Assembly (NCBI GenBank): GCA_030068145.1
Contig: JAPJBO010000209.1
Coordinates: 1 to 64,000 of the forward strand
From: Diplonema papillatum
Lineage: Eukaryota > Euglenozoa > Diplonemea > Diplonemida > Diplonemidae
Length of the DNA: 64,000 nt
Reading direction: 5' to 3'
Of the stretch, positions 1 through 64,000 are shown in pieces; positions within the stretch are counted from its first letter, which is position 1, and every line of letters begins with the position of its first letter. Under the pieces are notes generated by a model. It was given only the letters and a program-made list of their open reading frames with translations. It searched no databases and was not told where the DNA came from. The position numbers and the translations under genes were made by a program.

Positions 1-97
1 TTACCCCCCCCCCCCCCCCCGGATCCTCAAGCGAGCATTGATATCACCAGAACACCGAACCTCTAAACCACAATAAACGTAACACAGGAACAAAGCG

Positions 98-340
98 AGG
101 CAGTGCTCGTGCATCTTCGGCCAGCACGCCGTCGATGAGTTCTTGAAGGTGAACGACTTCGACGCACTTCTGCGGGCGCACCAGTCCTTCTCGTTCGGCG
201 TCAACATCGCGAAGAAGGCCAAGGTGCTCACCCTGTTCTCGTCGTCCAACTACTGCAACAACAAGTCCTGCGCCGGGTGTGCATTGGTCACAGCCGACCA
301 CAGAGTGCAACTCCTCATGAAAGAGTCGTCCGTGCCGTGA
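98..340 (+). CDS. C-terminal fragment of a PPP-family Ser/Thr protein phosphatase (likely terminal exon)
   Basis: The frame ending at the TGA at 338-340 reads through FGQHAVDEFL, then LLRAHQSF and KVLTLFSSSNYC. These match the last conserved blocks of PPP catalytic domains: the RAH(E/Q) motif and the V(L/T)xFSxxNYC metal-site block. The enzyme family removes phosphate from Ser/Thr residues using two metal ions. Only about 80 codons are present. The earlier GDxHG, GDxVDRG and GNHE motifs are absent, and a plausible splice acceptor (cgaggcag) lies just before the conserved part. This is therefore either the last exon of a gene running off the left edge or a duplicated exon. The NYC block is followed by an unusual Cys-rich NNKSCAGCALV. 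Subfamily (PP2A-like or EF-hand type) cannot be decided. Confidence 0.6.
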   Translation, partial: RQCSCIFGQHAVDEFLKVNDFDALLRAHQSFSFGVNIAKKAKVLTLFSSSNYCNNKSCAGCALVTADHRVQLLMKESSVP

Positions 341-368
341 AGAATCTTTTTCTTGTTTTTTTTGTAGA

Positions 369-500
369 AGCACCTGCTTTGTAGGAAATACTTGAGAAGG
401 CTGCCGACGTTGCGAAATCTCGAAGGTAAATGTGCTGTAGCCCACACGTAACACAGGTAAATCTGGGTTCAGTGGCGAGCGTAAGCGTTCGACGAACGCT
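369..500 (+). repeat. Dispersed repeat family R1, copy 1
   Basis: The segment shares the core CCTGCTTTGTAGGAAATACT and a downstream block (ACACAGGTAAATCTGGG, then AGTGGCGAGC and AAGCGTTCGACGAA) with copies near 3430, 33301 and 47847. It has no coding capacity and its ends are not defined. It may be part of an old retroelement. Confidence 0.6.
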
Positions 501-1204
501 TTGTAGTCGTATTGTTTTCTTCCCCCCTCCAGCCTCAATAAATAAGCACAAGGCTAGTACTGCTGTACTGAAGGGAACACTTCCGGAACACGCCTGCACA
601 TGAGTACCGAGGACGAAGCACAAACGAACTAGTGCCACCACAGGAAAAACCCTTCCTTCGAGAGCTTTACACCCTGTGCACGCGAAGAACAAGAACCCTC
701 ATCTTTGAGTGTTGTGTCTCATTATCATTGTTCAGCTGCTGGTGATCTGCTGGTTGTTACTCGTTGTCCGGAAGTGTTCCCACTCGCGCCAGCGAACATT
801 CTTTTTTTCACTAAAAAAAGAAAAAAGCCGTCAGCATCACCACGTCTTGCGGCTGGCAAAGCGGTAGAACGTTGTGTTGCCATCTGCTGTGGCGTAGACA
901 CGGAGTGTGCATAGTGCGTTGCTCAGGGTAGTCGAAGGCCTGACAATCACACTAATGCAAAAAATTCACAATTGTGTTGCCGGCCGCACAAACGGCGAAG
1001 TCCAGCTTCGGAAGCTGGAGTTATTTACGCCCTCACGGACGGAGGGTGACGAGGATGCAGCAAGCCTTCTGAAGAATCAACGGATCAAATTCAAGAATTT
1101 TACGGGGGCTCGTTCTGCAGCACATCTATTCTTGTCAGCAACCATTGATCCTCTTTTGCAGTGTCTTCATCCTGGGAGGCGCAGTGTCTGAGCTTCATAT
1201 GAAA
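501..1204. other. No gene recognised
   Basis: Reading frames here are short and lack recognisable motifs. The longest, a 94-codon plus-strand frame at 907-1191, resembles nothing I recognise. An A-rich stretch sits at about 805-830. Confidence 0.5.
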
Positions 1205-1400
1205 CCGTCTTTTTTTCGTAGCAACAATGCATTGTATACACGAAAGAGAACGCTGGCAGCGTGTTTGGAGAGACGAAACGCCTAACGATCGTATTCACTC
1301 ACTATCATTTCACTAGAGCAGGCTAATCCTCCCCCCGGCACGTAGACACGAAAAAAGTGGCGCTTACTCGGACTGATATCCTCGAGGATGAAGTCGACTG
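1205..1400 (+). repeat. Dispersed repeat family R2, copy 1
   Basis: It is closely similar to 60320-60500: both share ACGAAAGAGAACGCTGGCAG, the following GTGTTTGG, and CAGGCTAATCCTCC, and both run into a CCTC(A/G)AGGATGAAG block. A shorter related stretch with the same AGATTAGCCTAA core occurs near 33505 and 48053. It is non-coding. Confidence 0.65.
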
Positions 1401-2095
1401 GGGCACTGTGCCCGTTTGCAAGCTACCGCGCTGCGCGGAGTTTGATGACAGCGACTTTGTCGTAAAGGGCTAACGAGGGTGTGCCCGACGTCGCACCGAA
1501 AAGCCAGCGTGCCACCCGCTTCCAGCTTTAACTCCAGCCGCTGAGGCTGGGCTCCATCGTGCACAGACAGACACACACACACACTCTCTCTTTTCTCTGT
1601 CTCTACTTTCGGCTAGCCACTAATAAAAAAAAAACACTAAATTTAAGCATCTCTTCGGCATCGGCAAAGGTAGCTCCCATACGTTTTTCCGAAAAAGGCC
1701 GGAGGGAGAGTTTTGCAATCCCGAGCTACGAGCGGAAGATTTTCCGCTCGGAACAATCGGTGCCGCGTCTTTTTTTTCTTTCTTTCTTTTCTTCCTCCTT
1801 TTTTTTTTCTTCCTCTTCTCCTTTTTAAAACCTGACATTCCTCTTTACTCTGCGTTCTGACAGGGTGTGTCACAGCGAGTCTTGGCCGCCATTCCATGGT
1901 GTCAGTCGCCACTATGTGTGTCCGCACGGCTATCCAAAGTGATAAGCGACGCAGAGTTCGTGCAAGACACGTGCAAAGGGCAGACAATCTCAGTGTTCGC
2001 TGCTCTCGCCGTTCGATATCCACTCCGCCAAACCGATGAGACAGTACCGGCTTCTAAAAACTCGGAACAGCATAGAATGTCTGCCCGATCATCTA
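1401..2095. other. No gene recognised; pyrimidine-rich tract
   Basis: The stretch contains a (CA)/(CT) run at about 1565-1600 and a long T/C-rich tract at about 1768-1828. The short frames across it are compositional. Confidence 0.5.
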
Positions 2096-2112
2096 CTCTA
2101 TCAGAATCGCAC

Positions 2113-2150
2113 TCGATCTTGACGACGCAATGGCAGGCAACAGCGTCACA
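2113..2150 (+). pseudogene. Small relic of a LINE ORF2 3' end
   Basis: The block CTTGACGACGCAATGGCAGG is nearly identical to the last coding codons of the LINE fragment at about 12209-12228 (CTTGACGACGCGATGGCAGG). It is the remains of a LINE C-terminus. The rest of the surrounding sequence is too decayed to align by eye. Confidence 0.4.
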
Positions 2151-2770
2151 GCGTATCCCTGGCCAACGAGAACGGTGCCCACGGCGGTGTCCACATCCTC
2201 AGGAGCAGGAGCTACAGTGCTGTTAAAAAAGTGGGCGCGTCGCACCCGTTTCTTTTGAGTGTTCGCTTTACACGCCTTTTGGTTGGAGCACCCGCTTCGG
2301 ATGTGACCCACGCCGTTTCCGCCAACGCTCGCGCGTATCCCCACTTTTTGACCTGGTCGGCCCAGGTTGTGATCTGCCTGTACATTGGGACAACGCCTGG
2401 GTCTAATCTATGCCCGTGGTGCAGCACGTGCAACACTGCTTCTTGCGCTCGTCGGGGGCGGCCCCGTCCAAACCGGCGAACCTCCTCCTCATGCGTTCGA
2501 CTTCCTGCTTCCCGATCGCCGTCACCGCTGCCCCATAGTACATTTTGAGCCGCCTCGGACACGCCCTCTTTATCTCCAGCTACGGACCAGCTGGAGTCCA
2601 CCGTCGCATGCAGGCCCGTACGTTCAGCATGCTGAACGTACTGATTTCAGCACGTTAGTTTTCTTAGTTTCTTAAACGGTAACCATACCCAGTTTCACGG
2701 GAGTGCCCGTTCCCGGCGAGCTACGAGGGAACGAACCTGTAAGAGTGCCAACGCCACTCTTTCTATAACG

Positions 2771-2945
2771 TACATATAAAAGGTGTCACGGGATAAGCCG
2801 GCAGCCGCTGCTTAACGGTGGATGCTAATCCATGTGGTTCATGTACTTAAAAGAACTCAAAGCTTAACGACTTATGACGTGGGCGGCCCTGAGATTACCC
2901 CCTCAGGTGACACCACTTTATCTTTAGCCATACTTCAACCTTGTA
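2771..2945 (+). mobile_element. Non-autonomous mini-element: LINE 5' end joined to LINE 3' UTR
   Basis: Bases about 2774-2816 (AAAAGGTGTCACGGGATAAG, then the CCGGCAGCCGCTGCTTAACGG block) are identical to the start of the full LINE at about 3713-3753. Instead of ORF1, what follows directly is the LINE 3' UTR (TGTGGTTCATGTACTTAAAA, then the GTGGGCGGCCCTG block), matching 12265-12380. The roughly 175-bp unit thus consists only of the two ends of a LINE, like the RIME/SIDER derivatives of trypanosome ingi and L1Tc. It has no coding capacity. Confidence 0.55.
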
Positions 2946-3429
2946 CGCATGCTGAATCAGTACGTGTACAGTGCTGAATCAGTACGTTATCAGCACGTAA
3001 TATCTTTTCTGCAGATTCATCTGGGGAATCAACCGCGGCAGATCCTGCTGTTGCTTACCACCGCGACACTGGAGGGTTGAGGCCGGAGAGGAGGCAGAGG
3101 CAAGACATGCAACACTGGCAGGTGAGCCCCCCATGCTCTATTTCTTTTTTGCCTGACCCTACGTACTGATTTTCAGTAGGTATTTAGCTCCAAGACTAAA
3201 GAGCTGCGTAAGCCCTGGTTGCATGTGAATCCACGTGGTCGATGTACTCAAATAAATCTGGGTGCCCACCATTTGATGATTCGACGGGGACGGCTTCAGA
3301 TTTAACATCCAAAACGGCAACAGAGTTAGTTTGTCGACAACGAACCAACAAAAGAACAAAACAAACCTGCTTTTCTCCGGTTACCTGTGGCCGTCTCATT
3401 TCTATTTCTTCCGCTTTCTTTTTGATATA
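2946..3429. other. No gene; short palindromic repeats and a LINE 3' UTR relic
   Basis: The motif GCTGAATCAGTACGT or close variants recur at about 2950, 2975 and 3160. A diverged 3' UTR-like block (ATCCACGTGGTCGATGTACT) lies at about 3229-3248. No coding frame is supported. Confidence 0.4.
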
Positions 3430-3540
3430 AAGCACCTGTTTTGTAGGAAATGCTCGAGGAAGGTCGTCAGTTGCAAATTGCTAATGCAGGAATGTGCGAG
3501 CTGCACGAAACACAGGCGAATCTGGATTTCAGTGCCGGAT
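3430..3540 (+). repeat. Dispersed repeat R1, copy 2 (diverged)
   Basis: It has AGCACCTGTTTTGTAGGAAA at its left edge and CGAAACACAGGCGAATCTGG further on. This is the same order of blocks as copy 1 at 369, with more substitutions. Confidence 0.5.
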
Positions 3541-3903
3541 GCGATAGGGTAGGCGGTTGGGTTAGCCTCACCGAAAATACCAATACCATATTTCGAAGAA
3601 GAAAAACAAATGACGAACCACACAAATGCTGAACCGTAATAATTCTGTACCAAATGGCCTGCACCACGGGGAGTTTGGTGCAGGATTATGACGCTTCCGC
3701 AGCTTTCCCATAAAAGGTGTCACGGGATAAGCCGGCAGCCGCTGCTTAACGGCAAAGGAAGCACACCAAGAGAGCACAGAAAGAAACGACAAGAGGAGAA
3801 GAGAACCAGACGGAGAGAAAACACGTCAGAAAACCGCGAAGACGAAGCGCAGTACTGCACTGTGTTTGGGATCGTCAAGATCCTACTGATCCTGTCAGAA
3901 AGG

Positions 3904-5505
3904 ATGGGACGAAAACATCCCACGGTAGGGGCAGAGAAGGCGCCGAAGAAGGAAGCGAAAGCGGAAGTGAAGGCCGAACCGCGAAAGACGCAGGCCAACT
4001 GGAAGGCGGACGCACCGGCAGTGCGGCGAGAAGGCGCGTGGACGACGGTGCCGCCGAAAGGAGGCCTGAAGAGCGCAGAGGCGAAGCCGAAGCAGGAGAT
4101 GAAGAGCGGTTGGCTGAAGGTCGCGACCGCCGGGAAGGAAGCGCGGCGAACGACGACTGCAGATTGTGGTAAGAAGCCCGATGGCGAGAAGAAGCCCGTT
4201 AGCAGAGGAAAACCTGCTCTCAGAGCGAAGGATTGGGAGCTACCGCTGATCGATGCGAAGCTGCTCCTCGACGAATCCGAGAAGAAGGCGAAGCCAGAAG
4301 GCGTAATCGAAGCAACGATGGGCGAAGGGAGGCGCGTGCTCCAGTACGCCGACGAGCTGACGCAACTGGAGACGGAAGGGGTACGTTTGGTGATCGTCAC
4401 CCCGCGATCCATAGCCGAAGACTCGACGCGCGAGCTAGTGTTCCGGGAAGACGGGTCAGTGGAGTACGCGCACGTGACACTGCGCGGAGCCAAAACGGCG
4501 AAGCCATCTGGAGGACAGGTGACGCTGGATGGGGACGCCTCGGCAACACGCGTGCTCGTGTTCACGGCACTCCATCGCGAACTGACAGACGAGAAGGTCG
4601 AGATTCTGCGGAGTGAGACGAAGGGGGCCGGGGCCACCGACACGCTGTGCGCGAGATCGGCAAAGGGGGCAGCCGTCACCATCGAGAGGCGACACCGTTG
4701 GCGCCACGCTAGGATGTCCGATCGTAGCACGTGCATGGTCCGGGTGCCGCAAGCACACGCAGCCAGCCTCCTCGGGGCAAGCGGACACGAAGGGCTGTTC
4801 TGGTCGGCTCCGAGGTTCGTAGAAGGTGGGGAGTCCCACAAAGTTCAATGGCTTGCAGAGGACGCGACCTTGGAAGAGGCCCTGGCTCTTACAGCCTTAC
4901 CGGGGACACACGGTCTGGTGCCGGCGAGAGCACGATTGGGTGTACGTTACAGCGCGGAAGGGGAGCAGCTCGAGGCGTTGCGAGAGGCGGCAGGCATGCT
5001 GCTCGCTCCGGAGCTGCCGGACGAAGGAGTTGCGTACTTTGTCACGGGCGGCCGGAACGAGCACGCCGAAGACATCGTGCAGGCGCTCGTGCGCGCGGGC
5101 TGGGTCGGCAGGACGCGGAAGACGTTCTCGAAGAAAGGGAGGACGCGGATGGTCGTGACGGCGCAAAGCCCGCCCCCAGCGGAGGTGCTCAGGCGCGCCG
5201 GACGGGACCCACTGCACATCCGCGAGCTCGCCCACGGTGACGAGAGAAGGGCGGAAGCCAAAATCTGGCACGGGAAGGTCCCCAGAGTAACCGTACCTGG
5301 AGAACCACAGGCCGACGAAGCGGTAAAAGAAGAGCACTGCCACGAATGGCAGGAAGCAGCGCGCAACAAGAGCGAAACTGTATGCTCGGTATGCGACACC
5401 ACCCGCCAGAAGGGAACGATGATGAGGGCGTGCGCATGCGAGTCGAAGATCTGCGCCCCTTGCTTCGCGGCGAGGAAGAAGGCGAAGCAGGACGAGGCGG
5501 TCTGA
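3904..5505 (+). CDS. LINE ORF1 protein (putative RNA-binding, C-terminal zinc-binding motif)
   Basis: A 533-codon frame precedes the EN/RT frame, the position of LINE ORF1, whose products usually bind element RNA. ATG 3904 is chosen for its good context (A at -3, G at +4); the frame stays open upstream to an ATG at 3688, in sequence that looks like 5' UTR. Roughly the first 120 residues are Lys/Ala/Glu-rich and basic. The middle holds a repeated-looking alpha/beta region with AGWVGRTRKTFSKKGRTRMV near residue 400. The C-terminus has a Cys/His cluster (CHEW, VCSVCDTT, CACESKICAPC) resembling a RING or FYVE-type zinc site. No RRM or retroviral CCHC knuckle is visible. A similar GW..(V/I)..KRGRT(L/M)xVV segment occurs in the relic at 25305-25775. 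It ends at TGA 5503-5505, after which the same frame stays open into ORF2. Confidence 0.75.
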   Translation: MGRKHPTVGAEKAPKKEAKAEVKAEPRKTQANWKADAPAVRREGAWTTVPPKGGLKSAEAKPKQEMKSGWLKVATAGKEARRTTTADCGKKPDGEKKPVSRGKPALRAKDWELPLIDAKLLLDESEKKAKPEGVIEATMGEGRRVLQYADELTQLETEGVRLVIVTPRSIAEDSTRELVFREDGSVEYAHVTLRGAKTAKPSGGQVTLDGDASATRVLVFTALHRELTDEKVEILRSETKGAGATDTLCARSAKGAAVTIERRHRWRHARMSDRSTCMVRVPQAHAASLLGASGHEGLFWSAPRFVEGGESHKVQWLAEDATLEEALALTALPGTHGLVPARARLGVRYSAEGEQLEALREAAGMLLAPELPDEGVAYFVTGGRNEHAEDIVQALVRAGWVGRTRKTFSKKGRTRMVVTAQSPPPAEVLRRAGRDPLHIRELAHGDERRAEAKIWHGKVPRVTVPGEPQADEAVKEEHCHEWQEAARNKSETVCSVCDTTRQKGTMMRACACESKICAPCFAARKKAKQDEAV

Positions 5506-5508
5506 CTA
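5503..5508 (+). promoter_or_regulatory. Candidate stop-codon readthrough site, UGA-CUA
   Basis: ORF1 ends with TGA immediately followed by CTA. UGA CUA is the best-known leaky stop context in eukaryotic and viral mRNAs. From 5506 to the first ATG of ORF2 at 5611 the same frame has 35 sense codons and no stop, so ORF1 and ORF2 are separated by this one codon. A role in making an ORF1-ORF2 fusion is inferred. Reinitiation at 5611 is the alternative. Confidence 0.5.
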
Positions 5509-5610
5509 CGACGCCACTACGGTGAGACGACGAAGGCGGCACCGGCAGAGGCCTCCTCCCATCAACCCGAACGCGCCCTGTCGGCGAGCCTCGTACGACC
5601 ACGACAATCG

Positions 5611-8526
5611 ATGCCCTGGGCCTATTGCCGTACTCGGCAGGTCCGCCAGTTCTCCCGACCGACAACGCGCACGACGAGCCGACACAGACGATCCGGAGGA
5701 CGATGCCACCGCCGACCCACGCCCTTCTGTCGAAGCCCGCCGGAGCAGGTCAGACGGACGAAGTTATCAGTTGCGGAGGCACGCCGAAAGCACCTGCTGC
5801 TAGGAGGGGACATCGAAGAGAATCCCGGCCCCCGATGCTGGAGCGTCGCCACACTCAACGTGTCCTCGCTCTTGCGGTACATCCCGGCAGTGAAAGGGGT
5901 GTGTACCGACGTCCTCTGCTGTCAGGAGGTGACACTCCTAGAGACGAGAAGGCCGGAAGCGGAGATGCATCTCGAAGACTGGAAGTGTCACTGGGGGAGT
6001 GAACCGATGGGGAGGAGCTGTCGATCGTCCGGAGTCAGGTCCGAGACGAGCGCGAGGAACGGGGGAGTTTGCACCTTGGTCCAGAAGCCCGTGCCGGCGT
6101 TCTCTCCCACGGCGCTGCACCAGATGATTGGCAGTGCGTACACTGATGCCCGCTTTCTGCACACGGCGGTCGCCACGGGAACGGGCAGCACGTTCGTGCA
6201 CGTGATCAACCTGTACTGCCCGTCAGGAAACGACAGGTCGGTAGTCGACGACAGGGAAGCATTGTTGGAGAGGGTCCTCTTCGCCGCAGCGGACAGCCTC
6301 GGCGACGTTCCAATCATAGTCGCCGGGGATCTTAACACCGACGAGGCGAGATCCCCGACACTCCGGAAGGCTCTGCGGAACGGGTGGTCCGACGCAGCGC
6401 GACTACAAGAAGTCAGCACAGGGCAGGCCCCCGACGCCACCTTCGCCACCTGTAGCACCCCGGGCACGCGCATCGACCGCCTGATGATGAATCGGGTCGC
6501 GGCGCAAGCGTTCTCGAGCTGCACTACGACGATCGTGGACGTACCTGGACACCGACTCGTGACTGCCACTTTCGATCTCGAGGCGTTCGACCAGACGGTT
6601 TGGCGGTACCGGTTGCCGCGGCCGATTCAGGTCAGACCGCTCCAACAGCAATTGGCCACGGTGGAAGAAGACTCAGCGCGGGCACGTCAACTCCTAGAGC
6701 AGTCGAGGTTTGCCCAGGCAGTGGGGAACAGCGACGTCGACGAGGCGTGGCGAGAATGGTCTGCAACGGCGGAAAGGCACCTGCTGGACTTGTGCCAAGT
6801 TCAGACGTCAGAACGTCGGCGTTTCACAGGACGAGGTCGTCTGCTGGCACCAACGCGTGCGAGGGCGACAGCGAGAAGTTCCAATGACGGCACAGGAGCA
6901 GCCTCGGGTGTTCAACTCCGACTGCGCAACACCATCCATCGCCTAGAGCAGCTACACCGGCACCTTACGAACCGAGGGGGACCACAGTCGACGCCGAGTC
7001 AGATGCAGAACTGCTGGAAGAACTGTAGGAAGCTCGCGAGTGAGTGCGCAGCGCTACGCGGAAAGCCGATGACGGCATGGGACGAATTGCCCAGTCTCCA
7101 GGAGTGCAGCAGTCTGTTGCAGGCAGTCCGGGAGAGGAACGGAGCGATCGGAAAGGCCAGCATGGAGGCTCGACGTGCAAAATACTTCACCGGAGCGACA
7201 AAGCGAGCGGACGAAAACAGGCGGAGTGTCGTAGCGTGGTGCCGACGGCAACACAGGCAGGAAGCGACCACGCTGGAAGGTGAGCGGACCACGGCAAACG
7301 CAGAGGAAATGGACGCAGTGCTTCAGGACGCATGGGATCCGGTCTTCCGCGCCTACAAGGACGGTCCCGAGCCGCCCTACACACCTTTTGCTGGCCGGTA
7401 CCAGCGCTACATCGATGGACACCCTCAGGAAGTAGGCGAGATCACGGGGACAGAGCTACGCGCGCTGCTAACGAAGAAAGGCGTCAAGGGTGCTTGCGGG
7501 ATCGACGGCTGGAGGATGGCTGAGCTGAAGGCACTCCCCGACCTGTACCTTGAATCCCTGGCCACACTGTTGAACCTGGTCGAGAGAACGGGGATCTGGC
7601 CGCAGGCAATGCGAACAGCTCTCGTGAGTATGATTCCGAAGGGCGACGACGGGCAACCGCTCAACATGCGACCGATAACGGTGACATCCTGCGTGTACCG
7701 CCTCTGGGCCTGCCGGCGTCTGAAGGATGTTGCGGTGTGGCAGGAGAGTTGGGTCGAGGAGGGTCAACACGGTTTCCGACCTGGCCACCGGGGAGAGGAC
7801 CCGTTGTTTACAATGACGCTCGAGATCGAACGCGCCTTGCTGAGCGGCGAGCCACTGTGCGGGCTATCTCTGGATTTCTCGAAGTGCTTTGACCGCGTCC
7901 CGCGGGAAATCGCACTCCGCCTCATGCAGGACCTCGGGCTCCACTCCCGGATTCTGAAACCGCTGAAGTCCATCTACGACACCCTCGTCAGGCGGTTCAA
8001 GCTCCCCCTCGGGGTCGGAAAGGAGTTTCAGGTGACGAACGGCATTCTGCAAGGGTGCCCTATCTCGGTCATCCTGATCAACGCGCTGCTGTCAGTGTTG
8101 ATGAAGGCGGTAAAAGTCGAGGCACCAGGCGTGTCGACGCAGTCGTACGCAGACGATGCGAATTTGTTGGCGAAGCACTCCGAGGCAGATCTGCAACGGG
8201 GCGCGGACTTAGTCGATGAGTTCTGCGCGCTGACCGGCATGTCGCTGAACATGGAGAAGACGGTAACGTTCGCGACGGGGCTGGGCCGTAGGACGAAGAT
8301 CTTCCGCAGCAGCACGGGCGAGCAGTTCGCACAGAAGGAATCGCTGAAGTGCCTGGGGGCTAAGGTGAGCACCTCACGCAGCGGCCGCGACCACTTTGAC
8401 TCTTCCCGGTTTGAAGCAGCAGCAACCACAGCTCGGAACCTACGGCACGTCCCAATTCCGAGGCAGCAGAAAACCCTCATCGTTCAATCAGCCGCCGCTC
8501 TCGCGAGAATGCCGCCCTACGACTGA
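5611..8526 (+). CDS. LINE ORF2: 2A peptide, AP-like endonuclease and reverse transcriptase (N-terminal part before the frame break)
   Basis: This protein nicks target DNA and reverse transcribes the element RNA. After about 65 basic residues comes the 2A motif (residues 66-74). The endonuclease domain starts at VATLNVSS, with CCQEV (catalytic Glu), INLYCPSG, AGDLNTDEA and GTRIDRLM. Its final motif is VPGHRLV, where most APE domains have SDH; the His is kept and the Asp position is changed. The RT domain (about residues 600-900) has IPKGDDG, GQHGFRPGHRG, LSLDFSKCFDRVP (first catalytic Asp), NGILQGCPIS and SYADDANLL (catalytic YADD), followed by GMSLNMEKT. The frame stops at TGA 8524-8526, in the thumb just after ALARMPPYD, and homology continues in the next frame. 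ATG 5611 is the first Met; the open frame extends back to 5506. The sequence is G/C-rich at third positions. Confidence 0.9.
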   Translation: MPWAYCRTRQVRQFSRPTTRTTSRHRRSGGRCHRRPTPFCRSPPEQVRRTKLSVAEARRKHLLLGGDIEENPGPRCWSVATLNVSSLLRYIPAVKGVCTDVLCCQEVTLLETRRPEAEMHLEDWKCHWGSEPMGRSCRSSGVRSETSARNGGVCTLVQKPVPAFSPTALHQMIGSAYTDARFLHTAVATGTGSTFVHVINLYCPSGNDRSVVDDREALLERVLFAAADSLGDVPIIVAGDLNTDEARSPTLRKALRNGWSDAARLQEVSTGQAPDATFATCSTPGTRIDRLMMNRVAAQAFSSCTTTIVDVPGHRLVTATFDLEAFDQTVWRYRLPRPIQVRPLQQQLATVEEDSARARQLLEQSRFAQAVGNSDVDEAWREWSATAERHLLDLCQVQTSERRRFTGRGRLLAPTRARATARSSNDGTGAASGVQLRLRNTIHRLEQLHRHLTNRGGPQSTPSQMQNCWKNCRKLASECAALRGKPMTAWDELPSLQECSSLLQAVRERNGAIGKASMEARRAKYFTGATKRADENRRSVVAWCRRQHRQEATTLEGERTTANAEEMDAVLQDAWDPVFRAYKDGPEPPYTPFAGRYQRYIDGHPQEVGEITGTELRALLTKKGVKGACGIDGWRMAELKALPDLYLESLATLLNLVERTGIWPQAMRTALVSMIPKGDDGQPLNMRPITVTSCVYRLWACRRLKDVAVWQESWVEEGQHGFRPGHRGEDPLFTMTLEIERALLSGEPLCGLSLDFSKCFDRVPREIALRLMQDLGLHSRILKPLKSIYDTLVRRFKLPLGVGKEFQVTNGILQGCPISVILINALLSVLMKAVKVEAPGVSTQSYADDANLLAKHSEADLQRGADLVDEFCALTGMSLNMEKTVTFATGLGRRTKIFRSSTGEQFAQKESLKCLGAKVSTSRSGRDHFDSSRFEAAATTARNLRHVPIPRQQKTLIVQSAAALARMPPYD
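5806..5832 (+). other. 2A (StopGo) translational recoding peptide, GDIEENPGP
   Basis: The codons read GDIEENPGP, an exact match to the D(V/I)ExNPGP consensus that makes the ribosome skip a Gly-Pro bond. It is preceded by a Leu-rich stretch (HLLLG), as in viral and retrotransposon 2A sequences. The break would fall between Gly 5827-5829 and Pro 5830-5832. That would free the endonuclease-RT, starting with Pro, from whatever lies upstream. 2A sequences at LINE ORF N-termini are known in trypanosome L1Tc/ingi and some animal LINEs. Activity here is inferred. Confidence 0.9.
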
Positions 8527-10705
8527 AGCCGTGGAGAAGCTGGCGACAGCGTTAACGTTAGCGATCTGGGGGCCGAAGAATCCGAAGCGCTCCTCGGAAG
8601 TAGTCTTGGGAGTCCTCGAAAAAGCCCACTTGACGCACCCTGCGACGGCGACGGCGTACCGAATAACCGCGGATTTCTACAGCGCCTGTGGGAGACTGCC
8701 GCACCTGATGCCGCTGATGACGGAAGTCCGGCGCCTATACGGCGAACGAGTGACCGCAGCCCTTGGCCCGGTGGGAACCGCGGTAAGGCACGGCCTGCAA
8801 CCCTGCGGCCACACGTGGAACGGCGGCCCGCCGTCGTCCGTCAACCTGGACGGAGCTGCACTCCGACCCCTGGCAATGTCCGCCTCCTCGCGAAATCACA
8901 TCATCCGCGACAACCTGCGGAACCGACTGTGGAAGCGGTTGGAAACACGACGGCCAAGCTTCTCCGGCATCACCAACATCGCGATCGAGTCCACCAACGC
9001 TCTATGGACAACGCGCCACTGTCCGCCCCAGAACGCGCTGCTGATCAGGGTTGCCCTCGCAGGTGGCGTGAACACCGCCGAATACACGTCGAGATTTCGC
9101 CAAGGCGGAAGCCCCGCCTGTACGTTGTGTGACTCGGGAGCATTGGAAGACGAGCACCACGTCTACTGGGATTGCACGGCCTTCGAGAACATACGCACGA
9201 AGCCCGAGTACGCGGGGATCGCACAGTCCGACAGGAGGCTCTGGCCGAGCTGCCTGCGGGAGCACGGAATCGTGACGCCGGCGACACGGGAATTTGCCGG
9301 GCCGGTACAAGCGCTGATGGCAGAGATCCTGGCGGAGCGGGCGCGCCGGGTCAGCGTTAGATGGCTAGAACGTAAGGCGGCGACCCCCTGGGAGCGCTGC
9401 GCGCAGATGCCAACGGCGAAACGCGAGTTCCCGTTCCGGCGCATCGCCCCGGCCTGGGCGTGGCTACGCTACTGGGACGAAGGGACATTCCTGGCAGCGA
9501 TCGACTGGCTCTCGGGCCTCGAATGGTCATCGGATGGCGACATGGCAGCGGTAGAGGCAGCTATCGACTTCGAGCTGTTCTCGGGCCTCGACATCAAGGC
9601 ACCTAGCAAGGCGGCCAAGACGCATCGGGAGAAGGCCAACGGGATGCGCTGCATGTTGAGCGCAATCAACAAGCTGGCCGTGCAACAACAACTCGGCAAG
9701 TGCCTCCCTGGCGACTTCAAGTCGAAAACGACAGCCTTGTCGTTCATAGGCCTGAGCAGCGTACCCGGCTTCCAGCCCCGGCCCCGCCACCGCATGCCCG
9801 AAACCGGGCCGACCATCATGCAGCAGGTGAAAACCGGCTACGGCACAGCGCCGGCGTACCCGCCCGAGCGGACGGACAGAGCGCGGCGATGGGTAATCCC
9901 CAGAGCGCCACTGGCCAACCCGGATCCCCTGCACCTCCCACACGCAGTGCCGGAGGCGACGAAGAATGCCCCCAAGTGCGCTACCCATCACAAAGGGAAG
10001 TGCGCAGTCTGTCGCGCACTCGGACACCACCACGCCGACAACGACGGCTTACCTCCGGCCGTCTGCGACCGGCACCGCATGACGAGATGCGTGGAGTGCA
10101 ACACGCCAACAGCGTGCTGCAAGGCCGGCCACCATGACTGCCGCGAACACGCCCGCGGTCCGTGTGACGACTGCCGCGGCTTACCGACGCTAGCGGAACG
10201 GCGGCCGTCAGCCTGCTGCAAAAAGGGCCACCACGTGCCAGCGCCCCCGAAGCCAGCCCCCGCTAAGCCGAAGCCAACAACGCCGCGGAAGAAGGGCCGA
10301 CAGAAGCCGACGACACCACCGCGCATGAAGAGGACGCGTCAAGCGTCCCCAAAGGCGGCCAAGATGGCGAAAAAGCACGCTCCGACCGAGCCGGCCCGAG
10401 CGACACCACCAAGGAAGGGGCAGAAAAGAGCCCGACTCCCGACACCACCGAATGACCCGGCGGGAAAACCCGGAAAAAAGCACGCGGCGCGAAAGCGCAA
10501 CATTTCGAGAATGGAGCTGGATATCACCAGCCCTGCCACCTCGACTTCATCCTCATCCATGTCAGGATCGCCCCCTCGAGCGACTGCTTCGGCAGGACAG
10601 CCGGCGCGAAAGCGCAACAAACGAAGAATGGAGCTGGATATCACCAGCCTATTATCACCGTCCTCGTCCGCTTTGAGATCGCCCTCGGACGACGTATTCA
10701 AATAA
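8519..10705 (+). CDS. LINE ORF2 continuation: RT thumb, CCHC motif, conserved AIDFELFSGL region and Cys/His-rich tail
   Basis: This continues ORF2 in the +1 frame, from TEAVEKLATALTLAIWG, which is typical RT-thumb sequence. It includes CTLCDSGALEDEHHVYWDC, a CxxC-H-C finger like those downstream of RT in many LINEs. Next is a Trp-rich region (RIAPAWAWLRYWDE, then AIDFELFSGL at about 9560-9590) that is conserved in the fragments at 10.8-11.1 kb and 22.4 kb. From about 9975 there is a Cys/His-rich block beginning CATHHKGKCAVCRALGHHH, with CCKAGHHDC and CCKKGHH, probably several zinc sites. The last 170 residues are Pro/Lys-rich with two direct repeats of ARKRN..RMELDITS. There is no RNase H. 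The frame change near 8515-8526 looks like a single-base deletion but could be a +1 frameshift. Confidence 0.75.
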   Translation, partial: TTEAVEKLATALTLAIWGPKNPKRSSEVVLGVLEKAHLTHPATATAYRITADFYSACGRLPHLMPLMTEVRRLYGERVTAALGPVGTAVRHGLQPCGHTWNGGPPSSVNLDGAALRPLAMSASSRNHIIRDNLRNRLWKRLETRRPSFSGITNIAIESTNALWTTRHCPPQNALLIRVALAGGVNTAEYTSRFRQGGSPACTLCDSGALEDEHHVYWDCTAFENIRTKPEYAGIAQSDRRLWPSCLREHGIVTPATREFAGPVQALMAEILAERARRVSVRWLERKAATPWERCAQMPTAKREFPFRRIAPAWAWLRYWDEGTFLAAIDWLSGLEWSSDGDMAAVEAAIDFELFSGLDIKAPSKAAKTHREKANGMRCMLSAINKLAVQQQLGKCLPGDFKSKTTALSFIGLSSVPGFQPRPRHRMPETGPTIMQQVKTGYGTAPAYPPERTDRARRWVIPRAPLANPDPLHLPHAVPEATKNAPKCATHHKGKCAVCRALGHHHADNDGLPPAVCDRHRMTRCVECNTPTACCKAGHHDCREHARGPCDDCRGLPTLAERRPSACCKKGHHVPAPPKPAPAKPKPTTPRKKGRQKPTTPPRMKRTRQASPKAAKMAKKHAPTEPARATPPRKGQKRARLPTPPNDPAGKPGKKHAARKRNISRMELDITSPATSTSSSSMSGSPPRATASAGQPARKRNKRRMELDITSLLSPSSSALRSPSDDVFK

Positions 10706-10778
10706 CCCTAGCCTATGACAAATGCAAGCTTACCCCTGTGGTACCTGCATTTCAAGTTCACACTGCTTAACGGCTTAT

Positions 10779-12245
10779 CTTGCGGAACGGGCTGGGCTCG
10801 AAGCACGTGGCTGGGTGGCCAGGAACCCCACGACCCCCTGGTCGAGAGCGAATGCGATGCCTGCCGAGAAAATTGACCACCCCTTCGCGCGGATTGCCCC
10901 GGCATGGACGTGGGAACGGAACAAGACCTGGGGACTACCGACGTTTTATGCGTTGGTAGCGTGGCTGTCGGACATGCAATGGACCGAGAACGGGCAGGCG
11001 TCAATGCTGGAGCTTGCGATCGACTTTGAACTCTTCTCGGGCCTCAGCATGCCGCTGCACGGGAATGCGCCGAAGGGGGTGAGAGAACGGGGAAACGTCC
11101 TGCGCTGCATGATGAGCGCGTTGGACAAGCTGGCGGCACAGCAAGGGCTGGGAAGCTGCATGAGAGGAGAGAGGGTGTGCCCGACGACGTCGCTGTCGTT
11201 CATGGGCATCACGGGGATATCGGGTATACGGCCCAGGCCACGCTTTCGCGAGGCACACACGGGGACGATACTTGAGGAACAAGTGAAAGGAAGCGATGTA
11301 GGGACGCAGTGCCCGACGTACCCTGACTGGACGATCGGGAGAGCGGCGAGGTGGGCCCTGCCTGCCCCACCACAACTGCACCCAGACCCCGTGCATATGC
11401 CGGGTGTCGGTATAGAGAAGGCACTCGTCACGTGCGCGACCCATCACAAAGGGAAGTGTGAGGCGTGCAGAGCACTCGTCCGAAGGGACGTTCCCACGGT
11501 AGAGATGTGCTGCCGGCACCATCACCACGCGAACGATGGGCAGCCGATCGCGGTGTGCACAGAGCACAGCACGACGAAGTGCGCGCGAGTGCAAGACGGC
11601 GGCGGCGTGTTGCCGCAGCGGGCATCATGCCTGCCGCACGCATGGCAGAGGAACCTGCCAAGAGTGCAAAAGGCTCCCTACGCTGACGCAGAGGCGACCG
11701 GCGGCATGTTGCAGCCGCGGCCACCACCAGTCCAACAAGCCGAACGTCCAGTCAACCCCCGGACGCAACAAGAAGAAGAGGCCCTCCTCACCCACCCAGG
11801 TGGGCGTACAGCGGGAAACGCCATTAGGAAAGCGAGCGGCGCGAGCGCCGCTCGCGGCAACGAAAAAGGAGACGGCGACGACCGGACGGGCGACCAAGAG
11901 GCCGCCACCAACGCCAGGAACCAGCGAACGACCAGCGCTGAAGAAGAGGGTGCTTGGCACCCCGAAGGAAGGCCCGATCGCCGGCCGCAAGCGGAAGAAG
12001 ACGAAGGCGACCACCCCCGACTCAGGGGTGCATCGAAGGAAGAAGAAGGTTCCGAGGGCAAGCAGCTCTCAGAAACGACCGGGGACCACGGGCACGCCAA
12101 TGCCCTCGAAAGTGAAAAACGGGCACACGTGCCCGCCCTCGTACTCGCCGACTCAGTCTCTGGAATCGCAAGAAAGCCAAACCCCGCTAGCTCCACAAAT
12201 GCTCGACCTTGACGACGCGATGGCAGGTGACGACGTCATCCGATA
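10779..12245 (+). pseudogene. 5'-truncated, frameshifted LINE ORF2 C-terminal fragment (related family)
   Basis: It begins abruptly at the codons for LAERAGLEARGWVARNPTTPW, equivalent to LAERARRVSVRWLERKAATPW of the upstream element at about 9330. It then follows the same order: FARIAPAWTWER, LAIDFELFSGL, and a Cys/His block CATHHKGKCEACRALV at about 11440. A frameshift near 11590 moves the finger region into the next frame (KTAAACCRSGHHAC, CCSRGHH), which continues through a basic Lys/Arg/Pro tail to TAA at about 12243. Identity with the full element is only moderate, so this is a different subfamily. The 5' truncation is typical of incomplete reverse transcription. Confidence 0.75.
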
Positions 12246-12385
12246 ACCTGACTTTCAAGGCAGTGCATGTTAATCCGTGTGGTTCATGTACTTAAAAGAA
12301 CTCAATGCTTAACGGCTTATCACGTGGGCGGCCCTGTGATTACCCCCTCAGGTGGCACCACTTTATCTTTAGCCATACGTCAACC
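12246..12385 (+). mobile_element. LINE 3' UTR of the truncated copy
   Basis: It contains TGTGGTTCATGTACTTAAAA, then TGCTTAACGGCTTATCACGT and ATTACCCCCTCAGGTGGCAC. The same blocks occur at 2835-2945 and, more diverged, at 34246-34340. This shared 3' end is probably the RT recognition region. Confidence 0.65.
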
Positions 12386-13059
12386 CCCTTATCAGATTTC
12401 GACATCGATCCAGGGTTGGAAGGGTCGATGCCAAATGCTTTCGAAAAGGACTAAATGAGGTGATTCGTTCGTGGTTAAAACGTCACAACCTCCTGGTCTC
12501 TAGAAACAGTCTAATACCGGTGGTCCGAAATGTGGGCGGTTTGGTTGACGTGCCTTGCTTCGGATTGCGTTGGGCAGGGTTGCAGGGTGTCCGTAGTAGT
12601 GGAGGAAAAGATCCAGAGCAGGGTGGATTTTGCAGCAACCAGGAGAAGCAGAACTCGCCCCTCGCTGTCTACCACCACCAAGCCGGGTTGCTGAGGTCGG
12701 CAAGGAGCCATTCCAGTCACCGGGCCGACGGGGTTGAGCAGAGGGGAGGCGCGCATGGCAACACAGGAGCGCGAGACGGCTGGACGACTCCTCTGCTGAT
12801 CTCCGCCAGGCTCGCGGAAATATTCTCGCGGGCGTTGTAGGAGCAGCAGTTGGAGGAAGCGATAGTAAAGGTATCGGTCCAGGGCTGCGCGTCCCCGGCA
12901 CTGGCCTTGCAAGCACAAAAAAGTTTTCACTAGAAACTCCTGTGGTTAAAAAGCCTTTTATTTCTGGACGGCACTTTTCATACTGGCCTCGCAAGCAAAA
13001 ATCCGTTCTATAAAAAAGCCTTTATTTCCTGCCAGGACTCTAATTTTTTTTATTCCTAA
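12386..13059. other. No gene recognised
   Basis: Frames on both strands (for example 12460-12840 plus) lack motifs. An imperfect repeat, ACTGGCCT(T/C)GCAAGC, occurs near 12900 and 12980, each time followed by an A/T-rich AAAAAGCCTTT block. Confidence 0.45.
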
Positions 13060-13069
13060 GAATAATAAG

Positions 13070-13266
13070 CATTTATTCGGCAAGATAATTTCCGTTTATT
13101 TTGCCGAGGTGTCGGTTTTAGTCCCGAGGGAGGCCCGAGGGGGGGTTTGCAACCCCGAGCCACGAGCGGAGCGAGTGGCGAGGGGTTGCAAACCCCCCCG
13201 AGGGCCTCCCGAGGGACTAAAACCGACACCGAGGCAAAATTGGCGGAAATTATTGCCGAATAAATG
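13070..13266. repeat. Large near-perfect palindrome (hairpin) at the gene 3' side of the YR element
   Basis: The left arm (CATTTATTCGGCAAGATAAT, then CCGAGGTGTCGGTTTTAGTC) is the reverse complement of the right arm (GACTAAAACCGACACCGAGG, then TTATTGCCGAATAAATG). The arms meet around GAGCGGAGCGAGTGG near 13168. Nearly the same palindrome recurs at 14973-15137. Confidence 0.9.
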
Positions 13267-13329
13267 ATTTTATTGGGAAAAATAAATTCCCGAGGATGGA
13301 AAGAAAACCATACTGCTTTGCAGTTATGT

Positions 13330-13505
13330 TGGTGTCTAGCAGAACGTTGCGTAGCAAATGTGCACGGCAGAACGTTGTGTAAGACGTTGAGCATATTGCA
13401 TTGCAGTTACGTTGGTGTTTAGCAGAACGTTGCGTAGCAAATGTGCGCGGCAGAACGTTGTGTGTCTGAGACATTGCGTAGCAGAACGTTGTGTAGGAGT
13501 GGAGT
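13330..13505. repeat. Subterminal array of GCAGAACGTTGYGTA motifs
   Basis: GCAGAACGTTG(C/T)GTA occurs about five times (near 13340, 13370, 13421, 13451 and 13481), separated by GCAAATGTGC(A/G)CG and GTTGGTGT(C/T)TAG blocks. The region is repeated, slightly shortened, at 15205-15355. The position next to the recombinase gene suggests binding or recombination sites (inference). Confidence 0.6.
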
Positions 13506-13528
13506 TGTTGTAAGTGACAGGTCACAGA

Positions 13529-14617
13529 TCAATGTGCCTGGTTGTTCTGCTGCAACTGGGGGAGTCCCGGCAGGTTGACGTTGTAGTTCACAACATACGA
13601 TGCTGCTTGCATGGGCGCTTGCATGAAGGACTGCACAGGTGCTGTCGTGCTGGGTAGGACTGTTGGATGAGCGCTGCTGACAAGTGTTGCGGTCGAGTTC
13701 TTGATAGCCACTGACGATGAAACGTACTGGTTTGCAGCAGATGACGTGGCGTGGTTGAGCATAGCCTGGATCTGAGCCTGTGAGGCTCCCTGGTCTGCCG
13801 CAGACTGTGCTGCACCCCGCCGTACGCCATGTGATGTGACATCAATGCCCGCCGGACCGATCGGTTTTTTCAGGACTTTAGCCATGTACCTTGTGACCGT
13901 GTACACTTGGTTGATACCAAGAGGCTCGTTCGTGAGGCCCTTCTTGGATCCTGTTACAAGGAACCTGCCGTTGGAACGGATGTGGAACTCGGCCCTTGCA
14001 TTGGTATACGCGGAGACGGTCGAGTAAAACGGCCCGTCACGAATGAGGAAGAAGTCGCGGACCACTTCACCCCTCTGCTTGCTGGGTGTAAACACCACCT
14101 TCAAGTATTTCTCTCTTGCTGGGGTTACACGTGGGATCACGTCTTCGGGAGAGATTGTCAGCACTTCATTTGCACGGAGGCTTCCACACCACTGGAGCGC
14201 CAGTGTCGCTTGTCTCACCAGATGATACCACTTGTTGTCGTCTTCCTCCGGCTCACTCTCCATGAATGCAATGGCGTCTTCCTTGGACAGCCCAGGAGAT
14301 TGCTTCGGCTTCTCGCCGCTGCGGAAGCTGCGCGCAAGATCGTACAACTCAGGGTACTCAACTGCAAGCTTCTGGCTATACTTTTGGTAGTATGTCGATG
14401 CCAAGCGAGAAAGTATACTCGCGACCGACGAGCCCTTCTGTGACTCGTGCAATTTGTCCAGGTACAGGACAAAGTCAGTTTTTGACGGCTTCCTCGTTTT
14501 GATTTTGGCAAACGTTGCGAACGCTTCCCACTCCGCCTCGTACACAGGTGCACTTTTTGCAGGCACCTTGGCGTTCTTCAGAATGTCATCTGCCTCGCGC
14601 TGGCGCTTCGACGGCAT
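13529..14617 (-). CDS. Tyrosine recombinase (Crypton-like transposase)
   Basis: A 362-residue protein. Tyrosine recombinases cut and rejoin DNA through a covalent 3'-phosphotyrosine. The N-terminal 110 residues look like a helical core-binding domain (YEAEWEAFATFAK, FVLYLDKLHES). The catalytic domain shows CGSLRANEVLTI (first Arg), then TSHGVRRGAAQ (HxxR) near residue 255, and LNHATSSAANQYV with the Asn-His and the likely nucleophile Tyr near residue 290. The R-HxxR-H-Y set is therefore complete. The spacing and C-terminal Ala/Ser/Gln-rich tail fit eukaryotic YR-only elements better than phage integrases. No DDE or GCR1-type C-terminal domain was seen. The start is the first Met of the frame, MPSKRQREAD. 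The frame is uninterrupted, so the gene may be functional. Confidence 0.85.
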   Translation of the reverse strand: MPSKRQREADDILKNAKVPAKSAPVYEAEWEAFATFAKIKTRKPSKTDFVLYLDKLHESQKGSSVASILSRLASTYYQKYSQKLAVEYPELYDLARSFRSGEKPKQSPGLSKEDAIAFMESEPEEDDNKWYHLVRQATLALQWCGSLRANEVLTISPEDVIPRVTPAREKYLKVVFTPSKQRGEVVRDFFLIRDGPFYSTVSAYTNARAEFHIRSNGRFLVTGSKKGLTNEPLGINQVYTVTRYMAKVLKKPIGPAGIDVTSHGVRRGAAQSAADQGASQAQIQAMLNHATSSAANQYVSSSVAIKNSTATLVSSAHPTVLPSTTAPVQSFMQAPMQAASYVVNYNVNLPGLPQLQQNNQAH

Positions 14618-14780
14618 CGGGATTTTGATTTCTTCCTCTGTCCTTGGGCTGTTTTCACAGTTGGCAGGATCAGAAAGGATGAATTAGACTCAAAACGAGC
14701 TCAAAACACGCGATTTCACTCACCACAGGGAGAAAAAAAATTTTGCGAGGGGTCTCCCCTACAGATTTCTGCCTACGACC

Positions 14781-14943
14781 TTATTTTGCGCCGCCAGCTA
14801 TTTTCAGTCGGAAAAATAAACGAATTTATTTCGCCGCCAGCTATTTTCAGTCGGAAAAATAAACGAATTTATTTCCCTAGGGACAATAAATTTCATTTAT
14901 TTGTTTCGACTGAAAATAGCTGGCGGCGCAAAATAAATTCCGA
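14781..14943. repeat. Second palindrome of the YR element (5' side of the gene)
   Basis: GCGCCGCCAGCTATTTTCAG on the left is mirrored by CTGAAAATAGCTGGCGGCGC on the right, around TTCCCTAGGGACAATAAA. The left arm is tandemly doubled in this copy (about 14788-14826 and 14833-14871) but single in copy B at 15691-15810. Confidence 0.85.
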
Positions 14944-14955
14944 GATCGGAAAAAA

Positions 14956-15815
14956 ATAAATTCGTTTATTTTGTCCGAGGTGTCGGTTTTAGTCCCGAGG
15001 GAGGCCCGAGGGGGGGTTTGCAACCCCGAGCCACGAGCGGAGCGAGTGGCGAGGGGTTGCAAACCCCCCCGAGGGCCTCCCGAGGGACTAAAACCGACAC
15101 CGAGGCAAAATTGGCGGAAATTATTGCCGAATAAATGATTTTATTGGGAAAACTAAATTCCCGAGGATGGAAAGAAAACCACACTGCTTTGCAGTTATGT
15201 TGGTGTCTAGCAGAACGTTGCGTAGCAAATGTGCACGGCAGAACGTTGTGTAAGACGTTGAGCATATTGCTTTGCAGTTACGTTGGTGTTTAGCAGAACG
15301 TTGCGTAGCAGAACGTTGTGTGTCTGAGACATTGCGTAGCAGAACGTTGTGTAGGAGTGGAGTTGTTGTAAGTGACGGGTCACAGATCAATGTGCCTGGT
15401 TGTTCTGCTGCAACTGGGGGAGTCCCGGCAGGTTGACGTTGTAGTTCACAACATACGATGCTGCTTGCATGGGCGCTTGCATGAAGGACTGCACAGGTGC
15501 TGTCGTGCTGGGTAGGACTGTTGGATGAGCGCTGCGGACAAGTGCTGCGGTTTTCTTTCTGCGAGGTCTTGATATGGATCAGAAAGGATGAATTAGACTC
15601 AAAACGAGCTCAAAACACGCGATTTCACTCACCACAGGGAGAAAAAAAAATTTGCGAGGGGTCTCCCCTACAGATTTCTGCCTACGACCTTATTCTGCGC
15701 CGCCAGCTATTTTCAGTCGGAAAAATAAACGAATTTATTTCCCTAGGGACAATAAATTTCATTTATTTGTTTCGACTGAAAATAGCTGGCGGCGCAAAAT
15801 AAATTCCGAGATCGA
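14956..15815 (-). mobile_element. Internally deleted, non-autonomous derivative of the YR element, copy B
   Basis: It repeats the first palindrome (14973-15137), the GCAGAACGTTG array (15205-15355), the last about 50 recombinase codons (15387-15540), the far-side leader (GGATCAGAAAGGATGAATTA at 15575) and the second palindrome (15691-15810). About 1 kb of the gene between 13680 and 14668 is missing. It abuts copy A head to tail. If mobile, it would need a recombinase from a full element. Confidence 0.8.
15387..15540 (-). pseudogene. Recombinase C-terminal remnant in copy B
   Basis: Nearly identical to 13529-13682, encoding the Gln/Ala-rich C-terminal tail only. The catalytic residues are deleted. 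The break lies just after GGATGAGCGCTGC. Confidence 0.75.
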
Positions 15816-15959
15816 AAAAAATAAATTCGTTCATTTGTCCGGCCTGTGTAAACACAACGGAATCCTGTCAAAAAATAAACGAAATTTATCGTCACGCTCC
15901 GCAAGCCATTTCCACCAGAGGGAATTTATTTTTCCCAATAAAACTACGTATTACTAGGT

Positions 15960-16105
15960 AAAAAAGCCTTTTACTGTCCCTCGGAAGGGTTTATTGTCCC
16001 TCGGAAGTTTTTTTTGCCCTCGGGTCCCCCTTCGGGGGCCCCTCGGGCAAAAAAAACTTCCGAGGGACAATAAACCCTTCCTCGGGACTAAAAGGCTTTT
16101 TTTAG
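15960..16105. repeat. Third palindrome, related in style to the YR-element hairpins
   Basis: The arms read AAAAAGCCTTTTACTGTCCC and CTCGGAAGTTTTTTTTGCCC on the left, mirrored by GGGCAAAAAAAACTTCCGAG and ACTAAAAGGCTTTTT on the right. The centre is CCCCCTTCGGGGGCCC. It may be the end of a further, otherwise lost element. Confidence 0.8.
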
Positions 16106-16432
16106 TCCTAGTAATAAATAGTTATTTTAGTATAGGGGGGTTGTGGGTGAACAAGAGAAAACCGCAAACCTTTAAGTGGCTTCTTGGCCACGAAAACAAA
16201 AGAAAACAGCATACCCTGTGGCAAACAAGAAAGGGCATACCCTGCTGGTAGGGGCGGAAGGGAGGGACGGAGAACTGAAAGGAAACGGGTGGGGATGGGA
16301 AGGGTGAACGGTAAAAGAAATATGACCGGTAAAAGAAATAAACGGGGGAGAGAGATTGTGAGAGAGACAGAGTGACAGTAAGAGTGAAAGTGAGTGAGGG
16401 AGGGTGCGAGACAGTGTGGGAGAGAGGGTGTT

Positions 16433-16574
<142 letters not shown>

Positions 16575-16780
16575 TGTGCGGTGGAGGGTGAGAGAGACAA
16601 GGGCGAGTGCGGGGAGAGTGAGGGGTAGGGTGGGGGTGGGGAGGTGGGGGGGTTGGGTTTTGTGTTTGTGGGAGAGGGAGCGGGGGGGGTTTGGGGTCGA
16701 GGGATGGGGAGGGGAGTGCGCCAGGTTTGGGGGTGGGGGTGGGCCAATGGGCTCCCCCCGTTGGTTCAGGGGCTCGTGCC

Positions 16781-16920
16781 TCATTTTAGCGGCAGCGGGA
16801 CCTGGGCGTACAAAGTCGTGTAGACCGCGTCGAGCTCGTGCCATGCGGGGTCCTGGCGGCTTTCTCCTGCCTCGGTGTCCATGAACAGGATCCCCTTCCC
16901 TTTCGGGTGTGCCCTGGCAT
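16781..16920 (-). pseudogene. 3' fragment of the unknown minus-strand gene, copy 1
   Basis: Encodes the same C-terminus (AWHELDAVYTTLYAQVPLPL) as 19357-19498. It is cut off from the upstream part at 17728-18066 by the poly-T-bordered insert. Confidence 0.6.
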
Positions 16921-16921
16921 A

Positions 16922-17730
16922 CTTTTTTTTTTTTTTTTTTTTTTTTTTGGAAGAATCGTACGGGGGCCTTCGAGGCAAACTGGGAAAAATGGGCAAGACA
17001 AGCAAGTTCCAAAAGGGGAAGTTCAAATACTTCGTTTGTGGGCCGACACTCGGGTATTCTCCGGTGTCTTTTCGATTGGTGTGACTCAGTCCCTCCTGCT
17101 GCAAATTTTGTGAAATGCAGGAGTGGACTTGTCACAGCCAACCGCACAGACAGCCTTGATTTTTTTTTAAACACCAGGCCGTACAGTTTGCCAGACAAGA
17201 AACCTGGTGCCTGACCTGGTGGGTTCTCCGGGTTCACTTCTTCACAACGAAAAACGGCACAACCACGAACACAGACAGGCGCGGTTTGAACCCGCACCAG
17301 TTGCACACTGCAACCGGCGCCTGCCCCACGGCACTGGGGACTCAGAAAAACGAAAGGAGAGTCGGCTAAGGGCCTGGAAAGGCCGCGGCTCAGCCACAAG
17401 CCGCCACCTGTCACTCAGACTGGGGCCAACTAATTCAAAAAACCGGGGGCACATTGGTAACCATCCCAATTTTACCCCGCCTTCACGATGAGAGGGCCAC
17501 AAGGGAGTCAAACTTGGCAAGGCTCACCTGGAAGGTGCCTCTTTGCACCGCCCCCCCCGTTCCTGCTGGGCAGCTTGGGGCAGGATCTTTTACGCCCGGG
17601 AAGGGTAGGTGCGCAGCTCGGACGCCAGATACGAAGTAAGGGGCTTTCACCCACAGCAAAGGTACTGCTTGCCTTGGCCGCGTTTCGAAAAACACGTTTC
17701 CAGGAGACACCGCGAGGAGGCGGCAAGTCA
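16922..17730 (-). mobile_element. Probable retroposed insert with a 3' poly-A on the minus strand
   Basis: A run of about 26 T at 16922-16948 marks the left edge, so a minus-strand RNA copy would end in poly-A there. The insert interrupts the duplicated gene and replaces about 207 bp of it. Inside, near 17278-17292, GCGCGGTTTGAACCCGC (minus GCGGGTTCAAACCGCGC) looks like a pol III B box with a T-arm stem. A related stretch (GTTGTGCC...GCGCCTG on the minus strand) lies next to another poly-T at 18382. A tRNA-derived SINE is possible, but no A box could be fixed. Confidence 0.4.
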
Positions 17731-18066
17731 GATTTTGTCCCCCAGCCACATCTGGATCCTGAACAACTGGGCGAAGGGCACCCTCCGCCGCCCGTGTGCG
17801 ACTGCCAGCCAGTTAAGGGCCGCCCATCCCCACTCGTCCGCCACTCTCCCCTGCCCCGCCTTCCTGTGTAGCGAGATTGGGAACCTGTCCTCTAGCTCCG
17901 GGGGTTTCACCACGTCCCATGCGTACTTCGGTCCCCTGGCCTTCTTTGTTATTCCCCGGGTTGGCCCTGGGGGCTCGTCCTCGCCTCCCTCATCGCATGC
18001 CGAGTCCGCGTCTCTCTTCCTCCGCACGCCCGCACGCCGGAAAGCAATGCCCTCCTCTGCATCCAT
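17728..18066 (-). pseudogene. 5' fragment of the unknown minus-strand gene, copy 1
   Basis: Matches the Met-Asp-Ala-Gly/Glu-Glu start and the middle (RFPISLHRKAGQGRVADEWG) of the gene at 19357-20364, with few differences. It then runs into the insert and stops. Broken by insertion. Confidence 0.6.
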
Positions 18067-18135
18067 GTAAGGAACTCCCCTCGCAGGGAACAGCTCCGCT
18101 CCTGGGTCGCCGGCCTGGCCATCCGGCCCCGAGGT

Positions 18136-18380
18136 GCCTGACCCGCGGGGAATATCTTACACCCAAAGAGAAGTTCCTTCACCAAGCGGCCATGTCATTT
18201 TGCGAATCGGCGCTTGGAGTGAAGGAAAGTCTCTTGGGAGCAAGTCTCCTGGGAATAAAAATGCACCGCCGTACTGTTTCCAGACGTGTACCTGGTGCCT
18301 GGTCGGTGTTCTCCGTGTGATTCTTTTTCTTCGCAAACAACGAAAGGCACAACCACACCACTGGCAGGCGCAGTTTTTGA

Positions 18381-18412
<32 letters not shown>

Positions 18413-18756
18413 GGGCTCTCGAGAGACAAGGCAGGTAGGGACACAGAACACCATAAGTAAATAAAAATCAAGCAAATGGGAAGCGAACGGGAAGCAAGCG
18501 GATGAGGACGGTGTTCTGTGTTGCTGGGGCCCCGCGCTTGCGTCCGTCCTCAAGCCCCTTTTCTCTTATTCACCCCAGCGAAGCAAAACGGTTCACCACA
18601 AAGACACAAACAGGTTTCACTCTATTTTATCAGGGCTGTATCATCTTTGGTGGCGGACCACCTGCCCTCTTCGATTCGCGGTGGCAAGCCACCTCGCATT
18701 GTTGTTTCTTTTTTTTTTTTTTGGGCCTGTTTGTGTTTTTGCTGGTTGCATGGTGA
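18136..18756. other. Spacer between duplicated blocks; poly-T at 18382-18409
   Basis: No gene recognised. The 28-nt T run at 18382-18409, and a second T run at about 18710-18722, suggest retroposed sequences on the minus strand. Confidence 0.5.
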
Positions 18757-19054
18757 GGGGGGTTGTGGGTGAACAAGAGAAAACCGCAAACCTTTGAGTG
18801 GCTTCTTGGCCACGAAAACAAAAGAAAACAGCATACCCTGTGGCAAACAAGAAAGGGCATACCTTGCTGGTAGGGGCGGAAGGGAGGGACGGAGAACTGA
18901 AAGGAAACGGGTGGGGATGGGAAGGGTGAATGGTAAAAGAAATATGAACGGTAAAAGAAATAAACGGGGGAGAGAGATTGTGAGAGAGACAGAGTGACAG
19001 TAAGAGTGAAAGTGAGTGAGGGAGGGTGCGAGACAGTGTGGGAGAGAGGGTGTT

Positions 19055-19144
<90 letters not shown>

Positions 19145-20107
19145 TGTGTGTGTGCGGTGGAGGGTGAGAGAGACAAGGGCGAGTGCGGGGAGAGTGAGGG
19201 GTAGGGTGGGGGTGGGGAGGTGGGGGGGTTGGGTTTTGTGTTTGTGGGAGAGGGAGCGGGGGGGGTTTGGGGTCGAGGGATGGGGAGGGGAGTGCGCCAG
19301 GTTTGGGGGTGGGGGTGGGCCAATGGGCTCCCCCCGTTGGTTCAGGGGCTCGTGCCTCATTTTAGCGGCAGCGGGACCTGGGCGTACAAAGTCGTGTAGA
19401 CCGCGTCGAGCTCGTGCCATGCGGGGTCCTGGCGGCTTTCTCCTGCCTCGGTGTCCATGAACAGGATCCCCTTCCCTTTCGGGTGTGCCCTGGCATACTT
19501 CCATTGGCCCTCCTCCCCGTCTTGCAACGTCCCCAGGAGGGCAGACCACCTCCCCGGGGGGTACTTTCGAGGCGGTTTCCCCCTGAGGAGGATGATGCCC
19601 AGAAGGTCGCGAGCCGCCACCGTCAGTGTTTCCGCTGTGCACCTCCCTCGCAGTGCGAGCTGCTCGTCTATGGGTGTCTCGAAGTCCGAGGACCTGCGGC
19701 GCTCCCATGCTAGCCACATCTGGATCCTGAACAACTGGGCGAAGGGCACCCTCCGCCGCCCGTGTGCGACTGCCAGCCAGTTAAGGGCCGCCCATCCCCA
19801 CTCGTCCGCCACTCTCCCCTGCCCCGCCTTCCTGTGTAGCGAGATTGGGAACCTGTCCTCTAGCTCCGGGGGTGTCACCACGTCCCATGCGTACTTCGGT
19901 CCCCTGGCCTTCTTTGTTATTCCCCGGGTTGGCCCTGGGGGCTCGTCCTCGCCTCCCTCATCGCATGCCGAGTCCGCGTCTCTCTTCCTCCGCACGCCCG
20001 CAAGCCGGAAAGCAATGCCCTCCCCTGCATCCATGTCAGGAACTCCCCTCGCAGGGAACAGCTCCGCTCCTGGGTCGCCGGCCTGGCCATCCGGCCCCGA
20101 GGTGCCT
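18757..20107. repeat. Duplicated block, copy 2
   Basis: The uninterrupted version of the 16134-18135 block, lying 2,623 bp to the right of it. It ends where identity stops, after GCCCCGAGGTGCCTG near 20107. Confidence 0.85.
19055..19142. repeat. (GA)n microsatellite, about 43 units, followed by (GT)5
   Basis: The same locus as 16434-16572 in the duplicated block but about 50 bp shorter, showing length change after duplication. Confidence 0.95.
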
Positions 20108-20364
20108 GGCCTCGCCGCCGACTCTTGCGCCGTTTCGGGTTCAGGAGTCCGGGGGGTGTCACAAAAAGTATACATATATAACCGGCCGGTTTTGAGGTTT
20201 TTTTTTATATATTCTTTTTGGTGAAGACTATAATATAACTTTTTAACCATGCAGGATAGTCCCTGCCTGCAGACACTCGGCCAGGGCTGGGTCCCAATTG
20301 CTCCCGTAAGGCTCGCAATAACGATGTGGTGTGCACAAACGGCACGGGGGCTCGCGTTGCCCAT
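19357..20364 (-). CDS. Unrecognised protein, possibly mobile-element derived
   Basis: A 335-codon minus-strand frame. The start is uncertain: duplication-shared sequence begins near 20107, and an internal Met at 20034 (giving 225 residues) matches the start of the related fragment at 17728-18066, so it may be the true one. That start is followed by a charged stretch (GVRRKRDADSACDEGGEDE), then a helical-looking region RFPISLHRKAGQGRVADEWG, VPFAQLFRIQMWL, and a C-terminus rich in Lys and Trp. I see no catalytic motif, signal peptide or membrane segment. Conservation of the frame in the duplicate (substitutions but no stops) supports past coding. It could be a domesticated or element-encoded protein. 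Confidence 0.4.
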   Translation of the reverse strand: MGNASPRAVCAHHIVIASLTGAIGTQPWPSVCRQGLSCMVKKLYYSLHQKEYIKKNLKTGRLYMYTFCDTPRTPEPETAQESAARPGTSGPDGQAGDPGAELFPARGVPDMDAGEGIAFRLAGVRRKRDADSACDEGGEDEPPGPTRGITKKARGPKYAWDVVTPPELEDRFPISLHRKAGQGRVADEWGWAALNWLAVAHGRRRVPFAQLFRIQMWLAWERRRSSDFETPIDEQLALRGRCTAETLTVAARDLLGIILLRGKPPRKYPPGRWSALLGTLQDGEEGQWKYARAHPKGKGILFMDTEAGESRQDPAWHELDAVYTTLYAQVPLPLK

Positions 20365-21369
20365 CCTGCAGTGGCAGGTGTGTCCGAATCCTTACCAACG
20401 TAAGGCAGCGCAGCAACTCTGGTGGTGTCCGTGGCTGAAAGGATTGAAACACGGTGCAGGTGGGACCAGTGCCGGTGCTGTGTTGCGCACAAAACCTTTC
20501 CAAGCACGCTCTTGCAACTTCGATGTCTCGCGATTTCGTTTTTGAATGGGCACTGCTTCGTTACAACCAGTCCACCTTTATCCCCTTGAACCGCACCTCA
20601 TTGCCTGCCCGTGTCCATCCAGTCAGTTGCGCGAAGGCGATCAAACGAGTGAGTCCTAGCACCGGAGTTCAAACGGCCACCTAGCGTGGCTGTTGCAGAC
20701 ATGTCGGCACACACAGGGTTTGTTGCGCTCCAAGTCCGGAAGGCGAAGTGTACTCAAAGTCACTAAAACGTTGGAAATTGGCTTCCGGACAGAAGATTGT
20801 TTTGTAGCCTTTAGGAATGGTCCCCCGTACTCTCACCCAAGCTGTCGTCGGTGGATCACTTGTACCACGGTCTATCAGGTCTTGTGCCAACAAATGATAA
20901 ACAACCCACCCATGTTTGCACGTCTTCAGTTACACGGGCCAGCGTCTGCGCCGGGGGCGGCTGCTGGCGGGCAAGCGGTTTCAACAACACGAAACAAAGA
21001 TGGTAGAGGTACCCAGTGTCAGGACCACGAAATGGCTATGCCGAGAACGGAGCCAAGCATCGCCGCAGAGGCAGGCGAAGAAGGGGGACCCCCGTGAGTT
21101 CGGTAAGCCGTCGGACGGACACGGGTCCGCCGTAAATGATGACAAACTGGGGGATAATCCCGGAAATACTTTTGGACGGATCACACTTTTCGCGCATTTT
21201 TCGTCTTCTTGTTGCGGTAGTGGTATGGTCCTTTGACAGAGTGATCCGATGCCTCTCATCTCGCCTTTGAAACACGGCTAAGTCATGCATGCTCATGACA
21301 GACGCTAGCGTCCGACATGTCGACGCGCGTCGCAGTCGTTGGGTGGTATTGACAATCGGACACACGGAT
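20108..21369. other. No gene recognised; dispersed repeat inside
   Basis: Bases about 20420-20520 (GGTGTCCGTGGCTGAAAGGA, then AAACACGGTGCAGGTGGGAC and CCAAGCACGCTCTTGCAA) resemble 57450-57540. An A/T-rich stretch with TATACATATATAA lies at 20169-20181. Short frames only. Confidence 0.45.
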
Positions 21370-21951
21370 GAGCTTCGTTACTTCACTGCCGCAGGTTCCC
21401 CCCTGCCCTGGGAGGTCCGCTTGGCTGCCTTCGGGTTGCGTTTCCGCGTTGGTGTCGTTGCTTCGCTTTTGGACTCCTTCTTCGACTTCGCACGGTCCCA
21501 ACGTCCTGGTTCTGCCCTTGGTGCACGCCTTGCGCTCAGTCTGCGCAGTTCGTCTTTCCTGCTTGACTTCATGCTTCCATCGAGCCTGCTTGCGCTCCCA
21601 TCCCGACGGTATTGCGTCTGCTGTCGAAAACTGCCATTCCGTGTTGCAGCTTTGCGGAGCCCAGCCTGCGGTACGGCTCGCACCTTGTCGCCGGCCTTCT
21701 TCGCCGTCTGCTCTCGTGCGGCGGCTTCGTAGGCGCGCATCACAGCTTCAAACGCCTGCTGGCTCGCTATTTGTGGTTGTTGAGAGTCCGGCCATGTTCC
21801 CGCCTCCGAGAGACGTCAGGACGTTGACTTGCATCTCAAGCGCCGGGTGAATCGGCGTCTGCACGATACTCGTCAGCCGTCGCATCGCGCTCTTCATCGC
21901 GTACGATTTCGCGGTCGCCGAGTCCCGATACTCGGCTCTCGTCTCTGAACC

Positions 21952-22348
21952 TCATCCATCGCGCGATTCGATAGAGCATCGGCGTCGATATTCTGCTCGC
22001 GCGGCACGTGCTCCAACTTGATGTCGGTGCCTTTCTGCCGCAGTTGCCTGCGCCCTCGTCTTGTACGGTCGCAGAGCTTCGGAACAGCGCGCGTTTCCTG
22101 TCATCTGGTCAACGACAAGTCCGCTGTCCCCCCGAACAACCAGCTCTCCGCTCAGCCCTGGCTGGTCTTGCAGTGGTGCAGCGCCTTGATCAGAGCCGTA
22201 TACTCCGCAGCCGCTCGCTCTTCGATCGGGGCACACATCTCCCATTGTTTACCCGTTTTCACATTTCTTCCCCGCGAGGTAGTATACGGCTCCTGCACCC
22301 GAAACGGCCCCACGCGTCCCGTTGTTCCGCGAGTCGAAGAAGACTGCT
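21952..22348 (-). pseudogene. RNase H domain relic of the LINE
   Basis: The minus strand shows VFFDSRNNGTRGAVSGAGAV near 22340 (first catalytic Asp), then EERAAAEYTALIKALHHC near 22190 (the AEYxALI helix with the Glu), and LEHVPREQNIDADALSNRAM near 22000 (HVPRExNxxADxLSNxAMD). These are in the order of RNase HI. Stop codons interrupt the frame near 22150 and 22100. RNase H removes the RNA strand after reverse transcription. Confidence 0.75.
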
Positions 22349-22469
22349 GTCAGTGGTTCGGGCAGTTCGTCCCTCGCCAACCACTGTTTCTCTCTTTCTC
22401 CCGTGTTGCGTTTCTCTCGACGCCGAGTTTTGAGCGGCGTCGGCGTCAGGCCGCTAAAAAGCTCGAAGT

Positions 22470-22882
22470 CAATTGCGAGTTCAAAGAACGTCGCAGAGGC
22501 GCACGTCCCGCACTGCGTCATCCTGTGCTTCTCGCAATACTTCACGGCGAGGCCGTCCCCTGCCGCGTGGTGTGCCTCGGCAGCAGCGCGCTACCGACGC
22601 TTGCCGATGCTTGCACTCTTCGCATTTCACTTTGTGATGTCTCATGCACACTCTCTCGTCCTTGGTGGTGGCCTGGGCACGCCTACCTCCATGCACTGGG
22701 TCTCCGCCGCCCACTAAATTTACCCTCTTGTGCCCCTTCTTGCCGAAGGTGCCGTCTTCGAAGGCGTCCCACCAGCACGTCTGATCCTTTCCTCCCCATA
22801 CGTGGGAAATTACGTCCATCCCCCAGACCTCATCATTGAAGGCGTGCCTGTTCGTCCCCAGCTGCGACTCAAGCACGAGCAT
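22470..22882 (-). pseudogene. LINE Cys/His-rich finger relic
   Basis: RVCMRHHKVKCEECKHRQ (minus, near 22650) parallels CATHHKGKCAVCRAL of the LINE at 9975, and KYCEKHRMTQCGTC (near 22540) parallels AVCDRHRMTRCVEC. The two pieces are now in different frames. Confidence 0.6.
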
Positions 22883-23935
22883 CGTCTCTGTACCCGCACG
22901 ACCTCTGTGGTGGAACGGTTCCTGCTCTCCTTGCCGCAGCGGATCCTGTCGCTACCTGTGTATAACCGTGTCAACCTGTACCTCCCAGTCTGTCCTTCCT
23001 TCTCAGCTTCTATTCTTCGGGGCATAGCCAAACACGGGACCGCTCTGCGCAAGGTAGGGCCATAATAGCGCAGCCCCCTCCCCGCCTTCGCCAAGGCCGG
23101 CTGCAGGGAAAGTGGTCGCCACAAAGGAAATATCTGCATCGCGCGGTTATCTCTTCGCACGTGATGTACTGACATAGTCAGCAGGCAGTTCGAGGCACTT
23201 CCAGAAAAAGGAAGTGGACTGGCTCACCGAAGGTAGGCAGTTCCGGCAGACATCAAGGGTGAGAACCGAAGTTCGGCTTTCCCCCTCGAAGCGTGCCAAA
23301 GCCGTGAGTGGTCTCCGAGGGAGGGGGGCCTCACAAAAAAACATTTACACATCATCGCATTACCTCGTCCTCAGATTTTCGCCGATTCTGGGTCCACTGC
23401 ATTCTGCTCTTTTCGTTCCCACCTTTTTACCTCAACCGCTTGAAACGTGGTAGGAGGCCTGCCCGAGAGGTCTTGTACACGAGTTTGTATACCTAGTCGG
23501 AGACCGCCGTGCTGCAGGAGACGATGTGATGCCCCACACGTCGTGGTCGACATGAGGAATCAACTAACCAGCCCTGGCGCCTGCCGAGGCGCTGCTGCGG
23601 GAGCCGAACAGGAAACAACCTGCCAGTGTGCTCAGCGCCGCGGGCGCCGCGGGCGACGACGTGTTCTGGCTCTACCACCCGGACAACTAGTCGACCAGCG
23701 CGGCAGTCTGGTACCTGCCCAGAAGCAAGTGTAGCGCAGCTTGAACGTCAGGATGATGCGTCCGCATTCATGTATCATCGAATCTCACCGGTTCATCATC
23801 GTATGAGTCGCGAGGTTAACCGTTCCTCTACTCCCGCTGCCACTCCATAATGTCTTCCCTGCGGTGCCGAGTTCGGTCGGTTATGTAGTTTCGCTTCTCT
23901 TGTCCTCGCCAAATACTCCTCCGCAGGCTCTGAGG
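22883..23935. other. Unassigned part of the LINE relic region
   Basis: The RT would be expected here but none of its motifs is visible. T-rich and G/C-rich stretches alternate. Possibly a deletion junction plus unrelated insertion. Confidence 0.35.
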
Positions 23936-24760
23936 TCAATCTCCACAACTCCTCCACCGCCTTTCTTGCGTCAGCCTGATCGAATCGTTCTCATGTCTTG
24001 GCCAGAATCTCCTCAGCCACAATCTCTCTCCCTCCTCGCCCAAATCCGGCATTCTTTTCGGAAAAGCTGCCGATCTCATCACGGTTCCTTTTCGGTCTTG
24101 GAATCTTTCCAGACTCATCCGAACGACGACTGCATGATGCGTCGGGATCGGTTTGACCTCCACTACATTCACAGTTTCGACTGCCTGCAGTGCAGCTTCG
24201 TTGGTCTATTCGTGCTCCGCTTTCTGACTGCCAGCATGTTTTTGTTGATGTCGTCCCGTCCCTCATCGCTATATGATGTGCCACGTCGGTCCAGTGCCCG
24301 ATTGAAGTCGCGGCTCGCAGGGTCCGCGATGCTTCCACGGTTGTGTTGGAGTCACCCATGATAAGGGGACGTTGCCGAGGGCGGAGGCGGCTTCGAACAC
24401 CTTCTCCAGCAGACCTTCTCTCGACTCCTGCTTGCCGGAGTGTCCGTAAACCGTTATCATATGCAATCGGTGTGGCCACGTGATGCCATCTCCCCGTACA
24501 GCTTCCTTTCCAGTTCTTGGTCTCTTTCAGGAATCCAAACCTTTTCCTCGCCTGTGTGGGTACTGTTTGTGTCCCGCCTCTCGCTGCTCTAGTGGTCGGT
24601 TGCGGCTTCGCCGCGCTCTTCGAACAAGCTGCGCGTACACTCTCACAGACGGCGCATCCAACCTCACCTCTTGCATTGCCACGGAGTCCGCGTCAATCGC
24701 GGCGACATCGAGGTAGTGCTTCCGGTAGGAAGTGACGTTCACCGTCGCGACGGTAATTTC
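23936..24760 (-). pseudogene. LINE AP-endonuclease relic
   Basis: On the minus strand, ITVATVNVTSYRKHY (24757 downward) followed by DADSVAMQEVRL matches the APE start, with its Asn and catalytic Glu. HMITVYGHSG (near 24460) and PLIMGDSNTTVEASRTL (near 24360) match the Tyr and (G)DxN motifs. At least one frameshift separates these pieces. Nothing resembling a 2A motif precedes it. Confidence 0.65.
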
Positions 24761-25304
24761 TTGTGGTGGTGCTTTCGTCCGTGTTGATTTTTTGTGAGGC
24801 CGGCGCCTGTTGCGACCGCTGTGGTTCTGGGGGCGGCTTCTCATAGCGCGGGCTCGGTTGTTGTCGTCGTGGAAGCACACCTCGCTGAGGCGCTGCGAGC
24901 AGTCGCGCGAGGGGTACGGTGTCGGTCTCTGTGTGATCCTGCAGATTTTGCAAGGGGAGTTGGAGCCGGTCGTAGCGTAGCGGCATGTAGGTGATGACAA
25001 TGGTCCGGTCCGCCCCCTCCAACCTCCAACCATTGATTCCCGATGGCTTGTGTTCACTACCCACCCAGATGTTGCAACATAGAACCTGTGCCGCTGCGTT
25101 CAGCGTCAATTCATCTCCGTACGTCCTGTCGGCCCCATTCTCCGCAGGTAGTCTTCCATTTCCTCTCCCTGTAGGTAGTCGTAGTACCTCGCGGTATTCG
25201 CTTCGATGTGCTGAACTACCTTTTCCCTCAGTGTTCCTGCGTCTACCCGCCGTAGGACTCCGCAATCGCTGTGAACTGGCAGTTCCCGTCCCCCGGGACC
25301 GGGA

Positions 25305-25775
25305 TCAGCCTCGCCTACTGCGTGCCGTCCGATCAATCCATTGGTAGTCGTTGTCATTGTCCTCTTCGCCTCCCTCCACATCTCCTCCTCCACTCGTCGC
25401 TCTTTCCTCTGCGGGCGATTGCTTGGCCCCCCCGCCATAGCGCCCCCCGTAGCACGACAGGGACTCCGCCCACGTGTATCGTTCCTGCTCCCGGGCAGAA
25501 CCGGCCTCAGCAGGTTCCTGTCTCCTTTCCGGAGCTGCCGCCTGCACCCACCTCCGCATCGGCGATTGGCCGGGCCGTGGACACTTCGATGCTGGTGTCC
25601 GCGCCCGCGACTCCGAAGACCCTTCCGAGCCCCTGACTACCGCGAGAGTCCTTCCTCTCTTTGGGATGTCCTTTATCGCAGTCACTCCTTCCCATCCCGT
25701 GTTTCTCAGGAAACCCTGAGCTTGGGCGGTGATGGTTCGTCTGGCAAAACCAACGTCCCACGTCTTGCCGTCCAC
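25305..25775 (-). pseudogene. ORF1-like relic of the minus-strand LINE
   Basis: It contains GFLRNTGWEGVTAIKDIPKR followed by GRTLAVV, comparable with the RAGWVG..TFSKKGRTRMVV segment of ORF1 at about 5090-5160. It sits upstream of the endonuclease, as expected for ORF1. The remainder is decayed. Confidence 0.5.
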
Positions 25776-26790
25776 CTTAGGTACGGACCTCTCCCCCGCA
25801 CGGGCTCGGTCCTCGCCTGTTTACGGCGAGTCTTCTAACCTGCGTGGTAGACGGCCCGCGACTGCCTTCGCGTCGGCCAGCGTTGTCTCCGCGGACAGCC
25901 AGACGACCCGGCCCGCATCCTTTTTCGGGACCACTAAAACGCCACCGGTGACCCGACGCTTCCAGTCTCCTTGCCTCTTCCGCGTTGATACGGATCAGCG
26001 CGCCGAGAGAGCGCGCTGGATCATCGGCTCTGCCCCTCGTTTCGACGCCCGACTCACGCCCTGCTCCGTGGCAAGCTGCCCGAGGTAGGCCCTCAGGTTG
26101 GCTGTCGCCTCTCCCCGCACCTGCATGGCATTATGGGCATGTCTCCAATGTCACCAGCGTGACAGCGCTAGGCGGAAACAATGCTAGGCCTTCGTGACTG
26201 CCAGCCGAACTCGCTTCGCAAAACGAAGCAGTGTTGTGGGCAATGAGCCAGCCTGATACAGCTGCACGAAACCGTTTGTGAAAGCACACGCGGCATGGGC
26301 AGCGAGCAGGCACCCGGATCTCTTTTGCAGTGCAACAAGAGAGAAGGAAGCAGAGTGGAAGGGAAGGGAGCAGGAGAGGGGCGCGAGCAGCCAGCGATCC
26401 CTACCAACAGCCAGGCGAGCGAGAAATGCACCGGCAAGATGCACGAAGCATGGTGCACACCGCTGCTTGCGTGTGTGTCGAAAGGAGGCGGTCGCCCCCC
26501 ATATACATGCTGCAACCAGCAGCACATGGAACACGAAGCAGGGAGCCTTAACCAAACGAGGCTGCCGTTTAGATCAGCGCATTGCCACCACGAGCAGCTG
26601 GCAGGACCACCAGCTGTGCCGTGAAGATGCTGACAACTTGGGCTATACTCCGCTTCAGGAAATACCCGTGTTTGAATTCCAACACACAAACACCGAGACG
26701 ACATGTACAATTCGCAACTGGTGGTAGTTGCACTGCATCATGAAGAACGGTGACTAATTCCAAAATACAACACATCAAAGGTAATTAACA

Positions 26791-29700
26791 ATGCATAATC
26801 CTTTCAAATGGTCGGCTCTGGCTCTTCTTGGGCTGCTTGCGCACTCATCGGATGCGGCGAATGTTTCGATGTTGGGCCATGACGACGTAGGCATCTCGAG
26901 TTTCATTTCCGCAGGTAACTGGGACAACGGTGCCGCCCCTAGCGCGGGCAACGACTATTTTACGGGCCCGTTCCGGCTGCGAAGTCCGGCAACCACCCTG
27001 AATTACACTTTTGCCGGAGACTCTCTGACCGTCCACACGAGCGAGGGGCGGCTCTTTGGCAAGAGCATCGCGGCCCCAGTATCACCGGGGCAGGTGCTGA
27101 CGATCAACAATCTGATTCTGAACGGCGGTTATGTGGATCAGAGCGGCTGGAGTTGGTTGACGCTGATGGGGAACATTGAGGTGATTGCGGAGTCGTCGTT
27201 CGGCGCGTCGAGCTCCGACACGCTCGAAGTCATGTCTGTAATCAGCGGTTCAGCACCCCTGAACATATCCGGTCCAACGATCAACAGTGGCCAGGACACA
27301 GGCGCCGTGATTCTAAGCGCAGCGAACCCCTACAGCGGGACGATGACATTGTGTGCGAACACGCCCGCCAACTCGGAAAAGGGGCTGCTGCGGCTGAACC
27401 ATCGGGATGCGCTCGCTAGTGCGACGCTGAACACGATCAGTTCGACTCTTGTCGCGCTGTCGTTCAGCGCAGGCGTCAATACCGGCGCGTTCAACATCGG
27501 CGCGTTGACGGGGACCGGGAACATGATGCTTTCGGATACGGTGGGCATGCCGGTGTTGCTGTCCGTGGGCGGCAAGGGCAGCAGCACCACGTATTCCGGC
27601 TCTCTGGTGGGATCAGGAGGTCTGACGAAGGTTGGCTCGGGCACGTTGAGGCTGTTGGGTGCGAACTCGAACAACCGCGGGGACACGGCGGTTGAGGGCG
27701 GGATCCTCTCGTTGACAGTGCCGCATCTGTACGACGAATCGACGGTCTCGATCGCCGGCGGCGCTGTGCTGCAGCTGGACTTTGCCGAAACGGACACGGT
27801 TGGTGGGCTGGTGCTTGGCGGGAATGCGCAGCCGGATGGAGTGTACAGCTCGGGGAATTCGGGCGGGTTCATCACCGGTGCGGGGTCGTTGCTGGTGAAA
27901 ACGGTGGCCGCCGGAAACGATTCTTCTTCAACACCAGCACCCCCTGTCGACTCGCCGTACCGTTCGACGCGTGCGTGGCGGGCGTATGACGGCGGCTCGG
28001 CTCCGCGAACTTCGGGCTTCTTCGATGTCCCGTTCATGGCGGTGAGGACGTGGAATTCGGCGGGGGCGCTGCGGATCGCCGGGCGTCGGCGGACGGCGGG
28101 GATTTACTACAGCGCCGACGATGCGGCGGTGGTCGGGATTGCGGCGAAAGCCCTGCGCGATGACGTGCAGCGCGTGACGGGCTTGCTGCCGAGGGTTTCG
28201 ACGCGAGCACCGGCGGCTGCGGAAGCCATCCTGATCGGGACCATCGGAGAGAGCCCGTTGATTGACGGGCTGATCGCGGCAGGCAAGCTGGACGTGTCTG
28301 CGATCGAAGGTAAATGGGAGGCGTACACGGCTGTCGTGGTGAAGCATCCGATGAGGGGCGTGCGCAGAGCGCTGATCATCGCCGGCAGCGACCGCCGAGG
28401 CACGGCGTTCGGGGTGTTCGGTCTCTCGGAGTCGATGGGTGTCTCTCCGTGGTACTGGTGGGGCGATGTCGCCGTGAAGCCGAAGTCCGCCCTGTACATC
28501 CGAGGGAGCCACACCCAGGCATCGCCTGCCGTGAAGTACCGAGGCATTTTCCTGAACGACGAGGACTGGGGCCTGCAGCCGTGGGCGGCGCAGACGTTCG
28601 AGCCGGAAGTGGGCAACATCGGGCCGAAGACGTACGCCACGATCTACGAACTGCTGCTTCGCCTGCACTCGAACATGATTTGGCCGGCGATGCACGAGTG
28701 GCCGGTGATGACGACTCCGTTTTACCTGGTCCCAGGCAACAAGATCATGGCGGACAAGTACGGGATCGTGATCAGCACCTCGCACCACGAGCCGATGCAC
28801 CGCAACAGCCACGAATACGACGAGAGCCTCCTCGGCTCGTACAGCTACTGGAGCAACTGGGACACTGTCTACCACTTCTGGGATGAACGGGTTGAAGAGA
28901 CGGCTGACTGCGAAAACATCTACACCGTGGGGATGCGGGGCCGAACGGATGCCGGCATGCTCGCCCCCTCTGGGACGACGGATGCACAGAAGACGGAGAA
29001 GCTGCAGAACGCGATCATCCCGGACCAACGGAAGATGCTGAGCGAGCATGTGAACAGCAATGCCTCGGAGATGCCGCAGATTTTCATTCCGTACAAAGAG
29101 ACCCTTGTCCAGTACCAGGCCGGCCTTCAGCTTCCCGACGACGTCACGATCCTGTGGCCCGATGACAACCACGGCTACATCCGGCAGCTTTCGAACGCGA
29201 GTGAGAGGGCGCGGAGCGGCGGGTCGGGTCTTTACTACCATCTGTCGTATTGGGGCGTGCCCGCCAGTTACCTCTGGTTCTGCTCGACGCCGCCCGCCAT
29301 GACCCGTTCCGAAATGCTGAAAGCCTGGGACTTCGAGGCCCGGAACATCTGGCTTGTCAACGTGGGAGACCTGAAGCCGGCCGAAATCGGGACGGAGTTC
29401 TTCCTGCGGATGGCCCGGAACCCCGAGGCGTTCCGCAACTTCGACCAGCACGACTACTTCACTCAGTGGGCCGCGCGGACGTTCGATGCGTGGCACGCGG
29501 AGGCGATTGCTGAGGTGCTCGACGGCTACTTCAGCCTGAACATCGTGAAACGACCCGAACACCTCACGAGTGAGGGAGAGAGCGGGTTCAGCCTGGTGTC
29601 GAACGGGGACGAGGCCCAGAAGCGCCTCGACAAGTTCGCGTCGCTGGCCGCCCTCGCGGACACCATCTACAGAAGGCTGTCTGCCGAGCAGAAGCCCTCC

Positions 29701-31299
29701 TTCTACGAAATGGTTCTTTACCCCGTCCGCGCGTCGTACAAAGTGAACCAACGAGCGCTCCTCGCGGAGCGGAGCCGAATGTGGGCCGAGCAGAAGCGAG
29801 CAGCCACCGCGACGCTGGCTGCCGAGGTGCAGGCGGCCCACGACGCGGTGATGGCGGAGGTCCAGTTCTACAACGAGGTCAACGCCGGCGGAAAGTGGAA
29901 CCTGACGCTCAACCCGATGCCGGAGCTCGCCGGCTGGGCGCGCGAAACGCAGAACCCGTTCCTCATGCCCGAAGTCGGAAGTTACTCGCCGCCTGCTGCG
30001 GCGGCGCTCGGCGTTGCGATCGAAGGCTCGGCAGCCGTGGTGGAAAGCGGCGTTCCCGGCGAACTGCCGGTCTTCAACCGCGCTGCCGATTCGAACCGTT
30101 TCATCGACATCTTCAACCAGGGTACGGCGGCGATGAGGTGGACCGCGGTGGCCAGCGCGCCGTGGGTTGTGCTCAGCGAGACCTGCGGGGCTGCCGATGC
30201 CAGAATCACGGTCAGCATCAACTGGCGCAGGGCGCCGCGCGGCAACGCGGTGCTGGGCAATGTCACCGTAGCGGCCGCCGGCGCCGAGCTGACCGTCAGC
30301 CTGGTCGTCTACCATCCGGAAAACCTCGATCTCGCGAATCTTCCGGATGCGGTGGAGGACAACAAGGTGGTGGTCATCGAGGCAGAAGACTTCGTCGCTC
30401 GGTCGGATCGCAGCGACGGGGCCGGCTGGCGCAGGGTCGACAAGGCAACCGCTTCGCAAGACGGGATGGCGATCGTGCCGGTCACAGCACCCAGCGTGGA
30501 TCCCGCGAGTATCCCGACGGATGCCCCTTCGTTGACGTACAAGTTCTATGCATTCACCACCGGACCGGTCCAGATCTTCACTCAGTGTCTTCCTACCCAC
30601 AAAACCACTTCAGCCCACGTGGGGGTCCGCTATGCCATTTCCCTCAACGGAGACAGCCCAATCGTCGTCGACGTGAATGCGGAAGAGTACACGGCGGCCT
30701 GGAACGTGAACACCCTGCGCGCCGCTTCGGTCGGCGTTTCCGATCACAAAATCACGGCTCCGGGATCGCAGACGATCGAAGTATGGATGGTGGATGCGAG
30801 CGTGGTTCTGGACAAACTCACCGTGCAGCTTTTCCTGGGCACCTACATGTACGAGGCCGAGGAACTCACCGTGCACGACAAATCGACCGACGTCCAGGTT
30901 ACGAACTACGTCGACGCGCCGGCGAGCGCAGGGGGCGGAGTGCACATTCAGTCCACCAAAGCCTCGCAGTTTGGAACGTTCGTCCTTCCCAACGTGCAGG
31001 CGGGGGACTACGAGATCATCATTCGCGTGAAGAAATGGACCAGTCGCGGCATCATGCAGCTGGCCGTCGCTGAAACCCCCACCGGGCTCTTTACGAACAT
31101 CGGCGACGAGCAGGACCTCTACAGCACTACTGGTGGATACTCCGACCTCGAGGCGATTCCCGTGAAGTTCGTTTCCGATGGTCCGAAATACCTCCGCTTC
31201 ACGGCGACGGGCAAGAATCCATCCGCGAGCAACTACTGGATCCTGTTCGATACCATCTTCATGTCGACCGTCACCGTGGATCCACCCTCTGGGCCGTAA
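26791..31299 (+). CDS. GH115 family alpha-glucuronidase-like secreted protein, copy 1
   Basis: An intronless 1502-residue gene. GH115 enzymes remove (4-O-methyl)glucuronic acid from xylan. Residues 1-23 are a signal peptide (basic start, FKWSALALLGLLA, cut near SDA). Residues about 24-370 are Gly/Ser/Thr-rich beta repeats with GSGGLTKVGSGTLRLLGAN near 275, the autotransporter-associated beta-strand repeat common in Verrucomicrobia and Planctomycetes. A short Ser/Pro linker follows. The catalytic part runs from about 400, with YRGIFLNDEDWGLQPWA at 583, IGPKTYATIYELLLRL, NMIWPAMHEWP near 630 and ISTSHHEPMHRN. The GH115 C-terminal domain starts near VVIEAEDF (1194), and a last beta module (YEAEELTV near 1352) resembles a carbohydrate-binding domain. 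The start ATG has A at -3. Domain order and lack of introns suggest acquisition from bacteria. Confidence 0.88.
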   Translation: MHNPFKWSALALLGLLAHSSDAANVSMLGHDDVGISSFISAGNWDNGAAPSAGNDYFTGPFRLRSPATTLNYTFAGDSLTVHTSEGRLFGKSIAAPVSPGQVLTINNLILNGGYVDQSGWSWLTLMGNIEVIAESSFGASSSDTLEVMSVISGSAPLNISGPTINSGQDTGAVILSAANPYSGTMTLCANTPANSEKGLLRLNHRDALASATLNTISSTLVALSFSAGVNTGAFNIGALTGTGNMMLSDTVGMPVLLSVGGKGSSTTYSGSLVGSGGLTKVGSGTLRLLGANSNNRGDTAVEGGILSLTVPHLYDESTVSIAGGAVLQLDFAETDTVGGLVLGGNAQPDGVYSSGNSGGFITGAGSLLVKTVAAGNDSSSTPAPPVDSPYRSTRAWRAYDGGSAPRTSGFFDVPFMAVRTWNSAGALRIAGRRRTAGIYYSADDAAVVGIAAKALRDDVQRVTGLLPRVSTRAPAAAEAILIGTIGESPLIDGLIAAGKLDVSAIEGKWEAYTAVVVKHPMRGVRRALIIAGSDRRGTAFGVFGLSESMGVSPWYWWGDVAVKPKSALYIRGSHTQASPAVKYRGIFLNDEDWGLQPWAAQTFEPEVGNIGPKTYATIYELLLRLHSNMIWPAMHEWPVMTTPFYLVPGNKIMADKYGIVISTSHHEPMHRNSHEYDESLLGSYSYWSNWDTVYHFWDERVEETADCENIYTVGMRGRTDAGMLAPSGTTDAQKTEKLQNAIIPDQRKMLSEHVNSNASEMPQIFIPYKETLVQYQAGLQLPDDVTILWPDDNHGYIRQLSNASERARSGGSGLYYHLSYWGVPASYLWFCSTPPAMTRSEMLKAWDFEARNIWLVNVGDLKPAEIGTEFFLRMARNPEAFRNFDQHDYFTQWAARTFDAWHAEAIAEVLDGYFSLNIVKRPEHLTSEGESGFSLVSNGDEAQKRLDKFASLAALADTIYRRLSAEQKPSFYEMVLYPVRASYKVNQRALLAERSRMWAEQKRAATATLAAEVQAAHDAVMAEVQFYNEVNAGGKWNLTLNPMPELAGWARETQNPFLMPEVGSYSPPAAAALGVAIEGSAAVVESGVPGELPVFNRAADSNRFIDIFNQGTAAMRWTAVASAPWVVLSETCGAADARITVSINWRRAPRGNAVLGNVTVAAAGAELTVSLVVYHPENLDLANLPDAVEDNKVVVIEAEDFVARSDRSDGAGWRRVDKATASQDGMAIVPVTAPSVDPASIPTDAPSLTYKFYAFTTGPVQIFTQCLPTHKTTSAHVGVRYAISLNGDSPIVVDVNAEEYTAAWNVNTLRAASVGVSDHKITAPGSQTIEVWMVDASVVLDKLTVQLFLGTYMYEAEELTVHDKSTDVQVTNYVDAPASAGGGVHIQSTKASQFGTFVLPNVQAGDYEIIIRVKKWTSRGIMQLAVAETPTGLFTNIGDEQDLYSTTGGYSDLEAIPVKFVSDGPKYLRFTATGKNPSASNYWILFDTIFMSTVTVDPPSGP

Positions 31300-33584
31300 G
31301 TGAAACGAGGCCTACCAAAATCATGGTTCTGAATTCGAATCCGCTGTAATACGCTGGAAGTTTTCATTTCAAGTGGCCATGTGTTTTGATGTTTCTATAT
31401 TACTCAAAGACAAAGCGTTTTTCAATCACATTCAATCTCCGGACGGTAGAGACCCTGCCTAGACGCAACGCAACTACCCCCGGGTGGACTAGTCTGACAC
31501 AAGCTGTGTAGACACAAGGGAAAAGAAAAAAAAGGGAAGCTTACAGATATACGCGCAAAAAAGATGCAACATCTGTGGCGTGCATACTTAAGAAAACAAG
31601 TCTTGTCTTGCGAATTACGCATACATTGACAGAAACACATGGATCTATTCTGCAAAAAAAAAAAACTAATACCGTGCGCATATATTTGTGTAGGTACCCA
31701 AACACAAATGCGATTTTCAATCCCATGCAATTTCCGGACGGTAGAGACCCTGCCAAGACGCAACCAACTACCCCCGCAAGCTGTAAACTGGGGGGGGGGG
31801 AGAAAAAACGGAAGTAAACAGGAGCAATTCCCTTACAGCCAGTAAAACTATTTTTCGTGCCTGGAGGGTTGATAAATTCGAATTTCTCGAATTTAGCTCT
31901 CTAGCGACCTATCCCGTTTTCCCGGGAACCCTATTTCTGTCGAGGGCGTCTATCGCACAGGAGGACGAGATTCTGCGTGTCGTAATATGCCTACGCAGCC
32001 CAAAGAAGCGAGACGAACAGGAACTGGAGAAACTGAACACACCGGTAACATCATCTACGCCGGCTCTTCTTCTTGGGCCTAGGACGAACCTGATCCTCCG
32101 TCCGCTAATCAGATCCTGCATGAACTGCTTCCATAGCAAAACCATGCGTACCTTGCCGTCGTGAACACCCGTTTCTTTGGCTGCCGGCTGTTACCAACAT
32201 TCCCACCAACAATGCGCTGTACTCCTTGTACGGCGTGTGTGGCGAGGTCGCGTGGCTGTCAGAATGCTCCTGCTGGATTCGCTGGAACTGCATCTGAATT
32301 CTTGAATCACAAAACACTGCATTGATCTCCGGCTCGCTCGTCGTATTTCAACGAGCCTGGGCAAAACCATGCGGCAAAAAAGCAGCTGGCTTTGTCGGGA
32401 CCTGGTTGAAGCATATGCCGATGCAGTCGTGGTCACCTGTGGGAAACGTAGCACTCTGCCGGACCTGATCAGAGTGAACCCAACTATTGCATGGCACAAC
32501 ACGAGCGATGGAGCTAAAATCATGTGATGTTTCAGGCGGTTCTTGAAGCTGGAAACAGTTGAGGTGTACTTCATCTCTTTCGTTATTCCTCCCGTACAAC
32601 CTTCTTTCTTTAGCCATACTTATACATACGTACTTCAACCTTCTTTTACCATTTCTCCCTTCCTCTTCCTCCCCAACAGACCAACGGCGGCTTTCTTGCA
32701 CAAAGTACTGCAGTATTGCTGCCTCCCTGGTCTTCTCTCCTTCTTTCGTTCGTTCCTTCACGAAATCCCTTTGCTTCTTCCCCCCCCTCTCTTTCGTGCG
32801 TACTTTTTTTGCGGGGTTGGTGGAAACGAGCGAGGGCTACATTTTCTACACGTGTACCGGATGTTTTCGCCGCAGTGGCAAGTTTCGACGGTGGTAATGC
32901 ACGGACGCGGGCTTCGTGATAAGTCGCTATCAATTCACCAAAAAAGAGCGTGGCGAGGTGGCTTCTGGCCAGGCTCCGCGCTTTTGCGCGACACAAGAGC
33001 CTGTGGAATTTCGGCTGTGTAGAAACAGCTCAGCCGCTGCGATGTACACGGCGCAAAGCGTCCAGCCGTTCTCCGGATACCGCACAGTTTCAGCAATTAT
33101 GCGAATCGCAAGTACCAGTGTTTTGTTGCGACAAACCCTGGACCATATTTGGCCGCGGAGTCAGCCACCAGTTTCATACAGCGTATGAAAATGTAGCCCT
33201 GCCCCGTATTGCGTAGTTTGTGTGCAGTGCAGTTCGTGCGCACTTCGTTTTTTTGCTGTTTTGTTTGGAAGGTACCTCTTAAAGTACCTATTTCCTATTC
33301 ACACCTGCTTTGTAGGAAATACTTGAGGAGGCTGAAAGTTGCGCAACCGTAGCTCACACGAAACCCAGGTAAGTCTGGGGTTTAGTGGCGAGCTAAAGCG
33401 TTCGACGAAATAGACGCACTCTGTACTTGTAGTGGTTCCGAGCCTCCTTCGAAATATGCACAAAGCAAGCCCCTCGAGTATTCCGAGTCGGTTCCGTGTT
33501 TGGGAGAAGATTAGCCTAATGATCATATTCAGCCCCGGAACGTGAAAGCAAGCATCGCACCTATTCTTTTTCTTGCCCTGCTAT
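31300..33584. other. Non-coding 3' flank of the GH115 gene, unit 1
   Basis: No gene recognised. Two TTTTCAATC blocks, each followed by CGGACGGTAGAGACCCTGCC (about 31413 and 31711), form a short direct repeat. A (G)n run lies near 31790. R1 repeat copy 3 is at 33301. The same sequence follows copy 3 of the gene (45876-48132) with small indels, such as a missing ACTTATACATACGT-type stretch near 47195. Confidence 0.6.
33301..33415 (+). repeat. Dispersed repeat R1, copy 3
   Basis: ACCTGCTTTGTAGGAAATAC, then CACGAAACCCAGGTAAGTCT and AGTGGCGAGCTAAAGCGTTC. It is the closest match to copy 1. Confidence 0.65.
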
Positions 33585-33849
33585 TTCCAAACCCTTCCTT
33601 TGAACACTGGCATTCCATGGACACGACCGTACACCATGCATTGTGCACTGAACAAGAGGGGCCGGGCAAATGGTCACAAATGCGAATTACATACAATGCG
33701 TTCCGCGACAAGGATAACGCAACCAAAAGCAAGGATCCTCACGCGCACTTTCACACTAAGAAACTTCGAAGCCACCGGAAGCTGCACTTCAACCTGCCCA
33801 TAACACGTGAAAGCACATCCGCGAACTTTGCATCTTACAGCTGACACGT

Positions 33850-34340
33850 CAGGTTTTGGCAGCCGCTGCTCAACAACAGTGCTTGACGGTCTTTGTAGCA
33901 CCTGCACTTTCAGAGCACCCAATGCTTAACACCGCCAGCCTGATATGCATCTCCCAAGAGCGGGTGGAAGCGACCCCGGCAGGAGTCCTCGAAAACCGCA
34001 GCCCCGACAAGAAAGACACCCAAACCGAAGCAATCGAGAAAACCCGCGCATCCGAAGCAAACCGACACGACACGGGACCAAGTGATGACCAGCTTAACTT
34101 TATCCTCATCATCGTCGACTTTTCCCGACGGATGATGTCCTGCAGGAACACTAGGCCGTGAACACGTGCACGACCTGCCTTCGTGGCACCTGCACTTAAC
34201 AGCACTCACTGCTTAGCAACCTGACCTGCGAGAAAGTGCATGCTATTCCATGTGGTTCATGTACTCAAAAGAATTCAATCCTTAACAAAATCTGACGTGG
34301 ACGGCTTTAGATGTACATCTAAATGACACCACAACCACAT
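33850..34340 (+). mobile_element. Internally deleted LINE derivative in unit 1
   Basis: It starts with GGCAGCCGCTGCTCAAC, a variant of the LINE 5' block GGCAGCCGCTGCTTAACGG. It ends with the LINE 3' UTR blocks CCATGTGGTTCATGTACTCA and TCTGACGTGGACGGC (34246-34310). About 480 bp lie between, including a stretch similar to the LINE C-terminal end. It resembles the mini-element at 2771 but keeps more internal sequence. Confidence 0.5.
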
Positions 34341-35407
34341 TCTGTTGTCGACAACAATCAAGTAAAAAGAATAATATCAAACCTACGCATCTCTTCCTGC
34401 CGTTTTCTTTTTTAATTCTTTTTATTCTGGAGCTGGTTGTGTCTTCGGTGTTTGACACCAACAACCAGCTTTCCTGTTTCCCCGCATTCCTCACGCTTGT
34501 TTTGCTTATCTGTTGTGCGGAAAAAGTAAGGAACGCAGAAGTAGGGATACCCTCGACGAGGCACACGATGCTGCGTCTTCGGTCTGGCCCATGGGAACAA
34601 CTTTGTGCCTTGGGTCGAAGCACACAGCAACGAGCAAGACACCACCGGTGTGTCAGGTAGAACAGGGATGGTGCAAAGTCTGCGGTGCGAAATCCTGGAG
34701 AAAGGGTTGCTTCGTGTCCCAGCCCGTGTCGCGTGTGCTCGAAGTGAAGAAGAGACTGGAACAAGAAGACTTCATCTGTTTGATGTGCCTCCGGGAATTT
34801 GGTGCCACTTACCCCTCCGGGCGAAGTGCATATGGCTACGACTGCAGCGGCAACAACTACGACTGCAAGGTGCAAGGTTCCAAACAACGACGGCAAAGAA
34901 TCCTCAGAGAGGCGCCTTCAAGCTGCCCGAATTGGAGGCTCATGGCGAATGCTCTTTTCTAGCTATGCACCTCCGAGAAGTCACAGATGTGCTTCGGATG
35001 CTAAGCGTATTTCAGCGGAGCAGAACCCACGTGCCTCTCGACTACAGGGTTGCAAGTTCGGGCAAAGTGCTACTGACCACGACTGCGGCGGCAACAGTTC
35101 CACACGCATTCTTCAACGCGTCCGGCGTTGCAACAGCTCGTGACATGGCCAATGAGCAGGCAATCAATGCAGGACACAACTCGAGAACTTGTGTTCCAAC
35201 CCAACACTGCCACCAGAAGAAAACCCCGTCTGCTCTTCGCCAAGGCCAGCCTCAAACACAGCCGAGCAGATAGTGTGATCGGAGATGGCGGCTATGCACA
35301 GAAACTTTCGGCTGCTGGAAGTGGCGAATCGCCGCATCCAACCACTGGGGCAGCCCCGACACCGAAGGCGACGGCCCGAGGTGTTCTTCCCCTCAGAGAA
35401 ACCACTG
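34341..35407 (+). other. Unassigned relic sequence in unit 1 with weak zinc-finger-like frame
   Basis: A 149-codon plus frame (34513-34962) includes WCKVCGAKSW and ICLMCLREFG, a CxxC-CxxC arrangement. The unit 3 version (48890-49440) has frameshifts and deletions across it, so coding today is doubtful. It may be a LINE ORF1 finger remnant. Confidence 0.35.
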
Positions 35408-35530
35408 CGGGCCTGTGCTTGTATTTCGATGGCGGCTCAAGGGAACACGTACCGCGACTAGTAACTTCGATGCGGACGCGTTAAGTAACGCGGCCATGGA
35501 CACAGGGCAGGCAGAGACGGGTGCGCAAGT
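35408..35530 (+). pseudogene. RNase H remnant with internal deletion, unit 1
   Basis: LCLYFDGGSRE (first RNase H strand with catalytic Asp) is joined almost directly to HVPR, and then in the next frame to NFDADALSNAAMDTGQ, the last RNase H block. The middle of the domain, with its Glu and second Asp, is missing. The same remnant is in unit 2. Confidence 0.6.
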
Positions 35531-36305
35531 AGGTCGGATGCGGGTGCAGTGTGAGGAGTTCAAGAGCAGTGTACTGGCGAAAGGCCAGTTTTTCGGAGCG
35601 GTCACCTAGCGGTCACCTAGCACGGATCTGTGGCGTAGCATGGCATTATGGGCATGTCTCCAATGTCACCAGCGTGACAGCGCTAGGCGGAAATAATGCT
35701 AGGCCTTCGTGACTGCCAGCCGAACTCGCTTCGCAAAACGAAGCAGTGTTGTGGGCAATGAGCCAGCCTGATACAGCTGCACGAAACCGTTTGTGAAAGC
35801 ACACGCGGCATGGGCAGCGAGCAGGCACCCGGATCTCTTTTGCAGTGCAACAAGAGAGAAGGAAGCAGAGTGGAAGGGAAGGGAGCAGGAGAGGGGCGCG
35901 AGCAGCCAGCGATCCCTACCAACAGCCAGGCGAGCGAGAAATGCACCGGCAAGATGCACGAAGCATGGTGCACACCGCTGCTTGCGTGTGTGTCGAAAGG
36001 AGGCGGTCGCCCCCCATATACATGCTGCAACCAGCAGCACATGGAACACGAAGCAGGGAGCCTTAACCAAACGAGGCTGCCGTTTAGATCAGCGCATTGC
36101 CACCACGAGCAGCTGGCAGGACCACCAGCTGTGCCGTGAAGATGCTGACAACTTGGGCTATACTCCGCTTCAGGAAATACCCGTGTTTGAATTCCAACAC
36201 ACAAACACCGAGACGACATGTACAATTCGCAACTGGTGGTAGTTGCACTGCATCATGAAGAACGGTGACTAATTCCAAAATACAACACACCAAAGGTAAT
36301 TAACA

Positions 36306-38864
36306 ATGCATAATCCTTTCAAATGGTCGGCTCTGGCTCTTCTTGGGCTGCTTGCGCACTCATCGGATGCGGCGAATGTTTCGATGTTGGGCCATGACGA
36401 CGTAGGCATCTCGAGTTTCATTTCCGCAGGTAACTGGGACAACGGTGCCGCCCCTAGCGCGGGCAACGACTATTTTACGGGCCCGTTCCGGCTGCGAAGT
36501 CCGGCAACCACCCTGAATTACACTTTTGCCGGAGACTCTCTGACCGTCCACACGAGCGAGGGGCGGCTCTTTGGCAAGAGCATCGCGGCCCCAGTATCAC
36601 CGGGGCAGGTGCTGACGATCAACAATCTGATTCTGAACGGCGGTTATGTGGATCAGAGCGGCTGGAGTTGGTTGACGCTGATGGGGAACATTGAGGTGAT
36701 TGCGGAGTCGTCGTTCGGCGCGTCGAGCTCCGACACGCTCGAAGTCATGTCTGTAATCAGCGGTTCAGCACCCCTGAACATATCCGGTCCAACGATCAAC
36801 AGTGGCCAGGACACAGGCGCCGTGATTCTAAGCGCAGCGAACCCCTACAGCGGGACGATGACATTGTGTGCGAACACGCCCGCCAACTCGGAAAAGGGGC
36901 TGCTGCGGCTGAACCATCGGGATGCGCTCGCTAGTGCGACGCTGAACACGATCAGTTCGACTCTTGTCGCGCTGTCGTTCAGCGCAGGCGTCAATACCGG
37001 CGCGTTCAACATCGGCGCGTTGACGGGGACCGGGAACATGATGCTTTCGGATACGGTGGGCATGCCGGTGTTGCTGTCCGTGGGCGGCAAGGGCAGCAGC
37101 ACCACGTATTCCGGCTCTCTGGTGGGATCAGGAGGTCTGACGAAGGTTGGCTCGGGCACGTTGAGGCTGTTGGGTGCGAACTCGAACAACCGCGGGGACA
37201 CGGCGGTTGAGGGCGGGATCCTCTCGTTGACAGTGCCGCATCTGTACGACGAATCGACGGTCTCGATCGCCGGCGGCGCTGTGCTGCAGCTGGACTTTGC
37301 CGAAACGGACACGGTTGGTGGGCTGGTGCTTGGCGGGAATGCGCAGCCGGATGGAGTGTACAGCTCGGGGAATTCGGGCGGGTTCATCACCGGTGCGGGG
37401 TCGTTGCTGGTGAAAACGGTGGCCGCCGGAAACGATTCTTCTTCAACACCAGCACCCCCTGTCGACTCGCCGTACCGTTCGACGCGTGCGTGGCGGGCGT
37501 ATGACGGCGGCTCGGCTCCGCGAACTTCGGGCTTCTTCGATGTCCCGTTCATGGCGGTGAGGACGTGGAATTCGGCGGGGGCGCTGCGGATCGCCGGGCG
37601 TCGGCGGACGGCGGGGATTTACTACAGCGCCGACGATGCGGCGGTGGTCGGGATTGCGGCGAAAGCCCTGCGCGATGACGTGCAGCGCGTGACGGGCTTG
37701 CTGCCGAGGGTTTCGACGCGAGCACCGGCGGCTGCGGAAGCCATCCTGATCGGGACCATCGGAGAGAGCCCGTTGATTGACGGGCTGATCGCGGCAGGCA
37801 AGCTGGACGTGTCTGCGATCGAAGGTAAATGGGAGGCGTACACGGCTGTCGTGGTGAAGCATCCGATGAGGGGCGTGCGCAGAGCGCTGATCATCGCCGG
37901 CAGCGACCGCCGAGGCACGGCGTTCGGGGTGTTCGGTCTCTCGGAGTCGATGGGTGTCTCTCCGTGGTACTGGTGGGGCGATGTCGCCGTGAAGCCGAAG
38001 TCCGCCCTGTACATCCGAGGGAGCCACACCCAGGCATCGCCTGCCGTGAAGTACCGAGGCATTTTCCTGAACGACGAGGACTGGGGCCTGCAGCCGTGGG
38101 CGGCGCAGACGTTCGAGCCGGAAGTGGGCAACATCGGGCCGAAGACGTACGCCACGATCTACGAACTGCTGCTTCGCCTGCACTCGAACATGATTTGGCC
38201 GGCGATGCACGAGTGGCCGGTGATGACGACTCCGTTTTACCTGGTCCCAGGCAACAAGATCATGGCGGACAAGTACGGGATCGTGATCAGCACCTCGCAC
38301 CACGAGCCGATGCACCGCAACAGCCACGAATACGACGAGAGCCTCCTCGGCTCGTACAGCTACTGGAGCAACTGGGACACTGTCTACCACTTCTGGGATG
38401 AACGGGTTGAAGAGACGGCTGACTGCGAAAACATCTACACCGTGGGGATGCGGGGCCGAACGGATGCCGGCATGCTCGCCCCCTCTGGGACGACGGATGC
38501 ACAGAAGACGGAGAAGCTGCAGAACGCGATCATCCCGGACCAACGGAAGATGCTGAGCGAGCATGTGAACAGCAATGCCTCGGAGATGCCGCAGATTTTC
38601 ATTCCGTACAAAGAGACCCTTGTCCAGTACCAGGCCGGCCTTCAGCTTCCAAACCCTTCCTTTGAACACTGGCATTCCATGGACACGACCGTACACCGGC
38701 ATTGTGCACTGAACAAGAGGGGCCGGGCAAATGGTCACAAATGCGAATTACATACAATGCGTTCCGCGACAAGGATAACGCAACCAAAAGCAAGGATCCT
38801 CACGCGCACTTTCACACTAAGAAACTTCGAAGCCACCGGAAGCTGCACTTCAACCTGCCCATAA
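36306..38864 (+). pseudogene. GH115 copy 2, truncated chimeric gene
   Basis: The first about 782 codons equal copy 1: signal peptide, beta-repeat region and much of the GH115 region up to YQAGLQLP. After the deletion junction near 38650 the frame runs on for about 70 codons through former non-coding sequence (beginning NPSFEHWHSMDTTVH) to a stop. The rest of the catalytic region, the GH115 C-terminal domain and the last beta module are lost. The product would still be secreted if expressed, but hydrolase activity is unlikely. Confidence 0.85.
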
Positions 38865-38910
38865 CACGTGAAAGCACATCCGCGAACTTTGCATCTTACA
38901 GCTGACACGT

Positions 38911-39401
38911 CAGGTTTTGGCAGCCGCTGCTCAACAACAGTGCTTGACGGTCTTTGTAGCACCTGCACTTTCAGAGCACCCAATGCTTAACACCGCCAGC
39001 CTGATATGCATCTCCCAAGAGCGGGTGGAAGCGACCCCGGCAGGAGTCCTCGAAAACCGCAGCCCCGACAAGAAAGACACCCAAACCGAAGCAATCGAGA
39101 AAACCCGCGCATCCGAAGCAAACCGACACGACACGGGACCAAGTGATGACCAGCTTAACTTTATCCTCATCATCGTCGACTTTTCCCGACGGATGATGTC
39201 CTGCAGGAACACTGGGCCGTGAACACGTGCACGACCTGCCTTCGTGGCACCTGCACTTAACAGCACTCACTGCTTAGCAACCTGACCTGCGAGAAAGTGC
39301 ATGCTATTCCATGTGGTTCATGTACTCAAAAGAATTCAATCCTTAACAAAATCTGACGTGGACGGCTTTAGATGTACATCTAAATGACACCACAACCACA
39401 T
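38911..39401 (+). mobile_element. Internally deleted LINE derivative in unit 2
   Basis: The copy of 33850-34340, differing at very few bases (for example CACTGGGCCGTG near 39210 for CACTAGGCCGTG). Confidence 0.5.
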
Positions 39402-40468
39402 TCTGTTGTCGACAACAATCAAGTAAAAAGAATAATATCAAACCTACGCATCTCTTCCTGCTGTTTTCTTTTTTAATTCTTTTTATTCTGGAGCTGGTTG
39501 TGTCTTCGGTGTTTGACACCAACAACCAGCTTTCCTGTTTCCCCGCATTCCTCACGCTTGTTTTGCTTATCTGTTGTGCGGAAAAAGTAAGGAACGCAGA
39601 AGTAGGGATACCCTCGACGAGGCACACGATGCTGCGTCTTCGGTCTGGCCCATGGGAACAACTTTGTGCCTTGGGTCGAAGCACACAGCAACGAGCAAGA
39701 CACCACCGGTGTGTCAGGTAGAACAGGGATGGTGCAAAGTCTGCGGTGCGAAATCCTGGAGAAAGGGTTGCTTCGTGTCCCAGCCCGTGTCGCGTGTGCT
39801 CGAAGTGAAGAAGAGACTGGAACAAGAAGACTTCATCTGTTTGATGTGCCTCCGGGAATTTGGTGCCACTTACCCCTCCGGGCGAAGTGCATATGGCTAC
39901 GACTGCAGCGGCAACAACTACGACTGCAAGGTGCAAGGTTCCAAACAACGACGGCAAAGAATCCTCAGAGAGGCGCCTTCAAGCTGCCCGAATTGGAGGC
40001 TCATGGCGAATGCTCTTTTCTAGCTATGCACCTCCGAGAAGTCACAGATGTGCTTCGGATGCTAAGCGTATTTCAGCGGAGCAGAACCCACGTGCCTCTC
40101 GACTACAGGGTTGCAAGTTCGGGCAAAGTGCTACTGACCACGACTGCGGCGGCAACAGTTCCACACGCATTCTTCAACGCGTCCGGCGTTGCAACAGCTC
40201 GTGACATGGCCAATGAGCAGGCAATCAATGCAGGACACAACTCGAGAACTTGTGTTCCAACCCAACACTGCCACCAGAAGAAAACCCCGTCTGCTCTTCG
40301 CCAAGGCCAGCCTCAAACACAGCCGAGCAGATAGTGTGATCGGAGATGGCGGCTATGCACAGAAACTTTCGGCTGCTGGAAGTGGCGAATCGCCGCATCC
40401 AACCACTGGGGCAGCCCCGACACCGAAGGCGACGGCCCGAGGTGTTCTTCCCCTCAGAGAAACCACTG

Positions 40469-40591
40469 CGGGCCTGTGCTTGTATTTCGATGGCGGCTCA
40501 AGGGAACACGTACCGCGACTAGTAACTTCGATGCGGACGCGTTAAGTAACGCGGCCATGGACACAGGGCAGGCAGAGACGGGTGCGCAAGT
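40469..40591 (+). pseudogene. RNase H remnant, unit 2
   Basis: The copy of 35408-35530, with the same internal deletion and frameshift, so the damage predates the amplification. Confidence 0.6.
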
Positions 40592-41366
40592 AGGTCGGAT
40601 GCGGGTGCAGTGTGAGGAGTTCAAGAGCAGTGTACTGGCGAAAGGCCAGTTTTTCGGAGCGGTCACCTAGCGGTCACCTAGCACGGATCTGTGGCGTAGC
40701 ATGGCATTATGGGCATGTCTCCAATGTCACCAGCGTGACAGCGCTAGGCGGAAATAATGCTAGGCCTTCGTGACTGCCAGCCGAACTCGCTTCGCAAAAC
40801 GAAGCAGTGTTGTGGGCAATGAGCCAGCCTGATACAGCTGCACGAAACCGTTTGTGAAAGCACACGCGGCATGGGCAGCGAGCAGGCACCCGGATCTCTT
40901 TTGCAGTGCAACAAGAGAGAAGGAAGCAGAGTGGAAGGGAAGGGAGCAGGAGAGGGGCGCGAGCAGCCAGCGATCCCTACCAACAGCCAGGCGAGCGAGA
41001 AATGCACCGGCAAGATGCACGAAGCATGGTGCACACCGCTGCTTGCGTGTGTGTCGAAAGGAGGCGGTCGCCCCCCATATACATGCTGCAACCAGCAGCA
41101 CATGGAACACGAAGCAGGGAGCCTTAACCAAACGAGGCTGCCGTTTAGATCAGCGCATTGCCACCACGAGCAGCTGGCAGGACCACCAGCTGTGCCGTGA
41201 AGATGCTGACAACTTGGGCTATACTCCGCTTCAGGAAATACCCGTGTTTGAATTCCAACACACAAACACCGAGACGACATGTACAATTCGCAACTGGTGG
41301 TAGTTGCACTGCATCATGAAGAACGGTGACTAATTCCAAAATACAACACACCAAAGGTAATTAACA

Positions 41367-44300
41367 ATGCATAATCCTTTCAAATGGTCGGCTCTGGCTC
41401 TTCTTGGGCTGCTTGCGCACTCATCGGATGCGGCGAATGTTTCGATGTTGGGCCATGACGACGTAGGCATCTCGAGTTTCATTTCCGCAGGTAACTGGGA
41501 CAACGGTGCCGCCCCTAGCGCGGGCAACGACTATTTTACGGGCCCGTTCCGGCTGCGAAGTCCGGCAACCACCCTGAATTACACTTTTGCCGGAGACTCT
41601 CTGACCGTCCACACGAGCGAGGGGCGGCTCTTTGGCAAGAGCATCGCGGCCCCAGTATCACCGGGGCAGGTGCTGACGATCAACAATCTGATTCTGAACG
41701 GCGGTTATGTGGATCAGAGCGGCTGGAGTTGGTTGACGCTGATGGGGAACATTGAGGTGATTGCGGAGTCGTCGTTCGGCGCGTCGAGCTCCGACACGCT
41801 CGAAGTCATGTCTGTAATCAGCGGTTCAGCACCCCTGAACATATCCGGTCCAACGATCAACAGTGGCCAGGACACAGGCGCCGTGATTCTAAGCGCAGCG
41901 AACCCCTACAGCGGGACGATGACATTGTGTGCGAACACGCCCGCCAACTCGGAAAAGGGGCTGCTGCGGCTGAACCATCGGGATGCGCTCGCTAGTGCGA
42001 CGCTGAACACGATCAGTTCGACTCTTGTCGCGCTGTCGTTCAGCGCAGGCGTCAATACCGGCGCGTTCAACATCGGCGCGTTGACGGGGACCGGGAACAT
42101 GATGCTTTCGGATACGGTGGGCATGCCGGTGTTGCTGTCCGTGGGCGGCAAGGGCAGCAGCACCACGTATTCCGGCTCTCTGGTGGGATCAGGAGGTCTG
42201 ACGAAGGTTGGCTCGGGCACGTTGAGGCTGTTGGGTGCGAACTCGAACAACCGCGGGGACACGGCGGTTGAGGGCGGGATCCTCTCGTTGACAGTGCCGC
42301 ATCTGTACGACGAATCGACGGTCTCGATCGCCGGCGGCGCTGTGCTGCAGCTGGACTTTGCCGAAACGGACACGGTTGGTGGGCTGGTGCTTGGCGGGAA
42401 TGCGCAGCCGGATGGAGTGTACAGCTCGGGGAATTCGGGCGGGTTCATCACCGGTGCGGGGTCGTTGCTGGTGAAAACGGTGGCCGCCGGAAACGATTCT
42501 TCTTCAACACCAGCACCCCCTGTCGACTCGCCGTACCGTTCGACGCGTGCGTGGCGGGCGTATGACGGCGGCTCGGCTCCGCGAACTTCGGGCTTCTTCG
42601 ATGTCCCGTTCATGGCGGTGAGGACGTGGAATTCGGCGGGGGCGCTGCGGATCGCCGGGCGTCGGCGGACGGCGGGGATTTACTACAGCGCCGACGATGC
42701 GGCGGTGGTCGGGATTGCGGCGAAAGCCCTGCGCGATGACGTGCAGCGCGTGACGGGCTTGCTGCCGAGGGTTTCGACGCGAGCACCGGCGGCTGCGGAA
42801 GCCATCCTGATCGGGACCATCGGAGAGAGCCCGTTGATTGACGGGCTGATCGCGGCAGGCAAGCTGGACGTGTCTGCGATCGAAGGTAAATGGGAGGCGT
42901 ACACGGCTGTCGTGGTGAAGCATCCGATGAGGGGCGTGCGCAGAGCGCTGATCATCGCCGGCAGCGACCGCCGAGGCACGGCGTTCGGGGTGTTCGGTCT
43001 CTCGGAGTCGATGGGTGTCTCTCCGTGGTACTGGTGGGGCGATGTCGCCGTGAAGCCGAAGTCCGCCCTGTACATCCGAGGGAGCCACACCCAGGCATCG
43101 CCTGCCGTGAAGTACCGAGGCATTTTCCTGAACGACGAGGACTGGGGCCTGCAGCCGTGGGCGGCGCAGACGTTCGAGCCGGAAGTGGGCAACATCGGGC
43201 CGAAGACGTACGCCACGATCTACGAACTGCTGCTTCGCCTGCACTCGAACATGATTTGGCCGGCGATGCACGAGTGGCCGGTGATGACGACTCCGTTTTA
43301 CCTGGTCCCAGGCAACAAGATCATGGCGGACAAGTACGGGATCGTGATCAGCACCTCGCACCACGAGCCGATGCACCGCAACAGCCACGAATACGACGAG
43401 AGCCTCCTCGGCTCGTACAGCTACTGGAGCAACTGGGACACTGTCTACCACTTCTGGGATGAACGGGTTGAAGAGACGGCTGACTGCGAAAACATCTACA
43501 CCGTGGGGATGCGGGGCCGAACGGATGCCGGCATGCTCGCCCCCTCTGGGACGACGGATGCACAGAAGACGGAGAAGCTGCAGAACGCGATCATCCCGGA
43601 CCAACGGAAGATGCTGAGCGAGCATGTGAACAGCAATGCCTCGGAGATGCCGCAGATTTTCATTCCGTACAAAGAGACCCTTGTCCAGTACCAGGCCGGC
43701 CTTCAGCTTCCCGACGACGTCACGATCCTGTGGCCCGATGACAACCACGGCTACATCCGGCAGCTTTCGAACGCGAGTGAGAGGGCGCGGAGCGGCGGGT
43801 CGGGTCTTTACTACCATCTGTCGTATTGGGGCGTGCCCGCCAGTTACCTCTGGTTCTGCTCGACGCCGCCCGCCATGACCCGTTCCGAAATGCTGAAAGC
43901 CTGGGACTTCGAGGCCCGGAACATCTGGCTTGTCAACGTGGGAGACCTGAAGCCGGCCGAAATCGGGACGGAGTTCTTCCTGCGGATGGCCCGGAACCCC
44001 GAGGCGTTCCGCAACTTCGACCAGCACGACTACTTCACTCAGTGGGCCGCGCGGACGTTCGATGCGTGGCACGCGGAGGCGATTGCTGAGGTGCTCGACG
44101 GCTACTTCAGCCTGAACATCGTGAAACGACCCGAACACCTCACGAGTGAGGGAGAGAGCGGGTTCAGCCTGGTGTCGAACGGGGACGAGGCCCAGAAGCG
44201 CCTCGACAAGTTCGCGTCGCTGGCCGCCCTCGCGGACACCATCTACAGAAGGCTGTCTGCCGAGCAGAAGCCCTCCTTCTACGAAATGGTTCTTTACCCC

Positions 44301-45875
44301 GTCCGCGCGTCGTACAAAGTGAACCAACGAGCGCTCCTCGCGGAGCGGAGCCGAATGTGGGCCGAGCAGAAGCGAGCAGCCACCGCGACGCTGGCTGCCG
44401 AGGTGCAGGCGGCCCACGACGCGGTGATGGCGGAGGTCCAGTTCTACAACGAGGTCAACGCCGGCGGAAAGTGGAACCTGACGCTCAACCCGATGCCGGA
44501 GCTCGCCGGCTGGGCGCGCGAAACGCAGAACCCGTTCCTCATGCCCGAAGTCGGAAGTTACTCGCCGCCTGCTGCGGCGGCGCTCGGCGTTGCGATCGAA
44601 GGCTCGGCAGCCGTGGTGGAAAGCGGCGTTCCCGGCGAACTGCCGGTCTTCAACCGCGCTGCCGATTCGAACCGTTTCATCGACATCTTCAACCAGGGTA
44701 CGGCGGCGATGAGGTGGACCGCGGTGGCCAGCGCGCCGTGGGTTGTGCTCAGCGAGACCTGCGGGGCTGCCGATGCCAGAATCACGGTCAGCATCAACTG
44801 GCGCAGGGCGCCGCGCGGCAACGCGGTGCTGGGCAATGTCACCGTAGCGGCCGCCGGCGCCGAGCTGACCGTCAGCCTGGTCGTCTACCATCCGGAAAAC
44901 CTCGATCTCGCGAATCTTCCGGATGCGGTGGAGGACAACAAGGTGGTGGTCATCGAGGCAGAAGACTTCGTCGCTCGGTCGGATCGCAGCGACGGGGCCG
45001 GCTGGCGCAGGGTCGACAAGGCAACCGCTTCGCAAGACGGGATGGCGATCGTGCCGGTCACAGCACCCAGCGTGGATCCCACGAGTATCCCGACGGATGC
45101 CCCTTCGTTGACGTACAAGTTCTATGCATTCACCACCGGACCGGTCCAGATCTTCACTCAGTGTCTTCCTACCCACAAAACCACTTCAGCCCACGTGGGG
45201 GTCCGCTATGCCATTTCCCTCAACGGAGACAGCCCAATCGTCGTCGACGTGAATGCGGAAGAGTACACGGCGGCCTGGAACGTGAACACCCTGCGCGCCG
45301 CTTCGGTCGGCGTTTCCGATCACAAAATCACGGCTCCGGGATCGCAGACGATCGAAGTATGGATGGTGGATGCGAGCGTGGTTCTGGACAAACTCACCGT
45401 GCAGCTTTTCCTGGGCACCTACATGTACGAGGCCGAGGAACTCACCGTGCACGACAAATCGACCGACGTCCAGGTTACGAACTACGTCGACGCGCCGGCG
45501 AGCGCAGGGGGCGGAGTGCACATTCAGTCCACCAAAGCCTCGCAGTTTGGAACGTTCGTCCTTCCCAACGTGCAGGCGGGGGACTACGAGATCATCATTC
45601 GCGTGAAGAAATGGACCAGTCGCGGCATCATGCAGCTGGCCGTCGCTGAAACCCCCACCGGGCTCTTTACGAACATCGGCGACGAGCAGGACCTCTACAG
45701 CACTACTGGTGGATACTCCGACCTCGAGGCGATTCCCGTGAAGTTCGTTTCCGATGGTCCGAAATACCTCCGCTTCACGGCGACGGGCAAGAATCCATCC
45801 GCGAGCAACTACTGGATCCTGTTCGATACCATCTTCATGTCGACCGTCACCGTGGATCCACCCTCTGGGCCGTAA
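41367..45875 (+). CDS. GH115 family alpha-glucuronidase-like secreted protein, copy 3
   Basis: 1502 residues with the same domains as copy 1 at 26791. The only protein difference seen is Thr for Ala in SVDP(A/T)SIPTDAP near residue 1235, just after the start of the GH115 C-terminal domain; this is GCG to ACG at about 45082. The 5' flank back to 40699 is shared, so the promoter is presumably the same. With copy 1 it gives two intact genes on one strand, which could raise enzyme dosage. Confidence 0.88.
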   Translation: MHNPFKWSALALLGLLAHSSDAANVSMLGHDDVGISSFISAGNWDNGAAPSAGNDYFTGPFRLRSPATTLNYTFAGDSLTVHTSEGRLFGKSIAAPVSPGQVLTINNLILNGGYVDQSGWSWLTLMGNIEVIAESSFGASSSDTLEVMSVISGSAPLNISGPTINSGQDTGAVILSAANPYSGTMTLCANTPANSEKGLLRLNHRDALASATLNTISSTLVALSFSAGVNTGAFNIGALTGTGNMMLSDTVGMPVLLSVGGKGSSTTYSGSLVGSGGLTKVGSGTLRLLGANSNNRGDTAVEGGILSLTVPHLYDESTVSIAGGAVLQLDFAETDTVGGLVLGGNAQPDGVYSSGNSGGFITGAGSLLVKTVAAGNDSSSTPAPPVDSPYRSTRAWRAYDGGSAPRTSGFFDVPFMAVRTWNSAGALRIAGRRRTAGIYYSADDAAVVGIAAKALRDDVQRVTGLLPRVSTRAPAAAEAILIGTIGESPLIDGLIAAGKLDVSAIEGKWEAYTAVVVKHPMRGVRRALIIAGSDRRGTAFGVFGLSESMGVSPWYWWGDVAVKPKSALYIRGSHTQASPAVKYRGIFLNDEDWGLQPWAAQTFEPEVGNIGPKTYATIYELLLRLHSNMIWPAMHEWPVMTTPFYLVPGNKIMADKYGIVISTSHHEPMHRNSHEYDESLLGSYSYWSNWDTVYHFWDERVEETADCENIYTVGMRGRTDAGMLAPSGTTDAQKTEKLQNAIIPDQRKMLSEHVNSNASEMPQIFIPYKETLVQYQAGLQLPDDVTILWPDDNHGYIRQLSNASERARSGGSGLYYHLSYWGVPASYLWFCSTPPAMTRSEMLKAWDFEARNIWLVNVGDLKPAEIGTEFFLRMARNPEAFRNFDQHDYFTQWAARTFDAWHAEAIAEVLDGYFSLNIVKRPEHLTSEGESGFSLVSNGDEAQKRLDKFASLAALADTIYRRLSAEQKPSFYEMVLYPVRASYKVNQRALLAERSRMWAEQKRAATATLAAEVQAAHDAVMAEVQFYNEVNAGGKWNLTLNPMPELAGWARETQNPFLMPEVGSYSPPAAAALGVAIEGSAAVVESGVPGELPVFNRAADSNRFIDIFNQGTAAMRWTAVASAPWVVLSETCGAADARITVSINWRRAPRGNAVLGNVTVAAAGAELTVSLVVYHPENLDLANLPDAVEDNKVVVIEAEDFVARSDRSDGAGWRRVDKATASQDGMAIVPVTAPSVDPTSIPTDAPSLTYKFYAFTTGPVQIFTQCLPTHKTTSAHVGVRYAISLNGDSPIVVDVNAEEYTAAWNVNTLRAASVGVSDHKITAPGSQTIEVWMVDASVVLDKLTVQLFLGTYMYEAEELTVHDKSTDVQVTNYVDAPASAGGGVHIQSTKASQFGTFVLPNVQAGDYEIIIRVKKWTSRGIMQLAVAETPTGLFTNIGDEQDLYSTTGGYSDLEAIPVKFVSDGPKYLRFTATGKNPSASNYWILFDTIFMSTVTVDPPSGP

Positions 45876-48132
45876 GTGAAACGAGGCCTACCAAAATCAT
45901 GGTTCTGAATTCGAATCCGCTGTAATACGCTGGAAGTTTTCATTTCAAGTGGCCATGTGTTTTGATGTTTCTATATTACTCAAAGACAAAGCGTTTTTCA
46001 ATCACATTCAATCTCCGGACGGTAGAGACCCTGCCTAGACGCAACGCAACTACCCCCGGGTGGACTAGTCTGACACAAGCTGTGTAGACACAAGGGAAAA
46101 GAAAAAAAAGGGAAGCTTACAGATATACGCGCAAAAAAGATGCAACATCTGTGGCGTGCATACTTAAGAAAACAAGTCTTGTCTTGCGAATTACGCATAC
46201 ATTGACAGAAACACATGGATCTATTCTGCAAAAAAAAAAAACTAATACCGTGCGCATATATTTGTGTAGGTACCCAAACACAAATGCGATTTTCAATCCC
46301 ATGCAATTTCCGGACGGTAGAGACCCTGCCAAGACGCAACCAACTACCCCCGCAAGCTGTAAACTGGGGGGGGGGGAGAAAAAACGGAAGTAAACAGGAG
46401 CAATTCCCTTACAGCCAGTAAAACTATTTTTCGTGCCTGGAGGGTTGATAAATTCGAATTTCTCGAATTTAGCTCTCTAGCGACCTATCCCGTTTTCCCG
46501 GGAACCCTATTTCTGTCGAGGGCGTCTATCGCACAGGAGGACGAGATTCTGCGTGTCGTAATATGCCTACGCAGCCCAAAGAAGCGAGACGAACAGGAAC
46601 TGGAGAAACTGAACACACCGGTAACATCATCTACGCCGGCTCTTCTTCTTGGGCCTAGGACGAACCTGATCCTCCGTCCGCTAATCAGATCCTGCATGAA
46701 CTGCTTCCATAGCAAAACCATGCGTACCTTGCCGTCGTGAACACCCGTTTCTTTGGCTGCCGGCTGTTACCAACATTCCCACCAACAATGCGCTGTACTC
46801 CTTGTACGGCGTGTGTGGCGAGGTCGCGTGGCTGTCAGAATGCTCCTGCTGGATTCGCTGGAACTGCATCTGAATTCTTGAATCACAAAACACTGCATTG
46901 ATCTCCGGCTCGCTCGTCGTATTTCAACGAGCCTGGGCAAAACCATGCGGCAAAAAAGCAGCTGGCTTTGTCGGGACCTGGTTGAAGCATATGCCGATGC
47001 AGTCGTGGTCACCTGTGGGAAACGTAGCACTCTGCCGGACCTGATCAGAGTGAACCCAACTATTGCATGGCACAACACGAGCGATGGAGCTAAAATCATG
47101 TGATGTTTCAGGCGGTTCTTGAAGCTGGAAACAGTTGAGGTGTACTTCATCTCTTTCGTTATTCCTCCCGTACAACCTTCTTTCTTTAGCCATACTTCAA
47201 CCTTCTTTTACCATTTCTCCCTTCCTCTTCCTCCCCAACAGACCAACGGCGGCTTTCTTGCACAAAGTACTGCAGTATTGCTGCCTCCCTGGTCTTCTCT
47301 CCTTCTTTCGTTCGTTCCTTCACGAAATCCCTTTGCTTCTTCCCCCCCCTCTCTTTCGTGCGTACTTTTTTTGCGGGGTTGGTGGAAACGAGCGAGGGCT
47401 ACATTTTCTACACGTGTACCGGATGTTTTCGCCGCAGTGGCAAGTTTCGACGGTGGTAATGCACGGACGCGGGCTTCGTGACAAGTCGCTATCAAGTCAC
47501 CAAAAAAGAGCGTGGCGAGGTGGCTTCTGGCCAGGCTCCGCGCTTTTGCGCGACACAAGAGCCTGTAGAATTTCGGCTGTGTAGAAACAGCTCAGCCGCT
47601 GCAAAGCGTCCAGCCGTTCTCCGGATACCGCACAGTTTCAGCAATTATGCGAATCGCAAGTACCAGTGTTTTGTTGCGACAAACCCTGGACCATATTTGG
47701 CCGCGGAGTCAGCCACCAGTTTCATACAGCGTATGAAAATGTAGCCCTGCCCCGTATTGCGTAGTTTGTGTGCAGTGCAGTTCGTGCGCACTTCGTTTTT
47801 TTGCTGTTTTGTTTGGAAGGTACCTCTTAAAGTACCTATTTCCTATTCACACCTGCTTTGTAGGAAATACTTGAGGAGGCTGAAAGTTGCGCAACCGTAG
47901 CTCACACGAAACCCAGGTAAGTCTGGGGTTTAGTGGCGAGCTAAAGCGTTCGACGAAATAGACGCACTCTGTACTTGTAGTGGTTCCGAGCCTCCTTCGA
48001 AATATGCACAAAGCAAGCCCCTCGAGTATTCCGAGTCGGTTCCGTGTTTGGGAGAAGATTAGCCTAATGATCATATTCAGCCCCGGAACGTGAAAGCAAG
48101 CATCGCACCTATTCTTTTTCTTGCCCTGTTAT
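45876..48132. other. Non-coding 3' flank of the GH115 gene, unit 3
   Basis: Equivalent to 31300-33584. It differs by small indels, for example a 14-base stretch missing near 47195 and one of about 12 bases near 47602. No gene recognised. Confidence 0.6.
47847..47963 (+). repeat. Dispersed repeat R1, copy 4
   Basis: The unit 3 equivalent of 33301-33415, essentially identical to it. Confidence 0.65.
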
Positions 48133-48397
48133 TTCCAAACCCTTCCTTTGAACACTGGCATTCCATGGACACGACCGTACACCATGCATTGTGCACTGAA
48201 CAAGAGGGGCCGGGCAAATGGTCACAAATGCGAATTACATACAATGCGTTCCGCGACAAGGATAACGCAACCAAAAGCAAGGATCCTCACGCGCACTTTC
48301 ACACTAAGAAACTTCGAAGCCACCGGAAGCTGCACTTCAACCTGCCCATAACACGTGAAAGCACATCCGCGAACTTTGCATCTTACAGCTGACACGT

Positions 48398-48870
48398 CAA
48401 GATTTGGCAGCCGCTGCTCAACAACAGTGCTTGACTAGTGTTGAGTCAGGTGTCCCAATGCTTAACACCGCCAGCCTGAAATGCATCTCCCAAGAGCGGG
48501 TGAAAGCGACCCCGGCAGGAGTCCTCGAAACCCGCAGCCCCGACAAGGACGACATCCAAACCGAAGCAATCGAGAAAGCCCGCGCATCCGAAGCAAGCCG
48601 ACACGACACGGGACCAAGAGATGACCAGCTTAACATTATCCTCATCATCGTCGACTCTCCCGACGGATGATGCCCTACAGTAACACTAGGCCGTGAACAC
48701 GTGCACGCCCTGCCTTCATGGCACCTGCACCTTACAGCACTCACTGTTTAGCAACCTGACCTGCGAGAAAGTGCATGCTAGTCCATGTGGTTCATGTACT
48801 CAAAAGAATTCAATCCTTACCAAACTCTGACGTGGACGGCTTTAGATGTCCATCTAAATGACACCACAAC
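48398..48870 (+). mobile_element. Internally deleted LINE derivative in unit 3 (diverged)
   Basis: It has the same end blocks as 33850-34340 (GGCAGCCGCTGCTCAAC; CCATGTGGTTCATGTACTCA). There is a replacement near 48434 (TGACTAGTGTTGAGTCAGGT) and many substitutions. Confidence 0.5.
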
Positions 48871-49505
48871 CATATTCTGTCGTCGACAACAATCAAGTAA
48901 AAAGAATAATATCAACAAAACTACGCATTCTTCCTGCTGTTTTTTTTTCTTCGCTGGCTGTGTCTTCGGTGTTTGACACCAACAATCAGCTTTCCTGTTC
49001 CCCCGCATTCCACGTTTTGCTTAGCTGTTGTGCGGAAAGTAAGGAACGCAGAAGCAGGGTTACCGTAGACGAGGCACACGATGCTGCGTCTTCGGTCTGT
49101 GCCTCGGGTCGAAGCACACAGCAACGAGCAAGGCACCACCGTGCGTCAGGTAGATCAGGGATGGTGCGAAAACCTGGAGAAAGGGTTGCTTCGTCTCCCA
49201 GCCCGTGTCGCGTGTGCTCGAAGTGGAGAAGAGACTGAAACAAGAAGACTTCACCTGTTTGATGGGCCTCCCGGAATTTGGTGCCACTTTGCCCTCCGGG
49301 CGAAGTGCATATGGCGACGACTGCAGCGGCAACAACTACGACTGCAAGGTGCAAGGTTCCAAACAACGACGGCAAATAAGAGGCGCATGCAAGCTACCCG
49401 AATTGGAGGCTCATGGCGAAAGCTCTTTGCACGCTCCCCCCTGAAGTCACTGCTTCGGATGGTAAGCGTATTTCAGCGAAAAACCCGGAGCGGGGGAATT
49501 GACTA

Positions 49506-51004
49506 CTAGAAAAACGCGTACGACGGTAGGCTAAAAAAGTGCCCCCGGGCTTCGCCCCCGACCCCCTAAAAAGTGGGGTTGACTCGACAGAGCTATTAGC
49601 ATATCTCTCATCTCGGACCAAGTAAACAATGTCCGATTCCGTTGATTCCGACTCACTGATTCGAAATCCGCTGGCTCCGTGGCAACAACAGATTTCGTCG
49701 CGGACCCGGAGCCCGATCACGAGTCTGAGGCTCGTGAAGGCCCGATGAATCTTGAGGACGTAACCTCGATGAGATGCCGGAGGCCGCAAAGCTCTTCTAT
49801 GGCAAAACCCATCGCATGTATATGCGAAGGGGTAAGAAGTAGTGTCTGCAGGATGTTCTGACACGTGCTTTAGTCACAAAGAAGTGGAGTGACACTGCAT
49901 CGGAGGTAGCAGACAAACTTGCCCGTTTCGAAATGAAGCGGAAACGCGAGCAGGGTGGAGAGGTCGAACCAACCCAAGCTGAGAAGCGTTGTCGGCTTGT
50001 TCAGTCTGTTGCCTTACCTACATGTGAAACTGGCATAGGTTACAGTCTACCAGAACCGAAAAAGGATTCCGGGTGCTACGGTGGCCGTGCACGTTCTTGG
50101 GCGCGTGCCTCGTGTTGGGCGGGTGTTTTGTAACCCGTGAAGTTCTTTTCTGGTGCAATCCGACGAGACTGGCGCCGAATTTTGTCTCACAGCTGGTTTC
50201 CTTGGGCTGCAACCTGAAGGGAGAGGCAACGACAGGCGCAATTCACCTCAAAAAGGACCACACACCCCCACTTACAAGGACAACGCACAGTCACTATTTT
50301 TTTTTACAAAATTTCAAGATCTTTCTTTCTTCTTTTTTACGCAAAGATGCAGTGCTCCCGCTAACCTCACTTTTGGTGAGGAAATCCAAAACCTGTTTGG
50401 GGCTTGTTTTTTTTTTTGGTGCCCCCCAAAAATTTTCACCCCCCGTGTTGTGCAGGTTAGCTTCGTTTTTGCCTTGGATTCCCGACCAACTTTCTTTTGC
50501 CGCTCTGAGACCGAGAAAACTTTTCTCCAGGGGGGGTCCGGGGGCTTTGCCCCCCGGCGAACGGTACGGTACAGGTGGAGAAAGTTTGCACTTCTCAGTC
50601 TGTTTGTCATAATGAACACTGCACATTCCTGGAGGCAACAGCCCATTTCAAATTCAACCACCACTCGACACTGCGTGCTGGTGAGTCATTGGCACGAGTA
50701 GACGCAGACCAGAGATCACATGGAACAAGGCACTTGTGTCGACTCGGAGAGAATCTGTCAAGAAATCCAGGGCTGCTTCTGATCCTCGACTCTCTTTCTC
50801 GGCTCCAGCCCCCGTGGCAGCCCCAGACTTCTGCCCGCCAGCCCATGAGTAGACTGTGATGCTACCACCAACGGGAAAAAGGTGAGGAAGTTCTCATGAG
50901 GAATTCCTCACCCTCTTTTTTCGAGCCTCTTTTTTTTTGAAGAATTCCTCGCACTTTTTCGTTAGCGGGAGCACTGCAAAGATGTAAAAAAGAAGTAGCT
51001 AATT
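49506..51004. other. No secure gene; possible small exon and dispersed repeat R3
   Basis: A frame open from about 49852 to 50133 reads KRKREQGGEVEPTQAEKRCR and follows an AG acceptor-like site, but no motif is recognised and it could be chance. Bases 50170-50345 are repeat R3, matching 58087-58290 (GTCTCACAGCTGGTTTCCTT, then AAAAAGGACCACACACCCCC). G runs lie near 50530. Confidence 0.35.
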
Positions 51005-51048
51005 TTGAAAACGGACTTAACCATAAGGGAAGCACTTAAATCGGGAAA

Positions 51049-51290
51049 ATATATAACGGAAGCTGCTTCCGTTATATTTTTCCCAGCTTCCGTTATATAT
51101 TTTTTCTGCTTCCGTTATATATTTTCCAGCTTCCGTTATATATTTTCCAGCTTCCGTTATATATTTTCCAGCTTCCGCTATATATTTTCCAGCTTCCGTT
51201 ATATATTTTCCAGCTTCCGTTATATATTTTCCAGCTTCCGCTATATATTTTCCAGCTTCCGCTATATATTTTCCAGCTTCCGTTCTATAT
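51049..51290. repeat. 21-bp satellite array, left (about 11 units)
   Basis: The unit on this strand is GCTTCCGTTATATATTTTCCA, with a few C-for-T variants (GCTTCCGCTATATA). The same satellite lies in opposite orientation at 52690-53340. Confidence 0.95.
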
Positions 51291-51423
51291 GCTATGTTCT
51301 GATAAAGATTGGAGTGTTTCCATAAGTCACCACACAGAAATGCAGGCCCAAAGTCACCGGAGAAAGCCTAACTAGATAACGAAGAAAGCCTAACTAGAGA
51401 AACAAAAGAGGAACAGCAACAAG

Positions 51424-51804
51424 ATGGAAAGGCAACGAGACGCATCTGGAAACCCCCGACAGCAAAATCAGCAGCAGCTTCCGCACCAGCTGCAACTTCC
51501 GCAGCAGCAGTTTCAGCACCAGCAGCAACTTCCGCATCAGCATCACCAGGCACCGAACCACCCGCAGCAGTTCCAGCACCAGCAGCAACTTCCGCATCAG
51601 CTTTACCAGGCACACAACGGAACGATGTTCCGGTGGGCGTCCTTGCAGCAGGCCACTAAGGCCACACCCCCGAAACCACCATGCAGCGCGGTTCCATCCA
51701 AGAAGATCTGGGGTAGAGCCCCGGCAAGAGCCCTCTTTGAGCTGGCGAGGGCCAGGAAGGCGCATCACAACACCTCACCTTCCATTGACCTCGAACTTCG
51801 CTAG
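51424..51804 (+). CDS. Gln/His-rich low-complexity protein, left copy
   Basis: A 126-residue frame. Residues 1-60 are Gln/His/Pro-rich repeats (QQQLPHQLQLPQQQ, HQHHQAPNHPQQFQHQQQLP), nearly identical to the start of the minus-strand gene at 51893-52564. From about residue 62 (LYQAHNGTMFRWASL) it enters unique sequence that does not match its partner and ends at SPSIDLELR. It has no known domain; the composition is prion-like. It is probably a truncated duplicate whose tail was replaced at the arm edge. Confidence 0.45.
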   Translation: MERQRDASGNPRQQNQQQLPHQLQLPQQQFQHQQQLPHQHHQAPNHPQQFQHQQQLPHQLYQAHNGTMFRWASLQQATKATPPKPPCSAVPSKKIWGRAPARALFELARARKAHHNTSPSIDLELR

Positions 51805-51892
51805 AGAAGACCTTCTTAAAGAATCTCCCTGTTTTGCTCGCGTGGCTGAGGAGAGCCCCCTGCAGTCTTCCCACTTTTCACCCCGCCCATCG

Positions 51893-52564
51893 TCACGTCT
51901 TCTGCTTCCGCTGCTGCGACCTGCTGCCCTGGGCTGCTCCTTCTGCTTGCGGTGCGTCCCGATGCTGTGCTTGCAGCCCGGCAGCTGGTGGGGCTGCTTC
52001 TTCTGCTCGTGGTGCGTCCCGATGCTGCGCCTGCACCTCCCTGGCCGCTGGTGGGGCTGCTCTTTCTGCCCGTGGTGCGGCCTGATGCTGTGCTGCTCGC
52101 ACGTGCCCAGAGGCTGCGCCTCGCGGTGCGTCTGGATGCGGGTTGTATGGTGCGTCCATATAGGCACCCGGACCGTAGGAGGGCACTGGGTTGTAGTAAC
52201 CCGGATAACCCGCCGGGTAGGAGTACGGACTGTGCTGGTACTGCACAGTCTGGGGCTGAAAATGCTGCTGGTGCTGAAGCTGCTGCTGCTGGTGCTGGTG
52301 CGGCTGGTGGTGCTGCGGGTGCTGAAACTGCTGCGGGTGCTGAAACTGCTGCGGGTGGTACTGTGCCTGGTGAAGCTGGTGCGGAAGTTGCTGCTGGTGC
52401 TGGAACTGCTGCGGGTGGTTCGGTGCCTGGTGATGCTGATGCGGAAGTTGCTGCTGGTGCTGAAACTGCTGCGGGTGCTGAAACTGCGGAAGTTGCAGCT
52501 GGTGCGGAAGCTGCTGCTGATTTTGCTGTCGGGGGTTTCCAGATGCGTCTCGTTGCCTTTCCAT
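51893..52564 (-). CDS. Gln/His/Tyr-rich low-complexity protein, right copy
   Basis: A 223-residue minus-strand frame starting MERQRDASGNPRQQNQQQLP. The first about 110 residues are Gln/His/Pro repeats built from FQHPQQ and QQLPHQ units. Next is a Tyr/Pro/Gly stretch (YSYPAGYPGYYNPVPSYGPG), then Ala-rich repeats with AQHRDAPRAEEAAPPAA. No signal peptide or enzyme motif is seen. Such sequences occur in RNA-binding or phase-separating proteins, but function is unknown. It is convergent with, and shares its leader and N-terminus with, 51424-51804. Its length and ordered low-complexity blocks make it the likelier original copy. Confidence 0.5.
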   Translation of the reverse strand: MERQRDASGNPRQQNQQQLPHQLQLPQFQHPQQFQHQQQLPHQHHQAPNHPQQFQHQQQLPHQLHQAQYHPQQFQHPQQFQHPQHHQPHQHQQQQLQHQQHFQPQTVQYQHSPYSYPAGYPGYYNPVPSYGPGAYMDAPYNPHPDAPRGAASGHVRAAQHQAAPRAERAAPPAAREVQAQHRDAPRAEEAAPPAAGLQAQHRDAPQAEGAAQGSRSQQRKQKT

Positions 52565-52689
52565 CCTGTTGCTGTTCCTCTTTTGTTTCTCTAGTTAGGC
52601 TTTCTTCGTTATCTAGTTAGGCTTTCTCCGGTGACTTTGGGCCTGCATTTCTGTGTGGTGACTTATGGAAACACTCCAATATTTATCAG

Positions 52690-53340
52690 AACATAGCATA
52701 TATAACGGAAGCTGGAAAATATATAACGGAAGCTGGAAAATATATAACGGAAGCTGGAAAATATATAACGGAAGCTGGAAAATATATAACGGAAGCTGGA
52801 AAATATATAACGGAAGCTGGAAAATATATAACGGAAGCTGGAAAATATATAACGGAAGCTGGAAAATATATAACGGAAGCTGGAAAATATATAACGGAAG
52901 CTGGAAAATATATAACGGAAGCTGGAAAATATATAACGGAAGCTGGAAAATATATAACGGAAGCTGGAAAATATATAACGGAAGCTGGAAAATATATAAC
53001 GGAAGCTGGAAAATATATAACGGAAGCTGGAAAATATATAACGGAAGCTTGAAAATATATAACGGAAGCTGGAAAATATATAACGGAAGCAGAAAAATAT
53101 ATAACGGAAGCTGGAAAATATATAGCGGAAGCTGGAAAATATATAACGGAAGCTGGAAAATATATAACGGAAGCTGGAAAATATATAGCGGAAGCTGGAA
53201 AATATATAACGGAAGCTGGAAAATATATAACGGAAGCTGGAAAAAATATATAACGGAAGCTTGAAAATATATAACGGAAGCAGAAAATATATAACGGAAG
53301 CAGAAAAATATATAACGGAAGCAGTTCCGATATATATTTT
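52690..53340. repeat. 21-bp satellite array, right (about 30 units)
   Basis: The unit is ATATATAACGGAAGCTGGAAA, inverted relative to the array at 51049-51290. It is much more homogeneous and about three times longer. Because 21 is divisible by three, a 199-codon frame of YNGSWKI heptads runs through it; this is considered non-coding. Confidence 0.95.
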
Positions 53341-53516
53341 CCCGACTTAAGTGCTTCCGATAAGCTTAGTCCTCTTTTGAACAACATCAGTATAATTCGT
53401 TGTCATTTACCCCCCCCCCCCCCTGAGGCCTAAATTTTGGCCGAGGGGGGTAATTTCCAGGGGGGGGGGTCAGTGCTGATACTAAGCCTGAGACCCAAAA
53501 CGAAGTTGCTAACCCT
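53321..53516 (+). repeat. About 200-bp direct repeat A, left copy
   Basis: It runs from CAGTTCCGATATATATTTTC to GAAGTTGCTAACCCTGGG and includes a poly-C/poly-G pair. It matches 56106-56305. The ACTAGT-ended element lies at its right edge. Confidence 0.85.
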
Positions 53517-54129
53517 GGGTGCACGGTGCACTAGTAAAAGTGAAAAAGGTGTTTTGACTAGTCATTTTACTAGTGAAAAAGCATGACTAGTGCACTAGTA
53601 AAAATGACTAGTGCACTAGTAAAAACACTAGTAAAAATGACTAGTGCACTAGTAAAAATGACTAGTGCACTAGTCAAAATGACTAGTGTCCTAGTAGAAA
53701 TCCACCTGTTCCGAACCGAAATCTGGGCTGGTTTGTAAATTTCGGAGGGTCCCACCGCACAACTGTACCCTACCGTTGCGCTTGCTACCGTGTTCGGAAT
53801 AATGTTGGACCGGGAAAAAGTCGAAATACTTTTCAAACCCCCAAAACCTGGGCCAAAAGTTCAAAAAGGTTCCGGTCCAAGTATTTTACAGTAGTAGCAG
53901 GTTCACGCCCATAAGGAAGTTTAGAATCCGGGAATACGATAGGATATGATACATGTGGTGTCTACAGTCAAGGGCGCGCCCAAGTCCGTTAACAGCGCCC
54001 TACAACTTGGAGAAGGTACTACTTTAGCCAGACTCAAGGTGGCGAGTCGCTGAGCGTAGTCGGCACGCGGCATCGCTGGGCCTTACGGAGCAGGGCCACC
54101 GGCATGCCGCGGAAGGACTCGACCTTCCT

Positions 54130-54276
54130 GGCCGCCGAGTGGCGGACACGCGCGTTTTTGACGCGGTGGATGCCGACGACAGCGGGCTGCTGACGTTCAA
54201 GGAGTTGATCAAGTATAGCCGGTCCCGGACGTCGTGTTCCGGCACGTGGTCGGACGCGACGGGGGCAATCTCATGA
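54130..54276 (+). pseudogene. EF-hand exon fragment
   Basis: The frame reads DTRVFDAVDADDSGLLTFKE then LIKYS. The loop DADDSGLLTFKE (54169-54204) is a canonical calcium-binding EF-hand loop: Asp at 1 and 3, Ser at 5, Gly at 6, hydrophobic at 8, Glu at 12. The frame stops at TGA 54274. Its G/C-rich composition differs from the A/T-rich surroundings. It is too small to be a gene and is probably a captured or decayed exon. Confidence 0.6.
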
Positions 54277-55926
54277 GTCGCCCCCGCCATGCTCACCCGA
54301 GCTGCTTGTCTACGCGACCCAGGCTATGCCCATAGTCATGATCGTGCACCACGGGTTTTAAGGACAAACAGAAACTAAAGGTAACCTGAACCAATTTGGA
54401 CGCGTTTCGGCCCGGAATTCGGGAAGCTTTGAAATGTTCGTACATTCTGCCGGTCCCATCATTTGTGTAACGGAAACACGAAACGAGTGCAAAAGCTGCT
54501 TGGGTCAGACTTCAAAATACCGCCAAAAAGTGAAACCCCCAGGGAAAAGTCCAAAACTTTCTGAACCTCCAAAAAGTCCAAAAAGAAATTCCGGTCCAAA
54601 GAAATTCCGGTCCAATGATTTTCCGAACGCAGTTCCCAACGCGATTCCTTACTGTGCGATAGACGAAAGCTGGGGGTCAGTTGTCTGCCACGAGCGTCAT
54701 TCAACAAAGCCAGTTCTGCAGGAATAAGTCACGATTACTCGTCGGTTTGTGTTTTGCGGCTGAACATGCAGAACTGTGGTCGCTTTTTTGGACCCCCACT
54801 CTTCCCCCACAGGAATCGGGCTGAGTATTGAGTTCTGTAAAGTGCAAGTGCCATGAAGGCAGGCGAGCACCACGGCTGAGTACGGGGAGTTTCTGGGAAT
54901 GTGTTGCCTACTAGGAGTGTTATACAGCTTGCCTGCCTCATGCTCTTCCGCACTTACTACTAGTAGCTCCCAATGCCCGATAGACAGTGCGATGTGAGTT
55001 CAAGCTACTTCGAGGCGATGATTTCAATCGTCGTATGTGAACAACCGAAGATGCGAAAGAACTGTTTCCACAAAAAGTACACTGGCTACGCGATTCACCG
55101 TGCGGTAGACCCGACGAGTAGAAACCAGAACCTGCTGGTGTCCCACCCGACGAAAGCTTTGAGCAATTGATCGGTGGGCTCAATGGTCGTCTGCACGTCC
55201 CGAAAAGACAAAGAAACGTGACTTCCAGGCATTCGAAATGCCCGGACAAAGCACCACGACGTGTTGACTGGCACACAACGCGCGCGCCACAGGCTACAAG
55301 AATGGTTTTCCGCGGCGGCGTGAAAGAGGAAGTCTCCAAGCACGCAATGAGAGAGTGCCTCCAACACTAGAAAGCGGAGCACATAGCAGTGAGCAACTAT
55401 TTGTGGAATGTGCACAACACAAAGCCTTGCATGCAAACAGTTCACAGGCGGACAAAGCCAGCACCTGTTGCACATTCATGTTGGGAAGCTCGGCAAGAAG
55501 ACCTGCCGACCATCTCTCATTTCTTCGTGGGTTTTAGGGAACCCACTACTGTAAATGCACTGTGTCCGGTGCGATGCCAAGGCGATAGGAGCGCCATGAG
55601 CGACAAGCCGAATCTACGGACCAGAGTTTGAATGTGGTCGGAACCCCGCATTATGTCCAGTGTCTGAGACCTGTCACGACATGTCTCTGACCTCACCGTA
55701 GGGATAGCACTGTCGTTTGCACTATGTTTGCTAAGCCATACAAGCTCAGGAACTTTCCCAAGAAACCAACCAAAAACCTCGCAACTCGGCCTGTCTCTCG
55801 CGAAAACTGGGGTTGCCCAGGTGGTTTGTGGTGTCTCGGCACCGGTGGTCACGGTAGTGCCGTGCAACACCTCGAAAACTCTCGAAACACCCAGGATTTG
55901 GGTCCAGGTTGGGTGGATTTTGTCTA
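54277..55926. other. Interior of the ACTAGT element, no gene recognised
   Basis: Frames of 60-145 codons on both strands lack motifs. A short local repeat, AAATTCCGGTCCAA, occurs near 54588 and 54602. Confidence 0.45.
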
Positions 55927-56055
55927 AATCACTAGTCATTTTTACTAGTGGCACTAGTCATTTTACTAGTCAAAATTTTGACTAGTAAAACCACTAGTCA
56001 AAGTCAAAAAAGTCCTTGACTAGTGCACCGTGTGGGGGGGTACCCCCCCCCCCCT

Positions 56056-56098
<43 letters not shown>

Positions 56099-56105
56099 TG
56101 GTGAA

Positions 56106-56305
56106 GCAGTTCCGATATATATTTCCCGACTTAAGTGCTTCCGATAAGCTTAGTCCTCTTTTGAAAAACATCAGTATAATTCGTTGTCATTTACCCCCCC
56201 CCCCCCCTGAGGCCTAAATTTTGGCCGAGGGGGGTAATTTCCAGGGGGGGGTCAGTGCTGATACTAAGCCTGAGACCCAAAACGAAGTTGCTAACCTTGG
56301 GTGGG
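56106..56305 (+). repeat. About 200-bp direct repeat A, right copy
   Basis: It matches 53321-53516 with minor length changes in the C and G runs. A reverse-complement piece of it (GACAACGAATTATACTGATG) appears near 57938. Confidence 0.85.
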
Positions 56306-58086
56306 GGTGGGTACCCCCCCCCCTCCTGGTGCAACCCACTGTGGACCTACTGTGGGACCCACCTTAGCTAAATTCTCTAAGGTGAAATGGTGGAAAAAGT
56401 GGGTCAAAAATCTTTTTTTTTCGAGTGCTTTTTTGGGAGGATTTGGGCCAAAAAAAAAAGTTTTTTTTTCTTGGTCGCTGCTGAGGAAGCCACCTTAGAG
56501 CGGTCACCACCCTGCTGCACACAGGCCCTGCAGGAGGGGGGGGGGTGTTTAGGGGGGGGGGGTACCCACCCACCCCTCGTTGCCGTCCGGCTGACAACGA
56601 TGCCGAGTTTAGGGGCCTTAGCATCAGCACTGGGGGGGGGTAAAGGAGGCTCCAGGGGGGGGGGTAAAGGACACTGTTCTGGGGCCCCTGCAGGGTTCCT
56701 TTATGATCGCCACCTCTAACCAGGGAGCCTACCTGTGGGGACCGGACTGTGTGAAGCTAGGGGTATGAAAGTGGATGCTGAGCATGGCAAGACCATGAAT
56801 CCTGCTGCTACTTCTGCCTGCTCAGCACTCTAGCTTTTCCTTTTGCATCAGAACAGCGGCGGTGGAACTCCACAGCGGCTGTGGAACTCCTGTGAAAGAG
56901 CCCCGGACCCCTTCTGAACACTGCAGACCCCATTTCACAGGCAGTTCTGTAACCGTTCCAGGGGGGGGGGGGGGGGGGGGGGCAGCGCTCTTGTTAAGGA
57001 TCAGCCACTTTGGCCGGATGGCCGGATAAACCAGACCCCCCCCCCCCTCCAGTAGGGTACTTCGCGTAACGCGACTTGCTGCCCTCAGCACGCAGGATTA
57101 CTTCCTCGCACTCTTTTCCTTTTGGTACTTCAACCATTGGTGCTGCACACGGCAACCCCATGTCCACTGTGCTCTGCGGAGTTTACTTCGCAGATTGCCA
57201 CCGTAAAAAGAAGACAAGTCAGTGCTGCCTAGCGAGTCGCAGTCACAATCAGGGCGAGTGCCCTGAGTTTTTTAACTGATTGCTCAGACACGGTTGTAGG
57301 GGCCTTCTCCCCGTGATGGATTCGCCTGTGCTCTAGTAGCACGGGTGGTCCTGGCTGTGACGAGCTACGAACAGCCGCCTGACAAACCAGACTCACACCG
57401 CAGTCCTGTCTGCAGACACTCAGGTTCCACGCTGATGATGGTCCGCCTTATGTGTCCGTGGCTTAAAGGACCGAAACACGGCGCAGACGGGACCAGTGCG
57501 GTGTTGAGCACATACCCATTCCAAGCACGTTCTTGCAATCCCCCCCTCTACAGTGCAGTTGCCTTGGAGGCTGGGTGGTCAAATTCTCTAAGGTGAAATG
57601 GTCAAAATTCCCTGCCAAAAGTGGGCCCACAAAAATTTTCCAAAGTGTGGTATTTGGGGTATTTGGGGCAAAAAAAAAAATTTTTTTTTTCTGACCGCCC
57701 ACCGTGGTGACCACCTTCGAGTGTGACAGGTAGCGTCTCCCCCCTCCACAGTGAAAATAGCCTGAGGGGGGGGGGGGGGGGGTCAGCCGGCTGATGGATG
57801 GATGGATGGATGGTTCTTAACAAGATGCCTGGGGCGGGGGGGGGGGGTAAAAGACACTGTTTTTCCCAGTGTACATCGAAAATCCCCAAAAAGTGGTAAA
57901 TTTCAGGGGGGGTAAAGTCTAGGGGGGGGGTAAATGACAACGAATTATACTGATGTTGAAAAATGCAAAGATCTTTGTAAATCCATGTCCTTCGAAGTAA
58001 GCACAAGGCAGCCCCTCGAGTATTTCCTGTTGACAACTTAGCCCACCCGGGGGTGGTTGATTCCTTCAGGCAGGGTCTCTTCGTGG
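56306..58086. other. Homopolymer-rich intergenic DNA with dispersed repeats
   Basis: There are many C or G runs, from about 8 bases up to the uninterrupted C run starting near 56060, and poly-A/poly-T pairs near 56450 and 57670. AATTCTCTAAGGTGAAATGG occurs at 56370 and 57583 with similar following sequence. A (TGGA)n run sits at about 57793-57814. The dispersed block at 57450-57540 resembles 20420-20520. No gene recognised. Confidence 0.55.
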
Positions 58087-58290
58087 CGCCGAGTTTTGTC
58101 TCACAGCTGGTTTCCTTGGGCTGCAACCTTAAGGGAGAGGCAACGACAGGCACAATTCACCTCAAAAAGGACCACACACCCCCACTCACAAGGACAACGC
58201 ACAGTCACTATTTTTTTACAAAATTTCAAGATCTCTCTCTCTTTCTTTTTTCTTTTTTACACAAAGATGTAAAAAAGAAGTTTTGAAAAA
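58087..58290 (+). repeat. Dispersed repeat R3, copy 2
   Basis: It matches 50170-50345 from GTCTCACAGCTGGTTTCCTT through AAAATTTCAAGATCT. Confidence 0.75.
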
Positions 58291-58494
58291 CATGTGGAAA
58301 AATGCAAAGATCTTTGTAAATCCATGCTGTCACATACACCACTGCGAGTATTGCTGATAAGGAGTTAACCGTCGCAAACATATCCAGAACCTCTAAACCA
58401 CAATAAACGCTACATAGCACACCGTTTCTATGCCAAGGAACGGCAAACAACTCTTTTTACACACTTTTCACTTACACACCGCGCACATGTCGAA

Positions 58495-59906
58495 ATGGAC
58501 GAGATCATCAAGAAGAAGGCAGGGGAGTACAGTCGGCGGGAGCGCCGGTACGAGAAGCTGACTCGGGCCAGCGTCTGCGCCGGGGTGCCCGCGTACCGGC
58601 TGCTGGCGGACCTCGCCGGGAGCCGCGAGGTGCAGGACGGCCTGCGGGTGTGGTGGGTGAGCGCCAGCGAGGAGGGCGCGTGCCAGAACGACCCGAGGAC
58701 CCCGCAGGTGCCGCTGAACCCGCCCACCGAGAGGCCGTTCCGGCAGGCGAAGAGGGGCGGCGGGCGGAAGCCGTCGGACGGGCGAGGGTCCGCTGCGGAC
58801 GACGAAGCGGACGAAATTTGGAGCGCGCCGGCCGCGCTCTCCCGCATCGTGGACAGGGAAACTTACTTTTGGGCCTACGAGAGGCTTCTGGTGACGCTGG
58901 GGAACGTGGTGGAGGACCGGCTGCAAGAGGTGGTCCTGCACGACTTCCTGCTCGACGCCGCCGGGGGCCCCGCGGTCGAGCGGGCGCCGTTCTGCGCCGG
59001 CCTGCTCCACGTCGTCGTCATGGTGCACGGCGCACGGCTCACACGCTCGCGCGAGCCGTTGCCGCCGCAGGTCACGCGCCACCTCAAGGAGTTCCACCAG
59101 GTACGTCTCTCTCGACCAGGGCCAGACAATCTAATCACACAGACTTTGTATATAGACAAGCTATTCACACTTTGCATACCGACACGCTACTCAGACTGTG
59201 TATAAAGACAATCTAATCACACAGACTTTGTATAAAGACAAGCTAATCACTCAGACTGTGTATAAAGACAAGCTATTCACACTTTGCATACCGACACGCT
59301 ACTCAGACTGTGTATAAAGACAATCTAATCGCACAGACTTTGTATAAAGACAAGCTAATCACTCTGTATAAAAACAAGCAAAACACACAGACTGTGTTCG
59401 ATCAAGGATACCCATGCGATGAACCCCAGGCAGCGGGCACGAAGGTCCTGCTCCGGATTGAAGCCTTGCGCAAGTCAGCGACGGTGGCGATCGTTCGGAA
59501 CTCGCCCGCCTTCGACCCGTGCGAAGCCGACGGGCTGCCGGCGCACGCCTGGTTCGTGGCGCCGCTGCTGGCGGCCGCGTTCAAGTACATGCCGCAGGCG
59601 TACCGCGCGCCGGCGAGCGCCGACGACGACGTGGTCAGCGAGAAGGTCGCCGTGCTCAACCAGTTCGTCGCCGGCGGCGGCCTGCGCGCCCAGCGGGAGG
59701 AGGAGGCCCACGGCGCCGTCCTCTGCGACGCCTCGGCCCTTTCGGCCTGCAGCGGCTGGAGCGACGCGTCGGACGCCCCGAAGTACGGCACGTTCGACCT
59801 GCTAATGGCGCAGTGCTGCCTGCTGCAGGACGGCGAAGACCCGGCACAGCTGGCAACGGCCCTCGCCCGGTGGTACGCCCTCGTCTGCCAAAAACCCACA
59901 ACGAAG
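58495..59906 (+). CDS. Two-exon gene fragment of unknown function (exons 58495-59100 and 59430-59906)
   Basis: Exon 1 starts at ATG 58495 and runs 202 codons to CAG|GTACGT at 59101. Exon 2 begins after CCCCAG at 59430 and runs 159 codons to AAG|GTATGT at 59907. Both exons are phase 0, and G/C-rich third positions stop sharply at the splice sites, which supports the model. More exons presumably follow, since there is no stop before the second donor. The predicted protein starts MDEIIKKKAGEYSRRERRY. It has a charged, disordered-looking stretch (RGGGRKPSDGRGSAADDEAD) near 85-105, then helical regions (RETYFWAYERLLVTLGNVVE; FVAPLLAAAFKYMPQAY) and a Cys-rich end (LLMAQCCLLQDGED). No known domain, signal peptide or catalytic motif was recognised. 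The intron carries tandem repeats. Confidence 0.65.
59126..59400 (+). repeat. Intronic tandem repeat array
   Basis: Blocks AATCACACAGACTTTGTATA, AAAGACAAGCTA and CACTTTGCATACCGACACGC alternate in a higher-order pattern across nearly the whole intron. Retention of the intron would add about 33 codons and then stop. Confidence 0.75.
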
Positions 59907-60319
59907 GTATGTCCACCGATTCTGTGACCACCACTCTTACGAACACTCAGAGGACAAAAGGATGTCTTCCCATATTGACCGTCACCCGGAGACTCTTAAA
60001 ACCCCGGGTTCAAGCGAACTTTTACTGTAAAAGCTTTTTTTGTCGTATACGATCGCAGATCTTAGAAGATGAATATATCCGACGAATACCTAACACTCGT
60101 TACAGGTTGAATAACCCCGTCGCTATCCCGAAAACATCGTAACTTCACCCCTCGCTTGCCCACCCTTGCCCTTTTTCTGAAGCCGTGTCCTGAGGCGTCT
60201 CGACGATTGGGACAAACACACCGATTCTCTGCCTGACCTTTCTACTTCGGTTTTTGCATCATCCGCGACGGTAAAGACGAAGCAGCAGACGGAGCCAGTT
60301 TACGCAGTAGGAGGAGGAT
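59907..60319. other. Probable intron 2 start and unassigned sequence
   Basis: Nothing beyond the GTATGT donor can be assigned. The G/C-rich codon pattern is lost at 59907. Confidence 0.4.
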
Positions 60320-60500
60320 GTATTATCGAAGTAACAGTGCATTGTAAACACGAAAGAGAACGCTGGCAGCGTGTTTGGGAGAAGATTAGCCTAACGAGCA
60401 TATTCACTCACCATCATCCACTAGCAGGCTAATCCTCCCTCGGCACGTACAAACAGAAATCCACAAATAACGCTAGAAATGGATCCTCAAGGATGAAGGA
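60320..60500 (+). repeat. Dispersed repeat R2, copy 2
   Basis: The counterpart of 1205-1400. It contains GTGTTTGGGAGAAGATTAGC, also found near 33500 and 48050. Confidence 0.65.
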
Positions 60501-60650
60501 ATGAGGTCAGTGCGATGGCAGCTCATCATTGCCCTTTGCAAGCATTGGCAAGGCCTCAGCTCCGAGACGTCACGGAGTTTTTCAGCAACGCTTCGGAGAA
60601 CCAGTCAAGTGCCAACATTGCGCAGAAGTTTGTCTTCTTCTTGCGTTAGT

Positions 60651-61015
60651 TGTTGACCCGGTTTTGAGGTGTGAGAGTGCCCACCTTGGTCCCCCATGAG
60701 TAGGAAGCCGACGTGTATCCCGTAAACGGCACACATGCCGGACTCCAGGGTTCCCAAAGCGGGTCACAGGCCCACCTGCCCTACGCGAGGCACGTGTCCA
60801 AGTTTCGTGCAGGACTTCTGTAGCAGTCTCCAAGTTTGCACCTTCCTCAACTACTACAGTCGGGGGGGGGATTGCATACCTGCCAAAGTATAGTGGTTGG
60901 TCCGGTTTGGAGGTGTGAGAGACTGCCTACCTTGGTCCCCCATGAGTAGGAAGCCGACATGTATCCCGTAAACGGCACACATGCCGGACTCCAGGGTTCT
61001 CAAAGCGGGTCATCA
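60651..61015. repeat. Pair of about 120-bp direct repeats
   Basis: 60651-60771 and 60895-61014 share ACCTTGGTCCCCCATGAGTA, then GTATCCCGTAAACGGCACAC and ATGCCGGACTCCAGGGTT. The spacer contains a G run. Confidence 0.8.
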
Positions 61016-61264
61016 AATCACCCTTTCGTTTTTCGTAATTTTCTTGGCGCGTGGCATTTGTTACCTTTCAGCACCAATTTACTGGAAGTTTAATGTCAGC
61101 TAATTTCGTGCAAGCGTCGTCAGGAGCGAAGCGTACCAAACAGTATCCTTCGATTTTGTTTTGGTGTCTCGCGACTGTCGCTTCCCGGAACTGACTTCGA
61201 CCGGGAGCAGAGTACCGGGTGCAGCGGGTGTTCTCGGCTGCATCTCTTGAGGCCGTGGTTTCTG

Positions 61265-62400
61265 TGACTCTGACTGAATACCCATTGACTGTGAGCGCGC
61301 TTCGGCGTGACTGCTTTGGAAGAGGGACACTGCTTGGCACTCTCTACATACCCATTGACTGTGGGCGCGCTTCGGCGTGACTGCTTTGGGATACCCATTG
61401 ACCGTGAGCGCGCTTCGGCGTGACTGCTTTGGAAGAGGGACACTGCTTGGCACTCTCTACATACCCATTGACTGTGAGCGCGCTTCGGCGTGACTGCTTT
61501 GGGATACCCATTGACCGTGAGCGCGCTTCGGCGTGACTGCTTTGGAAGAGGGACACTGCTTGGCACTCTCTACATACCCATTGACTGTGAGCGCGCTTCG
61601 GCGTGACTGCTTTGGGATACCCATTGACCGTGAGCGCGCTTCGGCGTGACTGCTTTGGGAGAGGGACACTGCTTGGCATTCTCTACATACCCATTGACTG
61701 TGAGCGCGCTTCGGCGTGACTGCTTTGGGATACCCATTGACCGTGAGCGCGCTTCGGCGTGACTGCTTTGGGATACCCATTGACCGTGAGCGCGCTTCGG
61801 CGTGACTGCTTTGGAAGAGGGACACTGCTTGGCACTCTCTACATACCCATTGACTGTGAGCGCGCTTCGGCGTGACTGCTTTGGGATACCCATTGACCGT
61901 GAGCGCGCTTCGGCGTGACTGCTTTGGAAGAGGGACACTGCTTGGCACTCTCTACATACCCATTGACTGTGAGCGCGCTTCGGCGTGACTGCTTTGGGAT
62001 ACCCATTGACCGTGAGCGCGCTTCGGCGTGACTGCTTTGGAAGAGGGACACTGCTTGGCACTCTCTACATACCCATTGACTGTGAGCGCGCTTCGGCGTG
62101 ACTGCTTTGGGATACCCATTGACCGTGAGCGCGCTTCGGCGTGACTGCTTTGGAAGAGGGACACTGCTTGGCATTCTCTACATACCCATTGACTGTGAGC
62201 GCGCTTCGGCGTGACTGCTTTGGGATACCCATTGACCGTGAGCGCGCTTCGGCGTGACTGCTTTGGAAGAGGGACACTGCTTGGCACTCTCTACATACCC
62301 ATTGACTGTGAGCGCGCTTCGGCGTGACTGCTTTGGGATACCCATTGACCGTGAGCGCGCTTCGGCGTGACTGCTTTGGAAGAGGTACGCTGCTTGACAC
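61265..62400. repeat. 113-bp minisatellite with a two-subunit structure
   Basis: Each unit has two copies of a roughly 43-bp subunit (ATACCCATTGACTGTGAGCG and ATACCCATTGACCGTGAGCG forms, each followed by CGCTTCGGCGTGACTGCTTT), plus a linker GGAAGAGGGACACTGCTTGG ending CACTCTCTAC. About ten units are present. The one at about 61683-61838 is longer because it carries a third subunit. Frames on the minus strand remain open through many units in all three phases. Confidence 0.95.
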
Positions 62401-62615
62401 TCTCTAAAAACTCTTTGACTGCGATCCGCTTGCTTTGGAAGAGGGACACTGCTTGACACCATTTACTGTGTTCTGCCTCGAGTGGCTACCCTCAAGCGAA
62501 CCGCCGACAGAGCTCCGCCGCAGTAGCATTTGTTTTATTTTCTTTCGCGCCGCCGCGGAAGACGCGGGAACGTACGAAGGCACGTGGGACCGGATGCGGT
62601 CGACCCTGGAAGCGC

Positions 62616-62912
62616 GTGATCTCGCAGGCTGCGCGGCGCATGCGCAAGGTTAATGCGCTGAACTACATCGACCACCTCATTTGTGCGGCACCGACATGCC
62701 ACGGCCACGTTCAAGCTTGCTCCGACCACTGCACCCTCTGCCGACACTGGCTAGCCGTCGACGCTCATGACGACAGCCCCATCCTGAAGTGCAAATACTG
62801 CCGACGCGTCACTGCTGCTGTGTGCGCTCAGATTGGCGCCGCTCAAGCGGCCGCCTTAAGTCACTCGTTTGTTGATTGCTCCGTTCTTCTCCCTGACTTG
62901 TTCCCGGAGTAG
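62616..62912 (+). CDS. Possible terminal exon with a Cys/His cluster
   Basis: A frame ending at TAG 62910-62912. It includes CAAPTCHGHVQAC, SDHCTLCRHW and ILKCKYCRRVTAAVC, which gives several CxxC/CxxxxC pairs of the sort that bind zinc. A possible splice acceptor (CTCGCAG) precedes it at about 62625. An upstream frame (62535-62650) with G/C-rich codons may be another exon. I do not recognise the family. It could be the 3' end of the gene at 58495, but the minisatellite lies between and this is unproven. Confidence 0.4.
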   Translation: MISQAARRMRKVNALNYIDHLICAAPTCHGHVQACSDHCTLCRHWLAVDAHDDSPILKCKYCRRVTAAVCAQIGAAQAAALSHSFVDCSVLLPDLFPE

Positions 62913-63195
62913 GATGACACATACTACTACGACTACTACTACTACTCTTTCGCGCCCGTGTGCGGCTGTGAGGGGAAGAGATCGTCTGGGTTAGAATGCA
63001 AAGAATCTGTGGCGATAATCTGCATCGCCGGAAGATGCGACGATCGCCAGCCCGGTGGCTCAGGGTAGCAGACCCCTTCGTCGGCGCGCGCACCTGGTAT
63101 GTGTCCGCACGTGCAATATACAAAGTACTTTCGTCCAGCCCGGAGAGGGGGTGTGGTCCTGGAATGGATAGTCCTGGAAGGGGTCTGCCTATCCC
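62913..63195. other. No gene recognised; (TAC)n microsatellite
   Basis: An ACTACTACGACTACTACTAC run at about 62922-62945. Confidence 0.5.
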
Positions 63196-63423
63196 TTGTT
63201 CGGGTCTTGGGGTGGGTCTCTCCTGCTTGACGGGATTGCTGTCCCATTCCGAAAGAATGAGGAAGGTGAGCTGACATTCTTTGATCCTGCTGGGTTTGGT
63301 CTCTTAGTAACGCCGAGTGACTTTCTGGTGTTGGTTCGGGAAGGTGTACTGAAGTTCGCGGCGGTTCGCGGAGGCGTGTCCTCGAGCAAGGTGTGGTGGA
63401 AGAGGAGCTCGCAAGCTGGCTGA
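63196..63423 (+). CDS. Small ORF of unknown function, possibly an element fragment
   Basis: 75 codons containing LLLDGIAVPFRKNEEGELTF and FGLLVTPSDFLVLVREGVLK, which look protein-like rather than random. A second stretch (VVEEELASWLKENCENVLPA) follows in another frame from about 63378, suggesting a frameshifted relic of a longer gene. No family recognised. Confidence 0.3.
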   Translation: MFGSWGGSLLLDGIAVPFRKNEEGELTFFDPAGFGLLVTPSDFLVLVREGVLKFAAVRGGVSSSKVWWKRSSQAG

Positions 63424-64000
63424 AGGAGAACTGTGAAAATGTTTTACCAGCGCTTCCGCGCTTGTGACCTCAGCAATAAAAGAGGGGAGACCGTTCCAGT
63501 CCGCATCCCCCCGACAGCTCTTCTCTGCTGGCAAAGGACCATTGGGATAGGAGCCATTGGGACAATCCCATGGTACCGCGTGAATGGCGCGATCGGGCCC
63601 ACGGCAGCGCAAGCCAGCTAACGGTGGTCGCGCACGCAGCCTGTCTGCTCGCGGTCGCGCCGGCCCGGCCCGCAACCGCAGCCGCCATATGGCGGCCACA
63701 TTCGCCCGTGCCGTGCCCACACGCCGGCCAGCTCATCCCATCGAGCTAGCAATCCAGCTAAGGGGCACAACCGAGGATCCCGTAGCGTCAGCGGTCCGGC
63801 CAAGGAACGTAGCTGAGGTCCGTTTGGTAGAACAGCGCATTAAACATGAGTTTAATTCGCACACCGGAGCGGCGCCTACGGCTCCGAAGGCAACCGCACG
63901 GAAGGAGAATTAAACCGTCAGTCTTTGTGCTCAGAAAGGTGCCAAAATGAGGAGCCGGAATGTCCTCACGGACGTGTAGCGTCCGTTAGGGGTCCCGAAC
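63424..64000. other. No secure gene to the right edge
   Basis: A plus-strand frame ending at 63913 (with VRPRNVAEVRLVEQRIKHEF) may be coding but has no recognised motif. Short G/C-rich stretches dominate 63600-63740. Confidence 0.35.

Follow-up and report, generated by a model that had tools for sequence, protein, structure and literature searches.

Diplonema papillatum LINE retroelements with ORF1 and the endonuclease-reverse transcriptase in one frame across a UGA-CUN junction and a 2A peptide: candidates for coupled stop-codon readthrough and peptide-bond skipping

The window considered here, the whole stretch of 64,000 nucleotides of Diplonema papillatum DNA that was analysed (assembly GCA_030068145.1, contig JAPJBO010000209.1, positions 1 to 64,000), carries on its forward strand a retroelement in which ORF1 and an endonuclease-reverse transcriptase (EN-RT) ORF2 lie in one reading frame, separated by a single TGA, an open linker and a 2A peptide (Table 1). 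Relatives were sought in the genome of this species (271 Mb, 2910 contigs). As in LINEs, the EN and RT domains are found in one ORF, each above its Pfam cut-off, and 5'-truncated copies occur that begin inside the element (loci L063 and L064, and the window from 10774 onward). No pair of long terminal repeats was found at 3400-12300 among the 20 listed of 28 direct repeat families, and the Pfam search of the window element returned no RNase H match. A weak zf-RVT match, below its cut-off, lies at about 8984-9181 in the C-terminal ORF2 frame. ORF1 (3904-5502) has no Pfam match at E 0.1; six cysteines at its C-terminus do not vary among the five ORF1 sequences that were aligned, which come from family A (that of the window element), families B and C, and the protein P0015. 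AlphaFold models reached a mean pLDDT of 63 for ORF1 (five sequences) and 35 for the AlkB-type linker described below (three sequences), and neither model was used as evidence.

Table 1. Features of the family-A element in the window
Feature	Position	Strand	Remark
ORF1 part common to other copies	3838..5502	+	own start codon (MEEIQQ...) deleted here
Cysteine cluster, ORF1 C-terminus	5383..5463	+	alignment
ORF1 stop TGA, proposed readthrough codon	5503..5505	+	
CTA after TGA	5506..5508	+	CTN in five of five families read
In-frame open linker	5506..5793	+	first in-frame ATG 5611-5613
2A peptide, LLLGGDIEENPG followed by P, proposed StopGo site	5794..5832	+	
Endonuclease domain PF03372	5830..6495	+	Pfam, E 9.8e-11
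Reverse transcriptase domain PF00078	7633..8364	+	Pfam, E 3.3e-25
Frame with ORF2 C-terminus past the frame break	8396..10705	+	ends in TAA at 10703-10705
TGCTTAACGG, at both element ends	3743..3752 and 10764-10773	+	

The window copy is defective: its ORF1 start is deleted and its ORF2 is frameshifted. The Met at 3904 is internal, the ORF1 of other copies starting with MEEIQQ... 40 residues upstream (comparison with P0014); that start position is ATG in 13 of 14 other loci listed and GTG in L009, and about 65 bases containing it are missing here. The frame of Met 3904 is open from 5506 up to a stop at 8524-8526, which is not the true end of ORF2, the window copy leaving the ORF2 frame near 8508. 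Its open frame amounts to 1006 codons, compared with a frame over query residues 1-966 of 1750 codons in nine and 1747 in two of the 49 matches listed. TAA is the ORF2 stop both of family A and of the C/D-type 3' end.

The sequence TGCTTAACGG is found at four positions of the window (2809, 3743, 10764 and 12306) and marks both ends of the family-A element as well as the end of a 5'-truncated C/D-type LINE copy (10774-12315) that adjoins it directly, head to tail; the ORF2 C-terminus of the latter contains a long run of Cys-His motifs. At the element ends, TGCTTAACGG is a possible target sequence or target-site duplication. L063 and L064 also start right after the 3' end of another element, and the arrangement looks like preferred insertion at TGCTTAACGG or behind earlier copies. 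Elsewhere in the window, 21-base tandem repeats form two blocks (51080-51310 and 52572-53390), each in part an inverted copy of the other, with inverted arms at 51101-51603 and 52385-52887.

The junction described by the first-pass annotation is present as claimed: TGA CTA at 5503-5508 is followed by an open frame, no stop precedes the first downstream in-frame ATG (codon 36 after TGA, 5611), and the 2A core DIEENPGP begins at 5809, codon 102, in agreement with the distance of about 100 codons given there. Conservation in other copies, which that annotation had proposed to examine, was assessed from 48 matches listed, comprising 30 loci of which 25 were aligned; the window itself (L002), L022, where the stop is not reached, and L029 were left out of the stop count. 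TGACTA is found in all 22 other family-A loci covering the stop, and the linker is open up to 2A in 17 of these, the remaining five (L013, L018, L021, L023 and L024) being broken by indels or truncation. This conservation is weak by itself because the copies are mostly 98-100% identical. L029, a diverged and decayed locus on contig C629, reads TGA TTG and has stops in its linker. The decayed family-A relative on that contig (C629:29425-30729, including L029 in part) carries four additional head-to-tail repeats of the 2A region and a fifth, incomplete one.

The 2A motifs read in the elements (DIEENPGP, DVETNPGP, DVEQNPGP and DIEQNPGP) conform to D(V/I)ExNPG followed by P, and skipping activity at these sites is predicted. 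The motif was found at 360 DNA sites in the genome and at none with the reversed control; at least eight sequence types occur among the matches listed.

The same layout recurs in further LINE families. Five families (A to E), representing three lineages, share the order ORF1, UGA-CUN and a linker that stays open in frame for 109-345 codons as far as 2A, on the basis of three loci read in B, two in C and one each in D and E. Family B (L058, L059, L060; 67% identity in ORF2) has TGA CTC followed by 162 open codons up to the proline of 2A, family C (L061, L062; 54-55% ORF2 identity) has TGA CTG and a linker of 342 codons, family D (L064) has TGA CTA and 345 codons, and family E (L065) has TGA CTG and 305 codons, most E copies having by coordinates a linker 27 codons longer than that of L065. 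The ORF1 of L064 is 5'-truncated; at other D loci it is open up to the stop by coordinates, as in a 747-codon frame on C166. L063, on C73, is a 5'-truncated copy in which the ORF1 junction is absent. A pattern search of D/E sequences that left six bases free at the place of the stop gave 100 sites, of which 99 had TGACTN. Thirty of these sites are on contigs C1-C261, for which 2A sites were also listed, and 28 of them are followed by a 2A; the distance from TGA to 2A is divisible by three in 25 of these copies (13 at 1032, 11 at 993 and one at 912) and out of frame in three (1028, 829 and 602).

CUA is thus found after UGA in A and D only, CUG in C and E, and CUC in B, and only UGA-CU is constant. 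The group as a whole therefore does not follow a UGA-CUA rule, and the signal that is kept is UGA-CU(N), since B, C and E have CTC or CTG. The first-pass annotation had named a sense codon, a different stop without CUA, or stops in the linker as evidence against its proposal, and such cases exist in part: B, C and E keep the TGA with another third base after CU, and the decayed C629 locus has both UGA UUG and linker stops. At one locus read of each of two families with other 2A sites, F and G, no ORF1-UGA-CUN link was found: in L066 a TGA GAA stands 16 codons before 2A, behind an A-rich stretch, and in L067 the upstream frame is unrelated. L067, which belongs to a different element type, has another 2A-like start (DIHPN...) a short way after the first. 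Relatives of ORF1 at 49-60% identity, in many copies, represent further families. Among proteins from other sources, P0006 matches ORF2 at 52% and P0015 matches ORF1 at 54%, and both may come from other diplonemids; no relative was confirmed in viral or prokaryote contigs.

How far the open frame could be a coincidence depends on the family. Frame 0 of the linker contains no stop, and frames 1 and 2 contain 1 and 1 in A, 3 and 5 in B, 6 and 9 in C, 11 and 7 in D, and 8 and 6 in E. In Markov simulations, frame 0 was open by chance in 429 of 4000 runs for A, 103 for B, one each for C and D, and three for E. The window linker by itself thus proves little, and the case for a non-random open frame comes from the relatives, through the low simulated chance in B to E and CTN after TGA in all five families. 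The dinucleotide CT has a frequency of 0.054 in the linkers and starts only 99 of 1263 linker codons, so that UGA-CU is unlikely to have arisen by chance across three saturated lineages (C, D and E, being closer to each other, were treated as one). Four-fold sites differ at 0.62 between A and B (188/301), 0.64 between A and C (81/126) and 0.70 between B and C (94/134), compared with 0.69 for random sequence. Silent sites between A, B and C are therefore at or near saturation, and UGA-CU can hardly have been kept by inertia. That these are dead elements with a coincidentally open frame, as the 429 open simulations and the defective window copy could suggest, is a very remote prospect given the layout in five families and a linker domain under purifying selection in three.

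This domain is an AlkB-type 2OG-Fe(II) oxygenase. The family C linker matches 2OG-FeII_Oxy_2 (PF13532, E 5.9e-14) and ALKBH8 (3thp, E 6.5e-7), and AlkB-bearing linkers were delimited at L062:1252-2280, L064:549-1583 and L065:704-1618; the A and B linkers have no Pfam domain at E 0.1. H200, D202, H252, R263 and R269 (D numbering) are invariant in the C, D and E linkers and form the pattern HxD...H...R, which we take to be the catalytic residues by analogy with AlkB enzymes. One protein search with the AlkB linker gave a single weak unnamed match (P0018, E 3.4e-4). In this part dN/dS is 0.15 for C/D, 0.17 for C/E and 0.22 for D/E, with silent to replacement changes by branch of 24:14 in C, 5:3 in D and 6:6 in E (one-sided p 1.3e-7, 0.025 and 0.049, respectively), values that indicate purifying selection on AlkB, and hence on the frame downstream of the stop, in all three families. 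Constraint on the linker outside AlkB appears weak or absent, the branch dN/dS values for C, D and E being 0.67, 0.36 and 1.03 before the domain and 0.70, 0.91 and 0.37 after it. The linker gaps between C and D are 33, 21, 12 and 9 bases; those between D and E include 1 and 83 bases, which jointly restore the frame, and those between C and E include 7, 104, 7 and 2 bases, a multiple of three in sum only.

The position of the first in-frame ATG after UGA bears on how this domain would be translated. It is codon 36 in A, 101 in B (with another at 145), 32 in C, 17 in E and 221 in D. Because codon 221 follows the HxD of H200 and D202, an AUG-started D product would have no metal site. A D linker with no ATG before HxD, seen at one D locus, is the strongest single argument for readthrough; a non-AUG start is a less likely route to the whole D AlkB.

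A rival reading is that translation of ORF2 starts afresh, through reinitiation or internal entry, at an in-frame AUG further downstream (position 5611 in the window, near 2A in B), the upstream open frame being incidental. In its favour are the linker AUGs of A, B, C and E, a public gene model of family B (P0003) that starts at an AUG just before 2A, and the reinitiation reported for LINE-1 and SART1 (PMC5972666). We regard it as improbable. It leaves unexplained the UGA-CU of all five families and the shared frame, the run of 100 codons without a stop that precedes the first AUG in B, and the D AlkB domain with no AUG before codon 221; moreover, a 2A behind a fresh start would free only a short leader. 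Removal of the stop from the RNA could be imagined from the nuclear introns of Diplonema (PMC10161547) or the RNA editing of diplonemid mitochondria (PMC12699882), but neither splicing nor editing gives a reason for the conservation of UGA-CU, and this route is highly improbable.

Slightest of all is the prospect that UGA is a sense codon here, by selenocysteine insertion or a reassigned code, even though codon reassignment has been reported in Euglenozoa, for Blastocrithidia (PMC12153298). The window frames use no TGA, and TGG occurs 10 times in 554 ORF1 codons and 17 times in 1001 codons of linker plus ORF2; an internal TGA is found in none of 70 tubulin matches (TAG in one). The residues before UGA are not conserved between families, and no SECIS match was obtained in 3400-12800 at E up to 1. 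Neither SECIS nor any other Rfam element exceeded its cut-off; the only match in that interval was a weak one to IRES_n-myc, below cut-off and on the opposite strand.

The simplest account of the layout is programmed readthrough of the UGA, by which ribosomes would reach the downstream ORF of a two-ORF LINE, followed by 2A skipping; we assign this reading a probability of about 0.8. Most ribosomes would terminate at the UGA and yield ORF1p. A minority would decode it as sense and continue through the in-frame linker, with its AlkB-type domain in three families, and at 2A the Gly-Pro bond would be skipped, so that ORF1p-linker-2A and a separate EN-RT would be released. Two recoding events on one RNA could thus give an excess of ORF1p like that of gag, little ORF1p-linker (or ORF1p-AlkB) and equally little EN-RT. 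The idea of readthrough followed by 2A skipping, put forward by the first-pass annotation, is strengthened by the layout in five families of three lineages and by AlkB in C, D and E, and its strict CUA wording does not hold. UGA-CUA alone has been reported to give 1.5% readthrough in human cells (PMC4132726), a level that would be adequate for a polymerase of which little is needed.

Several observations count against readthrough, among them the variable third base after CU, an AUG 17-36 codons after UGA in A, C and E, the weak constraint on the linker outside AlkB, the C/E gaps that are not multiples of three one at a time, and the three out-of-frame D/E copies. One in-vitro assay lists '<1 (0)' and '1.2 +/- 0.2' for UGA CUC (preprint PMC11601491); taken as readthrough without and with drug, respectively, these values make CUC poorly leaky there, which also counts against it. 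Folding likewise gave no consistent signal of a common downstream stem-loop (z +0.81 in A, -2.26 in B, -1.93 in C, -1.96 in D and -0.94 in E), B having a strong hairpin and A folding no better than shuffles.

Kinetoplastids are the sister group of diplonemids, and the trypanosomatid ingi/L1Tc elements are likewise EN-RT elements of Euglenozoa. In L1Tc a functional 2A shares the frame of the proteins (Heras 2006, via PMC5972666), and autonomous ingi elements encode APE, RT and RNase H, no ORF1 being mentioned in the part of the source consulted (PMC12278014). In contrast, the elements described here have a separate ORF1 ending at UGA, with 2A 102-338 codons further on. In gammaretroviral gag-pol (murine leukaemia virus, UAG), a structural ORF and a polymerase also share one frame across a leaky stop (PMC5009743), whereas here the element is a LINE, the stop is UGA, the products would be split by 2A and RNA structure is not consistently found. 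Vertebrate UGA-CUA(G) readthrough (OPRL1, AQP4, MDH1 and others) resembles the present junction in the CU after UGA (PMC4132726; MDH1, PMC12233894), but the context here is CUN, the next base in A and D is C instead of G, and the extension contains a whole polymerase. A retroelement with an acquired AlkB-type demethylase domain is known from orchid Ty3/gypsy; those are plant LTR elements, and a readthrough stop is not mentioned for them in the passages available (PMC9289625). LINE-1 and SART1 are two-ORF LINEs in which ORF2 is also reached on the same RNA, by termination-reinitiation and not by readthrough (PMC5972666).

The presence of 2A in LINEs of trypanosomes and sea urchin is established (PMC5972666). 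The D. papillatum genome paper counts about 2500 retroelement gene models and, in the portion consulted, does not mention this design (PMC10161547), and the main text of a 2026 StopGo paper contains no diplonemid, euglenozoan, trypanosome or readthrough terms (PMC12846837). Neither a LINE with stop-codon readthrough nor one combining it with 2A was found in the literature searched, which mostly excluded subscription papers, and this does not prove priority. Both devices, readthrough and 2A, are known by themselves; their combination as ORF1-UGA-CUN-(AlkB)-2A-EN-RT in D. papillatum LINEs is apparently new.

It has long been asked how LINEs obtain a little ORF2 protein from a single RNA, and the answers differ between elements. 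The present comparison of sequences suggests a further one, in which stop-codon readthrough is coupled to 2A. With less assurance than for the mechanism itself, we lean towards a fixed double-recoding programme in diplonemid LINEs, in which UGA-CUN sets the ratio of ORF1p to polymerase and 2A frees the polymerase, and in which ORF1p-AlkB, made by readthrough only, could demethylate or dealkylate the RNA or cDNA of the element. Since endogenous loci of D. papillatum can be tagged (PMC12324889), both readthrough and the ORF1p-AlkB product are testable in the host. The predicted ORF1p-AlkB enzyme is one that AUG-based annotation is apt to miss, and, if the proposed programme is true, these elements would amount to a gag-pol system without a protease in a LINE, maintained among deeply diverged families.
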